A stretch of DNA of 64,000 nt from Alphaproteobacteria bacterium. Lineage in GTDB: Bacteria > Pseudomonadota > Alphaproteobacteria > Micropepsales > Micropepsaceae. The stretch is taken from contig CANHNJ010000009.1 in the NCBI GenBank assembly GCA_947462105.1, positions 18,309 to 82,308 of the forward strand, read 5' to 3'. The position numbers were made by a program, and so were the translations under genes. Positions 1 through 64,000 of this stretch are shown here, piece by piece. Below the pieces are notes generated by a model that was not told where the DNA came from, ran no database searches, and was given only the letters and a program-made list of their open reading frames with translations. Each line of letters opens with the position of its first letter. Positions within the stretch are counted from its first letter, which is position 1.

Positions 1-1
1 G

Positions 2-409
2 GCGGAAAGCTGCACCGGTGGCCTGATCGCGGGCCTGCTGACCGAGATTGCCGGTTCGTCCGATGTCTTCGAGCGCGGCTTCGTGACCTATTCCAACCAG
101 GCCAAGATGGACTTGCTGCAGGTGCCGGACGATCTGCTTGCGGCGCATGGCGCGGTGTCGGCACCGGTGGCCAAGGCTATGGCGGAAGGCGCGCTCCGTC
201 ATGCGCGGGCCAACATCGCGGTGGCCGTCACCGGCATCGCCGGCCCCGGCGGCGGCACGGCGGACAAGCCTGTGGGGCTGGTCTATATCGCGGTGTCGAA
301 CGGCAGCGGCACGCAGGTGCAGGAATATCGCTTCGGCGATCCTGGCCGGAGCGAAGTCCGGCTCAAGACCGTCGAAGCGGCGCTTCGGTTGCTGGCGACG
401 CTGCTCTAG
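2..409 (+). CDS. cinA: CinA C-terminal domain / nicotinamide-nucleotide amidase (5' truncated by window edge)
   Basis: Frame open from window start (AESCTGGLIAGLLTEIAGSSDVFERGFVTYSN...GIAGPGGGTADKPVGLVYIAV), typical CinA/PncC motifs. Confidence 0.88.
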   Translation, partial: AESCTGGLIAGLLTEIAGSSDVFERGFVTYSNQAKMDLLQVPDDLLAAHGAVSAPVAKAMAEGALRHARANIAVAVTGIAGPGGGTADKPVGLVYIAVSNGSGTQVQEYRFGDPGRSEVRLKTVEAALRLLATLL

Positions 410-1368
410 TTGCCGCCCACACCGGGCTGGAACCAGTGCAGATTGTCCGGACGCGGGATGAATGCCAGGCGCGTGGACGGTGCGTCACCCGTGGCGGTGG
501 CACGGTGCCAGCGGCCATTGGGCGTCGCCACGATGTCGCCATCGCCGACCGTCACCAGCTTCTCGCCTTCCACCAGGAAGTCCTGCTTGCCTTCGACGAT
601 CAGCCAGAATTCCGGGAAGTTCGCGTGCAGATGGCCCCACTCGGTTGGCGGCGGCGTCGTCACGCCCTTTTGCGAGCGCAGGATGGTGACATAGGTGTGA
701 TCGTCACGAATCCACACGCTGGTCTTCTTGCCGTCCTGCACGATCTCCTTCTCGAAATCGATGAAGGGCCGGTTGACCGCATCATAGTTGCCGTGACCGG
801 TATAGGTGGCCTGGATGTACTTGAAGCCCGGCACCGGCGTCGGCGTCTCGCTGAGGGGGTATTGCGGCGGCTCGCCCGCCGGCCCCACTTCCAGATACAC
901 CACCGGTTCGCTGCCCACCGTTTCCATGCTGTAGGTCAGGCGGTTGGGCACCTGCACCAGGAAATGCTTGCCGGCGACGAACGGCGCCTGCCCTTCAATC
1001 GTGACCCGCATCTGGCCGGACTGCACCACCCAGAACGCCTTGTCGTCGGCATGGAAGACCGTCTTGGTCTTCTTGCCCGGCGCCATCGAAATCCAGCTGG
1101 CGACAAAGTCGCGCGACAGGTGGACCTGCTGCTTCCAGTCCTGCCTGCCCTTGTGGGCGGCCATCACGTCGGCGAAGCGGTACAGCAGCCGGTTGGGACC
1201 GGTATAGGGCGGCAGCTTGGTGGGCTTGGAAGCCCAGGCGAGTATGGGAGCATTGCCCCGCGCCGCCGCCACGGCCGCAGCGCCATCCTGTTGCTGCTGG
1301 GCCTGCACGCCCGAAAAGGTCAGCAGCGAAAGCGCCGCCAGCGCCGCAAATATCTTTGCCGATTGCAT
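406..1368 (-). CDS. Secreted cupin-domain protein
   Basis: ORF 406..1437; internal Met at 1368 gives a signal peptide (MQSAKIFAALAALSLLTFSGVQA); cupin-like sequence (WGHLHANFPEFWLIVEGKQDFLVEGE). Confidence 0.7.
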   Translation of the reverse strand: MQSAKIFAALAALSLLTFSGVQAQQQQDGAAAVAAARGNAPILAWASKPTKLPPYTGPNRLLYRFADVMAAHKGRQDWKQQVHLSRDFVASWISMAPGKKTKTVFHADDKAFWVVQSGQMRVTIEGQAPFVAGKHFLVQVPNRLTYSMETVGSEPVVYLEVGPAGEPPQYPLSETPTPVPGFKYIQATYTGHGNYDAVNRPFIDFEKEIVQDGKKTSVWIRDDHTYVTILRSQKGVTTPPPTEWGHLHANFPEFWLIVEGKQDFLVEGEKLVTVGDGDIVATPNGRWHRATATGDAPSTRLAFIPRPDNLHWFQPGVGGN

Positions 1369-1491
1369 GTCACATCTCCCCTTGCCCGGTCTGGTGCCGG
1401 TTTGATGATGTGAGCGCGCATGGCGGCGCATCGCCATGCAATTCTGAATGATGTCCGATTTGTAATGATCAGAGTTGACCAGCGCGGCATG

Positions 1492-2361
1492 TTAAGGCCG
1501 CTGCTGCGCCGCCAGCTCGTCATGGGCGAGCTGCTGCAGCTTCTTTGTCTCGTCCGCCGAGAAGCCCATATCGTCCGCGACGGTTTCGCTGCCGCCCAGC
1601 GACAGCGGATCCCTGCCCGTCACCTTGCCGAACACCAGCAGGGCCTCGAGGTAATAACCGAAGGCGCTGGCGTGATAGCGGTCATAGGCCCAGAGATTGA
1701 TCTTGCCCGCATCGATCCCGTCATAGGGATTGGCGTCCGCGAAGCCGGTATCGATGGCCCGGTTCCAGGCCAGCCCCATCGGCACCACGCCCGCCGCATG
1801 GATGGCGCCGGCCGCCAGGTCATAGGCAACCGCAATATCCTTGCCCATCTGCTGGATCGGCTTTCCGAACCACGGCCTGCCTTCCGGGAACGTCTGGTCG
1901 GCACGGCTCCAGGTGGCGGTGAGATAGAGTTTCACGGCCGCGTTCCGTGCCCGCAGCATCTCCGCCATCGCTTGGGACGAACTGACCAGCAGGGCCGGAT
2001 TGTTCGGCTTGGCCTGGTCGAGCGTGGAATAGCCGTGCATCACGACATCATCCCAGGCCTTGTCCAGCACGGCGCGCTTCTCGGCAAAATGATAGTCGAG
2101 GCCGCGCCCGCCCACGGTCTCCAGGCTGACCGTGTAGTCGAGCCCCGCCTGTTGCGTGAACGCCTTGAAGATGGCGGGCACGCCGCCCACCGTCTTGCCG
2201 TTGGGGCCCGGCGCGTTGAGGTCGGTGACGCTGCCGGAGCGGTAATAGTGAAACGCCGAGTGCTCACCGAAGGTGAAGCTGTTGCCGACAAAGAGAATGG
2301 TGCGGGCCTGCAACGGCGTCGCCGCCAGCAGCAAGGCCAGGACGAGCGGCAGCTTTCTCAC
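1492..2361 (-). CDS. SGNH/GDSL-hydrolase-like secreted protein (paralog A)
   Basis: Signal peptide, LFVGNSFTFG block and DRYH near C-terminus; strongly similar to the adjacent ORF. Confidence 0.65.
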   Translation of the reverse strand: MRKLPLVLALLLAATPLQARTILFVGNSFTFGEHSAFHYYRSGSVTDLNAPGPNGKTVGGVPAIFKAFTQQAGLDYTVSLETVGGRGLDYHFAEKRAVLDKAWDDVVMHGYSTLDQAKPNNPALLVSSSQAMAEMLRARNAAVKLYLTATWSRADQTFPEGRPWFGKPIQQMGKDIAVAYDLAAGAIHAAGVVPMGLAWNRAIDTGFADANPYDGIDAGKINLWAYDRYHASAFGYYLEALLVFGKVTGRDPLSLGGSETVADDMGFSADETKKLQQLAHDELAAQQRP

Positions 2362-3248
2362 TTTGCCGCCTGCAGCGTGTCATAGGCGACCTGCATCAGC
2401 GCCTTGGATTGCGCCGGGGAGATGCCCAGGGCCTCTGCCACGCGGGTCTTGCCATCCAGGCTGCGGGGATCGAGGCCGGTGATCTTGCCGAAGTCGAGCA
2501 AGGCTTCCAGGTAATAGCCGTAATTGCTGCCATGATAGCTGTCATAGGCCCAGAGGTTGACCTTGCTGGCGCCCAGATCGTCATAGGGATTGCCGTCCGC
2601 GATGCCGGTATCGATGGCGCGGCTGAAGGCCAGCCCCACCGGCACGATGCCGGCATAGCGCGGTTCTTCCTTCATCACCTGCTGATAGGCGGCGTGCACA
2701 TCCTGACCCATTTTTTGCACGCTGGTATCTTTCCACGGCCCCTTGGCGGTGGCGGGGAAGATCACATCGGGACGGCCCCAGGTGGCGAAGAGGTACAATT
2801 GCGCCTTGGGGTTCTTGTCCAGAAACAGCCGGGCAATGTCCTTGGACGATGACAGCAGCAAGGACCGGTCGCCCGGCTTGCCCTGGTCCAGCGTCGAGAA
2901 GCCGTGCATCACCACCACATCCCAGGGCTTGTTGATGCGCGCCAGCGTCTCGGGAACGGTGAACCAGTATTCCAGCCCCTTGCCGCCCACCAATTGCGAA
3001 CTCACCTCATAGTCCCCGAGGCCCGCTTCCAGCGTGAACTGCTTGAAGATGGCGGGCACGCCGCCATAGGTCTCGCCCTGTGCATTGGGACCGTTGAGGT
3101 CTTTCACCAGCTCCGGCTTGTAATGCTGGGCGGCGGCATGGGCGCCATAGGTCATGCTGGAGCCCAGGAACAGAACGGTGCGCGCCTGTGCGCCCGCCAT
3201 CGAAAGGGCGAGCAGCGTTGCCGTGAGAATGATCCGGCGCTTGGTCAT
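2358..3248 (-). CDS. SGNH/GDSL-hydrolase-like secreted protein (paralog B)
   Basis: Signal peptide, LFLGSSMTYG block and DSYH near C-terminus; 4-nt overlap with downstream paralog. Confidence 0.65.
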   Translation of the reverse strand: MTKRRIILTATLLALSMAGAQARTVLFLGSSMTYGAHAAAQHYKPELVKDLNGPNAQGETYGGVPAIFKQFTLEAGLGDYEVSSQLVGGKGLEYWFTVPETLARINKPWDVVVMHGFSTLDQGKPGDRSLLLSSSKDIARLFLDKNPKAQLYLFATWGRPDVIFPATAKGPWKDTSVQKMGQDVHAAYQQVMKEEPRYAGIVPVGLAFSRAIDTGIADGNPYDDLGASKVNLWAYDSYHGSNYGYYLEALLDFGKITGLDPRSLDGKTRVAEALGISPAQSKALMQVAYDTLQAAK

Positions 3249-3289
3249 GGTGCCTCCCCAGGCATTATGTTTTGCCGGGGACTATAGGC

Positions 3290-3727
3290 TCAGGCCGCCG
3301 TGCCGGAAAGCGCCGCCGCGCGGGCTTCGAAGGCTTCGGTCATGCGCATCATGGCCTTTTCAAAGGCCGCCCCCGCCACCGCGCCCAGCAGGCGATTGCG
3401 GAACTCGAAGGCGATGGCGAAATGCACCTCGCAGGCATCGGGGGCGGTGGGAACAAAGCGCCAGTGATTCTCCAGCGTCCGGAACGGGCCCTCGGCCTGC
3501 GTGACATCGACGGCCAGGGCGGCAGCATCAAGCTGGACCCGGCTGGTATATTTCTCGCGGAAGCCCTTATAGCCCACCATCATCTCGGCGATGACGGTCG
3601 TTTCGCTGCGCGACTTGACCCGCAGGCCCAGCACCCAGGGCAGGAATTGCGGATACTGCTCCACGTCGGAGACGACGCGGTACATCAATTCCGCCGGATA
3701 CGGCACGATGCGAACTTCACGATGCAT
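3290..3727 (-). CDS. Coenzyme Q-binding COQ10/RatA-like START-domain protein
   Basis: [37 protein letters not shown]... within longer ORF 3290..4471; ATG directly follows lipA. Confidence 0.82.
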   Translation of the reverse strand: MHREVRIVPYPAELMYRVVSDVEQYPQFLPWVLGLRVKSRSETTVIAEMMVGYKGFREKYTSRVQLDAAALAVDVTQAEGPFRTLENHWRFVPTAPDACEVHFAIAFEFRNRLLGAVAGAAFEKAMMRMTEAFEARAAALSGTAA

Positions 3728-4662
3728 TAGCTGCGCGCCAGCCGCGCCTTCTTCAGCTCGGCGAAGTCGCTGTCGGCATGATAGCTGGAGCGCGTCAGCG
3801 GCGAGGCCGACACCATCGCAAAGCCCTTGGCGCGGGCGATGCTTTCCAGCCCCTTGAACTCGTCCGGCGTCCAGTAGCGGTCCAGCCTGGCATGCTTGCG
3901 CGTCGGCTGCAGATACTGGCCGATGGTGAGAAAATCGACATTGGCGGCGCGCAGGTCGTCCATCACCTGCATGATCTCTTCGCGCGTCTCGCCCAGCCCC
4001 ACCATCAGCCCCGACTTGGTGAAGCCTTCCGGGTACAATTCCTTGGCCCGCTCCAGCAGGCGCAGGCTGGCATAGTAGCGCGCACCCGGACGCACTTTCA
4101 GGTAAAGGCGCGGCACGGTCTCCAGATTGTGGTTGAAGACATCCGGCCTGGCTTCCATCACGATTTCGATGGCGCCTTCCTTGCGCAGGAAGTCCGGAGT
4201 CAACACCTCGATGCTGGTCTTCGGGCTCATCGCGCGGGTGGTGGTGATGACATCGGCGAAGTGGCGCGCGCCGCCATCGGCAAGGTCGTCGCGGTCCACC
4301 GAGGTGATGACGACATGCATCAGCCCCAGCGTCTTGACGGCGCGGGCGACATTGGCGGGCTCGGCGGCATCGAGGGCGGCGGGCAGACCAGTCTTGACGT
4401 TGCAGAAGGCGCAGGCGCGGGTGCAGGTGTCGCCCATGATCATCATGGTGGCGTGACGCTTGGTCCAGCATTCGCCGATATTCGGGCAGGCCGCTTCCTC
4501 GCAGACCGTGTGCAGGTTGTTGGCGCGCACCACATCGCGGGTGGCGGCATATTCGCGGCTGACCGGCGCCTTGACCCGGATCCAGTCCGGCTTGCGCTGG
4601 ATCTCGGAGTCGGGGCGGTGCGCCTTTTCAGGGTGCCTTAATTTGTCGATGACCACGGTCAT
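3727..4662 (-). CDS. lipA: Lipoyl synthase
   Basis: Radical-SAM [26 protein letters not shown] motifs; start chosen at [13 protein letters not shown]. Confidence 0.93.
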
Positions 4663-4895
4663 GACCGAGATATAGCGCAATCCGTCCCGGGCGCGACGGG
4701 CAAAACGCGCCGGAACTGAACCAAACCCCACTAGCTGCGTTGCAAAAAGAGCATTTCCCGGAGATTCGTCCTGGCCATAGTCCATTCCCTGCCCTCCAGA
4801 GCTGGATCGGCCATTTCCGCGCCGCGTGACGTGGCGGCACGGTAGCGTTGGTCAGAATCGCGCGTTAGCGTCGGGCTTCACGCCCGGATCGCTCC

Positions 4896-6461
4896 ATGTC
4901 GCCCAGTCTCAAGCCATACGATCCACGCGCGTCGCGCCGCTCGCTGTTCCAGGCGTTGCTGGAGGCGCGCCATAGCCACGGCGGCAAGACCCGCGCCCTG
5001 GTCGATCTGGATGACCGCGTCCTCGACTACGATACCATCGTCAAGGGCGCTTTTGCGCTGGGCCATGCGCTGAAGCGCGGCACCACGGCAAAGGAATGCG
5101 TCGGCGTCCTGCTGCCCACCGGCGCGGCCGCCGCCGTCACCTTCTTCGGCATCACCGCCTATGGCCGCGTGCCGACCATGCTCAATTTCACCAGCGGCAC
5201 CGCCAACCTGCTGAGCGCCCTGAAGACGGCAAAGGTGAAGCGCGTGATTACCGCCAGACGCTTTGTCGGCGTCGCCAAGCTGGAAGACGTCGTGGCCGAG
5301 CTGGCCCGGCACGCGGACGTGATCTACCTGGAAGATGTCCGCGCCAATCTTTCGCTGCTGGACAAGGCCGCAGCGGCGGCGGGACTGATCGCGCCCAGAC
5401 TGGTCGCGGCCAGGCCCGATCCGGACAGCACCGCCGCCATCCTTTTTACGTCCGGCACCGAAGGCGCCCCCAAGGGCGTGGCGCTGTCCCACGCCAACAT
5501 CCTGGCCAACGTGGCGCAGGTGCAGGCGCACATCGCCCTCTGCACCCGTGACGATCTCGTCTTCAATCCCCTGCCCGTCTTCCACTGTTTCGGCCTGTCA
5601 GTGGGCACCATCCTGCCGCTGGTGGCGGGCATTCGCGTGGTGACGCATCCCTCGCCGCTGCAGCCCAAGGAGATCGTCAAGCGCGTCAAGGCGCATGGCG
5701 CCACCATCCTGCTCTCGACCGATACTTTCATCAGCCAGTATGCGCGCGTGGGCGAGGAACATGACCTGGACACGGTGCGGCTGGCGGTGTGCGGTGCCGA
5801 GCGCGTGCGCGACGAAACCCGCGCCTTCGTGAAGCAGAAATACGGCATCCAGATCCTGGAAGGTTATGGCGTCACCGAAGCCGCGCCGGTCATCGCCGCC
5901 AACCAGGCCGAGGCCAACCATGCCGGCACGGTGGGCCGCATGATGGTGCAGATGGACGCGCTGCTGGAGCCGGTGGACGGCATCCCCGGCGCGGGGCGGC
6001 TGAAGGTGAAGGGCCCCAACGTGATGCTGGGCTATATCCTGCCCGATGCGCCCGGCGTGATCGTGCCGCCGGAAGATGGCTGGTACGACACCGGCGATGT
6101 CGCCAGCATCGACGAGGACGGTTTCATGTCGATCCGCGGGCGGCTGAAGCGCTTCGCCAAGATCGGCGGCGAGACCGTATCACTGGCGGTGCCGGAAAAT
6201 TGCGCCGCCGCGCTATGGCCGGGCCATGCCCATGCCGCCGTGACCGTGGCCGATCCGCGCAAGGGCGAGCAGATCGTGCTGGTGACGGATGCGCCGGAAG
6301 CCAGCCGCCCCAGCCTGCTGGCCTGGGCGCAGCATCATGGCGTCTCCGAACTGGCGGTGCCGCGCCGCGTACTGATCGTGGACGCCATTCCGGTGCTGGG
6401 GACTGGCAAGACCGACTATGTCGCCCTGCAGAAACTGGCGGCGGCGGAGCCTCACCAGTAG
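4896..6461 (+). CDS. AMP-dependent acyl-CoA/acyl-ACP synthetase (Aas-like)
   Basis: AILFTSGTEGAPKGVALSH, GYGVTEAAPVI, YDTGDVASIDEDGF motifs. Confidence 0.85.
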   Translation: MSPSLKPYDPRASRRSLFQALLEARHSHGGKTRALVDLDDRVLDYDTIVKGAFALGHALKRGTTAKECVGVLLPTGAAAAVTFFGITAYGRVPTMLNFTSGTANLLSALKTAKVKRVITARRFVGVAKLEDVVAELARHADVIYLEDVRANLSLLDKAAAAAGLIAPRLVAARPDPDSTAAILFTSGTEGAPKGVALSHANILANVAQVQAHIALCTRDDLVFNPLPVFHCFGLSVGTILPLVAGIRVVTHPSPLQPKEIVKRVKAHGATILLSTDTFISQYARVGEEHDLDTVRLAVCGAERVRDETRAFVKQKYGIQILEGYGVTEAAPVIAANQAEANHAGTVGRMMVQMDALLEPVDGIPGAGRLKVKGPNVMLGYILPDAPGVIVPPEDGWYDTGDVASIDEDGFMSIRGRLKRFAKIGGETVSLAVPENCAAALWPGHAHAAVTVADPRKGEQIVLVTDAPEASRPSLLAWAQHHGVSELAVPRRVLIVDAIPVLGTGKTDYVALQKLAAAEPHQ

Positions 6462-6904
6462 CCGTTGCCGAAACCGCCATTATAGCCGTTCCACGGGTCC
6501 ATCCGTGCGCCGCTGTAAACCGGCGCCTGCGCGCCATAGCCATAGCCGCCACCGTAATTGCCGTATGGCGAATAGCCGACACCGCCGGCGAAGGGCTGGC
6601 CCCAGGGCGCGCCATAAGATCCGTAGCCGGAGGAATAGCCCGTGCTGCCGGCATAGGCGCCCGCATACGCATTGCTGGACGCCTGCGCCCCAGTGACCGG
6701 CGCGGCCTGGGAATAGTCATAGCCATACGCAGGTGCTGCGCCCTGGTAGATGGTAACCGCGCCGTAATAATTGTTCACGGTGCCGCTGCTGACCGGCGGC
6801 GGCGCAGGTGGCGCATAATATTCGCGCTCACGCCGGCTGCCGGCCTGGGCAGCGGCGGTGAACAGCAGGATCGCGGCAAGCGACAGCGCGGTGCGTTTGA
6901 GCAT
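6452..6904 (-). CDS. Small secreted Gly/Tyr-rich protein
   Basis: Signal peptide MLKRTALSLAAILLFTAAAQA then Gly/Tyr/Ala-rich low complexity. Confidence 0.6.
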   Translation of the reverse strand: MLKRTALSLAAILLFTAAAQAGSRREREYYAPPAPPPVSSGTVNNYYGAVTIYQGAAPAYGYDYSQAAPVTGAQASSNAYAGAYAGSTGYSSGYGSYGAPWGQPFAGGVGYSPYGNYGGGYGYGAQAPVYSGARMDPWNGYNGGFGNGYW

Positions 6905-7017
6905 GGTGATCTTCCCGGTCAGGTTCCCCCTGACTGTATCAATTCGGGACAGGCTTGCGAGTTCCCGTTATTGGGCTCATGGAAATTCTTTGGGGATCAC
7001 CGGACAAGCAGGCCGCC

Positions 7018-7317
7018 ATGCGCAAAGCCCTTACAATAATCGCCCTCCTCCTGATCGCCCTGCCTGCCCATGCCCAGGATTTGCCTGCCGGTCCCGGCCG
7101 GGAAGAAACGCTGAAAGGTTGCAGCGGCTGCCACGGCGTCGGCGTGCTCATTGGCGAACACCGCAGCGAAACGCTCTGGTCCAGCACGGTTTCGATGATG
7201 GCCAGCATTGGCGCGCCCATATCCGATGCGGATTTCGACACGGTGGTTACCTATCTCACGGCCCAGTTCGGTCCCCGGCCCGCCCCGGCAGCCACCAACC
7301 CGGCGCCGCGCCGCTAA
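7018..7317 (+). CDS. Small periplasmic c-type cytochrome-like protein
   Basis: Signal peptide plus CSGCHG (CxxCH). Confidence 0.75.
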   Translation: MRKALTIIALLLIALPAHAQDLPAGPGREETLKGCSGCHGVGVLIGEHRSETLWSSTVSMMASIGAPISDADFDTVVTYLTAQFGPRPAPAATNPAPRR

Positions 7318-7464
7318 TCCTATATTTGACAATCAGTCGCAAAATCAGGCGTTCTGAGTATCACGTGCAGAAAAACGCTGCTTTGCATGCAGGATCTCTG
7401 GTGCGTAGGGCCGGCGAACCCGTCCATAGCGACAGCGTATGGACGCAAGAGAAACGCCAGGTCT

Positions 7465-8121
7465 TTAGAACTCGGCTTCGAGTTCTTCCATTGCCATCAG
7501 CTCGGACTGCGCCGCCTCGATCCATTCCAGCATGTCGGGAAGGTTGAGGATGGTCTCGCAGTAATCCTGGCAGGCGCGATCCAGCTTGACGTCATAGGTC
7601 GAAAAGCGTGTCGCCACCGGCGCGTACATCGCGTCGGCCAGCGTCGGGCGTGCGCCAAACAGATACGGCCCGCCATAGTCGTTGAGACATTCGCGCCAGA
7701 CCGTGGTGACGCGGTCTATGTCGGCCTGCGCCCCGGCCCAGACCTTGAAGCCCGGATACTTCGCCTTGAGGTTCATCGGCAGCGCCGAACGCAGGTTGGC
7801 GAAGCCGGAATGCATCTCGCCCGCAATGGCGCGGCAGCGGGCCCGCGCGCCGATGGCGTCGGGCAACAGCCCTGCCTTGGGGAAGACTTCGTGGAGATAT
7901 TCGGCAATCGCCAGCGTGTCCCAGATCTTCAGCCCGTTATGCCGCAGGCAGGGCGTCAGGAAGGATGGCGACAGCAGCAAAAGCTCGGCCCGGGCATTGG
8001 GATCGTCGCCCGCGACCAGCTCTTCTTCGAATTTCAGCCCGGCCATGCGGCATAGCAGCCAGCCCCGCAGGGACCAGGAAGAGTAGTTCTTGCTCGAGAT
8101 CGTCAGGACCGCTTCGGCCAT
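7465..8121 (-). CDS. Glutathione S-transferase family protein
   Basis: SSKNYSSWSLRGWLLCRMAGL...DTLAIAEYLHEVFP; start at MAEAVLTISS. Confidence 0.82.
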   Translation of the reverse strand: MAEAVLTISSKNYSSWSLRGWLLCRMAGLKFEEELVAGDDPNARAELLLLSPSFLTPCLRHNGLKIWDTLAIAEYLHEVFPKAGLLPDAIGARARCRAIAGEMHSGFANLRSALPMNLKAKYPGFKVWAGAQADIDRVTTVWRECLNDYGGPYLFGARPTLADAMYAPVATRFSTYDVKLDRACQDYCETILNLPDMLEWIEAAQSELMAMEELEAEF

Positions 8122-8233
8122 GTCACAGCATTTCCGGTTTCCTGGTGCGTTGACAAGCATTATTTTGCGCTGCAGCATAAAACCTGCGAGCAATCGAGTG
8201 CTCCGGCCGTTGGGGCCGGTCCAGCAGGAGCCG

Positions 8234-9451
8234 ATGTTGTACGACGCATACCAGGCTCAACAGGACTTGCTTGCCCCCATCCGGGCCGGTGCATCGCTGT
8301 TCAGCACGGCTTTCAGCCAGACCTGGATGGGCCCGGGGACCAATTACCTGTTCCGGAACATGGCGGCGGCGGCGGAAATCGTCTCCCGCGCCAAGATGAT
8401 TCACGAGCGGCCGCCTTATGCCATCGGCCTGACCGGGCCGGATGGCCGTTACCAGCAGGTGGAAGAAGAAGTGGCGCTCAGCCTGCCCTTCGGCGACCTG
8501 ATCCATTTCCGCAAGGCCGTGCCGGTGCGCCAGCCCAAGGTGCTGATCGTGGCGCCGATGGCAGGGCATTTCCCCACCCTGCTGCGCCAGACCGCCCAGA
8601 CCATGCTGGCGGACCATGATGTCTACATCACCGACTGGAAGAGCGGCCGCGATGTGCCGCTGGAGGCGGGCCGCTTCGGCACCGACGAGTATGTCGATTA
8701 CCTGATCCGCTTCCTGGAAGAGATCGGCCCCGGTGCCCACACCGTCGCGGTTTGCCAGCCCTGTGCCGCGCTGCTGGTGGCGGTGTCGGCCATGTCGATG
8801 GACAAGAACAAGGCCATTCCCCGATCCATGACCTTGATGGCGGGCCCGGTGGACACCCGTGTCAATCCCACCAAGGTCAACGAGCTGGCCAATTCCAAGT
8901 CGCTGGACTGGTTCAAGACCAACCTGATCACTGCCGTGCCGGCCCGCTATGCCGGCGCCGGGCGGCATGTCTATCCCGGCTTCATCCAGCTCACCGCCTT
9001 CATGGCGATGAACCTGCCGCGTCACATGCGCGCCCATCTCGACCTGTTCGGGCATATCGTGAAGGGCGAAGACGACAAGGCCGACGCCAACCGCAAATTC
9101 TATGACGAGTATTTCTCGATCGCCGACCTGCCGGCCGAATTCTATCTGGAGACGGTGCAGAAGGTGTTCCAGGAATATCATCTGCCGCGCGGCATCTTCG
9201 AATATCGCGGCCGCATCGTCGATCCCGGCGCGATCAAGAGCACCGCGCTGCTGACCGTGGAAGGCGAACGCGACGATATCTGTTCCCTTGGCCAGACCCT
9301 GGCGGCGCACGATCTGTGCAAGGGCATCAAGCCGTTCCGCAAGAAGCACTACATCCAGGCCGGTGTCGGCCATTACGGCGTCTTCTCGGGCAAGCGCTGG
9401 GCAACACAAATCTATCCGATGGTGAAGAACACCATCCTCGCGTCGGAATAA
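8234..9451 (+). CDS. phaZ: Intracellular polyhydroxyalkanoate depolymerase
   Basis: MLYDAYQAQQDLLAPIRAGA..., VLIVAPMAGHFPTLLRQTAQTML, AVCQPC lipase-box-like motif, HYGVFSGKRW C-terminus. Confidence 0.9.
   Translation: MLYDAYQAQQDLLAPIRAGASLFSTAFSQTWMGPGTNYLFRNMAAAAEIVSRAKMIHERPPYAIGLTGPDGRYQQVEEEVALSLPFGDLIHFRKAVPVRQPKVLIVAPMAGHFPTLLRQTAQTMLADHDVYITDWKSGRDVPLEAGRFGTDEYVDYLIRFLEEIGPGAHTVAVCQPCAALLVAVSAMSMDKNKAIPRSMTLMAGPVDTRVNPTKVNELANSKSLDWFKTNLITAVPARYAGAGRHVYPGFIQLTAFMAMNLPRHMRAHLDLFGHIVKGEDDKADANRKFYDEYFSIADLPAEFYLETVQKVFQEYHLPRGIFEYRGRIVDPGAIKSTALLTVEGERDDICSLGQTLAAHDLCKGIKPFRKKHYIQAGVGHYGVFSGKRWATQIYPMVKNTILASE
9416..9451 (+). repeat. Copy 1 of 36-nt direct repeat (in-frame phaZ 3' end, PMVKNTILASE*)
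   Basis: ccgatggtgaagaacaccatcctcgcGtcggaataa; repeats at 9508..9543 with one mismatch. Confidence 0.97.
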
Positions 9452-9453
9452 CC

Positions 9454-9498
9454 GCGCGCGAGCAAATTGGGTTGGTGGGCGGCAATTTGCGAGCGCGC
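9454..9498. repeat. Imperfect palindrome directly after phaZ stop
   Basis: gcgcgcgagcaaattg / caatttgcgagcgcgc: 14 of 16 arm positions complementary, 13-nt loop. Confidence 0.9.
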
Positions 9499-9507
9499 CA
9501 AAAAAGC

Positions 9508-9543
9508 CCGATGGTGAAGAACACCATCCTCGCATCGGAATAA
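9508..9543 (+). repeat. Copy 2 of 36-nt repeat (displaced phaZ tail, incl. stop)
   Basis: ccgatggtgaagaacaccatcctcgcAtcggaataa; abuts stop codon of convergent nuclease gene. Confidence 0.97.
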
Positions 9544-10329
9544 TTATCTGAAAGCCGTGTTCAGCATGTCCGCCAGCGCGTAACCGGCGCGGGCCAGTTG
9601 CAGCCGCGCGATGCGCGCATAGCCTGCCGCCTGTTGCGCGCTGGGTGTACGCCCCTGCCCCAGTTCCGGATAAATCGTGCTGCGCGCAATCGAAGCCGAC
9701 ATTTCCGCCCACTGCACCGGTGAACCGCCGCCAAGCTGGAATTTCTGCTGGCGCGGCGTGCTGGTATCTATCGTGCGCGCGACGGCGCGCGGATCGCGGC
9801 CCAGGGCCACCACCATCTCGTTATCCCAGAAATGGTGCAGCGTGATGCGCTGGCCGCGCCAGCGCAGTTGCACCCGGTTGCCGCCCCGGTCGCGATTATC
9901 AGCGGCATGCAGCGGCTGGTGCACATCGCCGACAAGATGGATCAGGAATTTCAGCGCCTCGGCCCTGGCGGCGCGGCTGGCATTGCTGTTCAGGATGGCC
10001 TGCTGCCGCGCGATCTGCGCCACGACGCAATCACCGCCACGGCAGTCGCGCCCCGGCTGGTAGCGCATGTCGCTGGCGATCTCGATATTGACGTAATGCC
10101 AGGGGGCGGTCTGGGGCCGCGCCTCGCGGATCTCATCGGCCCAGTTGGCGTGGATCGCCATCATCGCTTCGGCTTCGCCGCCCAGCAGGCCTGCAACCGC
10201 CGCGCGCGCCTTGGGCGTCAGGTTCATCGCCGCAATCTGCGCGACGACCTCGTGGCCGCGCGGTCCCCATGCCAGCGCGGGAACCGGCACCGCCGACAGC
10301 ATTACCAGCAGGAATAGCAGTCTTCGCAT
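9544..10329 (-). CDS. S1/P1 nuclease family protein
   Basis: Signal peptide then WGPRGHEVVAQIA...HFLVGDVHQPLH-like LIHLVGDVHQPLHAADNRDRGGN...HHFWD. Confidence 0.88.
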   Translation of the reverse strand: MRRLLFLLVMLSAVPVPALAWGPRGHEVVAQIAAMNLTPKARAAVAGLLGGEAEAMMAIHANWADEIREARPQTAPWHYVNIEIASDMRYQPGRDCRGGDCVVAQIARQQAILNSNASRAARAEALKFLIHLVGDVHQPLHAADNRDRGGNRVQLRWRGQRITLHHFWDNEMVVALGRDPRAVARTIDTSTPRQQKFQLGGGSPVQWAEMSASIARSTIYPELGQGRTPSAQQAAGYARIARLQLARAGYALADMLNTAFR

Positions 10330-10357
10330 TGCCAAGGCATAGCATGCGGCCGCCAGA

Positions 10358-12094
10358 ATGCGGATTCTCTTTGCAGAACAGACGTTTGGGTTGACGCTGG
10401 CGGCCCGCACAGGCTTAATGGATTCGGTCGCTTGCCGGGGATGGTGCCGCGATCACAGGGCTGGGGACGATGGGCGGGGGCCTGCCGATCCCAATATTGC
10501 AGACGACGGAGCCGACGTGAATCCACGCGAGTTGGTGCGCGCCTACACCGCATCCCCCTGGCCTGCGCGCCTGGCGTCGGCCCGCGCCGCCATGACGACC
10601 ACCGATGGCCGCTGGGCCCTTGTCTCCACCGGCATCACCACGGTCGTTGCGGGCATCGTCGCCTCGCTGGCGGTGGGTACGCTGCCGATGAGCAATCCCG
10701 CCGTTTCGACCACGCACATTCCCCTCACCTATGAGCTGTTCCTGCGCCTGCTCAAGACCAGCAGCAGCGTTCCCCATCTCACCGCGCCAGACCAGGCCGA
10801 CCGGGCCAATGGCGATCCTGGCGTGGAAACCCGCACCGTCACGCTGGATGCCGGTGACACGCTGGCAGGTGCGCTGGAGGATGTCGGCATCTCGATGTCG
10901 GACGCCAACGCCGCCGTCGCCGCCCTGGGTTCCGACTTCAATCCGCGCCAGCTCAAGGCGGGCATGGCCATCGACATCACCTATGCGGTGGCGACCATCG
11001 ATGCCACCGGCGGCGCCACCGACAACAGGCCGCGCAGCACCACCATCCTGGTCAATGGCAAGCCGATCGTGGTGCCGCTGACGGAAGACAATGAAGCCGA
11101 TGCGACGCCCGGCACCTCCGAGCCGATCTCGCGTTTGCTGTCGCTGCATTATTCGCCCACCATCGAACAGGAAATCACCATCACCCGCACCACGGCGGGC
11201 GGCTTCTCGGCCGATGTCGTCAAGAAGGAACTCAAGGCGCACGCGCATCGCGCCGGCGGCACGGTGGATTCCAGCCTTTATCTCGCCGCCATGCAGGCGG
11301 GCATCCCGGCAGAAGTCGTGATCGACATGATCCGCATGTTCTCCTACCGGGTCGATTTCCAGCGCGACGTCCATGAGGGCGACAGCTTCGAGGTCTATTA
11401 CGACTATTACTACACGCCAGAAGGCCAGCCCGCGAAATATGGTGCGATCTCCTTTGCGAAGATGCGCCTGGGCGGCAAGGACATCGCGCTCTACCGCTAC
11501 CAGCCCGATGGCAACGAGGCGGTCGAGTATTTCGACGCCAAGGGCGAAAGCGCCAAGGGCATGCTGATGAAGACGCCGGTCGATGGCGCCCGCATCTCGT
11601 CCGGCTTCGGTTCGCGGTTCCATCCGGTGCTGGGCTACACCCGCGTGCACAAGGGCGTCGATTTCGCGGTGCCGATTGGCACGCCCGTGATGGCGGCGGG
11701 CGCGGGCACGGTGAAGTTCATGGGCCGCGCCAGCGGCTATGGCAATTTCGTCCAGATCATCCACGGCAACGGCTATTCCACCGCCTATGGTCATCTTTCC
11801 CGCTTTGCCGCCGGCATGCGCAGCGGCGCACGGGTGCGACAGGGCCAGATCTTCGCCTTTAGCGGCAACACCGGCATCACCACCGGCCCGCATTTGCATT
11901 ACGAGATCCGCATGAACAACGGCCAGGTCAATCCGCTGACGGTGAAGATGGCGCAGGGCCGCACGCTGGCGGGCAAGGAACGCCTCGCCTTCCTGGGAAC
12001 GCGGATGAAGATCGACGAGCAGATGGCGGCGATGCCACTGGAGGCGCGGGTGACCGATGTCTCGACGGACCTCCGCCAGGCAAGGTCGCGTTAG
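10358..12094 (+). CDS. M23 family metallopeptidase (LysM/OapA-like N-region); GTG at 10517 is an alternative start
   Basis: SGFGSRFHPVLGYTRVHKGVDFAVPIGTPVMAAGAGTV...HLHYEIR. Confidence 0.88.
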   Translation: MRILFAEQTFGLTLAARTGLMDSVACRGWCRDHRAGDDGRGPADPNIADDGADVNPRELVRAYTASPWPARLASARAAMTTTDGRWALVSTGITTVVAGIVASLAVGTLPMSNPAVSTTHIPLTYELFLRLLKTSSSVPHLTAPDQADRANGDPGVETRTVTLDAGDTLAGALEDVGISMSDANAAVAALGSDFNPRQLKAGMAIDITYAVATIDATGGATDNRPRSTTILVNGKPIVVPLTEDNEADATPGTSEPISRLLSLHYSPTIEQEITITRTTAGGFSADVVKKELKAHAHRAGGTVDSSLYLAAMQAGIPAEVVIDMIRMFSYRVDFQRDVHEGDSFEVYYDYYYTPEGQPAKYGAISFAKMRLGGKDIALYRYQPDGNEAVEYFDAKGESAKGMLMKTPVDGARISSGFGSRFHPVLGYTRVHKGVDFAVPIGTPVMAAGAGTVKFMGRASGYGNFVQIIHGNGYSTAYGHLSRFAAGMRSGARVRQGQIFAFSGNTGITTGPHLHYEIRMNNGQVNPLTVKMAQGRTLAGKERLAFLGTRMKIDEQMAAMPLEARVTDVSTDLRQARSR

Positions 12095-12131
12095 TCTAGG
12101 TCGCGCCGCGGCTTTGCTGCGGCGCTCGAGC

Positions 12132-12515
12132 TCAACTGACGATCGTGGGCTCACCCGTCGCACGGGTCTGCCACAGCACGGCCAGCATCACGCCCTTGGC
12201 GCGCGGCAGCATCACCAACGACAGCAGCGTGAAGACGGCAGACCATAGCGTCAGCTCGGCCCAGACCGGCATGATCGACGTCAAATCGACCATGAAGACC
12301 AGCGGCAGGAAGATATGGCCGACCACGATGATGGTGAGCCAGGGCGCGGCATCGTCGGCGCGCAGGCCGCCGAATTGCTCGCCACACGCGGCGCAATTAT
12401 CGACCTGCTTGAGATAGCGCGCGAACAGCACGCCCTTGCCGCAGCAGGGGCAACGGCCAAGGACGCCGCGTTCGGCGGCCTTGCGCAGGGTGATTTCTTC
12501 CGGACAGCTGGTCAT
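12132..12515 (-). CDS. DUF983 family membrane protein
   Basis: RCPCCGKGVLF...CAACGEQF zinc-ribbon-like motif plus two TM stretches. Confidence 0.8.
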   Translation of the reverse strand: MTSCPEEITLRKAAERGVLGRCPCCGKGVLFARYLKQVDNCAACGEQFGGLRADDAAPWLTIIVVGHIFLPLVFMVDLTSIMPVWAELTLWSAVFTLLSLVMLPRAKGVMLAVLWQTRATGEPTIVS

Positions 12516-12646
12516 GTCGCTCTCTCGCATGTCTTGTGCGGGAGAATCACGAAAGCCTGACCTTTCGTACATTCTGCTGATCGCCGCTGCGTCACTGTGT
12601 CAGTTTTGTTGAACGACAGCCCGGCAGCAAAGCCGGAGGGGGTTCA

Positions 12647-15277
<2,631 letters not shown>

Positions 15278-15338
15278 TCCTCCTGCCCGCCCCTGTCATG
15301 GGCACGGGTGCAGCCCGCAACGCGGCACCGCTGGACGG

Positions 15339-15368
15339 AACATGGGTTTCTATTTCCGGTCCTTCAAG
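15339..15368 (-). promoter_or_regulatory. Candidate sigma-32 (RpoH)-like promoter of clpB
   Basis: Minus strand CTTGAAggaccggaaatagaaaCCCATGTT, 60-90 nt upstream of clpB. Confidence 0.5.
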
Positions 15369-15409
15369 AGCCGGAATCGTTAACGCCGTGGCGTGGGCCA
15401 GGGGCGAAT

Positions 15410-15853
15410 CTAGGACGCTTCGGCATCCTCGCCCTCTTCCTCGTTCGCATTGTCTGCGAGGGAGAAGGAGGGGCTGGCGCCGCCCTGGGCAGCCTGCGGC
15501 TGCTCGCCATTGGGACGCGGCTGCTGGCCGTTGGCGGCGGCCTGGGCCGCCTGCTGCGCCTGGTACTGGGCCTGCTGCGCGGCCGTGGCCGAGACGATGC
15601 GATAATAGTGCTCGGCATGCTGGAGATAGTTTTCGGCCATGACGCGGTCGCCGCTGGAATTGGCGTCGCGGGCGAGCTGCAGATACTTCTCGTAGACATG
15701 GCTGGCCGAGCCACGGATCTTCACTTCCGGGCCGTTGGAATCATACGTGCGATTGGGATTGAACCCGCCGCCGTTGTTTCCACCGCCGCCGCTATTGTTG
15801 TTGCCACCGCCGCCATGCTGCGGCCTGCGGCCGCCCCTGCGTGAACGTTTCAC
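15410..15853 (-). CDS. DUF4167 domain-containing protein
   Basis: Gly/Asn-rich N-terminus then VKIRGSASHVYEKYLQLARDANSSGDRVMAENYLQHAEHYYRI. Confidence 0.85.
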   Translation of the reverse strand: MKRSRRGGRRPQHGGGGNNNSGGGGNNGGGFNPNRTYDSNGPEVKIRGSASHVYEKYLQLARDANSSGDRVMAENYLQHAEHYYRIVSATAAQQAQYQAQQAAQAAANGQQPRPNGEQPQAAQGGASPSFSLADNANEEEGEDAEAS

Positions 15854-16083
15854 GTTAAGTCCTGTTCTGATGATCCGACCCGGCGCTCCCCAAGGAACGC
15901 GGGCGATCCGTCTCGTCTGTTACGACCGTTTTCGCTTTGTGCCCCTGCCCGGTCTCCCGCGTTTTCGCGGATTTTCCGGGACGCCCATCGCAATTGCGCC
16001 TCCCCCGAAGCGCCCTGCCGGGCCGGACCTTCCGGTCCATATGACTCGAAATCTAGCGGATCGGCCCCTGATTTCCAAGGAAA

Positions 16084-16856
16084 TTACCGGGCTTTCAGCA
16101 CCACACAGCGCGGTATTCTGGACAAATCGGGGGCGATCCGTACCAATTCAAGACCCGGAAACAGGCCTGCCATGACTGCCGCCTGCCCGGCCCCGATTTC
16201 CAGCAGGGCGTGGCCGCCCGGGGCCAGGATACGCGGCAGCAGCCAGGCCAGGCTGCGATAGGCGTCCAGCCCGTCTGCCCCCCCGTCCAGGGCGGCACGG
16301 GGCTCATGGTCGCGCACTTCTGGCTGGAGCGCCGCGATCTCGGCGGCCGGAATATAGGGCGGGTTGGAGAAAACCAGGTCAAAGGGGCCTTCGGCCTCAT
16401 CCCAATCGGCCAGGCGGATTTCGGCGCGGCCACCGGCATGCCGGGCGGCGTTGCGGGCGGCATAGGCCAGCGCCTGTGGCGAGGCTTCAAAGCCGATGCC
16501 GGTGGCATGGGGAAACTCGTGCAGGGCCGCCACCAGGATGGCGCCCGAACCCGTACCCAGATCGGCGAGGCGCAGCGGCGCGTTGCGGCCGGGATACAGC
16601 ACCAGCGCCTGCTCGATCAGCGTCTCGGTATCGGGACGGGGGATCAGCACGCCGGGACCGACAGCAAAGTCCAGCGACCAGAATTCCTTGACGCCGGTGA
16701 TCGCGGCCACCGGCTCGCGGTTCAGGCGCCGGGCAATGCCCGCAGCAAAGGCCGCGCTATCGCCCTGTGCATGCTCGAACAGGAGCCGCGCATCCAGCCG
16801 GGCGCTGTCGATCCCCGCAGCCGCCAGCATTTTCGCGGCGGCCAGCACGGCGTCGT

Positions 16857-16860
<4 letters not shown>
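16084..16860 (-). CDS. prmC: Peptide chain release factor N5-glutamine methyltransferase
   Basis: FSNPPYIP motif, upstream coupling with prfA. Confidence 0.92.
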
Positions 16861-17936
<1,076 letters not shown>

Positions 17937-17939
17937 ACT

Positions 17940-18050
17940 GTGAGGTTCCAGTGTATGGCCTTGACGGCCCTTCGCTTACGCTATGGGCGTTCGTCGCTCG
18001 AAATGGTCCACTGGACCATTTCGTCCGCCTGACGGCGGAACGCTCCTCAC
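17940..18050. repeat. 111-bp palindromic element with terminal inverted repeats filling the ispG-prfA junction
   Basis: Ends GTGAGGTTCC...GGAACGCTCCTCAC; internal perfect inverted repeat gaaatggtcca-c-tggaccatttc. Confidence 0.75.
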
Positions 18051-19184
18051 CTACTGCGCGGCTTCGAGCGGCTGGCCGTTGCGCTGCGCTTCGATCTCGG
18101 CGGCCTTCTTCTCGCACAGCTCGACGATATGCTCGAGCAGGTCCGGATTTTCGATGCGGTAGGCCGGTTCGCCATTGAGATAGACCTGGCCATGACCCTT
18201 GCCCGCGCCGCCGCCGGTGAAGCCGATATCGGTCTCGCGCGCTTCGCCCGGGCCATTGACGACGCAGCCGATGATCGACAGCGACATCGGGGTGGCGATG
18301 TGCTTCAGCCGCTCTTCCAGATTCTTGACGGTTTCGATGACGTTGAAGCCCTGCCGCGCGCAGGACGGGCAGCTCACGATGTTCACGCCGCGATGGCGCA
18401 GGTTGAGCGACTTGAGGATATCGAAGCCGACGCGCACCTCTTCCACCGGATCGGCGGACAGCGAGACGCGGATGGTGTCGCCGATGCCGCTCCACAGCAG
18501 CATGCCCATGCCGATGGAGGACTTGACGGTGCCGGAAATCAGGCCGCCCGCCTCGGTGACGCCGACATGCAGCGGGCAATCCACCGCCTCGCTCAGCGCC
18601 TGATAGGCGGCGACCGCCAGGAAGGGATCGGAGGCCTTGCAGGAAATCTTGTATTCGCGGAAATCCAGGTCATCGAGAATTTTCGCATGGTTCAGCGCGC
18701 TCTCGACCATCGCTTCGGGGCACGGCTCGCCGTATTTTTCCAGCAGGTCGTTTTCCAGCGAACCGGCATTGACGCCGATGCGCATGGAGCAGCCATAATC
18801 CTTGGCCGCCTGCACCACTTCCCTGACGCGCGCGGCCGAGCCGATGTTGCCCGGATTGATGCGCAGGCAGGCCGCACCGTTCTTGGCCGCCTCGATGGCG
18901 CGCTTGTAGTGGAAATGGATGTCGGCCACGACCGGGATGCTGGCGGCCTTGGTGATGGCCTTCATCGCCGCCGTCGCGTCCTCGTCCGGGCAGGAGACGC
19001 GCACGATATCGCAGCCTGCTTCTTCCACCTGACGGATCTGGTTGATGGTGGCGCGGGCGTCGCCGGTGATGGTGTTGGTCATGGTCTGCACCGTGATCGG
19101 GGCGTCGCCGCCGACCGGTACCTTGCCGACCATGATTTGCCGCGAGACGCGGCGGTGGATGTCGCGATAGGCGCGGATACTCAT
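18051..19184 (-). CDS. ispG: (E)-4-hydroxy-3-methylbut-2-enyl-diphosphate synthase
   Basis: [21 protein letters not shown] motifs. Confidence 0.96.
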
Positions 19185-19193
19185 TCTTCTTCC

Positions 19194-20171
19194 TTAGCGG
19201 CTGTTGAAACGATCCGACAGCGACTGCGGATCGAGGGAAACGCGGCCGACCACCTGGTTGTCGCCGCCGATGCGGCCCAGCGAGGCGCCATCGACATCGA
19301 CCTGTATGGCACCAGCATTGCTGAGCGCCAGGCGCAAACCACTGAGGTTCGGAACATAATAGACCTCGCCGGCGGCGAGATCGCGGTTGATGTAGAGGCG
19401 GCCATCAGCGCCCGTCACGGTGACACGCGTGTTGCCACGCGCGCGCAGCACCACGCGCCCGCCCGAACGGTTCTGCGCGCCATAGACCTGGCCCGAGACG
19501 GCGGGCACGGCGGCGGCAGGCGAAGACACCGCAGCCGGACTGCTGTTCTGCGGCGCGGGCGTTGCCGCCTGTGACGGATCGGTTCCGGCCGGCGTCATCG
19601 GGGCGGCCGGCGGCGCCGGTACTGGCGTGGCAACAGCGGGAGACGGCGTATCGGTAATGCGCGCCAGCGTGGGCGGCGCCGGCGTGGGCGGCGCGGTTTC
19701 GCGCGCGGCGAAAAAAATGTGCCAGACGCCATAGAGCAGCGCGAGGATCACCACGCCCGCAAGCACACGGCCGCCATACGGCAGGCGCCGCGTTTCTTCT
19801 TCATGCAGGTTGCTGGCAGACGGCAGCGCGTTCTCATCCTGCCGCCCGGAAATCTCCGCCTTGTAGCGCTCCGTTACCTCGGTGGCATCGAGACCAAGAT
19901 ACCGCGCATAGGAGCGCACAAAGCCGATCGCGTAGGTCTTGCCCGGCAGATCGTCCAGCCGGTCGCCTTCCACCGCGTCGAGATGATCCTTACGGATCTT
20001 CAGCGCCCGGCTCACCGCCGCCAGGTCATCGCCGCGCCGGATGCGGGCCGCGCGCAAATCCTGCCCCACCGTCTCCAGCGGATTTTCGTCGCCGGAGATC
20101 TCGCGGAGGTGAATGCGTCGTCGGCTGCTGCCGTCGTCCTCGTTGGCCGCCATCTGGGTGAATTTCGTCAT
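19194..20171 (-). CDS. RodZ-like HTH protein with C-terminal DUF4115
   Basis: GQDLRAARIRRGDDLAAVSRALKIRKDHLDAVE HTH, single TM, Pro/Ala linker. Confidence 0.82.
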   Translation of the reverse strand: MTKFTQMAANEDDGSSRRRIHLREISGDENPLETVGQDLRAARIRRGDDLAAVSRALKIRKDHLDAVEGDRLDDLPGKTYAIGFVRSYARYLGLDATEVTERYKAEISGRQDENALPSASNLHEEETRRLPYGGRVLAGVVILALLYGVWHIFFAARETAPPTPAPPTLARITDTPSPAVATPVPAPPAAPMTPAGTDPSQAATPAPQNSSPAAVSSPAAAVPAVSGQVYGAQNRSGGRVVLRARGNTRVTVTGADGRLYINRDLAAGEVYYVPNLSGLRLALSNAGAIQVDVDGASLGRIGGDNQVVGRVSLDPQSLSDRFNSR

Positions 20172-20281
20172 ATCCGGTCGCCCGCGCCCGTTTCGGGTCG
20201 CGCTAAATCCTTGTCAAATCAATCATAATCGAAAAGACAGGGGTGAAACAACCCGCAAATGCCGCAGTCGCGAAAAGTTCG

Positions 20282-22537
20282 TTATTTCAGCACGATACCG
20301 CGTTCCGCCGCGAAGGCCGCCAGCCGCGTGCGCAGGGAATGGTCGGTCCGGTTGCAGAGCCGGTCGACGAAGGCCGAAACCTCGCCCAGGTGCAGGGAGC
20401 GGATCATCATCTTGATGGGGCCGATCTGGCCCGGCGACATGGAGAGGGTGCGCAGGCCCAGCCCCAGCAGCGCCATCGCATCCAGCGGGCGGCCCGCCAT
20501 CTCGCCGCACAGCGACAGCTCGCCGGAATTCTCCGCCGCGCTCTGCACGATCAGCCGGATCAGGGTCAGCGAGGCGGGATTGAGATTGTCGTAGCGCTTG
20601 GCGACACGCGGGTTGGTGCGATCCACCGCGAAGGCGAGGCTCAGCAGATCGTTGGAACCGATGGAGACGAAATCGGCGGAGCGCATCAGTTGCGGCAGCA
20701 TGAAGGCCAGCGCCGGCACTTCCAGCATGGCGCCGACCAGCACCTGCTGCGGCCGCACCAGGTTGAGCAGGCGGGCGCGCTCCAGCTCGCGGTCGATCAG
20801 GGCGCGGGCGCGGTTGAACTCGTCTACGTCGCTGACCATCGGCAGCAGGATGCGCAGCGTGCGCCCGGCCGACGCCGTGAGCAGGGCCCGCACCTGGTAG
20901 CGCAGCAGCGCCGGGCGATCGAGCGCGATGCGGATGGCGCGCCATCCCAGTGCCGGATTCTCTTCGCGCTCCCAGCGCGCATAGGGCAGCACCTTGTCGC
21001 CGCCCAGATCAAGGGTGCGGAACACCACCGGCCTGTCGCCCGCCGCGTCGATGATCTTCTTGTAGAACGCCGTCTGGTCGGCGAGGCGCGGCATGGTCTC
21101 GCCGATCATGAACTGCAGCTCGGTACGGAACAGGCCGATGCCGTCGGCGCCCGACTTGTCGAGCTGCGGCATGTCGAACTCGAGCCCCGCATTCATCATC
21201 AGCTTGATCGGCACGCCGTCGCGCGTCACCGCCGGCAGGTCGCGCACGGCGGCGAAGCGGGCCTGCGCCTGCACGCGCAAAGCGCGCTTTTCCTCGAACG
21301 CCTTCACGATCTCGGTGGCGGGGCGCAGATGCACCTCGCCGGTCTCGCCATCCACGGCCAGCAGGTTGCCGCCGCGGGCGCTGTCAGCCAGCCCTTCCAG
21401 CGAAGCCACCATCGGCAGGCCCATCGACCGCGCCACGATGGCGACATGGCTGGTGGAAGCCGCCTCTTCCAGCACCAGCGCGCCCAGGATATCGCGGCCA
21501 TAATCCAGCAGCTCGGCCGGGCCCATGCCGCGCGCCACCAGCACCGCGCCCTGCGGCAACATCCGGTCATGGTCATCACCGGTCAAATGACGCAGCAGGC
21601 GCCGCGCCAGGTCATCGAGATCATGGGCGCGTTCGCGCAGGATGGGATCGCCCAGGCGCTGTACCCGCAGGCGGGTTTCGTCCTGCACGCGTTCGACGGC
21701 GGCTTCGGCGGTCAGGCCGGTGCGCACCGCATCGCGCATGCGCTGGCGCCAGCCCTGGTCATAGGCAAAGAGGCGATAGGCCTCGATCACTTCGCGCCCC
21801 TCGCCCGTCAGGTCGAGTTCGCTGGACGACAGCATGCCATCGACGGAATCGCGCAGGGCGCTGATCGCCGCTTCCAGCCGCACCAGCTCCTCGGCCGGAT
21901 TGTCGGCGATCATCTTCTCGACCTTGACGCGCGGCTCGTGCAGCACGACCGGGCCGACCGCGACGCCTTCCGACAGGCCTTCGCCCAGGAACTTGCGCGG
22001 GCGGTCCACGCGCAATTCGGGTTCGTCGAGCTCGGCAATGTTGAAGAAGCCGCCCTGCGCCACCACCTCGGCCAGCACCATCGCGACGGTCTGCAGCGCT
22101 TCGACCTCTTCCTCGGCATAGAGGCGTTCGGCGCGGTTCTGGATCGCCAGCACGCCGAAGACCTGGCCGCCGCGCACGATGGGCACACCCAGGAAGGTCT
22201 TGTAGGGATCTTCGCCGGTTTCCGGACGATAGGAGAAGCGGGGATCCGACGGCGCGTCCGACAGGTTCACCGCTTCCGCCGTTTCCGCGACGAGGCCGAC
22301 CAGGCCCTCGCCTTCTTTCAGCCGCGTCTGGTGAACGGCGTCGGGACGCAGGCCTTCGGTGGCGAACAGTTCCAGCACCTTGCCGGCGCGGCGCAGATAG
22401 ATCGAGCAGACTTCCGCCACCATGTTGGCGGCGATGACCGAAACCAGCTTGTCGAGACGGGTCTGGGCGGAGGTCTGCTCCGCCATGATCTCGCGCAGGC
22501 GGCGGAGCAAAAGGCGCGGTCCGCCACCGGTCGACAT
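20282..22537 (-). CDS. ptsP: Phosphoenolpyruvate-protein phosphotransferase with GAF domain (PTS-Ntr enzyme I)
   Basis: N-terminal GAF, STSHVAIVARSMGLPMV His-domain, GEMAGRPLDAMALLGLGLRTLSMSP. Confidence 0.93.
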   Translation of the reverse strand: MSTGGGPRLLLRRLREIMAEQTSAQTRLDKLVSVIAANMVAEVCSIYLRRAGKVLELFATEGLRPDAVHQTRLKEGEGLVGLVAETAEAVNLSDAPSDPRFSYRPETGEDPYKTFLGVPIVRGGQVFGVLAIQNRAERLYAEEEVEALQTVAMVLAEVVAQGGFFNIAELDEPELRVDRPRKFLGEGLSEGVAVGPVVLHEPRVKVEKMIADNPAEELVRLEAAISALRDSVDGMLSSSELDLTGEGREVIEAYRLFAYDQGWRQRMRDAVRTGLTAEAAVERVQDETRLRVQRLGDPILRERAHDLDDLARRLLRHLTGDDHDRMLPQGAVLVARGMGPAELLDYGRDILGALVLEEAASTSHVAIVARSMGLPMVASLEGLADSARGGNLLAVDGETGEVHLRPATEIVKAFEEKRALRVQAQARFAAVRDLPAVTRDGVPIKLMMNAGLEFDMPQLDKSGADGIGLFRTELQFMIGETMPRLADQTAFYKKIIDAAGDRPVVFRTLDLGGDKVLPYARWEREENPALGWRAIRIALDRPALLRYQVRALLTASAGRTLRILLPMVSDVDEFNRARALIDRELERARLLNLVRPQQVLVGAMLEVPALAFMLPQLMRSADFVSIGSNDLLSLAFAVDRTNPRVAKRYDNLNPASLTLIRLIVQSAAENSGELSLCGEMAGRPLDAMALLGLGLRTLSMSPGQIGPIKMMIRSLHLGEVSAFVDRLCNRTDHSLRTRLAAFAAERGIVLK

Positions 22538-22564
22538 CAGCCCCTCCGATTCAATGCGGGAAGA

Positions 22565-23827
22565 CTATGCCGCATCCAGCTCATAAGCGGAATGCAGGGC
22601 CCGCACCGCCAGTTCGACATATTCCTCGGCGATCAGGACGGAAACCTTGATCTCGGAGGTGGAGATAACCTGGATGTTGATGCCCTTGTCCGACAGCGTG
22701 CGGAACATGGTCTGGGCGACGCCGGGATGGGCGCGCATGCCGATGCCGATGATCGAGACCTTGGCCACGTTGGAATCGTGGGTGATGTCGCGATAGCCGA
22801 TTTCGGCGGCATGGGTCTCGATCGCCGCCAGCGCCCGGCCCAGTTCGGCGCGGGTGCAGGTGAAGGTCATGTCGGTCTTCTTGCCGTCCTCGGAGACGTT
22901 CTGGACGATCATGTCCACATTGATGCCGGCATCGGCCAGCGGCCCGAAGATGGCCGAGGCGACGCCCGGACGATCCGGAACCTTGTGCAGGGTGATCTTG
23001 GCTTCGTCGCGGCTGTACGCGATGCCGGTAACGGGCTTCTTTTCCACGATGTCTTCCTCGTCGCAAAGCAGGGTGCCGCCCTGGTCGGGCGTAAAAGTGG
23101 AGAGCACGCGGGTGGGCACCCGGTGCAGCATGGCGATTTCGACGCTGCGTGTCTGCAGCACCTTGGCGCCCAGCGACGCCATTTCGAGCATTTCCTCGAA
23201 CGCGATCTTGGGGAGGCGGCGCGCCTTGGGCACGATGCGCGGATCTGTGGTGTAGACGCCATCGACGTCGGTGTAGATGTCGCAGCGTTCGGCGTTGATG
23301 CCCGCCGCCACGGCGACGGCGCTGGTGTCGGAACCGCCACGGCCCAGGGTGGAAATGCGGGTGCCCGGCGCGACGCCCTGGAAGCCCGCGACCACTGCGA
23401 CTTCGCCGGCTTCCATCGCCTTGACCATCTCGTGCGCGGGCACGCCTTCGATGCGGGCGGAGCCGTGCACGGCGCTGGTCTGGATCGGCACCTGCCAGCC
23501 CAGCCAGGAGCGGGCCTTCACGCCCATCGCGTTCAGGGTGATGGCCAGCAGGCCCGCCGTGATCTGTTCGCCGGCCGCGACCACGACGTCATATTCGCGC
23601 TGGTCCGGCATGGCCTGCACGACCTTGCCTTCAACGCCCTCGACCGGCGGCTTGGCGGCGTCATTCGTCCAGGCGACCAGCTTGTTGGTTTCGCCGGCCA
23701 TGGCGGAGACAACGACGGCAACCTGGTTGCCGCGTTCGACTTCGCGCTTCACCAGGGTGGCGACATGGCGGATGCGTTCGATGTCGGCCACCGAAGTGCC
23801 GCCGAATTTCATCGTGATCTTGGCCAC
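22565..23827 (-). CDS. lysC: Aspartate kinase (GTG start)
   Basis: [31 protein letters not shown], tandem ACT domains. Confidence 0.93.
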
Positions 23828-23943
23828 GTCTTTGATTCCTAAGGGGGCCGACAATTGCCCTGCTCTGTGCGGCGGCCTACATAGACGGGGTTGCACCCCG
23901 GCTCAACCCGAAAGAATCCGGGGCCGGAAACCGGACTATCGGC

Positions 23944-24120
23944 TTGAAATCCAAGACTTTCAGCGGCGAAGGCGAAGCCGCCATCATCAAGGCGGTGAAT
24001 GACTGGCTGGCCGGGGAACGGGGCATTTCCGTCCGCAATACCGAGACCCGTCATGCGCCGCCGGACCCCGTTACCGGCGCCACCCGCATCACCTTTGAAG
24101 TCTGGTACGATCAGGCATGA
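23944..24120 (+). CDS. 58-aa hypothetical protein (TTG start proposed), coupled to ubiG by ATGA overlap
   Basis: [58 protein letters not shown]; absent from supplied ORF track. Confidence 0.5.
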
Positions 24121-24863
24121 CCAGCCCCGCTGACCCAAGTCCGTCCATCGACCCCGCCGAAGTCGCCAAGTTCTCCGCCATCGCAGCGGAATGGTGGGAC
24201 CCCACGGGCAAGTTCGCCCCCCTGCACAAATTCAACCCCGTGCGGTTGTCTTTCCTGAAGGGCGAGATGGCGGCCCATTTCGGGCGTGATGCACGGTCGC
24301 TACGCCCCTTCGAGGGCCTGACCCTGCTGGATATCGGCTGCGGCGGCGGGTTGCTGTCCGAGCCTATGGCCCGGCTGGGCTTCGCCGTTACCGGGGCCGA
24401 TGCCTCGGAGCGCAACATTGGCACCGCCAAGGCCCATGCCGCGCAAACCGGGCTGGCCATCGACTACCGCGCCGTTACCGCCGAGGAACTGCTGGCCGAT
24501 GGCCGCTCCTATGATGTCGTCCTCAACATGGAAGTGGTCGAACATGTCGCCGACGTGCCGGGCTATCTTTCGGCCTGCGCCGGGCTGGTTCGTCCAGGCG
24601 GGATCACCGCCGTCGCCACCATGAACAAGACCCTCAAGAGCTTCGCCCTGGCCAAGGTCGGGGCCGAATATGTGCTGGGCTGGCTGCCGCGCGGCACCCA
24701 TGACTGGAACCGCTTCATTCCGCCGTCAGAGCTTCGTTCGATGCTTCAAGAAGCTGGCCTAACCATCTGTAAAACGAAGGGAGTTTCGTTCAATCCGCTG
24801 GCGTGGGACTGGCTTTTATCGTCCGATGTGGACGTAAACTACATGATCACTGCACGTCGTTAG
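24117..24863 (+). CDS. ubiG: Bifunctional ubiquinone O-methyltransferase UbiG
   Basis: [49 protein letters not shown]. Confidence 0.95.
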
Positions 24864-24864
24864 T

Positions 24865-24910
24865 GGTCACGCGGGCCACGGCTTCGTTGCACTCGCCTGC
24901 CCGTCGCTCC
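24865..24910. repeat. 46-nt palindromic element (family GGTC-R-CGCGG...CCGTCGCTCC), copy after ubiG
   Basis: ggtcacgcgggccacggcttcgttgcactcgcctgcccgtcgctcc; 39/46 identical by hand to 34583..34628. Confidence 0.9.
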
Positions 24911-24915
24911 GGGCG

Positions 24916-25311
24916 TTAATTGGCCTGATCCGGGTCCGGCGGCAACGGCGCGACCGGCACGCCCTCCTCCAGCAGCGACTTCACCTCGTCCACCGAGGCC
25001 TCGCCATAGATCGCCCGCACGTCGCTTTCGCCATAGTGGATCTTGCGGGCCTCTTCCGGGAACCCGGTCCCGACATGCTCAGCCTCGGCCACCATCTTGG
25101 CGCGGACCTCGCGCCATGCCGCCCGCGCGTCCGCCTGCTCGCGCGCCTTGCCCGCGATAGCGGGGGCCATCACCGCCTTCTCAATCTTCTTGGAATTGCA
25201 GGTGGGGCAAAGCAGCCTGCCATCCGCCGACTGCGTATCGAAGGCGGCGCTGTCCCTGAACCAGCCTTCGAAGCTGTGGCCGTTCCGGCACTGGAGTTGA
25301 TAGGCGATCAT
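24916..25311 (-). CDS. DUF1178 family protein
   Basis: MIAYQLQCRNGHSFEGWFRDSAAFD...LLCPTCNSKKIEKAVMAP. Confidence 0.88.
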   Translation of the reverse strand: MIAYQLQCRNGHSFEGWFRDSAAFDTQSADGRLLCPTCNSKKIEKAVMAPAIAGKAREQADARAAWREVRAKMVAEAEHVGTGFPEEARKIHYGESDVRAIYGEASVDEVKSLLEEGVPVAPLPPDPDQAN

Positions 25312-25365
25312 AAGGATTAGATGGCGCGCCCGGCCGGTCCATTTCAAGTGTGCCGGTGTCACGCA

Positions 25366-25397
25366 AAGGCCGCCCGGCGTTTCCGCCGGACGGCCTT
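25366..25397 (-). terminator. Strong hairpin downstream of the heme-binding-like gene
   Basis: aaggccgcccggcg-tttc-cgccggacggcctt, 14-bp stem with one mismatch/wobble. Confidence 0.6.
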
Positions 25398-25420
25398 GGA
25401 CGTTCATTGGTGACGGCAGC

Positions 25421-25939
25421 TTACTTGATGCGATCCGCAATCTTGGCGATGCCCGCCTTGACGCAGACTTCATCGGCCTGGCCCGAGGGCGAACCCGAAG
25501 CGGCGATGGCGCCGATCACGTCGGCGCCAACCATCAGCGGCAGACCGCCCGGACGGGCGACACCCAGCGGCGCCAGGATGGCGGGATCGGCCTTGCTGCT
25601 GACGGCAGGATCGGACGCGCCCTTGGTCTTCAGCGCGATCATCGCCTTGCCCTGCGCGATACGCTGGGTGATGGCGCGGGCGCCGTCCTCGGAGATCACC
25701 ACGATGGGCGTGCCTTCGCTGTCGGTGACGACCGTGGTCACGATGGTGCCATTGGTCTTGCAGGTGGCGTTGGCGGTGACGGCGGCTTCGATGGCAAGCA
25801 CGGTCGGGATGCCACGACCGCGTTCCGGGCGCGGCGCGGTGCCTTCGGCCTGGGTGGGATTGGCAAGAATGGTGGGAATCGGCTGCGCCAGAACCGGAGT
25901 GGTGGCGAGTATGGCGGCAGCGATCAGAATCTTCTTCAT
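25421..25939 (-). CDS. Heme-binding protein, GlcG/HbpS family
   Basis: Signal peptide MKKILIAAAILATTPVLAQ; VVISEDGARAITQRIAQGKAMIALKTKG...RPGGLPLMVGADVIGAIAASGS. Confidence 0.82.
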   Translation of the reverse strand: MKKILIAAAILATTPVLAQPIPTILANPTQAEGTAPRPERGRGIPTVLAIEAAVTANATCKTNGTIVTTVVTDSEGTPIVVISEDGARAITQRIAQGKAMIALKTKGASDPAVSSKADPAILAPLGVARPGGLPLMVGADVIGAIAASGSPSGQADEVCVKAGIAKIADRIK

Positions 25940-26075
25940 GGGCAATCCTCCTGGTTGTTTTGCCGCCAGTGTCATGGGGCAGCCAGGAATTGTCCAGACG
26001 CCTTTTTATGGTCGCGCCGCCACCAGAAATGCCGCGTTCACAGAGTAACTTGTGCCGCCCTCGGCGTTACAGGAC

Positions 26076-26330
26076 CTAGGCCAAAAGGGGGTCGAGCTTG
26101 CCCGCGCGCTCCAGGGCATAGAGCTCGTCACAGCCACCGACATGGGTGTCGCCGATGAAAATCTGCGGCACGGTGCGGGCGCCGCCCGACTTGGCCAGCA
26201 TGTCCTGCCGGGCGACGGGATCCATCGAGATATCGATCTCCTCGAAAGCCGCGCCCTTTTTCTTGAGCAGGGACTTGGCGCGGACGCAGTAGGGACAGAT
26301 CTGGCTGGTGTAGACGGTCACGGATTTCAT
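26076..26330 (-). CDS. grxC: Glutaredoxin 3
   Basis: CPYCVRAKSLL, TVPQIFIGDTHVGGCDEL. Confidence 0.93.
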   Translation of the reverse strand: MKSVTVYTSQICPYCVRAKSLLKKKGAAFEEIDISMDPVARQDMLAKSGGARTVPQIFIGDTHVGGCDELYALERAGKLDPLLA

Positions 26331-26342
26331 GGCTTTTCCAAT

Positions 26343-26393
26343 GGTCGCGCGGCCTGACGCGAACCGCTTTACACTTCGCGGGGCCGTCGCTCC
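26343..26393. repeat. 51-nt palindromic element (family GGTC-R-CGCGG...CCGTCGCTCC), between comF stop and grxC
   Basis: ggtcgcgcggcctgacgcgaaccgctttacacttcgcggggccgtcgctcc; cgcgaa/ttcgcg and ggcc/ggcc stem blocks; shares both ends with the ubiG and secA copies. Confidence 0.75.
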
Positions 26394-26397
26394 AAAA

Positions 26398-27144
26398 TCA
26401 TATAATCGCTTCCGAGGCCTTCACAACGCGCGCGAGGGTCAAAACGGCTATGTCTACCGCGCCTACTCGCCGTAGGGCACGGGCGCAGGCCTCGGCGGTG
26501 GCTCCCGTGGTCAATACGTCGTCCACCAGCAGGATTTTCCGGCCCCGCACCCGGGCCGGCTCGGGAACCTTGAAGGCGGACAACACATTGCGCCGCCGGG
26601 CCCGGGCCGAAGGCATTACGCCCTGGCTGGCGGTGCGGCGGCTGCGGACCAGCGCCAGCGGGTCATAGGCCCGCCCCCACGCCGTCGACAGCCGCCGCGC
26701 CAGCTCCGCCGACTGGTTGAAGCGGCGCAGCCAGAGCCGGCTGCGATGCAACGGCACCGGCAGGATCAGGTCGCAATCCTCCAGCAGGGGCCGCCCGACC
26801 CGGCCCAGCCAGCGGGCGAAACCCGGCACCAGTTCCAGGCGGTCGGCATGCTTGAGCGCGAGGATGGCGGCGCGGCTGTCCTTGTCATAGGCGAGAATGG
26901 CGCGCGCCTTCGAGAAGGCGGGCGGCCGCGCCAGGCAGGCGGCGCAGAGACTGCCCGGGCCCGCATCCACCGCGAACGGCGTGCCGCAGCAGGCGCAGGC
27001 CGGGCCATCCAGAAAGGTCAGCATGCTCCAGCAAGGGCCGCAGAAACCGCCCATGCCGCTGACCGGCACGCGGCAGGCGGCGCAGAGCGGCGGGAACACC
27101 AACGCCAGCATACCCACACCAACGCTTTTCCAAGCTGCCACCAT
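26398..27144 (-). CDS. comF: ComF family phosphoribosyltransferase
   Basis: Zn-finger Cys pairs (CAACRVPV, CGPCW, CACCGTPF), PRPP motif ILLVDDVLTTGATAEACARAL. Confidence 0.88.
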   Translation of the reverse strand: MVAAWKSVGVGMLALVFPPLCAACRVPVSGMGGFCGPCWSMLTFLDGPACACCGTPFAVDAGPGSLCAACLARPPAFSKARAILAYDKDSRAAILALKHADRLELVPGFARWLGRVGRPLLEDCDLILPVPLHRSRLWLRRFNQSAELARRLSTAWGRAYDPLALVRSRRTASQGVMPSARARRRNVLSAFKVPEPARVRGRKILLVDDVLTTGATAEACARALRRVGAVDIAVLTLARVVKASEAII

Positions 27145-27163
27145 GTGGGCTAGTTTAGCGGCA

Positions 27164-28021
27164 ATGACCCCGCTTTTCGATTTCGCCGCCACCCTTCGCG
27201 CACAGGAACGCGCCCTCCGTTTGGGGGGGGACACCTTCCTGTTCGCGGCGGCGGCAGAAGGTGTCGCGGACCGGCTCGCGGCGGTGACGCGGCGTTTCCA
27301 GCATGGGTTGTGGATTGGTCCCTCCGCGAACGAAGGCGCGCCATCAAACGAACATGTGCCCGAAGAATTGCGCAGCTTCGCGACGCGCTGGAGCGTTGGC
27401 CGCTTCGATGCGCTGGAACGGCTGGACGCGCCTGCGGGCGCCTGCGATCTCGTCGTCAGCCTCTATTCGCTGCAGGCGGTGAATGACCTGCCCGGCGCGC
27501 TGGCGCAGTTGCGGCGCGCGCTGACGCCAGACGGCCTGGCCCTGGTGGCGTTGCTGGGCGGCGGCACGCTGAAGGAATTGCGCGAAGCCTTTGCCGAAGG
27601 CGAAAGCGCCACGCGCGGCGGCATCAGCCCCCGCGTCTCGCCCTTCGCCGATGTGCGTGAACTGGGCGCGCTGCTGTCGCGCGCCGGATTTGCCCTGCCC
27701 GTGGCCGATGTCGAACGCCTGACCGTGCGCTATGGCGATTTCTTCGCCCTGGCCCGCGACCTGCGCGCCCACGGCTTCACCAACATCATGGCGGAGCGTT
27801 CAAGACGGCCGCTGCGGCGCGACACGCTGGCCGCCATGCTGCGCCATTACGCCCAGGCGCATGGCGTGGACGCAAAGCTGGCGGCGACATTCGAGACCAT
27901 CTTCCTCACCGGCTGGTCGCCGCATGAAAGCCAGCAGCAGCCCTTGCGGCCCGGCAGCGCCAAGGCGCGGCTGGCGGAAGCACTGGGCACGGCGGAAATT
28001 CCGGCGGGCGAGAAGCCCTAG
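27164..28021 (+). CDS. SAM-dependent methyltransferase (BioC/NDUFAF5-like)
   Basis: MTPLFDFAATLRAQERAL..., DLVVSLYSLQAVNDLPGALAQLRRALTPDGL. Confidence 0.82.
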   Translation: MTPLFDFAATLRAQERALRLGGDTFLFAAAAEGVADRLAAVTRRFQHGLWIGPSANEGAPSNEHVPEELRSFATRWSVGRFDALERLDAPAGACDLVVSLYSLQAVNDLPGALAQLRRALTPDGLALVALLGGGTLKELREAFAEGESATRGGISPRVSPFADVRELGALLSRAGFALPVADVERLTVRYGDFFALARDLRAHGFTNIMAERSRRPLRRDTLAAMLRHYAQAHGVDAKLAATFETIFLTGWSPHESQQQPLRPGSAKARLAEALGTAEIPAGEKP

Positions 28022-28158
28022 CCCAGGCCGGTCACGACCGAGGTGAAGAAGGTCTTCAGCTGGGTGCCCATCGCGGTCAGCGACGTCACGATCACAATCG
28101 AGATGATGGTGGCAATCAGGGCATATTCGATGGAAGTGGCACCGGGGTGTCGCTTACA
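28018..28158 (-). pseudogene. Flp/Fap type IVb pilin coding stretch without a canonical start codon, overlapping mutT 3' end
   Basis: Minus-strand frame gives KRHPGATSIEYALIATIISIVIVTSLTAMGTQLKTFFTSVVTGLG*; no ATG/GTG/TTG between the upstream stop and this segment. Confidence 0.7.
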
Positions 28159-28576
28159 AAAGATCGCGCAACATCGGCAGGAGCGGCAAATCGGCGGCCG
28201 GCATCGGGAATTCGTCCTTGCGGGCGATCAGGTCCCGGGGCCGAAGCCATTTCAGCGCGGCGTGATGCAACGGTGCCGGTGTACCGTCCCACCGGCGGCA
28301 AACATAAAGCGGCATCAAAAGGCGAAATTTTTCGTATGTATGCGAGGCAAAGGTGAACGGCGCGAGACAGGGCGGCTTCACCGTGATGCCAAGCTCCTCC
28401 GCCAGTTCGCGCACGAGCGCGTCCTCCGGCGATTCCCCAACCTCGATCTTGCCGCCCGGAAATTCCCATAGCCCCGCCATCCCCTTGCCCTCGGGACGCT
28501 GCGCGATCAGCACGCGGCCCTCAGGGTCAAGCAACGCCACCGCCGCCACCAGGACGAGAGGATGCGTTTCAGCCAT
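28154..28576 (-). CDS. mutT: (Deoxy)nucleoside triphosphate pyrophosphohydrolase, Nudix (MutT)
   Basis: Nudix box GGKIEVGESPEDALVRELAEELGI. Confidence 0.92.
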   Translation of the reverse strand: MAETHPLVLVAAVALLDPEGRVLIAQRPEGKGMAGLWEFPGGKIEVGESPEDALVRELAEELGITVKPPCLAPFTFASHTYEKFRLLMPLYVCRRWDGTPAPLHHAALKWLRPRDLIARKDEFPMPAADLPLLPMLRDLL

Positions 28577-28660
28577 TTTGGAATGTTCCTGGTTCAGGCG
28601 GGGTTAAGCGGCACAGTTAACAGATGCTTGCCAGAAACCAAATTTGCTAGGAGCATCGGC

Positions 28661-28683
28661 CAGCGAAGCCGTAGGCTTCGCTG
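28661..28683. repeat. Perfect hairpin in the mutT-osmC divergent intergenic region
   Basis: cagcgaagcc-gta-ggcttcgctg, 10-bp stem. Confidence 0.85.
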
Positions 28684-28767
28684 CAGGCCGTGAGACCACT
28701 AATATGAGCCTGCCGACCGCACAAGATACTGTCGAAGCGGCATCTTCATTTCAGGGAGTTGTTTGAC

Positions 28768-29193
28768 ATGAGCACATACGGCACCGCCACCTGGAAAGGT
28801 GGCCTGAAGGACGGCATCGGCGCGGTTTCGACCAAAAGCGGCGCACTGAAGGCGCATCCCTATGGCTTCGTCGCCCGCTTCGAGGGCGGGCCAGGCACCA
28901 ACCCGGAAGAGTTGCTGGGCGCGGCCCATGCCGGCTGCTTCACGATGGCGCTGTCGGCGATTCTGGGCGAAGCGGGCCTGACCGCCGAACAGATGGACAC
29001 CAAGGCCGACGTCAATCTGGTGAAGGATGGCGACGGCTTTTCCATCACCAAAATTCACCTGACGCTGACGGCGAGAATTCCCGGCGCCGACAAGGCGGTG
29101 TTCGACGACTGCGCCGCCAAGGCCAAGGCAGGCTGCCCGGTGTCCAAGCTGTTCAAGGGCGCGGAGATCACCCTGGACGCTTCGCTGGTCTGA
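28768..29193 (+). CDS. OsmC family peroxiredoxin
   Basis: NPEELLGAAHAGCFTMALSAILGEAGL...DDCAAKAKAGCPVSKLF. Confidence 0.92.
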   Translation: MSTYGTATWKGGLKDGIGAVSTKSGALKAHPYGFVARFEGGPGTNPEELLGAAHAGCFTMALSAILGEAGLTAEQMDTKADVNLVKDGDGFSITKIHLTLTARIPGADKAVFDDCAAKAKAGCPVSKLFKGAEITLDASLV

Positions 29194-30272
29194 TGAAGAC
29201 CGGACTGGCTTTTGCCATTCTGTTGCTGGCCGCGCTTCCGGCGCAGGCGGAGATGGAGCGTGCCTATATCGGCACCTTCACGCCGTCGCCGGGGCGTGGG
29301 CCCACAACAGGTTCGCAGGGCGAAGGCATCTATCTCACCGAGCTGGACACGATAACGGGCAAGCTGCGTGCGCCCCGGCTGGTGGCGCAAACCCTGTCGC
29401 CGAGCTGGCTGGCGATCGACCGCAAACGCAGCCTGCTCTATGCGACGAACGAGTCCGGCGCGGGCGGCATCTCCGCGTTTCGCATCGACAAGGCCAGCGG
29501 CGATCTTGCGCCCATTGGTCAGGTCGCCCTGCCCAGCCCGACCCACCTGGCGCTGTCGCCCGATGGCGGCTGGCTGGTGGCGTCCAGCTATGGCGATCCC
29601 GTCAGCCTGGTGAAGCTGGAGCCCGACGGCACGCCCGGCGCGGTGGTGCAGACCATCCGGATCGAAGGCACGGCGCGCCAGTCGCAGGTGACGGAGCCGG
29701 TGGGCAATCGCTGGGTCACCAATGCCGGCAAGGCCTCGCGCATGCATGGCGCTTTTTTCCATCCCGATGGCCGCCATGTCGTGCTGACCGAATATGGGCT
29801 GGATATCCTGATCGTCTATGCGCTGGAAAATGGACAGTTGCGCGAAGTGGCGCGCAATCCGCAAATGGCGGGCGCGGCGCCGCGTCATGCCTTGTGGAAT
29901 GCGACCGGCGCGCTCACCCAACGCCAGCACATCTCGGCGCTGCCGCCGGGCTATACCGGCACTGCCGCAGCGGCCGAAATCCTGCTGTCGAAGGATGGGC
30001 GCAATCTCTACGTCTCGAACCGCTTCCACGATTCCATCGCCCATTTCCGCGTCGGCGCGCACGGGCTGCTGACCTATGTGAACGATACCGTCACCGGCAC
30101 CAACATGGTGCGGCTGCTGCAGTTCGATCCCAGCGGGCGCTATCTTCTGGCGGGCGGGCAGAACAACGACACCATTGCCAGCTTTCGCCTTGGCGCTGAT
30201 GGCGCGCCGCAGCCGCTCAACCTCTACGCCGCCGCGCCATCGCCGGTGACACTGGTGTTCGTGGGCGACTAG
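29193..30272 (+). CDS. Secreted lactonase-family beta-propeller protein
   Basis: Signal peptide; [10 protein letters not shown]...[61 protein letters not shown]. Confidence 0.82.
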
Positions 30273-31552
30273 CTGCGATAGCTTCCATTAATATCGATGT
30301 AGCCGTGCGTCAGATCGCAGGTCCACACGCGGGCAGCGCCCTTGCCGATACCAAGTTCGACGGCAATCTCGACATCGCGGCCTGATACGGCCTTTGTGGC
30401 GATGGCTTCATTGTATTTCACAGCGCGCATGCCCTTCTCGGCAACGACATGTCCGCCGAAGGAAATTTTCAGCAGGTCGCGGTCGGCCTTCTCGCCGGCC
30501 TTGCCCACCGCCATGACGATGCGGCCCCAGTTGGCGTCGTTGCCCGCCACCGCCGTCTTGACCAGCGGCGAATTGGCAATGGTCAGCGCAATACGCTTAG
30601 CGGCGGCGTCATTCTCGGCGCCCGCGACATCGATGCGGATCAGCTTCTGCGCGCCCTCGCCGTCTCGCACCACCTGCAGCGCCAGGTCGAGCAGCAGGGC
30701 ATCGAGCTTGCGGCGGAAATCGGTGAGGCGCTTGTCGGATGCCTTGGCGACCGGCGAATGCTTGGCGCCCTTGCCCGTCGCGAACAGCAGCAAGGTGTCG
30801 CTGGTCGAGGTATCGGAATCCACCGTGATGGCGTTGAAACTGGGACCAACGCCTGCGCTCAGGCATTCCTGCAGCACACTGGCCGGGAGATTGGCGTCGG
30901 TGAAGACAAAGGAAAGCATCGTCGCCATGTCGGGCGCGATCATGCCCGAGCCCTTGGCGATGCCATTGATCGTCACCTTCACGCCATCGATCAGGGCAGT
31001 AGCGGTGGCGGCCTTGGGATAGGTGTCGGTCGTCATGATGGCGTCGGCGGCGGCCTTCCAGTTGCCGGCCGCGCCCTGTTCCACCAGGCCCTGGAGCACG
31101 GCCGTGATCTTGGACGCCGGCAGCGGCTCGCCGATCACGCCGGTCGAGGCCATGAAGACTTCCGATGGCCTGCAACCCACGATGGCGCTGGCGCTCTGCG
31201 CCACCTCGTTGACGCCGTCGAACCCGGCCTTGCCGGTAAAGGCGTTGGCGTTGCCGCTATTCACCACCAGGCAGCGGGCGCTGCCGGGCTTCAGGTGCTT
31301 CTGGCACCATTGCACCGGCGCGCTGGAGGTCTTGGAGGTCGTGAAGACCCCCGCCACCTGGGTGCCGGGTGCCAGCAGGGCCAGCATCACGTCGGTGCGC
31401 TGCTGGTAGCGGATTCCCGCCGCCACCGTGGCCAGGCGCACGCCTGCCAGGGGGGGCAATTTGGGGTGGCTTTTGGGCGCCAGGGGCGAGACGGGGTGCA
31501 CCGCCTTTGCCTTGGGAGCCGCCTTCTTGGTCTTTTTCGCGCTTTTGGCCAT
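30269..31552 (-). CDS. argJ: Bifunctional glutamate N-acetyltransferase / N-acetylglutamate synthase
   Basis: [32 protein letters not shown] motifs; start at [10 protein letters not shown]. Confidence 0.94.
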
Positions 31553-31596
31553 TGGGTCCACCGGTTGGGGTCTGGATACTGTGAAAAAACCGGCAT

Positions 31597-31625
31597 TTGA
31601 CAAGGGGTAGGCGCGTTCTTATGTC
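31597..31625 (+). promoter_or_regulatory. Candidate sigma-70 promoter for secA
   Basis: TTGACA-17 nt-TATGTC, ~80 nt upstream of secA ATG. Confidence 0.6.
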
Positions 31626-31703
31626 TCCGGCGCGGCTGCCATGCGGATTTGGCCTCTGTCGCCATCCCGGCCCGCTTACAGGCCTGTAATATCTGAGGAA
31701 TTC

Positions 31704-34559
<2,856 letters not shown>

Positions 34560-34582
34560 CCTAGCGCCGCACGGTTTATTTT

Positions 34583-34628
34583 GGTCGCGCGGGCCACGGC
34601 TCGCTCACGCTCGCCTGCCCGTCGCTCC
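34583..34628. repeat. 46-nt palindromic element, copy between the two secA tails
   Basis: ggtcgcgcgggccacggctcgctcacgctcgcctgcccgtcgctcc. Confidence 0.9.
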
Positions 34629-34670
34629 TGCGGCTCCGGCCGGAAGTACAAGCACTGCCACGGGGCGCTG
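34629..34670 (+). repeat. Copy 2 of secA C-terminal tail (displaced, host-like codons)
   Basis: tgcggctccggcCGGAAGtacaagcactgcCACGGGgcgCTG = [14 protein letters not shown]; 36/42 identical to copy 1, all differences synonymous. Confidence 0.97.
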
Positions 34671-34677
34671 TTAAGTC

Positions 34678-35616
34678 ATGCTCACGGTCTATCCGGATAG
34701 CGGCAAGCCCATCTGGATCGACCTGCGCGATCCCACGCCCGAGGAAATCGCCAAGGCCTGTGCCGATTACGGCCTGGAGATTCCCCCGCGCGCGCAGCTG
34801 GAGGAAATCGAATTCTCCAGCCGCCTGCAGTATGAGGATGGCACCTTCACCCTGTCCGTGCCGGTGACGCCGCACCTGAAGAACAGCGACGCCGATGACG
34901 TCACCTCGCCGCTGGGCTTCGTCCTGACAAGGGACCTGCTGGTGACGGTGCGCTTCTCGCATTTGCAGACCTTCGAGGCCATCCGCACCCGCGTCCGCCG
35001 CCGGACACGCAGCGCCGCCGACATCTTCCTGGTGATCCTGGAAGCCCTGATCGATTACGGTGCCGACCAGCTGGAAGAACTGCGCGCCGAGGCGTTGCGC
35101 GTTTCCCAGCGCATCTTCCATGAAGACATGCCGGAAAAGCAGAAGCGCAACGTTTCTGCCGTTAGCCGGATGTTGCGCGGCACGCTGGTGGAGATCGGCG
35201 ACATGGGCGAGCGCCTCAGTCATATCCGCGACACGCTGCTGGTGCTGCAGCGGGCAGTGCCTTTCGTCAACGAGCATGGCGACTGGATCGAACCGGTGGT
35301 CAAGGCGCGCCTCAAGATGGCGGGCAAGGACGTGCAGTCGCTGAACGACTATGAGGTCCATCTCACCGACAAGATCCAGTTCCTGCTGGATGCAGCGCTG
35401 GGCTTCATCTCCACCGAACAGAACGACCTCTTCAAGGTCATGACCATCTGGTCCACCGTCGGCATTCCGCCGGTGCTGCTGGCCGGCATCTGGGGCATGA
35501 ACTTCCACGTCATGCCGGAGCTGTCCGCCACCTGGGGCTACCCGGTGGCGCTGGCGAGCATCCTGGTCAGCGCGCTGGTGCCGTTATCTTGGTTCAAATG
35601 GCGCGGCTGGTGGTAA
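34678..35616 (+). CDS. CorA-like magnesium transporter
   Basis: Two C-terminal TMs with YGMNF-type GMN motif (WGMNFHVMPEL). Confidence 0.9.
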   Translation: MLTVYPDSGKPIWIDLRDPTPEEIAKACADYGLEIPPRAQLEEIEFSSRLQYEDGTFTLSVPVTPHLKNSDADDVTSPLGFVLTRDLLVTVRFSHLQTFEAIRTRVRRRTRSAADIFLVILEALIDYGADQLEELRAEALRVSQRIFHEDMPEKQKRNVSAVSRMLRGTLVEIGDMGERLSHIRDTLLVLQRAVPFVNEHGDWIEPVVKARLKMAGKDVQSLNDYEVHLTDKIQFLLDAALGFISTEQNDLFKVMTIWSTVGIPPVLLAGIWGMNFHVMPELSATWGYPVALASILVSALVPLSWFKWRGWW

Positions 35617-35756
35617 CGCCCTGCGCTGGCGTGACATTTCGGTCCTGGTACGCTGCGGATATTGCGGTTTCTTTAGCTTTGGGTAGTCTGACGCGTGCGC
35701 CGGAGTTCCTCCGCGCGCCGGGGCATTTGACGACTTAAGTTTTGAAGGGGAATTCC

Positions 35757-35879
35757 ATGCGCCACGGGAAACCGTTGCTGGCTGCCGTCGCGGCCTCTGT
35801 TCTTGCCACTGCTGCGATGACCGCGCCCGCACAGGCGCAGCTTTTCCAGTCCGGCTCTGCCAAGGCCGCCGAGAAGTAG
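35757..35879 (+). CDS. 40-aa predicted secreted peptide
   Basis: MRHGKPLLAAVAASVLATAAMTAPAQAQLFQSGSAKAAEK*; SD-like gaagggg upstream; strong terminator 18 nt downstream; below ORF-track cutoff. Confidence 0.6.
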   Translation: MRHGKPLLAAVAASVLATAAMTAPAQAQLFQSGSAKAAEK

Positions 35880-35896
35880 GCGCAGATCCCATAAGC

Positions 35897-35930
35897 AAAA
35901 GGCCCGCGAAGTTCGCGGGCCTTTTCTTTT
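35897..35930. terminator. Bidirectional-looking Rho-independent terminator
   Basis: aaaaggcccgcga-agt-tcgcgggcctttt, 13-bp perfect stem with T-rich tail. Confidence 0.92.
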
Positions 35931-35949
35931 TCTGCTGCGCGCGCGCAGC

Positions 35950-36900
35950 TTACAGGCTTCTGCCAATCGCAAGATATTTCGCGCGGCGCGCCTTGATCAG
36001 TTCGGCCGGACTCTTGCCATCCAGCTCGGTCAGACCGCGTGCGATCATGTCGCTGGCGGCGTCGATGGCCTGGCGCGGGGCGCGGTGCGCGCCGCCCACG
36101 GGCTCAGGCACGATAGCATCAATCAACTTGAGGCCGATCAGATCCTGCGCCGTGATCTTGAGCGCCGTGGCGGCTTCCGACGCCTTGGTGGCGTCGCGCC
36201 ACAGGATCGAGGCCGCACCTTCCGGCGAAATCACCGAATAAACCGAATGTTCCAGCATGTAGACGCGGTCGGCGGCGGCGATGGCAATGGCACCGCCCGA
36301 GCCACCCTCGCCGATCACCGTGGCGATGAAGGGCGACTTCACGTTCAGGCCTGCCTCGATGGAGCGGGCGATAGCTTCGGCCTGGCCGCGCTCTTCCGCC
36401 GTCACGCCGGGAAAAGCGCCGGACGTGTCGATGAAGCTCAGCACCGGCAGGCCAAACTGCCCCGCCAGGTCGAACAGGCGGATCGCCTTGCGATAGCCTT
36501 CGGGCGAAGCCATGCCGAAATTGTGCTTCAGGCGGCTCTGGGTATCGTTGCCGCGTTCCTGCCCCAGGAAGGCGACGGCACGGCCGCGAAAACGCGCCAT
36601 GCCTGCAATGATGGCTTCGTCTTCGCCGAAGGCGCGATCACCCGCCAGCGGCGTGAAATCGTCGAACAGCATCTTGGCGTAATCAAGGAAGTGCGGCCGC
36701 TCGGGATGGCGCGCCACCTGCACCTTCTGCCACGGCGACAGGCGGGCATAGGTATCCGCCACCATCTGGCCCGCGCGGGTGCCCAGACGTTCCACTTCAC
36801 TGTTGATGTCGAGATTGGGGTCGGCCTCCGCGAGCGTCTTCAGCTCGGTGATCTTGCCTTCCAACTCGGCGATGGGGCGTTCAAAGTCCAGATACTGCAT
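35950..36900 (-). CDS. accA: Acetyl-CoA carboxylase carboxyltransferase subunit alpha
   Basis: MQYLDFERPIAELEGKI...FIDTSGAFPGVTAEERGQAEAIARS, GEGGSGGAIAI. Confidence 0.95.
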   Translation of the reverse strand: MQYLDFERPIAELEGKITELKTLAEADPNLDINSEVERLGTRAGQMVADTYARLSPWQKVQVARHPERPHFLDYAKMLFDDFTPLAGDRAFGEDEAIIAGMARFRGRAVAFLGQERGNDTQSRLKHNFGMASPEGYRKAIRLFDLAGQFGLPVLSFIDTSGAFPGVTAEERGQAEAIARSIEAGLNVKSPFIATVIGEGGSGGAIAIAAADRVYMLEHSVYSVISPEGAASILWRDATKASEAATALKITAQDLIGLKLIDAIVPEPVGGAHRAPRQAIDAASDMIARGLTELDGKSPAELIKARRAKYLAIGRSL

Positions 36901-36995
36901 GCCGGCTCCAGATTCGGGCGGAACGTACGACAGAAGAGCGTACTGGCACAATGCTTGAGGAATATAACAATTACAATGGCTTAAAGCCTAATTCC

Positions 36996-37919
36996 TTAAG
37001 ATTTCCGGGTGCGGCCCAAAGGATGGGCTTTCGTCATCACCGCTGTCAGGCGATCCCTGGCAACATGGGTGTAGATCTGGGTGGTGGCGATGTCGGCATG
37101 GCCCAGCAAAGTCTGGACGCTGCGCAGGTCCGCGCCGCCTTCCACCAAGTGCGTCGCGAAGGCATGGCGCAGCACATGCGGGCTGAGCTTGGCGGGATCG
37201 ATGTTGGCCTTCAGCGCCAGCGCCTTCAGCATCTGGTGCAGACGGCGGCGGGTGAGAAACCCTTCCGCGCTGCGCGAACAGAACAGATAACGCGCGGCCT
37301 TCTTTGCTTTCTCGCCTTTCGGAAGGAATTCGTCGCGCACCGTGAGATAGGCGGCCAGCGCCACGCGGGCGGAATCCGACATCGGCGAGAAGCGTTCCTT
37401 GTTGCCCTTGCCGATCACACGGATAAAACCGTCTCGCGCGCGCGCCGATACCAGCGGCAGGCCCGCCAGTTCGGTGACGCGCAGGCCGCCGCCATACAGC
37501 ATCTCCACGATCAGCCCCAGGCGCAGGCCTTCGCGCGTGCCGTCCTCGGCGGCGGCGATCAGCCGTTCCACTTCCTCGCCACTGAGAATCTTGGGCAGGG
37601 GCCGCTGCGGCCTGGGCGCGGCCAGCGTCAGGGTGGGATCGTCGGCACGAATGCCCTCGGCATAGAGAAAGCCGAAGAACTGGCGCAGCGCCGACAGCTT
37701 GCGCGCCTGGGTCGAAGGCGCCGCCGTCCTGGAAAGCACACCCAGGAAGGCCTGCACATCGGCGCGGGTCGCTTGGCCCGGGTCTGCATGCCCGGCGAAT
37801 TCGGCCAGGTCGCGGCCATAGGCGGCCAGCGTGTTGGCCCCCGCCCCACGCTCGGCGCTCATCATGTCGAGAAAGGCCTCGATCAGGTTGGCAGATTTAG
37901 AGACGCGGCGCGGACTCAT
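36996..37919 (-). CDS. xerD: Site-specific tyrosine recombinase XerD
   Basis: LYGGGLRVTELAGL, LSPHVLRHAFATHLVEGGADLRSVQTLLGHADIATTQIYTHV. Confidence 0.94.
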   Translation of the reverse strand: MSPRRVSKSANLIEAFLDMMSAERGAGANTLAAYGRDLAEFAGHADPGQATRADVQAFLGVLSRTAAPSTQARKLSALRQFFGFLYAEGIRADDPTLTLAAPRPQRPLPKILSGEEVERLIAAAEDGTREGLRLGLIVEMLYGGGLRVTELAGLPLVSARARDGFIRVIGKGNKERFSPMSDSARVALAAYLTVRDEFLPKGEKAKKAARYLFCSRSAEGFLTRRRLHQMLKALALKANIDPAKLSPHVLRHAFATHLVEGGADLRSVQTLLGHADIATTQIYTHVARDRLTAVMTKAHPLGRTRKS

Positions 37920-37963
37920 CTCCAGAGCTTTAGCATGGCCCGCCTTTCCTGTATGGGACGATC

Positions 37964-38506
37964 ATGACTCTGAACCGCACCGTGGCGCTGGTGGGCATGA
38001 TGGGGGCCGGAAAGACCTCCATCGGCAAGCGGCTGGCCGTGCGGTTGGCCGTGCCCTTCAGGGACGCCGACCACGAGATCGAGGAGGCTGCGGGCCTGAC
38101 GGTGGCCGAAATCTTCGAGAAGCATGGCGAACCGGAATTCCGCGCCGGGGAACGCCGCGTCATCACGCGCCTGCTGGGCGAGGCGCCGCATGTGCTGGCG
38201 ACTGGCGGCGGCGCCTACATGGATCCGAACACCCGCGCCGCCATGAAGGAACGCGCCTTCACCATCTGGCTGAAAGCGCCCGTGGAGCTGCTGCTGGCCC
38301 GCACGGCCAAGCGAACCAGCCGCCCCCTGCTGAACAATGCCGACCCCCGGGGAACGCTGGAAAGGCTGCTGGCGATCCGCGAGCCGGTCTATGCCGAGGC
38401 CGACCTGGTGCTGGAAAGCGTCGACGGACCGCATGAGAAATCGGTCGAACAGGTGGTGGCGGCCTTGCTGGACAGGGGCCTGATGCTGCAGGAAGCAGCC
38501 CCATGA
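37964..38506 (+). CDS. aroK: Shikimate kinase
   Basis: VALVGMMGAGKTSIGKRLA, ATGGGAYMD. Confidence 0.94.
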   Translation: MTLNRTVALVGMMGAGKTSIGKRLAVRLAVPFRDADHEIEEAAGLTVAEIFEKHGEPEFRAGERRVITRLLGEAPHVLATGGGAYMDPNTRAAMKERAFTIWLKAPVELLLARTAKRTSRPLLNNADPRGTLERLLAIREPVYAEADLVLESVDGPHEKSVEQVVAALLDRGLMLQEAAP

Positions 38507-39612
38507 GCGAAATCATCCCCGTCGGCCTCGGTGCCCGCGCCTACGAAATCCATGCCGGTATCGGCCTGCTGGCGCAGGCGGGAAAACTGCTGGCGCCGCA
38601 CTTCCAGAACAAGTCCGCGCGCGGCGTGCTGCCCATCGTCACCGACGAGAATGTCGCCAAGCTGCATCTGCAGGCGCTGCAGGACAGCCTCGGCGCCAGC
38701 GGTCTGAAATCCGCGCCGATCATCCTGGCCCCGGGCGAAGCCACCAAGAGTTTCGCGGGCCTGGAACGTGTCTGCGGCGAACTGCTCGATCTGGGCATTG
38801 ATCGCAATGGCCTGATCATCGCGCTGGGCGGCGGCGTCATCGGCGACCTCACCGGCTTCGCGGCGGGCGTGCTCAAGCGCGGCGTTTCCTTCGCGCAGGT
38901 GCCGACCACACTGCTGTCGCAGGTGGACTCGTCGGTGGGTGGCAAGACCGCGATCAATGCCAAGCAGGGCAAGAACCTGGTCGGCCTGTTCCATCAGCCG
39001 CGCATCGTCATCGCCGACACGGGCCTGCTTTCCACCCTGCCCCGGCGCGAATTTCTGGCCGGTTATGCCGAGGTGGTGAAATACGGCGCGCTGGGCGATG
39101 CCGATTTCTTCGACTGGCTGGAAGCCAGCGCCGCCGCCGCGCTGGCCGGCGATGAGGCCGCGCTGGTGCATGCCGTGGCGCAGTCCTGCCGCATGAAGGC
39201 CGCCATCGTCGCCCGCGACGAACGCGAGACCGGCGAACGCGCCCTGCTCAATCTTGGCCACACATTCGGTCATGCGCTGGAAGCCGCCACCGGCTTCTCC
39301 AGCCGCCTGCTGCATGGCGAAGGTGTCGCCATCGGCATGGCGCTGGCGTTCCGCCTGTCGCACAAGCTGGGGCTCTGCTCCGGCCAGGATGCCGAACGCT
39401 TCGCCCGCCACCTCAAGGCCGTGGGCCTGCCCGCCGCCATCGCCGACATTCCCGGCCCCCGCGCCAGCGTGGACGAATTGATGGCGCACATGGCGCATGA
39501 CAAGAAAGTCAGCGATGGCAGGCTGACTTTCATCCTGGTCAAGGGCATTGGCCATGCCTTCATCACCCGCGATGTTCCCGCCGACGCGGTGAGAGATATT
39601 CTCGCCGACTGA
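38503..39612 (+). CDS. aroB: 3-dehydroquinate synthase
   Basis: LGGGVIGDLTGFAAGVLKRG, LNLGHTFGHALEA. Confidence 0.96.
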   Translation: MSEIIPVGLGARAYEIHAGIGLLAQAGKLLAPHFQNKSARGVLPIVTDENVAKLHLQALQDSLGASGLKSAPIILAPGEATKSFAGLERVCGELLDLGIDRNGLIIALGGGVIGDLTGFAAGVLKRGVSFAQVPTTLLSQVDSSVGGKTAINAKQGKNLVGLFHQPRIVIADTGLLSTLPRREFLAGYAEVVKYGALGDADFFDWLEASAAAALAGDEAALVHAVAQSCRMKAAIVARDERETGERALLNLGHTFGHALEAATGFSSRLLHGEGVAIGMALAFRLSHKLGLCSGQDAERFARHLKAVGLPAAIADIPGPRASVDELMAHMAHDKKVSDGRLTFILVKGIGHAFITRDVPADAVRDILAD

Positions 39613-39648
39613 AAAATGGCATCCTGTGTCCGCCTTCGAGGTGGACCC

Positions 39649-40953
39649 ATGCTCATCCTGCTCTACGCTGCCCTGCCCATTTTTCTGCTGCTGACCGTAT
39701 CGGCCTGCTTTGCGGCGGCCGAAACCGCGCTGACCGCCGTGTCGCGCGGGCGCATGCACCAGCTGGAAGTGGATGGCTCCCGCGCTGCCCGCCGCGTCAA
39801 TCGCCTGGTCTCCGACCGTGAGCGCATGATCGGCGCGGTGCTGCTGGGCAACACCTTCATCAACATCCTGGCGTCCTCGCTCACCACCTCGGTGCTGGAA
39901 AGCTATTTGGGCAACCACAGCGCCGTGTGGGTGACGACCGCCCTGATGACGGTGATCATCCTGGTCTTTGTCGAGGTATTGCCCAAGACGCTGGCGATCG
40001 CCCGGACCGACTCGGTGGCGCTGTCACTGGCGCTGCCGTTGCTGGGCGTGGTGCAACTGCTGGCGCCGGTGATCGGCGCGGTGCAGTGGCTGGTCTGGCA
40101 GGTGTTGTCGCTGTTCGGGGTACGGCAGGGCGCGACCGAGACGGCGGCGGTCTCCGCCGACGCCGCGCATGAGGAAATTCGCGGCGCGGTGGCGCTGCAC
40201 CACCAGGAAGGCAATGTCGAACGCGGTCATCGCGACATGATCGGCGGCATCCTCGACCTGCGCGAACTGAAGGTGGGCGACGTCATGATCCACCGCAGGC
40301 AGATGACCGCGCTGGACCTGGACCGCCCGGCGGCGGAGATCGTCGCGGCAGTGACCGAGAACGAGCATACCCGCATCCCGATGTGGCGCGGGGAGCCCGA
40401 TGATATTGTCGGCGTGCTCAATTCCAAGCACCTGGCGCAGGCATTGCTGCTGCACAAGGGCGACATCGACGCCATCGACATGGAAAGCCTGGTTACGGCG
40501 CCCTGGTTCGTGCCCGATACCACCACGCTGGAAGAACAGCTTGAGGCCTTCCGCGAAAAGCACAGCCGCCTCGCCATGGTGGTGGACGAATATGGCACGC
40601 TGCAGGGGCTGGTGACGGTAGAGGACATCCTGGCCGAGATCTTCGGCGAGTTGCCGGATGAGCACCCGAATCCTGGCCGCCCCGATGTGCGCCAGCGGCC
40701 CGATGGCTCTTACCTGGTGGACGGCACCGTGCCGGTGCGCGAGCTGAACCGCGAATATGAGTGGAACCTGCCCGATGATGGCGCCACCACCATCGCCGGG
40801 CTGGTGATCGAGGAGACCGGCACCATTCCCGATGCAGGCCAGCGCTTCGCCTTTTTCGGCTTCAAGTTCGAAATCCTGCGCCGCCAGCGGAATCAAATTA
40901 CCGCGCTGAAGGTGACGCCTCCCGCTGCATCAACGCAGGATTCTAGTTCGTAG
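39649..40953 (+). CDS. Hemolysin/CNNM-CBS domain transporter (HlyC/CorC family)
   Basis: CNNM TM domain, CBS pair, VVDEYGTLQGLVTVEDILAEIFGEL. Confidence 0.9.
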   Translation: MLILLYAALPIFLLLTVSACFAAAETALTAVSRGRMHQLEVDGSRAARRVNRLVSDRERMIGAVLLGNTFINILASSLTTSVLESYLGNHSAVWVTTALMTVIILVFVEVLPKTLAIARTDSVALSLALPLLGVVQLLAPVIGAVQWLVWQVLSLFGVRQGATETAAVSADAAHEEIRGAVALHHQEGNVERGHRDMIGGILDLRELKVGDVMIHRRQMTALDLDRPAAEIVAAVTENEHTRIPMWRGEPDDIVGVLNSKHLAQALLLHKGDIDAIDMESLVTAPWFVPDTTTLEEQLEAFREKHSRLAMVVDEYGTLQGLVTVEDILAEIFGELPDEHPNPGRPDVRQRPDGSYLVDGTVPVRELNREYEWNLPDDGATTIAGLVIEETGTIPDAGQRFAFFGFKFEILRRQRNQITALKVTPPAASTQDSSS

Positions 40954-41251
40954 CGGCTTCGTCCGGCGTCTGCAGCTTCAGCGACAGTGCGTGCACGGTG
41001 CCGCGCAGTTCCTCCGCCAGCACGGCATGGACGCGGCGCTGGCGCTCCACGCGGCTGACACCCGCAAAGGCATCCGTCACCATGCGGACATGGAAGTGTG
41101 TTTCGCCGATGCCGCCATCGGGCCGCACCGCGCCAGCATGGCCCGCGTGACGGGCACTTTCATCGGTCACATCGAGCGTGGAGGGGGAGAAAGCTGCGGT
41201 CAATTTCCGCTGGATGGCGTCTGCTGCGCGCATGCGGGCAAGGGTCATCAT
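40943..41251 (-). CDS. BolA family protein
   Basis: IQRKLTAAFSPSTLDVTDESARHAGHAG...ETHFHVRMVTDAFAGVSRVERQRRVHAVLAEEL. Confidence 0.9.
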   Translation of the reverse strand: MMTLARMRAADAIQRKLTAAFSPSTLDVTDESARHAGHAGAVRPDGGIGETHFHVRMVTDAFAGVSRVERQRRVHAVLAEELRGTVHALSLKLQTPDEAATN

Positions 41252-41316
41252 GCGACAGGTCAAAGTCAAGAAATTCCTTTTCTTGTTTTTAAGGCGCGCG
41301 ACCCCATAATTGCGAA

Positions 41317-41928
41317 ATGGCCGAGGCCCGTCCCCGATTCAAATCCGATATCCGCATCAAGCCTGGCAAGGGCGCCGCTGCCGCGCCCAAGCCGGAGGAG
41401 CGTCTGTGCGAGGCCAAGGGCTGTGTCGGCCCCGGCAATTGCCGCGTGCCGAAGTCGCCACAGCACATGGACGAGTATCTCTGGTACTGCGCCGCCCATG
41501 CCCGCGCCCACAACGAGAACTGGGACTTCTTCAAGGGCATGGACAATGGCGAGATCCAGAAGTTCCGCGAGGACGCGCTGACCGGTCACCGCCCGACCTG
41601 GCAACTGGGCAAGCGCGCCGCCAAGGCCCGGACCGGCACGCGGACGCAGAACCCGCTTCATGACAGCCATGCGTTGTTCGATGAGGATGGCAATGAAGCG
41701 CCCGGCGGACCGCGCCGTCCGGAACGGCACCTGACCCGCCTGCAGATCATGGCGTTCGACACCCTGCAGCTGGCGCACAACGCCACCTTGATCGAGATCA
41801 AGTCGCGGTATAAGGAACTTGTGAAACGGTTTCACCCCGACGCAAATGGCGGCGACCGGGGCGCCGAAGAGCGTCTGAAGCAGGTTATCAAGGCCTATGG
41901 CGTGTTGCGCCAGTCTGGCCTGGTCTAG
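41317..41928 (+). CDS. J-domain (DnaJ-like) protein
   Basis: C-terminal J domain: LQLAHNATLIEIKSRYKELVKRFHPDANGGDRGAEERLKQVIKAYGVL. Confidence 0.9.
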   Translation: MAEARPRFKSDIRIKPGKGAAAAPKPEERLCEAKGCVGPGNCRVPKSPQHMDEYLWYCAAHARAHNENWDFFKGMDNGEIQKFREDALTGHRPTWQLGKRAAKARTGTRTQNPLHDSHALFDEDGNEAPGGPRRPERHLTRLQIMAFDTLQLAHNATLIEIKSRYKELVKRFHPDANGGDRGAEERLKQVIKAYGVLRQSGLV

Positions 41929-41964
41929 ACGGCCCTCGCCGCCCCTTCCCGCACGAGAACAGTC

Positions 41965-42942
41965 ATGACCACGCCCGAGACTCTCAATCCGTCCATGCTG
42001 CCCGACACCCAGGTGGACGCGGCAAAGCTTTTCGGCATCAAGACCGGCATGAAGGTGCCGGCCTTCGCCAAGCGGGCAGAGCATGTGCCGGAGATCGATC
42101 CGGCCTACCGCTTCGACCGCGAAACCACGCTGGCGATCCTGGCCGGCTTCGCCTTCAACCGCCGCGTCATGGTCCAGGGCTATCACGGCACCGGCAAGTC
42201 GACGCATATCGAACAGGTGGCGGCGCGCCTCAACTGGCCCTGCATCCGCATCAACCTGGACAGCCATGTCAGCCGCATCGACCTGATCGGCAAGGACGCC
42301 ATCGTGCTGAAGGACGGCAAGCAGATCACCGAATTCCGCGAAGGCCTGCTGCCCTGGGCGCTGCAGCACCCCGTGGCGCTGGTGTTCGACGAATATGATG
42401 CCGGCCGCCCCGACGTGATGTTCGTGATCCAGCGTGTGCTGGAGGCATCGGGCCGCCTCACCCTGCTCGACCAGAACAAGGTGATCCAGCCGCATCCGGC
42501 GTTCCGCCTGTTCTCGACCACCAATACGATCGGCCTGGGCGATACCACCGGGCTCTATCACGGCACGCAGCAGATCAACCAGGGCCAGATGGACCGCTGG
42601 AGCATCGTCACGACGCTGAACTACCTGACGCATGACGCCGAGGAAGAGATCGTCTCCGCCAAGGTGCCCGGCTATGACCGCAAGACCATCTCCGCCATGG
42701 TCCGCGTCGCCGACATGACCCGCAACGCCTTCAAGGCGGGCGACCTGTCCACCGTGATGAGTCCGCGTACCGTCATCACCTGGGCGCAGAACGCGGAAAT
42801 CTTCGGCGATATCGGCTTTGCCTTCCGCCTGTCATTCCTCAACAAGTGCGACGAGCTGGAACGCGCCAGCGTGGCCGAGTTCTACCAGCGCAGCTTCGGC
42901 GAGGAGCTGCCGGAGAGTGCGGCGAAGGTGCTTGTGGCTTAA
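41965..42942 (+). CDS. cobS: Cobaltochelatase subunit CobS (AAA+/MoxR-type)
   Basis: [45 protein letters not shown]. Confidence 0.94.
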
Positions 42943-42948
42943 TTTAAA

Positions 42949-43051
42949 TGTCATGGCCCGCGAATGCGGGCCACCCAGGTGGCGTCTGCGCCGGACTCTC
43001 AGGCATCGCGTTATCCCACCTGGATGGCCCACTCTACTGTGGGCCATGACA
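42949..43051. repeat. Inverted pair of hairpin repeats between cobS and cobT
   Basis: tgtcatggcccgc-gaat-gcgggccacccaggtgg (42949..42982) versus reverse complement of 43015..43051 tgtcatggcccac-agtaga-gtgggccatccaggtggg. Confidence 0.92.
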
Positions 43052-43064
43052 AGTTGGGATCGAA

Positions 43065-44897
43065 GTGTCTAAACCTGAATCCCCCGTCGAACCTTTCAAG
43101 CGGGCCGTCGCAACGGCGGTTCGCAGCCTCGCGGGCGAACCGGAACTGGAAGTCGCCTTCTCCTCCGAACCGGCGCAGCTCAAGGGCCTGAAGGCGCGCC
43201 TCACCGCCCCCAGCCGCACCCTGCCGCCGGGCGAAGTGGCGCTGGTGCGTGGCCAGGGCGACGCCTATGCCCTGCGCCGGGCCTATCACCAGGACAAGAT
43301 TCACGACCGCTTCCGGCCGCAATCACCGGAAGGCGCGGCCGTGTTCGAAGCCGCTGAGCAGGCGCGCGTCGAAGCCATCGGCGCGCTGGCCATGAAGGGC
43401 GTCGCCGCCAACCTCGCCGCCGGGCTGGAACAGCACATGCTGTCCAAAGGCCTGGCCCGCGTCCAGAACCGCGAAGAAGCGCCACTACCCGAAGTGATGG
43501 GCCTGCTGGTACGCGAAGCCCTGACCGGCGAGAAACCGCCCGCCGCCGCCGCCAAGGCGGTGGAGCTGTGGCGCCCTTATGTCGAAGGCCGCGCCGGCAA
43601 GGACCTGGCGAAGCTGCAGGATGCGCTGCGCGACCAGGCGGCCTTCGCCAAGCTCACCCGCACCATCCTGCGCGACCTGTCGATGGGCGACGACACCGAC
43701 AGCGACCAGACCAGCGATGACGAAGCCGAAGGCGATGACGGCGAGAGCGATCAGGGCGAACAGGACCAGGACACGGCCGAGCAGGCCGAAAGCGCCGCCA
43801 GCGATTTCGAGCAGTCCGAAGGCGAGGAAGGCCAGGAGGCCGAAGGCGATATCCAGAGCGAGCAGCAGGACGATCTTACCGACGCCACCGAGCCGGAGGA
43901 TGGCGCCAAGCCGCATCGCCACGATTCGCCCTTCGCGCATCAGGATGACTGGGGCTACAAGATCTTCACCACCCAGCATGACGAGGAGATCGGCGCTGCC
44001 GATCTGTGCGAGTCCGAGGAACTGGCGCGACTGCGCGGCTTCCTCGACCAGCAACTGGCGGCGATGCAGGGCGTGGTCTCGCGCCTGGCCAACAAGCTTC
44101 AACGATTGTTGATGGCGCAGCAGAACCGGCACTGGGAGTTCGATCTCGAGGAAGGCCTGCTCGACGCCTCGCGCCTGACGCGCATCGTGATTGACCCGAT
44201 GTATGCGCTCTCCTTCAAGCATGAAAAGGACACCGAGTTTCGCGACACGGTGGTAACACTGCTGCTGGACAATTCCGGCTCGATGCGCGGCCGCCCGATC
44301 ATGGTGGCGGCGATGTGCGCCGACATTCTGGGCCGCACGCTGGAGCGGGTCGGCGTCAAGACGGAAATCCTTGGCTTCACCACCCGCGCCTGGAAGGGCG
44401 GACAGGCGCGCGAGGCGTGGCTGGCGGCCGGCAAGCCGCCCGCGCCCGGGCGCCTCAATGACCTGCGCCACATCGTCTACAAGGCCGCCGACGAACCCTG
44501 GCGGCGGGCCAAGAAGAATCTGGGCCTGATGATGCGCGAAGGCCTGCTGAAGGAGAATATCGACGGTGAGGCGTTGACCTGGGCGCACAACCGCCTGATC
44601 GGCCGGCCCGAACAGCGCAAGATCCTGATGGTGATTTCCGATGGCGCGCCGGTGGATGATTCAACCCTGTCGGTGAATGCCGGGAATTATCTGGAAAAGC
44701 ATCTGCGCCACGTCATTTCCGAGATCGAGAACAAGTCGAGCGTCGAACTCACCGCCATCGGCATCGGTCATGACGTGACGCGCTATTACCAGAAGGCCGT
44801 CACCATCGTGGATGCCGAACAGCTTGGCGGCGCGATGACGACGCAGCTGACCTCGCTGTTCGAGGAAGATGCACGGCGCGGACGCGGACGGCGTTAG
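43065..44897 (+). CDS. cobT: Cobaltochelatase subunit CobT (GTG start)
   Basis: Acidic central region, C-terminal VWA domain [14 protein letters not shown]. Confidence 0.94.
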
Positions 44898-45652
44898 TAG
44901 CCTTTCATGCCACTCATCGGCTTCATCGCCGGGCGCAGCAGGAAATATGGCAACATCAGCGCCAGACTCACGCCCAGGAACAGGGCGAAGTGCGTCAGCG
45001 CCTCCCAGCCCAGTTGTCCGAAGGCGAGCGGGTAATAGAGCCCGCTGAAGACGAAGCAGGCTGCCACCGAACCGGCCAGCGGCGCGGTCCACCAGCGTGG
45101 GCCGCGCGCGGCATCAAAGAAGACGATGCCGACGAAATTCGCCACCGCAAAGATCAGGAAGAAGGCGCTGACGGCGCGCAGCGACAGCGACGCCAGATCG
45201 GGTAGCCAGTTGCGGATGTCGCCGGGGTTGATCGCGGCCAGCAGCAGCGCCAGCACCAGCCCGGCAACCAGATTGCCAAAGGCGTAAGCCGGGCCGAAGC
45301 GGCGATTGGTGAGATGGATCACCACCCAGCAGCCCGGCAGGATGAGATCACTGATGGTGAGCAACTGGCCTTGCGCAAAGCCCGGCAGCCAAGCCTGCGG
45401 CAGCGGCGCGTCGGCATAGAGATAGATCGTCAGCAGCAGGGTGAAGAGCAGCAGCACTGGCATCGCCAGCCTTGCGGCGATGCGGGCATAGGCCAGCGCG
45501 TGGATATAGGACGTCTCTTCTTCCGGCCCGCCATAGGCGCGCGTACGGGGCGGCCAGACCGCGTCGTCCTCATACGGCAGCCGGTAGGGCCCGGGCGCAT
45601 ACGCCCGCACCGGCCCCGGAATGGCACCCTCTTCGAGCTTGGTGACCCGCAT
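44894..45652 (-). CDS. Integral membrane protein, possibly VUT/queuosine-precursor-transporter-like
   Basis: Six or more hydrophobic segments; [11 protein letters not shown]. Confidence 0.6.
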
Positions 45653-45667
45653 AACGCCCCTTTGCGT

Positions 45668-45687
45668 CCGCAATCGTCCGATTGCGG
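45668..45687. repeat. Perfect 9-bp hairpin
   Basis: ccgcaatcg-tc-cgattgcgg. Confidence 0.8.
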
Positions 45688-45700
45688 CACAGCCAGAAAG

Positions 45701-45738
45701 AATTCGAGGCACACCTCGCAAGAGGAGTGCCTCGAATT
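45701..45738 (-). terminator. Long hairpin downstream of rpmB
   Basis: aattcgaggcac-a-cctc-gcaa-gagg-a-gtgcctcgaatt with GCAA loop. Confidence 0.65.
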
Positions 45739-45759
45739 GGCGTTAAGCTAAACGTGAAC

Positions 45760-46053
45760 TCAGGCGGCCTTGTCAGCGGCCTTCTTGGCGATGGCGCGCT
45801 TCAGGCGCAGGGCCTTGGGCGACAGCACGCCGTCCTTGGCCTTGAGGATATAGGGGTCGAGGCCGCCATTGCGGTCGACCGAACGCAGCGCGTTCATGGA
45901 GATCTTCAGCTTGTAGCTGTTGCCCAGCAATTCGCTCGCCAGGGCGATGATCTGCAGATTCGGGCGGTAGATCCGCTTGGTCTTGTTGTTGGCGTGGCTC
46001 ACCAGGTTACCCACCAGGGTGCCTTTTCCGGTCAATTCGCAACGGCGCGACAT
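45760..46053 (-). CDS. rpmB: 50S ribosomal protein L28
   Basis: MSRRCELTGKGTLVGNLVSHANNKTKR. Confidence 0.97.
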   Translation of the reverse strand: MSRRCELTGKGTLVGNLVSHANNKTKRIYRPNLQIIALASELLGNSYKLKISMNALRSVDRNGGLDPYILKAKDGVLSPKALRLKRAIAKKAADKAA

Positions 46054-46222
46054 GGCTCGATCTCACTAAAAATTCGGGATTCAGGCTGGAATCCCAGCTC
46101 GAAAGGGGGCTCTCTTAGCCAGCCCTCCCTGCCCGGTCAAGGGTTTGAGGGTTTGTGGCGCCCCATTTGGGCCATTATAGTCGAACATCCTGTTCTGGCT
46201 CAAAAAACCACGGAACCTGCCC

Positions 46223-47065
46223 ATGACGCTTCAGCGCCTTGTTCTGGCTGCCGCCCTTGTTGCCTCCGCCACCATCCCCGCCGCCGCCCAGGGTGGTGCC
46301 GCCGGGGCGCAGGCGACCCAGGCCCCCGATTCCCGGCTGGAGCTGGCGCTGACCCTGTTCGCGGGCGGCGTCACCATGGGCAAGGTGGACATGGATGCCG
46401 TGGTCCGCGGCGACGAATACCGCGTCGTCTCGCACCTGCAGACCGACGGCGTCGCCAATGCCTTCTGGAAGGCCACCATCCAGGCCACTTCCTCCGGCAA
46501 GCTCGCGGGCAAGACCCTGACCCCTGCCCTGTATGACAGCTTCACCATCCGCCGCGATGGCACCAAGCAGCAGGTTTCGCTGACTTATGGCAACGCCATG
46601 CCCAGGCTGTTCGCCGAGCCCGCCTATGACACGGCGCAATGGCCGGTGAAGCCGGAAGACCAGCGCAATACCTTTGATCCGCTCACTGCCGTGATGTCGA
46701 TCGTATCGGGCTCGTTGGCACAGGCCGGCAATCCCTGCGGCCTCACCGCGCCGGTGTTCGACGGCCGCCGCCGCTACAATGTCGAGATCAAGAAGGTCCG
46801 TGACATCGACATCAAGCTCGACAATGGCCAGTTCCAGGGCAAGGGCATGCTCTGCCAGCTCAAGTATGTGCAGGTCGCTGGCTTCCGCCCCACCGTGCTG
46901 CGCGACAAGGACAGGTACCCGCTCATCAATGTCTGGATGACCACGGTGAAGGGCGGCACGCGGGAATACACCGTGCCGGTCCGGGTCTGGGCCGAGACCA
47001 GCTATGGCGTCATCGCCGCCGTCGCCACCATCCTGAAGGTCGACGGCACCGCCCGCCGCTCCTGA
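46223..47065 (+). CDS. DUF3108 domain-containing secreted protein
   Basis: Signal peptide; NTFDPLTAVMSIV...CGLTAPVFDGRRRYNVEI. Confidence 0.82.
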   Translation: MTLQRLVLAAALVASATIPAAAQGGAAGAQATQAPDSRLELALTLFAGGVTMGKVDMDAVVRGDEYRVVSHLQTDGVANAFWKATIQATSSGKLAGKTLTPALYDSFTIRRDGTKQQVSLTYGNAMPRLFAEPAYDTAQWPVKPEDQRNTFDPLTAVMSIVSGSLAQAGNPCGLTAPVFDGRRRYNVEIKKVRDIDIKLDNGQFQGKGMLCQLKYVQVAGFRPTVLRDKDRYPLINVWMTTVKGGTREYTVPVRVWAETSYGVIAAVATILKVDGTARRS

Positions 47066-47343
47066 AATTCCTTCCGTTTACGGATTATCGGCCCACCACC
47101 CGGGATGGAGGCTATGGATTCGCCCACCCACCAGATGTGGTGGTTAACGCCCGGCCGATGACTCCTAAATGTATGAGAACAAAGGCAGATATTTTTTTGG
47201 TTAGCGATTCGGGCCATGTTTGTTCCAGTATTGTTCTTATCGTTCACCATCCATCCACAGTAAGGCCTTGATCCTGCAAAATTAACCCGGCCTGCGCGCG
47301 CTTTTGCTTGCGGGCCGGTGTGCAAAACCCCAATTCTCGGCCC

Positions 47344-49848
47344 ATGTCCGCACACGCCCAGCCCCCCGCCAAAGTCACCGCCGTTCTGGGCCCCACCAAC
47401 ACCGGCAAGACCCATTTCGCCATCGAGCGGATGCTGGCGCATCGTTCCGGCATGATCGGTCTGCCGCTGCGGCTGCTGGCGCGCGAAGTCTATGACCGCA
47501 TCGTGCGCCTGAAGGGCCCCAACGAAATCGCGCTGGTCACCGGCGAGGAAAAAATCATCCCGAAGGCGCCGCGCTGGTGGGTCTGCACCGTCGAGGCAAT
47601 GCCGCTGGATATCCGCGTCGCCTGCCTTGTCATCGACGAGATCCAGCTTTGCGCCGATCCCGAACGCGGCCATGTCTTCACCGACCGGCTGCTGCATGCG
47701 CGCGGCGAGGACGAGACACTGCTGCTGGGCAGTGAAAGCATGCGCGGCCTGATCCAGAAATTCGTCCCGAAGACATGGTTCGAGACGCGGCCGCGCTTTT
47801 CCGATCTCGCCTATGCCGGGGCCAAGAAGCTCACCCGCCTGCCCCGCCGCAGCGCCATTGTCGGCTTCTCGGCCGAGGAAGTGTATTCCATCGCCGACAT
47901 CATCCGCCGCCAGCGCGGCGGCGCCGCAGTGGTGCTGGGCGCGCTGTCGCCCCGCACCCGCAATGCACAGGTGGCATTGTACCAGTCCGGAGACGTCGAT
48001 TTCCTCGTCGCCACCGACGCCATCGGCATGGGCCTGAACATGGATGTGGACCATGTCGCCTTTGCCGGGCGCGAGAAGTTCGACGGCCAGCGCGCCCGCG
48101 CCCTGCGCACTGACGAGATCGGCCAGATCGCGGGCCGCGCCGGGCGCTGGAAGAATGACGGCACCTTCGGCGTCACCGGCGATTGTGAACCCCTGGACGA
48201 GGAAACCATCAATCGCGTCGAGACCCATCGCTATGATCCGGTACGCGTGGCGCAGTGGCGCAATGCGGCGCTCGACTTTGCCAGCGTGCCGCGCCTGATC
48301 GCGAGCCTGGAAACACCGCCGCCGGAAAAGGGCTTAGGGAGAGCCCGCCCCGCCAGCGATCTCATCGCGCTGAAGGCGCTGTCGGAAGATGAAGAGTTAT
48401 TGGCAAAGCTCACGGCGCGGCAGGAAATCGCACGCTTTTGGGAAATCTGCCAGTTGCCCGACTTCCGCAAGCTCTCCACCGACGAGCATGTGAAGCTGGT
48501 CAGGAGCTTCGCCCTGTTCCTGGCAAATGGCGGCGTCATTCCCGATGACTGGATGGCGCGGCAGGTGGCGCGGCTGGATGAAAGCCTGGGCGATGTCGCC
48601 TCGCTGTCGGGCCGCCTGGCGCATGTGCGCACCCTCACCTATGCCAGCAACCGTCCCGGCTGGACGCAGGATAGCGCACACTGGCAGGGTGTTACGCGCG
48701 TCGTCGAAGACCGGCTTTCCGACGCGCTGCATGAATGCCTGACCCAGCGCTTTATCGACCGGCGCACCTCCATCCTGATGAAGACGCTGCGCGAGGAGGA
48801 TTTTGCCACGCTGACGCTGGACGAAAGCGGTACGGTTTCGGTCGGCGGCGAAAGTATCGGGCGGCTGGACGGTCTTTCCTTTACGCCGGACCCGCGCGCC
48901 AAAGGCATTCATGGCCGCACCCTGCGCGCCGCCGCTTTCAAGGGGCTGGAGAATGAACTGGCGCAGCGCACGGCGAAGCTGCTGGCCGCTGAAGACAAGG
49001 ACATCACGCTCAGCGAGCATGGCAAGCTGTGGTGGGACGGCGCCATGATCGGCATGATGACCAAGGGTCCTGCGCCGCTCAGCCCCCGCGTGACACTGGT
49101 GGCCGATGCGCCCGCGCCCGCCATCGAGACAAAACTGCAAAAATGGCTCGAGGCGCGCATCGCGACGCGCCTGACGCCGCTGCTGGCGCTGGCGCGTGAC
49201 GCCGACAGCAAAAGCGAACTGACCGGCCATGACTTGAAAGGCTTGGCGCGCGGCGTGGCGCACCTGTTGGCGCAGAATTTCGGCGTCGTGCTGAAGCAGG
49301 ACCTGGCGCTGCCCGAAAAGCTCGGCCCCATCCTGCGCGTGCTTCGCCCCTATGGTGTCTGGTTCGGCCGGCGCGATGTCTACCTGCCCAAACTGCTGCG
49401 GCCCGACGCGGCCGGGCTGGCGGCGCTGTTGTGGAATGTCTGGCATGGCGCAGCGCCTTTCCACGCCCCGCCAGCGCCAGGCCTGACGTCGTTTCCGGCG
49501 GAACGCACCAGCCCCAAGCCCTTCCTGCGCGCGGCGGGCTTCGAAGTGATCGCGGAGCGCGCCATCCGCCTCGACATGCTGGAGCGGCTGGAGGACGAAC
49601 TGGAAAAGGCTCTCGCCTCCGGTGCGGAAGCCGAGACGCTGCTCACCCGCATCGTTTCCTTCCTGGGCAGCAGCAAGGAGGAAGCGGCTGCCGTGCTGGC
49701 CGCACTGGGCTGGAAGCAGGCAGACGTAAAGGATGCTGCGCCGGTGTGGCGCAAGACGCCGCCGAAGCGCGACAAGCCGGTGCCACGCGAGGTCCCCATC
49801 GATCCCAACTCGCCCTTTGCGAGACTGGCCGTGCTGAAGAACCGGTGA
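47344..49848 (+). CDS. SUV3-like superfamily 2 RNA helicase
   Basis: LGPTNTGKTHFAIERML, VIDEIQL, DIRQIAGRAGRW-like DEIGQIAGRAGRW. Confidence 0.92.
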   Translation: MSAHAQPPAKVTAVLGPTNTGKTHFAIERMLAHRSGMIGLPLRLLAREVYDRIVRLKGPNEIALVTGEEKIIPKAPRWWVCTVEAMPLDIRVACLVIDEIQLCADPERGHVFTDRLLHARGEDETLLLGSESMRGLIQKFVPKTWFETRPRFSDLAYAGAKKLTRLPRRSAIVGFSAEEVYSIADIIRRQRGGAAVVLGALSPRTRNAQVALYQSGDVDFLVATDAIGMGLNMDVDHVAFAGREKFDGQRARALRTDEIGQIAGRAGRWKNDGTFGVTGDCEPLDEETINRVETHRYDPVRVAQWRNAALDFASVPRLIASLETPPPEKGLGRARPASDLIALKALSEDEELLAKLTARQEIARFWEICQLPDFRKLSTDEHVKLVRSFALFLANGGVIPDDWMARQVARLDESLGDVASLSGRLAHVRTLTYASNRPGWTQDSAHWQGVTRVVEDRLSDALHECLTQRFIDRRTSILMKTLREEDFATLTLDESGTVSVGGESIGRLDGLSFTPDPRAKGIHGRTLRAAAFKGLENELAQRTAKLLAAEDKDITLSEHGKLWWDGAMIGMMTKGPAPLSPRVTLVADAPAPAIETKLQKWLEARIATRLTPLLALARDADSKSELTGHDLKGLARGVAHLLAQNFGVVLKQDLALPEKLGPILRVLRPYGVWFGRRDVYLPKLLRPDAAGLAALLWNVWHGAAPFHAPPAPGLTSFPAERTSPKPFLRAAGFEVIAERAIRLDMLERLEDELEKALASGAEAETLLTRIVSFLGSSKEEAAAVLAALGWKQADVKDAAPVWRKTPPKRDKPVPREVPIDPNSPFARLAVLKNR

Positions 49849-50102
49849 CGGAAACCAGGCTCGACAAGTGGCTGTTCCATGCCCGCTTCTGCCGGACGCG
49901 CGCGACGGCACAGGCCGTGATCGAGAAGGGCAAGGTCCGGATCAACGGCGCGCGGGTGCACAAGCCCGGGCATGTGGTGCGGCCAGGCGCTGTCCTGACC
50001 CTGGCCCTGGGTGACAGCGTGCGGGTGGTCAGGGTGCTGGCGCTGGCGACACGACGGGGTGGCGCCGGGGAAGCCCACCTTCTCTATGAGCCGCTGGAGT
50101 AA
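49845..50102 (+). CDS. S4-domain RNA-binding protein (Hsp15-like), GTG start
   Basis: ETRLDKWLFHARFCRTRATAQAVIEKGKVRINGARVHKPGHVV; GTGA overlap with helicase stop. Confidence 0.88.
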   Translation: MTETRLDKWLFHARFCRTRATAQAVIEKGKVRINGARVHKPGHVVRPGAVLTLALGDSVRVVRVLALATRRGGAGEAHLLYEPLE

Positions 50103-50276
50103 TTGCGAACCGTTCTCATCCCGGCTGCAAAGCTGCCGCGACTGCGAAGGACTTGCCTCCGGGACCGGCGCGCCTTAATCACAGCCCCGTCTTAATTTTG
50201 GGCGCGCGGCCGGACGGGTAACCGCAAGGGCGCTTTTCCTGGCCACGCACCTGCCGACCGTTGGAGCCTGCCTGCC

Positions 50277-50615
50277 ATGACCTATGTCGTCACCGAAGCC
50301 TGCATCAAGTGCAAGTTCATGGACTGCGTCGAGGTCTGCCCCGTGGATTGCTTCTACGAGGGCGAGAACATGCTGGTCATCAACCCGGACGAATGCATCG
50401 ATTGCGGCGTCTGCGAGCCGGAATGCCCGCCGGAAGCCATCAAGGCCGATACCGAGTCGGGCCTGGAAAAGTGGCTGTCGGTGAATGCCGAATATTCCCG
50501 CACCTGGCCCAACATCGCCACCAAGGGCGAACCCCCGGCAGACGCCAAGGACATGCAGGGCGTGCCGGACAAGTTCGAGAAATTCTTCAATCCCGAGCCC
50601 GGCCAGGGCTCCTGA
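50277..50615 (+). CDS. fdxA: Ferredoxin FdxA (7Fe-8S type)
   Basis: [43 protein letters not shown]. Confidence 0.96.
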
Positions 50616-50731
50616 TCCGACCCCACGATCCGGCATTGCAGGCCATGCGCCATGCGCAGGGCCGCCGTCATGTTGTGCAAGACAACATCTCAAGGGGTTG
50701 AATTTGCGGCCTTATTGCTCGTTTCTAAAAT

Positions 50732-50763
50732 AAACCGCAATTTCAATAGTTTGGCGGTTTTTT
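50732..50763 (+). terminator. Rho-independent terminator-like hairpin downstream of fdxA
   Basis: aaaccgc...gcggttt followed by ttt. Confidence 0.6.
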
Positions 50764-50872
50764 CTTCCGTACCCTGTAAATTTGTGATAGGGTCTTTTCA
50801 TCAAAATCGCCCTGAAGCCTCACCGCTGCTCCCCTGCGGGCTGTGCTTCTTTTCGCATAACCAGGATGTGAA

Positions 50873-51457
50873 ATGACCGCTGCCAAAACTGCCGCCAAGC
50901 CGACCGCCGCTGCCGCTGCTGCCCCCGCTCCGGCCAAGAAGGTCGCGGCCAATTCCAACAAGAAGCATGAGTTCAAGCCCAACGATCATGTCGTCTATCC
51001 GACCCACGGCGTCGGCAAGGTCTCGGGCGTCATCGAGCAGGAAGTCGCCGGCTTCAAGCTGGAGCTGTTCATCATCGAGTTCGAGAAGGACAAGATGACC
51101 CTGCGCGTGCCCGTCAACAAGGCCAAGTCCGTCGGCATGCGCAAGCTGTCCTCACCGGAGATCGTCGGCAACGCCCTCAACACCCTCAAGGGCCGCGCCC
51201 GTATCAAGCGCACCATGTGGTCGCGCCGCGCCCAGGAATACGAAGCAAAGATCGACTCGGGCGACCTGGTCTCAATCGCCGAGGTGGTGCGTGACCTGCA
51301 CCGTGCCGGCGGCCAGCCGGAGCAGTCCTATTCCGAGCGTCAGCTGTATGAAAAGGCCCTGGCCCGCATGGCCCGCGAAGTCGCCGCCGTCGAAAAGACC
51401 GACGAGCCGACTGCGGTGAAGCGCGTCGAAGGCATGCTGGTCAAGAAGGCTGCCTAG
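50873..51457 (+). CDS. carD: CarD family transcriptional regulator
   Basis: HVVYPTHGVGKVSGVIEQEVAGFKLELFIIEFEKDKMTLRVPVNKA. Confidence 0.95.
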   Translation: MTAAKTAAKPTAAAAAAPAPAKKVAANSNKKHEFKPNDHVVYPTHGVGKVSGVIEQEVAGFKLELFIIEFEKDKMTLRVPVNKAKSVGMRKLSSPEIVGNALNTLKGRARIKRTMWSRRAQEYEAKIDSGDLVSIAEVVRDLHRAGGQPEQSYSERQLYEKALARMAREVAAVEKTDEPTAVKRVEGMLVKKAA

Positions 51458-51493
51458 TAAACAAGTTCGCGATCCCTCTATCGCAAAGGGAAG

Positions 51494-51520
51494 AGCCCCG
51501 GAGAGATCCGGGGCTTTTTC
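51494..51520 (+). terminator. Rho-independent terminator of carD
   Basis: agccccgga-gaga-tccggggct + ttttc. Confidence 0.93.
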
Positions 51521-51537
51521 TATTCCGGCAGCATGCC

Positions 51538-52320
51538 TCAGGGCAGGATTTCAATTTGCGCCGGGTTGGAAAGGCTGACCTGTGGCCGCCCGCCCATATC
51601 CTGCACCACGCCGCGCACGCGGACCGTGCGGCCTTCCAGCGAAACCGGATCGGTACGGCGGAAATTGCGCCGGTCTTCGCCCGCCACCACGGCCAGCAGG
51701 CCGCTGCGGCCATCGGTGCCGAAATCCAGCAGCAAGCGGCCATCACGTTCCACCACACGGCTGACGCGGCCCTCGATGAGCTGGAAGCTGCCGACATCGG
51801 AACGCCAGTCGTCGCGGTTGCCGCGCACGCGATAGGCGGCATTGGCCCAGATGCCGCGCCGCGCCGCCCGGGCCACCGCCTCGAAGCGATAGAGATCGGC
51901 GGCACATTCCTCGCGGTCGGAGACAATCGCCACCCGCGCCAGGCCCTGCTCCAGCAAGGCCTGCTGCAGCCACATGGTCTCGGTGAAGCCCTGCACCCGC
52001 ACCCGGTCATAGCGATCCTGCTTGGGCGGCACCGCTGCGCCCGTCACCAGCCCATCACGCGCCAGCGCCAGCAGCGTCGCCCGGGCCTGGTCCACCAGGG
52101 CGCGCGGCGCCTTGTCGGCCGCCAACGGCAGGCGGATGCCTTCCAGCAGCAGCGCCCGGCCATCCGACAGGATCAGGGCGCCGTTCTGTTCCACCCGCAC
52201 AATGCGGGCGCGCGCAATTTCAGTGGGGCCGGCGCAGACCGGGATCGAAGCCGCATGGGCGGGCCATACGGCCAAAATCATGCCGCAACTCGCATACATC
52301 CAGCTCAGGTTTCTACGCAT
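51538..52320 (-). CDS. Thermonuclease (SNase)-like secreted protein
   Basis: LLLEGIRLP..., YDRVRVQGFTETMWLQQALLEQGLARVAI...FEAVARAARRGIWANAAYRV. Confidence 0.82.
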   Translation of the reverse strand: MRRNLSWMYASCGMILAVWPAHAASIPVCAGPTEIARARIVRVEQNGALILSDGRALLLEGIRLPLAADKAPRALVDQARATLLALARDGLVTGAAVPPKQDRYDRVRVQGFTETMWLQQALLEQGLARVAIVSDREECAADLYRFEAVARAARRGIWANAAYRVRGNRDDWRSDVGSFQLIEGRVSRVVERDGRLLLDFGTDGRSGLLAVVAGEDRRNFRRTDPVSLEGRTVRVRGVVQDMGGRPQVSLSNPAQIEILP

Positions 52321-52442
52321 TGTTTCTCCATGCCTGCCGCACAGGCGGCGGTCAAACTAAGTTTGGCAAGCCTACCCCCTAGAGTTAACGCCCGAAGCGC
52401 CGGAAAGCTGACAGCAAGGCTCATGGGCGCTAAAGAGGTCAC

Positions 52443-53384
52443 ATGGAAGCCTTGGCTGACCGCACCCGCTCCGCGAACCCCGACGGCATTGCCGAAGCGG
52501 CGCGTCTTCTGGCACGCGGGCGGCTGGTCGCCTTCGCCACCGAGACGGTCTATGGCCTGGGCGCGGACGCCACCAATGGCGAGGCCGTGGCCGCAATTTT
52601 CATCGCCAAGGGCCGCCCCCGTTTCAACCCCCTGATCGTGCACGTGGCGGATACGGATGCCGCGCGGCGTCAGGGCGTCTTCCATCCCCTGGCCGAGAAG
52701 CTGGCTGCCGCCTTCTGGCCCGGCGCGCTGACGCTGGTGCTGCCGCGCCGTGCCGACGCCACCGTTTCACTACTGGTGAGCGCGGGGCTGGACAGCGTCG
52801 CCTTGCGCGTGCCGTCGCATCCCGCAGCGCAGGCGCTGCTGCAGGCAACGGGGCGCCCGCTCGCAGCGCCGTCGGCCAACAGCAGCGGCCGCATCACCGC
52901 CACCAGCGCTGCCCATGTGGCGCAGGAGCTGGGCGGCAAGGTCGATCTCATTCTTGATGGCGGCGCGACACCGCTGGGACTGGAAAGCACAGTGATTGGA
53001 TTTGATGGCGAGCAAGCAGTGCTGTTGCGCCCTGGCGCGATTGCCCGCGATGCGATTGAGCGCATCACCGGGCCACTGGCGACTGCGAGCGGCACGATCC
53101 AGTCGCCCGGTCAATTGGAAAGCCATTACGCGCCCCAGGCGCGGCTGCGCCTCAACGCGGCAAAGGCAGAGCCGGGCGAAGCCCTGCTGGGTTTCGGCGA
53201 TGTGGCGGAAGCCTGGCTGAATCTCAGCCGTCGTGGCGATCTTCAGGAAGCGGCGGCGAATCTTTTTTCCATGCTGCGCGACATGGACGATCAGGTCAGC
53301 GCCATCGCCGTCTCGCCCATTCCTGAAACCGGTCTTGGCGAAGCGATCAATGACCGCCTCCGGCGGGCGGCCGCACCACGATGA
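52443..53384 (+). CDS. tsaC: L-threonylcarbamoyladenylate synthase
   Basis: GRLVAFATETVYGLGADATN..., IFIAKGRPRFNPLIVHV, Sua5-type C-terminal domain. Confidence 0.93.
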   Translation: MEALADRTRSANPDGIAEAARLLARGRLVAFATETVYGLGADATNGEAVAAIFIAKGRPRFNPLIVHVADTDAARRQGVFHPLAEKLAAAFWPGALTLVLPRRADATVSLLVSAGLDSVALRVPSHPAAQALLQATGRPLAAPSANSSGRITATSAAHVAQELGGKVDLILDGGATPLGLESTVIGFDGEQAVLLRPGAIARDAIERITGPLATASGTIQSPGQLESHYAPQARLRLNAAKAEPGEALLGFGDVAEAWLNLSRRGDLQEAAANLFSMLRDMDDQVSAIAVSPIPETGLGEAINDRLRRAAAPR

Positions 53385-54775
53385 CAGCATTTGACAGGTT
53401 GAAGTCGGTGGCGGGGCCGAACGGCTTTAGCGAAGACACCGCCGAGATCGCGCCGCACCTCACCGAATGGCGCGGCAAGTATCAGGGCCAGTCGCCGCTG
53501 CTGCTCAAGCCCGCCCACGCAGCGGAGGTTTCGGCGCTGCTCGCCATCTGTCACGAGAGCGATACCAAGATTGTGCCGCAGGGTGGCAATACCGGGCTGG
53601 TGGGCGGCCAGATTCCCTTTCACGGCGAAGTGCTGCTTTCGACCAGGCGGCTGAACAGGATTCGCGCCATCGATCCGGTCGGCATGACCATGATCGCGGA
53701 AGCGGGCGTGACACTGGCCGAAGTGCAGCATGCCGCCGACGCGGCGGGCCTGTTCTTTCCGCTCAGCCTGGCCTCGGAAGGCAGTTGCTCCATCGGCGGC
53801 AATGCCGCGACCAATGCCGGTGGCACCCATGTCATCCGTTACGGCATGACACGGTCGCTGGTGCTGGGACTGGAAGTGGTGCTGGCCGATGGCCGCATCC
53901 TCGACCTGTTGCGACTGCTACCCAAGGACAATACCGGCTACGACCTCAAGCAGCTTTTCATCGGCGCGGAAGGCACGCTGGGCGTCATCACCGCTGTGGC
54001 GTTGAAACTGTTTCCCAAGCCACGCAGCCGCGCCGTCGCCTTGGCGGCGGTGGCAAGCCCCGCCGCCGCCCTGATGCTGCTGACGCGGATGCAGGAAAAG
54101 ACCGGCGGCCTGGTCTCGGCCTTCGAACTGATCTCGCGAACCGCACTGGAACTGGTGCTGGCGCACATCCCCGACACGCGCGACCCACTGGCTACGGCAT
54201 CTCCCTGGTATGTGCTGGTGGAAGCGACGGCGGGCGAAGGCGTAGACCTGAACGCGCTGTTCGAAGTTGGGCTCTGCATCGCTGCCGATGCCGCCATCGC
54301 CGCCAGCGAGGCGCAGGTCGCCGCGCTGTGGCAGTTGCGCGAAAGCATCTCCGAAGCGCAGAAGCGCGAAGGTGCCTCGATCAAGCACGACATCGCTGTG
54401 CCGGTGGCGCTGGTGCCGGACTTTGTCGCCCGCGCCATACCCGAAGTGCTCAAGCTGGCGAGCGGGGCGCGGCCGGTCACGTTCGGCCATCTCGGCGACG
54501 GCAACCTGCATTTCAATTTCCAGTCACCGCGCGGGGGAGACGACAAGGTGTTCCTGGCGCTGTGGGAAGAGATGCAACTGGTCGTCCACGATATCGTACG
54601 CGACTTTGGCGGCTCGATCAGCGCCGAGCACGGTATCGGCGTGATGAAGCGCGACGCCCTGCCCCGCTACAAGCACCATGACGAACTGGACGCCATGCGG
54701 GCCCTGAAGACTGCCTTTGATCCAAAATACATCCTCAACCCCGGCAAATTGATTCCGCCGGTCCTGAGGCTCTAG
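53381..54775 (+). CDS. FAD-binding oxidoreductase (D-lactate/D-2-hydroxyglutarate dehydrogenase-like)
   Basis: IVPQGGNTGLVGGQIP, GHLGDGNLHFNF, SAEHGIGVMKR. Confidence 0.9.
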   Translation: MTAFDRLKSVAGPNGFSEDTAEIAPHLTEWRGKYQGQSPLLLKPAHAAEVSALLAICHESDTKIVPQGGNTGLVGGQIPFHGEVLLSTRRLNRIRAIDPVGMTMIAEAGVTLAEVQHAADAAGLFFPLSLASEGSCSIGGNAATNAGGTHVIRYGMTRSLVLGLEVVLADGRILDLLRLLPKDNTGYDLKQLFIGAEGTLGVITAVALKLFPKPRSRAVALAAVASPAAALMLLTRMQEKTGGLVSAFELISRTALELVLAHIPDTRDPLATASPWYVLVEATAGEGVDLNALFEVGLCIAADAAIAASEAQVAALWQLRESISEAQKREGASIKHDIAVPVALVPDFVARAIPEVLKLASGARPVTFGHLGDGNLHFNFQSPRGGDDKVFLALWEEMQLVVHDIVRDFGGSISAEHGIGVMKRDALPRYKHHDELDAMRALKTAFDPKYILNPGKLIPPVLRL

Positions 54776-54984
54776 ATTTCGCGGGCGCGGCCTTCGATGA
54801 TGATGACACGCTCCGCCGGATAGGCGGCCAGCGCCAGCACCAGCGCCACGATCCAGCCGATCACCGTCCAGCCCAGGAAGAAGTTGATCGCTGCCACGCC
54901 CAACGCCGACGGTGTCCGGCGCACGATGGCGACCAGCGTCGGCAGCCAGTACATCACGAACAGAACGGTGATGAAGCTCAGCAT
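54772..54984 (-). CDS. Small membrane protein, superinfection-immunity (T4 Imm-like) family
   Basis: YWLPTLVAIVRR...AINFFLGWTVIGWIVALVLAL. Confidence 0.75.
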   Translation of the reverse strand: MLSFITVLFVMYWLPTLVAIVRRTPSALGVAAINFFLGWTVIGWIVALVLALAAYPAERVIIIEGRAREI

Positions 54985-55028
54985 TTCCTCAAATCCCCTG
55001 CCGGAATGGCATTGGCCATAATATTGGC

Positions 55029-57746
55029 TCAGCTATCTTGCTTTGCAAGAGAGCGGGTAAAATAAATTGCCTCAGGCGGGTCGGAAACCACGGGTTCTAT
55101 GGTCTGGGTATCCACCGGACCCGCCCCGGCATTGGACTGGGCGCTGATTGAGGCGGTGAGGAAGGTTGCGGCATAGGGAAGGCTCTGCACCCCCAGCATC
55201 ACCATCCACAGCGTCACCGCCGGGTCCTGCAGGCCACGGTCGAACAGCATGGAGAACATCGCCAGCAGCAGCAGCGCCAGCAGCGTCGTTTCCTGCCACA
55301 CCACGCGCAGCACCTGGCTGAAGCGGGCGCTGTCCGCGCATTTGGGCGTGCGCAGGAACGGCGCGCCGGAGGTCAGCAGACCCGCCCACATCGCCTTGCC
55401 CACGGTGTGGGTCAGCGCCAGCCCCGCGATCGAGGCATAGACCGCGCCCTTCAAACCGGAACGCACCTTGGGCGGATAGAGCACAAGTGTCTTGAACAGC
55501 TTGGTGGCGAACAATGCCATCGCAGCCGCCGACAGCGCCGGCATCGGCACATCGACATAGGACGGGAACACCCACATCGCCAGCGTCCAGCCAATGGCGG
55601 TGAGCGCCACCGCCATGTCCAGGCCGTCGGAGATCCAGGGCAGCCAGCCGGAGAGGAACTGGTAGCGCTGTGGCCAGCTCAGGCCCGAGCGGCCCAGAAA
55701 TATGTCGCCCTTGTGCCGCTTGAGCATCTGCATGGCGCCATAGGCCCAGCGATAGCGCTGGGACATGAAAGCTTCCAGCGTGTCGGGCTCCAGCCCCTTG
55801 CCCACGCTTTGCGGGATGTAGACGGCGTCATAGCCGGCCTCGAACAGCTTGAGGCCCAGCTCGGTATCCTCGGTGATGCACCATTCGCTCCAGCCATCCA
55901 CTTCCGTCAGCGCACTCTTGGCGACGATCGTCATGGTGCCGTGCTGGATGATGGCGTTGTTCTCGTTGCGCTCCACCATGCCGATATGGAAGAAGCCGCG
56001 ATACTCCTCATAGGCCATCTGCTTGAAGAGGTTTTCGCCGCCATCGCGATAATCCTGCGGCCCCTGCACCAGTGCCACCGACGGATCGGCGAAATGTGGC
56101 ATGGCGCGGCGCAGCCAGAACGGCTCGACCTGATAATCGCTGTCGATCACCGCGATGTGGGTGGCGCGCGGATCGGTCAGCGCCAGGGCGCGGTTGAGCG
56201 CGCCGGCCTTGAAGCCCTTCATCTGCTCGAAATGGAAGAAGCGGAAGCGCGGCGTCTCGGTTTGAGCGTTCAGCAGACGGCAATGCGCCTCCACCGGGCG
56301 CCACACCGCCGGATCGGGCGTGTTGTTGTCCAGCAGGATGACTTCGAAATTGTCATAGTCGAGCCGCGCCAGCGCGTTCAGCGTCTCGATCACCATCTGC
56401 GCCGGTTCGTTGTAGGTCGGCACATGGATGGAAACGCGGTGGCTCACCTGCGGCACGGCGGCGATGACGGCGCGCTTGTCCATGCGCCACATGCTGGCGG
56501 CCAGTTCGATGCCTTCGGTGAAGATGATGGCGCAGGCCAGCAGCAGCAATGGCGACATCGCCACCATCGCGGCGATGTCGATGGAGTCGATGTAATCCAG
56601 CGCTGCCGCGTCGAGCAGCGCCAACAGGCCGGTCGAGACCAGCGCGATCAGGCCCGCCATCACCAGATAACCGGTCTGGCGCATGCGCGGCATGCGGCTC
56701 AATACCAGCAGGCCCAGCGACAGGCTGAGGAATCCGGCCAGCAGCGCATAACCGCGCCAGGCCGGGAAAGTGCGCAGCAGGCCGGTGAAGGCAAACTTGG
56801 GCTCGCCACTGGCGGTGAACAGGCCCCAATAGGCGCCGACCGCGCCTTCCGCGTCGCGCGTCTTCCAGGGCTGGTCGTACGCCTCCATCAGGTAATAGTC
56901 CCAGCCCTGCTCCATCGCATGCTGAACGAAGGCGCGCATGAACCAGGCCTCGTTGGCGACGGAGGCCTGGGCGTTGCCGCGCGTGCGCCCCTCGGATGGC
57001 CAGCCGGCCTCGCCCACCACGATGGGCTTGTCGGGGAAGGACTGTTCGATGTTGCTGTAGAAATTCTGCGTCGCCTTCAGGCTGCCGGTGATGTCGGTCA
57101 TCTCCCAATAGGGCAGCAGGTGGATGAACAGCATGTCGACATGCTGGGCGATTTCCGGCGCCAGCAGCCATTGCGACCAGGGCTCGGCGGTGGTGACCTT
57201 GATGCGCGCCGGCAGCGCCTCGCGCACGCGCTGGATGTAGATGTTGAGCTGGTCGGGCGAGACGTCGCCGCGATACTGGGTCTCGTTGCCGACGATGACG
57301 CGGTCCACCGTGCGCCGGTTCGCCATCACGGTGCGGATCGCAAGGTCGATTTCCTTGTCGTTCTCCGCTAGGTCGGGACTGATCCAGATGCCCAGAGACA
57401 CCGTCATGCCGTAGCGGCGCGCCACCTGTGGCGCCTTGTCCAGCCCGCCGCCGACCGTGTAGGTGCGGATGCGCCCGGTCAGGTGCGAGAGCTGCTGCAT
57501 ATCGCGGTCGATCTGGTCGATCGTGATCGTCTTGAGCTGGCGCTCGGAGAAAAGATGGCTGGGATTATAGGCGATGCCGCGCACCTGCCCGTCCCAGTCC
57601 GGCGCGCTCACCGTATAGTCGCGGCTGGCCCAGAACAGCACGCTGGCCCCGACCACCAGCACCAGCGCCAGCGCGATGCGCGACTGACCGCCGCCCAGCG
57701 GCAGCCACTGCCGGATCTTCCGCTTGAGGGAAGTCAGCCGGCTCAC
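55029..57746 (-). CDS. GH17-like (beta-1,3-glucanase/transferase) domain fused to GT2 beta-glucan/cellulose-synthase-like domain
   Basis: N-term IAYNPSHLFSE...VGNETQYRGD...PIVVGEAGWPSEG; C-term GT2 with VIDSDYQVEPFWL, ITEDTELGLKL, QRYRWAYG. Confidence 0.88.
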   Translation of the reverse strand: MSRLTSLKRKIRQWLPLGGGQSRIALALVLVVGASVLFWASRDYTVSAPDWDGQVRGIAYNPSHLFSERQLKTITIDQIDRDMQQLSHLTGRIRTYTVGGGLDKAPQVARRYGMTVSLGIWISPDLAENDKEIDLAIRTVMANRRTVDRVIVGNETQYRGDVSPDQLNIYIQRVREALPARIKVTTAEPWSQWLLAPEIAQHVDMLFIHLLPYWEMTDITGSLKATQNFYSNIEQSFPDKPIVVGEAGWPSEGRTRGNAQASVANEAWFMRAFVQHAMEQGWDYYLMEAYDQPWKTRDAEGAVGAYWGLFTASGEPKFAFTGLLRTFPAWRGYALLAGFLSLSLGLLVLSRMPRMRQTGYLVMAGLIALVSTGLLALLDAAALDYIDSIDIAAMVAMSPLLLLACAIIFTEGIELAASMWRMDKRAVIAAVPQVSHRVSIHVPTYNEPAQMVIETLNALARLDYDNFEVILLDNNTPDPAVWRPVEAHCRLLNAQTETPRFRFFHFEQMKGFKAGALNRALALTDPRATHIAVIDSDYQVEPFWLRRAMPHFADPSVALVQGPQDYRDGGENLFKQMAYEEYRGFFHIGMVERNENNAIIQHGTMTIVAKSALTEVDGWSEWCITEDTELGLKLFEAGYDAVYIPQSVGKGLEPDTLEAFMSQRYRWAYGAMQMLKRHKGDIFLGRSGLSWPQRYQFLSGWLPWISDGLDMAVALTAIGWTLAMWVFPSYVDVPMPALSAAAMALFATKLFKTLVLYPPKVRSGLKGAVYASIAGLALTHTVGKAMWAGLLTSGAPFLRTPKCADSARFSQVLRVVWQETTLLALLLLAMFSMLFDRGLQDPAVTLWMVMLGVQSLPYAATFLTASISAQSNAGAGPVDTQTIEPVVSDPPEAIYFTRSLAKQDS

Positions 57747-58306
57747 TGCTGCGGTTCACCCGGCTGGGGCACGTAACCGGGCTCGCCACGCTTGGGCGGC
57801 GAGCGGGTCGACAGCAGGCGCATGTCGAAGATCAGCGTCTGGTTGGGCGCGATGGTGCCGCGTCCGCGCGTGCCATAGGCGAGGTTGGACGGGATCACGA
57901 CCTGCCACTGGTCGCCTTCGCGCATCAGCTGCAGCACCTCGATCCAGCCCTGCACCAGGCCGGAGGTGGTGACGTTGAAGGCGGCGGGCAGGCCCGGCGA
58001 GGTGCCGTCGAAGACTTCGCCGTTGATCAGCGTGCCGGTGTAATAGACCTCCACCGAGTCCTGTGCGGACGGATGCTTGCCGAAGCCGTTGCGGATGATC
58101 TTGTACTGAAGGCCGCTGGGGCGGCGGATGACGCCGGGCTTGCGCGCATTCTCGGCCAGGAATTTGGCGTTGGCATCGAGGCTGAGGGCCGGGTCCGTGG
58201 CGGCGGCAACGGTGGGCGGCGCACCCTGCCCCGGCTGGGGCTGGGCCATAGCGGGGCCCGCCAGGGCCAGCGCTAGAATTCCGGCGAAAATCCGCGACAG
58301 GCGCAT
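57743..58306 (-). CDS. FKBP-type peptidyl-prolyl cis-trans isomerase (secreted)
   Basis: Signal peptide; VEVYYTGTLINGEVFDGTSPGLPAAFNV...WQVVIPSNLAYGTRGRGTIAPNQTLIFDMRLL. Confidence 0.92.
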   Translation of the reverse strand: MRLSRIFAGILALALAGPAMAQPQPGQGAPPTVAAATDPALSLDANAKFLAENARKPGVIRRPSGLQYKIIRNGFGKHPSAQDSVEVYYTGTLINGEVFDGTSPGLPAAFNVTTSGLVQGWIEVLQLMREGDQWQVVIPSNLAYGTRGRGTIAPNQTLIFDMRLLSTRSPPKRGEPGYVPQPGEPQQ

Positions 58307-58402
58307 CGAAAAATCCTTTTGGGCGAGCTTAGACCCCACCCCTGTCGGGGCCATAGCCTGCCCTGCACAGGAACTCCAGTTTTTTGGCGAATTTGTGCCC
58401 GT

Positions 58403-59065
58403 TCAGACCTGGCGGAGCAGGTTCCAGGCCAGATTGGCCAGAACGGCCAGGCCGAAGATGGCCACCAGGAAGCCGCAGGCCCGGTTGATGGCCAGGACCC
58501 GGTTTCCGTCGATTCGGGCATGGAACAGGCCGATGATGGTCGTCAGGGCCAGCCACCAGCCCGCCGAACCCGCCACCACGCCCAGCACGATGAAGCTGGT
58601 GTCGGTGAAATCCCCCGTGCCGCCCGCCAGGCTGCCAAAGCCCGCGAACATGCCGGTGAAGAACAGCAGCGTTGCGGGATTGGTGATGGTCAGGGCGAAG
58701 GTGGACGCGACCGCCTTCACCAGCCCGGCGTTGGCGCGGTCTTCCTTGGCCGCGCATTCGCCCGGATCGTCGGGCGGCACACCCGCCTTAACGGCATGCC
58801 AGCCCATGACCACCATCATTACGCCGCCGATCAGTTCGATGGCGACGGCGTAACCCTGGATCAGGTGCGCCACCCAGCTGAGGCCAAAACCGGTGATGGC
58901 GGCGAAGACGCCATCGCCCAGCGCCCCGCCCACGCCGGAGACGAAGCCGTTCAGCGGGCCGAAGGCGAAAGTGCGCCGGATGCAGATCAGATTCACCGGC
59001 CCGATGGGAACCGCCGCGATCAGCCCCATGCCCACGCCCGAAAGGATCAGCCAGAAATAGTCCAT
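58403..59065 (-). CDS. LysE family translocator
   Basis: GLIAAVPIGPVNLICIRRTFAFGPLNGFVSGVGGALGDGVFA. Confidence 0.88.
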   Translation of the reverse strand: MDYFWLILSGVGMGLIAAVPIGPVNLICIRRTFAFGPLNGFVSGVGGALGDGVFAAITGFGLSWVAHLIQGYAVAIELIGGVMMVVMGWHAVKAGVPPDDPGECAAKEDRANAGLVKAVASTFALTITNPATLLFFTGMFAGFGSLAGGTGDFTDTSFIVLGVVAGSAGWWLALTTIIGLFHARIDGNRVLAINRACGFLVAIFGLAVLANLAWNLLRQV

Positions 59066-59127
59066 GAGCCTCGTACGGCGAAACCGGCGGCAAGCGACCC
59101 CAATTCGCCCGACCGGTCAACCTTGAC

Positions 59128-59228
59128 TTTTTTGAACCCCCTCTGCCTTCGCCGGTAACGCGCGTAACCGCGCTGCCGGCTACGGCATCTCCCCCTTTTT
59201 GAAGCGCTTCGCGCAAAAAGAGGGAATG
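59128..59228. repeat. Compound palindromic element between pyrC 3' end and LysE gene
   Basis: ccctctttttg...caaaaaggggg stem (minus strand) plus adjacent gccgg...ccggc / gcgcggttacgcgcg hairpin. Confidence 0.7.
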
Positions 59229-59237
59229 GAAGCCGCT

Positions 59238-60578
59238 TTAGGGCGCAGGAACCAATGTTTCCACGAACCGCGCCGGTTCGCCGGAAGCGGGCGTGACAAC
59301 GGCGAAATCGCGCATCACGGTGCGGCCGCGCAGGATGGTCGCCACCGGCCAGCCCTTGGTCTTCATGCCATCAAAGGGCGTCCAGCCGCAGCGCGAGGCG
59401 ATCCAGCTATTGGTGATCTCGCGCGTCAGCGACAGGTCGACGATGGTGAAATCGGCGTCATAACCCCGGGCGATGCGGCCCTTGCCGGCGATGCCGAAGA
59501 TGCGTTGCGCGCCAGAGGCGGTGAGATCGACGAAGCGTTCCAGCGTCAGGTTGCCCTTATTGACATGGTCCAGCAGGATCGTCGCCAGGGTCTGCACGCC
59601 GGGCATGCCCGACGGCGTACCCGGATATTCCTTGTCCTTCTCCTCGCGTGTATGCGGCGCATGGTCGGACCCGATGACATCAATGACGCCCTGGCGGACC
59701 GCATCCCACAGCGCCAGGCGATGGCTCTCGTCGCGGATGGGCGGGTTCATCTGGGCATAGGTGCCAAGGCGTTCATAACATTCCGGTGCCGACAAGGTGA
59801 GATGCTGCGGCGTGGTCTCGGCGGTGGCGAATTCCTTGGCGGCGGCCAGCAGCGGAATCTCATCGCCGGTGGTGACATGCAGCACATGCAGACGGCGGCC
59901 CGCTTCGCGGGCCAGTCGCAGCACCCGCTCGGTTGACATGCGGGCCGCCTCGGCGTCGCGCCACACCGGATGGGTTTGCGGTTTGCCGGCTTCCGCCAGA
60001 TGCTTGCGCGCGATCATGCGGTCTTCGTCTTCGGAATGCACGGCGACGCGGCGCTTGCCGGATTTCAGCGCCGCCAGAATGTCGGCTTCCTTCGCCAGCA
60101 GCAGCGTGCCGGTGGAGGAACCCAGGAACGCCTTGATGCCACAGACGCCCGGCAGCGCTTCCAGCACCTTCAGCTCTTCGATGTTCTGCGGCGTCGCGCC
60201 GGCATAGAAGGCATAGTCGCAATGCGCCCGGCCCTTCGCCCGCGCCAGCTTGTCGTGCACGGCCTGGACATTGGTGGTGGGCGGGTTGGTGTTGGGCATT
60301 TCGAAGATGGTGGTGACGCCGCCCAGGATCGCGGCGCGGGTGCCGGTGTCCAGATCTTCCTTGTGCTCGTTGCCGGGCTCGCGGAAATGCACCTGCGTAT
60401 CCATGACACCGGGCAGCACATGCAGGCCCTTCGCCTCGAATATTTCCGCCGCCTTGGCGCCCGGGAAGCTGCCGATGGCGGCAATGCGCCCGCCAATGAC
60501 GCCGATGTCGGCCGCGGCGATGCCATTGGGGGTGGCGACGATGCCCCCACGTATCAGAAGGTCAAAAGTCTGGGTCAT
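59238..60578 (-). CDS. pyrC: Dihydroorotase
   Basis: GVMDTQVHFREPGNEHKEDLDTGTRAAILGGVTTIFEMPNT, DVIGSDHAPHTREEK. Confidence 0.93.
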   Translation of the reverse strand: MTQTFDLLIRGGIVATPNGIAAADIGVIGGRIAAIGSFPGAKAAEIFEAKGLHVLPGVMDTQVHFREPGNEHKEDLDTGTRAAILGGVTTIFEMPNTNPPTTNVQAVHDKLARAKGRAHCDYAFYAGATPQNIEELKVLEALPGVCGIKAFLGSSTGTLLLAKEADILAALKSGKRRVAVHSEDEDRMIARKHLAEAGKPQTHPVWRDAEAARMSTERVLRLAREAGRRLHVLHVTTGDEIPLLAAAKEFATAETTPQHLTLSAPECYERLGTYAQMNPPIRDESHRLALWDAVRQGVIDVIGSDHAPHTREEKDKEYPGTPSGMPGVQTLATILLDHVNKGNLTLERFVDLTASGAQRIFGIAGKGRIARGYDADFTIVDLSLTREITNSWIASRCGWTPFDGMKTKGWPVATILRGRTVMRDFAVVTPASGEPARFVETLVPAP

Positions 60579-60632
60579 GAACGCTGGTTAGCCCCGCTTG
60601 GCTTTCGGGGCAAGCCGCATTACCTCAGATGC

Positions 60633-61433
60633 ATGGAACCCTGCCGCCTGGAAGACCGCGCCGTCATCAGCCTGACCGGGCCGGAAGCGCGCGCTTTCCT
60701 GCAAAACCTCGTCACCAATGATGTGGAAAAGCTGGAACCCGGACGCGGGTTATATGCCGCCCTGCTAAGTCCCCAGGGCAAGATCGGTTTCGATTTCCTG
60801 GTCGTGGCAAGCGAAGGCGGGCTGCTGCTGGATGTGGCGGCGGCAACGCGCGAGGCGCTGCTGAAGAAACTGAAAATGTATCGTCTGCGCACGCCGGTGG
60901 AGATCGCCGCGCGCGACGAACTGGGCGTCTATGCGGCGCTGAAGGGCGATGCCGTGCGGCGCGCGGTGCGCTTTATCGATCCGCGTCACCCGCAACTTCC
61001 CGCACGCAGCATCGGCGCTGTCGCCGAGATGCCCGCCAACCTGCCGGGTGCGACGGCGTATCATGCGCTGCGGCTGGAACTGGGCGTGCCCGAGGGCGGC
61101 GATTTCGGCTTTGAGAAGATTTTCGCCCTGGATGGCGGGCTGGATGAACTGCATGCCGTTTCCTTCGAAAAGGGCTGCTATGTCGGCCAGGAACTGACCG
61201 CGCGGATGAAGCACCGCGCCACCAGCCGCAAGCGGCCCCTGCTGCTGCGCGCCGCTGGCGAGCTGCCCGCGCCGGGCACGGCGCTGGTGCAGGATGGCGA
61301 TATCGGCGAGATCATTGCCGCGCATGGCAGGCAGGGTTTTGCCTCGGTGCGGCTGGACAAGTGGGATGCCGCAAAAGAAGCGCGGGCGGGCGATGTGGCC
61401 GTGACATTGGTCAAACCGGACTGGCTCGCATGA
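60633..61433 (+). CDS. ygfZ: Folate-binding protein YgfZ
   Basis: LTGPEARAFLQNLVTNDVEKL..., FEKGCYVGQELTARMKHR. Confidence 0.92.
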   Translation: MEPCRLEDRAVISLTGPEARAFLQNLVTNDVEKLEPGRGLYAALLSPQGKIGFDFLVVASEGGLLLDVAAATREALLKKLKMYRLRTPVEIAARDELGVYAALKGDAVRRAVRFIDPRHPQLPARSIGAVAEMPANLPGATAYHALRLELGVPEGGDFGFEKIFALDGGLDELHAVSFEKGCYVGQELTARMKHRATSRKRPLLLRAAGELPAPGTALVQDGDIGEIIAAHGRQGFASVRLDKWDAAKEARAGDVAVTLVKPDWLA

Positions 61434-62017
61434 AAAAGCGTTGCTGGTGGCCCGGTGAGGATGCGCTCTATCAGAGCTATCATGATGATGAATGGGGCGT
61501 GCCGGAATATGATTCTTGCGCGCTTTACGAGAAGCTGGTGCTGGACGGTTTCCAGGCGGGCCTGAGCTGGATCACGATCCTGCGCAAGCGGGAGAATTTC
61601 CGCAAAGCCTTCCACCAGTTCGAACCGCAGAAGATCGCCCGCTATGGCGCCAAGGACATCGACCGTCTCTTGCAGAATGACGGCATTGTCCGCAGCCGCG
61701 CCAAGATCGAGGCCGCGATCAAGGGCGCGAAACTCTGGCTGGAGATCGAAGATCGCGAGCCCGGCGGCTTTCGCGACCTGATCTGGAAGCATGTTGACGG
61801 CAAGCCGGTTACCAACCGCTTCAAGACCCGGGGCGATGTCCCCGCCCAGACGGATATGAGCGTCGGACTGGCAAAGGAACTGAAACAGCGCGGCTTCAAT
61901 TTCTGCGGCCCGGTGATCGTCTATGCCTTCGCCCAGGCCACCGGCATGGTCAACGATCACCTGACCACCTGTTTCCGCCATGCCGAATGCGCGAAGCAGG
62001 GCAAGGCAAGGCACTGA
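61430..62017 (+). CDS. tag: DNA-3-methyladenine glycosylase I
   Basis: MKKRCWWPGEDALYQSYHDDEWGVPEYD...DGFQAGLSWITILRKRENFRKAF. Confidence 0.95.
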   Translation: MKKRCWWPGEDALYQSYHDDEWGVPEYDSCALYEKLVLDGFQAGLSWITILRKRENFRKAFHQFEPQKIARYGAKDIDRLLQNDGIVRSRAKIEAAIKGAKLWLEIEDREPGGFRDLIWKHVDGKPVTNRFKTRGDVPAQTDMSVGLAKELKQRGFNFCGPVIVYAFAQATGMVNDHLTTCFRHAECAKQGKARH

Positions 62018-62039
62018 ACCAAATCGTGCCCCCAGCCGT

Positions 62040-63434
62040 ATGCCGCCCATGAAGCCCGTCATCCATTGGTTCCGGCAGGACCTGCGCCTTTCCGATAACC
62101 CCGCCCTCGTCCATGCGGTGAAGTCCGGCCAGCCTGTCATCTGCCTTTATGTGCTGGATGACGAAACGCCGGGCGACTGGGCGATGGGCGGGGCGTCGCG
62201 CTGGTGGCTGTATCATTCGCTGGCGGCCCTGGATGCCAGACTGAGGCAGACGGGCGGCGGGCTGATCCTGCGGCGTGGCGAAGCGGCCAAGAGCATCCAG
62301 GACGTCATCCGCGAAACCGGCGCAAACGCCATTGCCTGGAATCGCTGCTACGAGCCCTTTGCCGTCGCGCGTGACAAGGCCCTGAAAGCCGAACTGTCAG
62401 CACAGGGCATCGCGGTGGAAAGCTGCAACGGTGCGCTGCTGGCCGAACCCTGGGAGATCAAGACCGGCGGCGGCACCCCCTTCAAGGTCTACACGCCATT
62501 CTGGAAAGCCTTGCGCGCCCAGATCGAACCGGCCGCGTCGCTACGCGCGCCCGCGAAGATGGCTTTTCATCCCGGCGTCAAAAGCGACACTCTCAAGAGC
62601 TGGAAGCTGTTGCCGGACAAGCCGGACTGGTCAAAGGGCTTCGACGGGACGCCCGGCGAAAAGGGCGCGCATGATGCGCTGTATGATTTCTTCGATCATA
62701 TCGGCGGCTATGGCACGGCGCGCGACATTCCAGGTACCGAAGGCACCTCGCGCCTGTCGCCGCACCTGCATTTCGGCGAAATCAGCCCGCGCCAGGTCTG
62801 GCATGCGGTGCGCGCCCGCGAAGCATCGCCGGATGGCGAGAAATTCCTGGCCGAAATCGGCTGGCGCGAATTCAACCACCAGCTTCTGTTCCACCACCCG
62901 CACCTGCCGACCCACGCCTATGACGAGCGCTTTGCGAAGATGAAGTGGCGGCAAAATGATAAGGACTTCACCGCCTGGACGCGCGGCAGGACCGGCGTGC
63001 CCATTGTCGATGCCGGCATGCGCCAGCTCTGGCAGACCGGGTGGATGCACAACCGCGTTCGCATGATCGTGGCATCGTTCCTGATCAAGCATCTGCTGAT
63101 AGACTGGCGGCACGGACAGCGCTGGTTCTGGGATACGCTGGTCGATGCCGACCTCGCCAACAACGCCGCCAACTGGCAGTGGGTGGCGGGCTCGGGGGCG
63201 GATGCCTCGCCCTTCTTTCGCATCTTCAATCCCGTGCTGCAGGGCGGGAAGTTCGATCCTGCCGGGACCTATGTCCGCCGCTTCTGTCCCGAGCTGACGG
63301 CAGTGCCGGACAAATTCATCCACAGGCCGTGGGAGGCGCCTGAACCGCCCGCCAACTACCCTGCTCCGATCGTGGATTTGGCGGCGGGCCGTGACCGCGC
63401 CCTGGCGGCATTCCGGGCGTTGCCGAGCCGCTGA
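62040..63434 (+). CDS. phr: Deoxyribodipyrimidine photolyase
   Basis: IHWFRQDLRLSDNPALVHA..., TGVPIVDAGMRQLWQTGWMHNRVRMIVASFLIKHLLIDW. Confidence 0.95.
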   Translation: MPPMKPVIHWFRQDLRLSDNPALVHAVKSGQPVICLYVLDDETPGDWAMGGASRWWLYHSLAALDARLRQTGGGLILRRGEAAKSIQDVIRETGANAIAWNRCYEPFAVARDKALKAELSAQGIAVESCNGALLAEPWEIKTGGGTPFKVYTPFWKALRAQIEPAASLRAPAKMAFHPGVKSDTLKSWKLLPDKPDWSKGFDGTPGEKGAHDALYDFFDHIGGYGTARDIPGTEGTSRLSPHLHFGEISPRQVWHAVRAREASPDGEKFLAEIGWREFNHQLLFHHPHLPTHAYDERFAKMKWRQNDKDFTAWTRGRTGVPIVDAGMRQLWQTGWMHNRVRMIVASFLIKHLLIDWRHGQRWFWDTLVDADLANNAANWQWVAGSGADASPFFRIFNPVLQGGKFDPAGTYVRRFCPELTAVPDKFIHRPWEAPEPPANYPAPIVDLAAGRDRALAAFRALPSR

Positions 63435-63453
63435 AGGCCCCTTTTGTCCTTGT

Positions 63454-63499
63454 AGCGGTTCCTGACGGAAAACTGCTTCACACTTTTCCGGGAACCGCT
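63454..63499. repeat. Bulged palindrome upstream of cysK
   Basis: agcggttcctgacggaaaa ... ttttccgggaaccgct. Confidence 0.85.
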
Positions 63500-63512
63500 T
63501 TAAGTTCCGGAA

Positions 63513-64000
63513 ATGATCCGCCAAGACGTCATCGCCGCTATCGGCAACACCCCCCTGATCCGGCTCAAACGCGCCTCAGAGGCGACTGGCTGCGAAATCC
63601 TGGGCAAGGCCGAGTTCCTCAATCCCGGCCAGTCGGTCAAGGACCGCGCCGCCCTGTTCATCATCCAGGATGCGTTGAAGCGGGGCGCGCTCAGGCCCGG
63701 CGGCACCATCGTCGAAGGTACCGCCGGCAATACCGGCATCGGCCTGGCAACCGTTGCCAACGCCCTGGGTTTCAAGACGGTGATCATCATTCCCGACACC
63801 CAGTCTCAGGAGAAGAAGGACGCGCTGCGCCTGCTGGGTGCGGAGCTGATCGAGGTTCCTGCCGTCCCCTACAAGGACCCCAACAATTATGTGAAGCTGT
63901 CAGGCCGCATGGCCGAGCAGTTGGCGAAGTCGGAAAAGAACGGCGCGATCTGGGCCAACCAGTTCGACAATGTCGCCAATCGCAATGCCCATATCGAAGG
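63513..64000 (+). CDS. cysK: Cysteine synthase (3' truncated by window edge)
   Basis: [42 protein letters not shown]. Confidence 0.92.

Follow-up and report, generated by a model that had tools for sequence, protein, structure and literature searches.

The window analysed here is a stretch of 64,000 nucleotides from contig CANHNJ010000009.1, part of a fragmented assembly (2.17 Mb, 41 contigs) probably of metagenome origin. It carries phaZ, the gene of a PHB depolymerase whose closest named relatives belong to uncultured Alphaproteobacteria, and, converging on it, an ORF for an S1/P1 nuclease. The start of phaZ was set at the ATG at 8237; a longer ORF from 8090 exists. The features of the locus are as follows:

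8237..9451, plus strand: phaZ (PHB depolymerase; PF06850, PHB depolymerase C-terminus, E 8.9e-91), its 3′ end being the insertion target
9416..9451, plus strand: target duplication copy 1 (36 nt), the functional phaZ end today, including the stop codon
9452..9507, plus strand: inserted element (56 nt), missing in relatives, with family members at other loci
9454..9469, plus strand: hairpin 5′ arm, pairing at 14 of 16 positions with the 3′ arm
9470..9482, plus strand: conserved loop GGTTGGTGGGCGG (13 nt), near-invariant in 16 copies (loop tally from 50 copies)
9483..9498, plus strand: hairpin 3′ arm
9499..9507, plus strand: A-rich 3′ tail CAAAAAAGC, not in the empty site; the family is A-rich on this same side only
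9508..9543, plus strand: target duplication copy 2, the displaced ancestral phaZ end
9544..10410, minus strand: convergent S1/P1 nuclease ORF (PF02265), its stop abutting copy 2

The initial annotation of this DNA had reported that the final 12 phaZ codons, stop included, recur with one synonymous change, and the two copies are indeed identical at 35 of 36 positions with a start-to-start spacing of 92 nt, both encoding PMVKNTILASE* and differing by a single synonymous exchange. Likewise, copy 2 ends against the nuclease stop as described, the nuclease ORF terminating at 9544 on the minus strand. The insert begins with CC, followed by the first 16-nt arm, the loop of 13 nt, the second arm and the A-rich tail. 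The predicted palindrome with 16-nt arms was recovered with 14 of 16 positions pairing and a mismatch of GA opposite GA in the middle of the arms, but it starts 2 nt behind the stop codon and not directly after it. Single-strand folding of 81 nt around the hairpin as RNA yielded −32.6 kcal/mol and folding of the insert as DNA −15.6 kcal/mol, with modest z-scores of about −1.9; as the genome is GC-rich, the folding energy alone is weak evidence and the comparative evidence decides. In sampled stretches of the genome totalling 882 kb, the phaZ pair is the top-scoring short-range direct repeat, in-gene protein repeats aside, and its score of about 33 compares with a null maximum of 15.5 in tail-versus-downstream comparisons. 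The phaZ repeat is not due to chance.

Both the duplication and the hairpin are absent at the readable phaZ ends of related genomes (L003–L022), and at none of these ends was a hairpin found behind phaZ. In the sister genome G007, with 77% protein identity, phaZ leads directly into the end of the antisense nuclease gene, in the same way as copy 2 in the window. Since the sites of the relatives are empty and their phaZ end adjoins the nuclease gene, copy 2 corresponds to the old junction, and 92 bp (56 + 36) have been gained. The earlier suggestion that the second copy represents the original end of phaZ is thus supported, the phaZ loci of related species being empty sites. The AT-rich codons in front of copy 1, which had been taken as a sign of insertion, lost this meaning: the codons ACACAAATCTATCC occur in L004 and L007, which lack the insertion, and ACA CAA ATC TAT is found in relatives too, such that these codons are ordinary and uninformative.

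Outside phaZ, the insert matched sequences of three relatives, namely between lutB and lutC in both G027 and G021, and beside tRNA-Glu in G028. These hairpins have a nearly constant, G-rich loop, GGGTTGGNGGGCGGC, a stem which is variable yet complementary, and an A-rich 3′ tail; the phaZ hairpin is one copy of this dispersed repeat family. When 16 copies are aligned, the loop hardly varies, 91.6% of the cells of the named stem pair and 14 of the 16 stem pairs show changes on both sides. The stem covaries, with a score of 0.660 compared to 0.157 after shuffling and at most 0.127 with slid partners. Across the family the stems are 12–20 bp and the loops 13–14 nt long. A covariance model combined with the loop pattern detected at least 10 copies in G027, at least 8 each in G028 and G021 and at least 5 in G002, and the loop pattern matched at least 10 times in G061; with 150 candidates scored per genome, these numbers are lower bounds. 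The family is present in several species of the genus, and copies beside tRNA genes were encountered in G039, G246 and G404, genomes of three other alphaproteobacterial families. The source genome contains one copy only, that at phaZ, by the model search and in the sampled 882 kb. In G028, three hairpins with differing arms stand in a row beside tRNA-Glu, and behind each of them the end of tRNA-Glu is repeated. The constant loop and variable stem lay outside the view of the initial annotation, whose insertion reading is partly supported. No description of the loop string or of similar repeats was found in the literature searched, the coverage of which was incomplete, and the family is apparently undescribed. 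A known structured RNA family was considered and discarded, as curated Rfam models recognized only tRNA and 6S in ten loci and nothing real at phaZ. G-T pairs account for 8 of 769 pairs in 50 hairpin stems, as selected by a stem finder favouring Watson-Crick pairs, which gives a hint that the structured molecule might be DNA rather than RNA.

The hairpins are polar. In bacterial copies the flank past the 3′ arm consists of 50–72% A at positions 2–8, whereas the opposite flank is not A-rich; of 37 bacterial copies, 28 have AAA within 13 nt past the 3′ arm and none has TTT there. On the left side AAA, equivalent to a T-run on the other strand, is found in 6 of 37, and an intrinsic terminator was rejected on these counts. 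A tRNA 3′ end is located 7–11 nt away in 10 of the 37 bacterial copies, for which rough arithmetic gives a chance expectation far below 1, and in all ten the orientation is the same, with the tRNA on the A-run side and its end facing the hairpin. Other copies lie directly before start codons (lutC, fabF, smpB and an SDR gene; lutB/lutC, fabF, smpB and SDR are names read from the sequence by eye) or after stop codons, and both orientations relative to the neighbouring genes occur. In two other families (L063 ca. 1400–1540; L289 minus strand, ca. 1400–1540), we also observed a conserved segment preceding the hairpin which resembles a tRNA 3′ end (GAGGT...ACCTCG..CCGGAACC).

Filled sites with empty counterparts are not restricted to phaZ. 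The lutB/lutC junction is empty in G004 and G010, where the genes overlap (CGCAAATGAGCGCG in G004), and in G027 and G021 the hairpin is positioned between two copies of the ATGA region, implying a duplication of about 8–14 nt; at this shared site paired C-to-T and G-to-A changes have occurred in the arms. At lptG (LptF/LptG family), empty in G001, G010 and G016, the source genome exhibits a 24-nt tail, a 47-nt hairpin-bearing insert and the tail again, G007 (L508) two successive tail-insert units, and G015 a separate insertion with a similar hairpin and about 15 duplicated nt. Finally, the START of a luciferase-like gene is duplicated over 27 nt in the source genome (L358, 13283–13410) around a 65-nt insert of hairpin and A-run which provides a new start codon (MSAAPK...), the site being empty in the relative L498. 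The flanking duplications at these three loci thus span about 8–27 nt. The conserved loop is missing from the inserts at lptG and the luciferase-like gene; these share the anatomy of the family, but perhaps not its ancestry. A flanking duplication as a family-wide rule was not found, 47 of 53 copies having no recognisable one, and target duplication is for this reason not demonstrated as a general property.

A test of 407 gene ends (482 kb) returned secA (28.5), lptG (19.0) and an esterase gene (17.5) above the null maximum of 15.5; phaZ was left out because a longer antisense ORF had displaced it. In the 882 kb, copy 1 ends at most 4 nt from the stop codon at phaZ, secA and lptG, compared to about one case expected. 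The recurrence anticipated by the initial annotation is thus real but rare: within the 882 kb it comprises secA, lptG, the end of the esterase gene and the START of one gene, and G027 and the control G047, each covered over 200 kb, yielded no such gene-end duplications. Tail duplication is a recurrent but rare process. An end motif (T-run, TGG, CGCG) was tried as a link between the phaZ, secA and lptG inserts and dropped for want of a clear excess, occurring 109 times versus 99 reversed in its loose form and 16 versus 6 in a stricter one; it stays a hint of a possible superfamily.

The secA gene had been presented as a parallel to phaZ. The outcome indeed corresponds, with a new tail plus stop at 34503–34559, an old tail at about 34629–34674 and a palindromic repeat between, but this repeat belongs to a different family from the phaZ hairpin; its second copy (CGCGGGCCACGGC...GCCTGCCCGTCGCTCC) is found at 24864–24910, immediately behind the stop codon of a methyltransferase gene. 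The secA tails differ in four codons, all synonymous, over 41 aligned nt, and it is copy 2 that is similar to the secA tails of related genomes (CHGALL/V). The arrangement could equally have arisen by import of a diverged tail from a relative or by insertion, and we would not merge secA with phaZ. In the secA region of G001 (L355), we noted that the gene end is followed by a displaced 16-nt repeat of its tail; the insert there is very short, and a hairpin is absent.

Of the loop matches in viral contigs, more than a dozen fold into the same hairpin type, which is the commonest long perfect hairpin in 1.18 Mb of viral contigs, themselves chosen by the loop pattern. Contig L227 encodes head-tail adaptor, major head and tail proteins, its head protein sharing 58% identity with the counterpart in Pelagibacter phage Lederberg EXVC029P and 56% with the one in HTVC010P. 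Hairpins flank the head gene on both sides and another follows the next gene; in the related contigs L241 and L276 hairpins occupy corresponding places, with changed arms or copies in tandem. Judged from loop and fold, the family is shared with tailed phages, where it resides between genes. A search for close DNA matches in deposited phages gave chance-level matches only. Head-to-head hairpin pairs are present at L110 ca. 4450–4540 and on the minus strand of L276 at ca. 1500; one of the two sequences is a phage contig, the other probably a prophage.

Among described systems, the YPAL (RU-2) elements of Yersinia are the nearest precedent, their target duplications varying from 3 to 26 bp (PMC2229807, citing De Gregorio et al. 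2006). YPAL elements and the phaZ family share a small size, intergenic location, internal inverted repeats, empty and filled sites, variable duplications (here 36 nt at phaZ and about 8–14 nt at lutB/lutC) and the lack of TA ends. Compared by description, YPAL measures about 168 bp with conserved sequence, whereas the phaZ family measures about 56 bp with a variable stem and a constant loop, and the A-rich tail and duplications of up to 36 nt set it apart from the YPAL elements (PMC2229807). GTAG-REP/RAYT systems are similar in that short palindromes sit at the ends of genes, in both orientations and at times as pairs, but there the loop varies and the stem is conserved, the reverse of the phaZ family, which is without the GTAG tag (PMC3733652, PMC2817692). 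CGTC-REPs, which have an 8–9 bp stem, a 4–5 nt loop and a CGTC tag, are also alphaproteobacterial palindromic repeats without a known transposase (PMC3733652); with stems of 12–20 bp, a conserved loop of 13–14 nt and no tag, the phaZ family was not assigned to them. A GTAG-type tetranucleotide beside the palindrome was sought in the flanks of 50 copies and found in none. REPs are moved by Y1 transposases; their domain (PF01797, Y1/RAYT) is present in G002, G007 and G015 and absent from G000, G021, G027, G028 and G061, and since copy-rich genomes lack it the RAYT/REP route is unsupported. With MITEs (ERIC, Correia, RUP and others) the family has in common small size, non-autonomy and target duplications, in contrast to MITEs it has no fixed terminal repeats and its duplication length varies. 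Eukaryotic SINE-type retroposons carry an A-rich tail at the 3′ end and duplicate their targets over varying lengths; this likeness to the phaZ element, which comprises just about 56 nt, is suggestive only. Integrase and casposon insertions also use tRNA or gene 3′ ends and duplicate the end (PMC4046053), but 56 nt cannot hold an integrase or cas1. A tyrosine-recombinase core site would be the reverse of a constant asymmetric loop with variable arms.

We favour, with a probability of roughly 0.7, a scenario in which a non-autonomous mobile palindrome duplicated a target of variable length at phaZ while the gene stayed whole. The palindrome would have entered phaZ 36 nt before the end of the gene and duplicated this terminal segment, adding 92 bp; copy 1 would have rebuilt the frame and the stop codon with the protein sequence kept, and copy 2 would be the stranded old end. 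The element might be moved in trans by a putative enzyme recognizing the loop and the hairpin fold, and joining at a staggered cut with subsequent fill-in may produce target duplications of variable length. Hairpins would be seen at gene edges because a duplication there rebuilds the gene and leaves it whole, so that the element survives. A bolder version, which we hold to be decidedly improbable, regards the family as a bacterial and phage counterpart of SINEs, moved in trans by a loop-reading enzyme, possibly via reverse transcription or single-stranded hairpin DNA, with stems free to diverge and with phages as carriers. On the unlikely side, although deserving serious attention, is a view that can be true together with mobility, namely that the hairpins are functional signals of transcript end, processing or stability, selected at gene edges and mostly inherited, the phaZ copy having come with one. 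The fixed orientation beside tRNA 3′ ends (10/10), the hairpins flanking the L227 major head gene, their corresponding places in related phage contigs despite changed arms and the paired arm changes at the shared lutB/lutC site are consistent with such signals. An ordinary intrinsic terminator is at variance with the missing T-run after the inspected hairpins (right-side TTT 0/37), and the occurrence of both orientations relative to neighbouring genes, the lack of an Rfam match and the scarcity of G-T pairs, which even with a finder favouring Watson-Crick pairs suits DNA better than RNA, likewise argue against a functional signal.

Recombination, by which a relative's gene end with its hairpin-bearing 3′ flank was joined upstream of the recipient's tail and the old tail left behind, would account for a similarity that reaches precisely as far as the stop codon. 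The codon differences, synonymous in 4/4 cases at secA, 2/2 at lptG, 1/1 at phaZ and 0/1 at the esterase gene, are as between diverged orthologues, and the displaced secA tail of G001 without a hairpin also fits. However, the phaZ copies are one base apart, no donor is visible among relatives, none of which has a hairpin behind phaZ, and neither the tandem hairpins with repeated tRNA ends nor the duplicated gene START are accounted for; we therefore judge recombination to be distinctly unlikely. Under replication slippage or template switching, the duplication would be a single local event that left filler between the copies, and the hairpin would have formed or been picked up accidentally. 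Mutations that produce short, filler-containing duplications are known, and the esterase gene end, where a 27-nt repeat interrupted by 6 nt of filler falls within a local palindrome, may be of this type. At phaZ, the filler comes from a dispersed family whose loop is conserved, something that slippage does not provide, and the recurrence of the arrangement at other genes argues against a one-off slippage; because of the hairpin family slippage appears unlikely there, and we accord it hardly any weight.

Small palindromic repeats are common in bacteria, and the mover of many of them is not known. The free stem combined with a fixed loop makes the presumably recognised part visible, and the family offers sites resolved as empty or filled, an A-tail on one side only, duplications of varying length and sharing with phages. 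A gene can gain an element inside its last codons undamaged, with a fossil tail left behind. As a separate observation, a further intergenic-looking repeat, consisting of a T-run followed by ATGGTCGC(G/A)CCGCC..., recurs at several places of the source genome (window position 26003; L372 1406; L458 14533; L467 minus strand 501).
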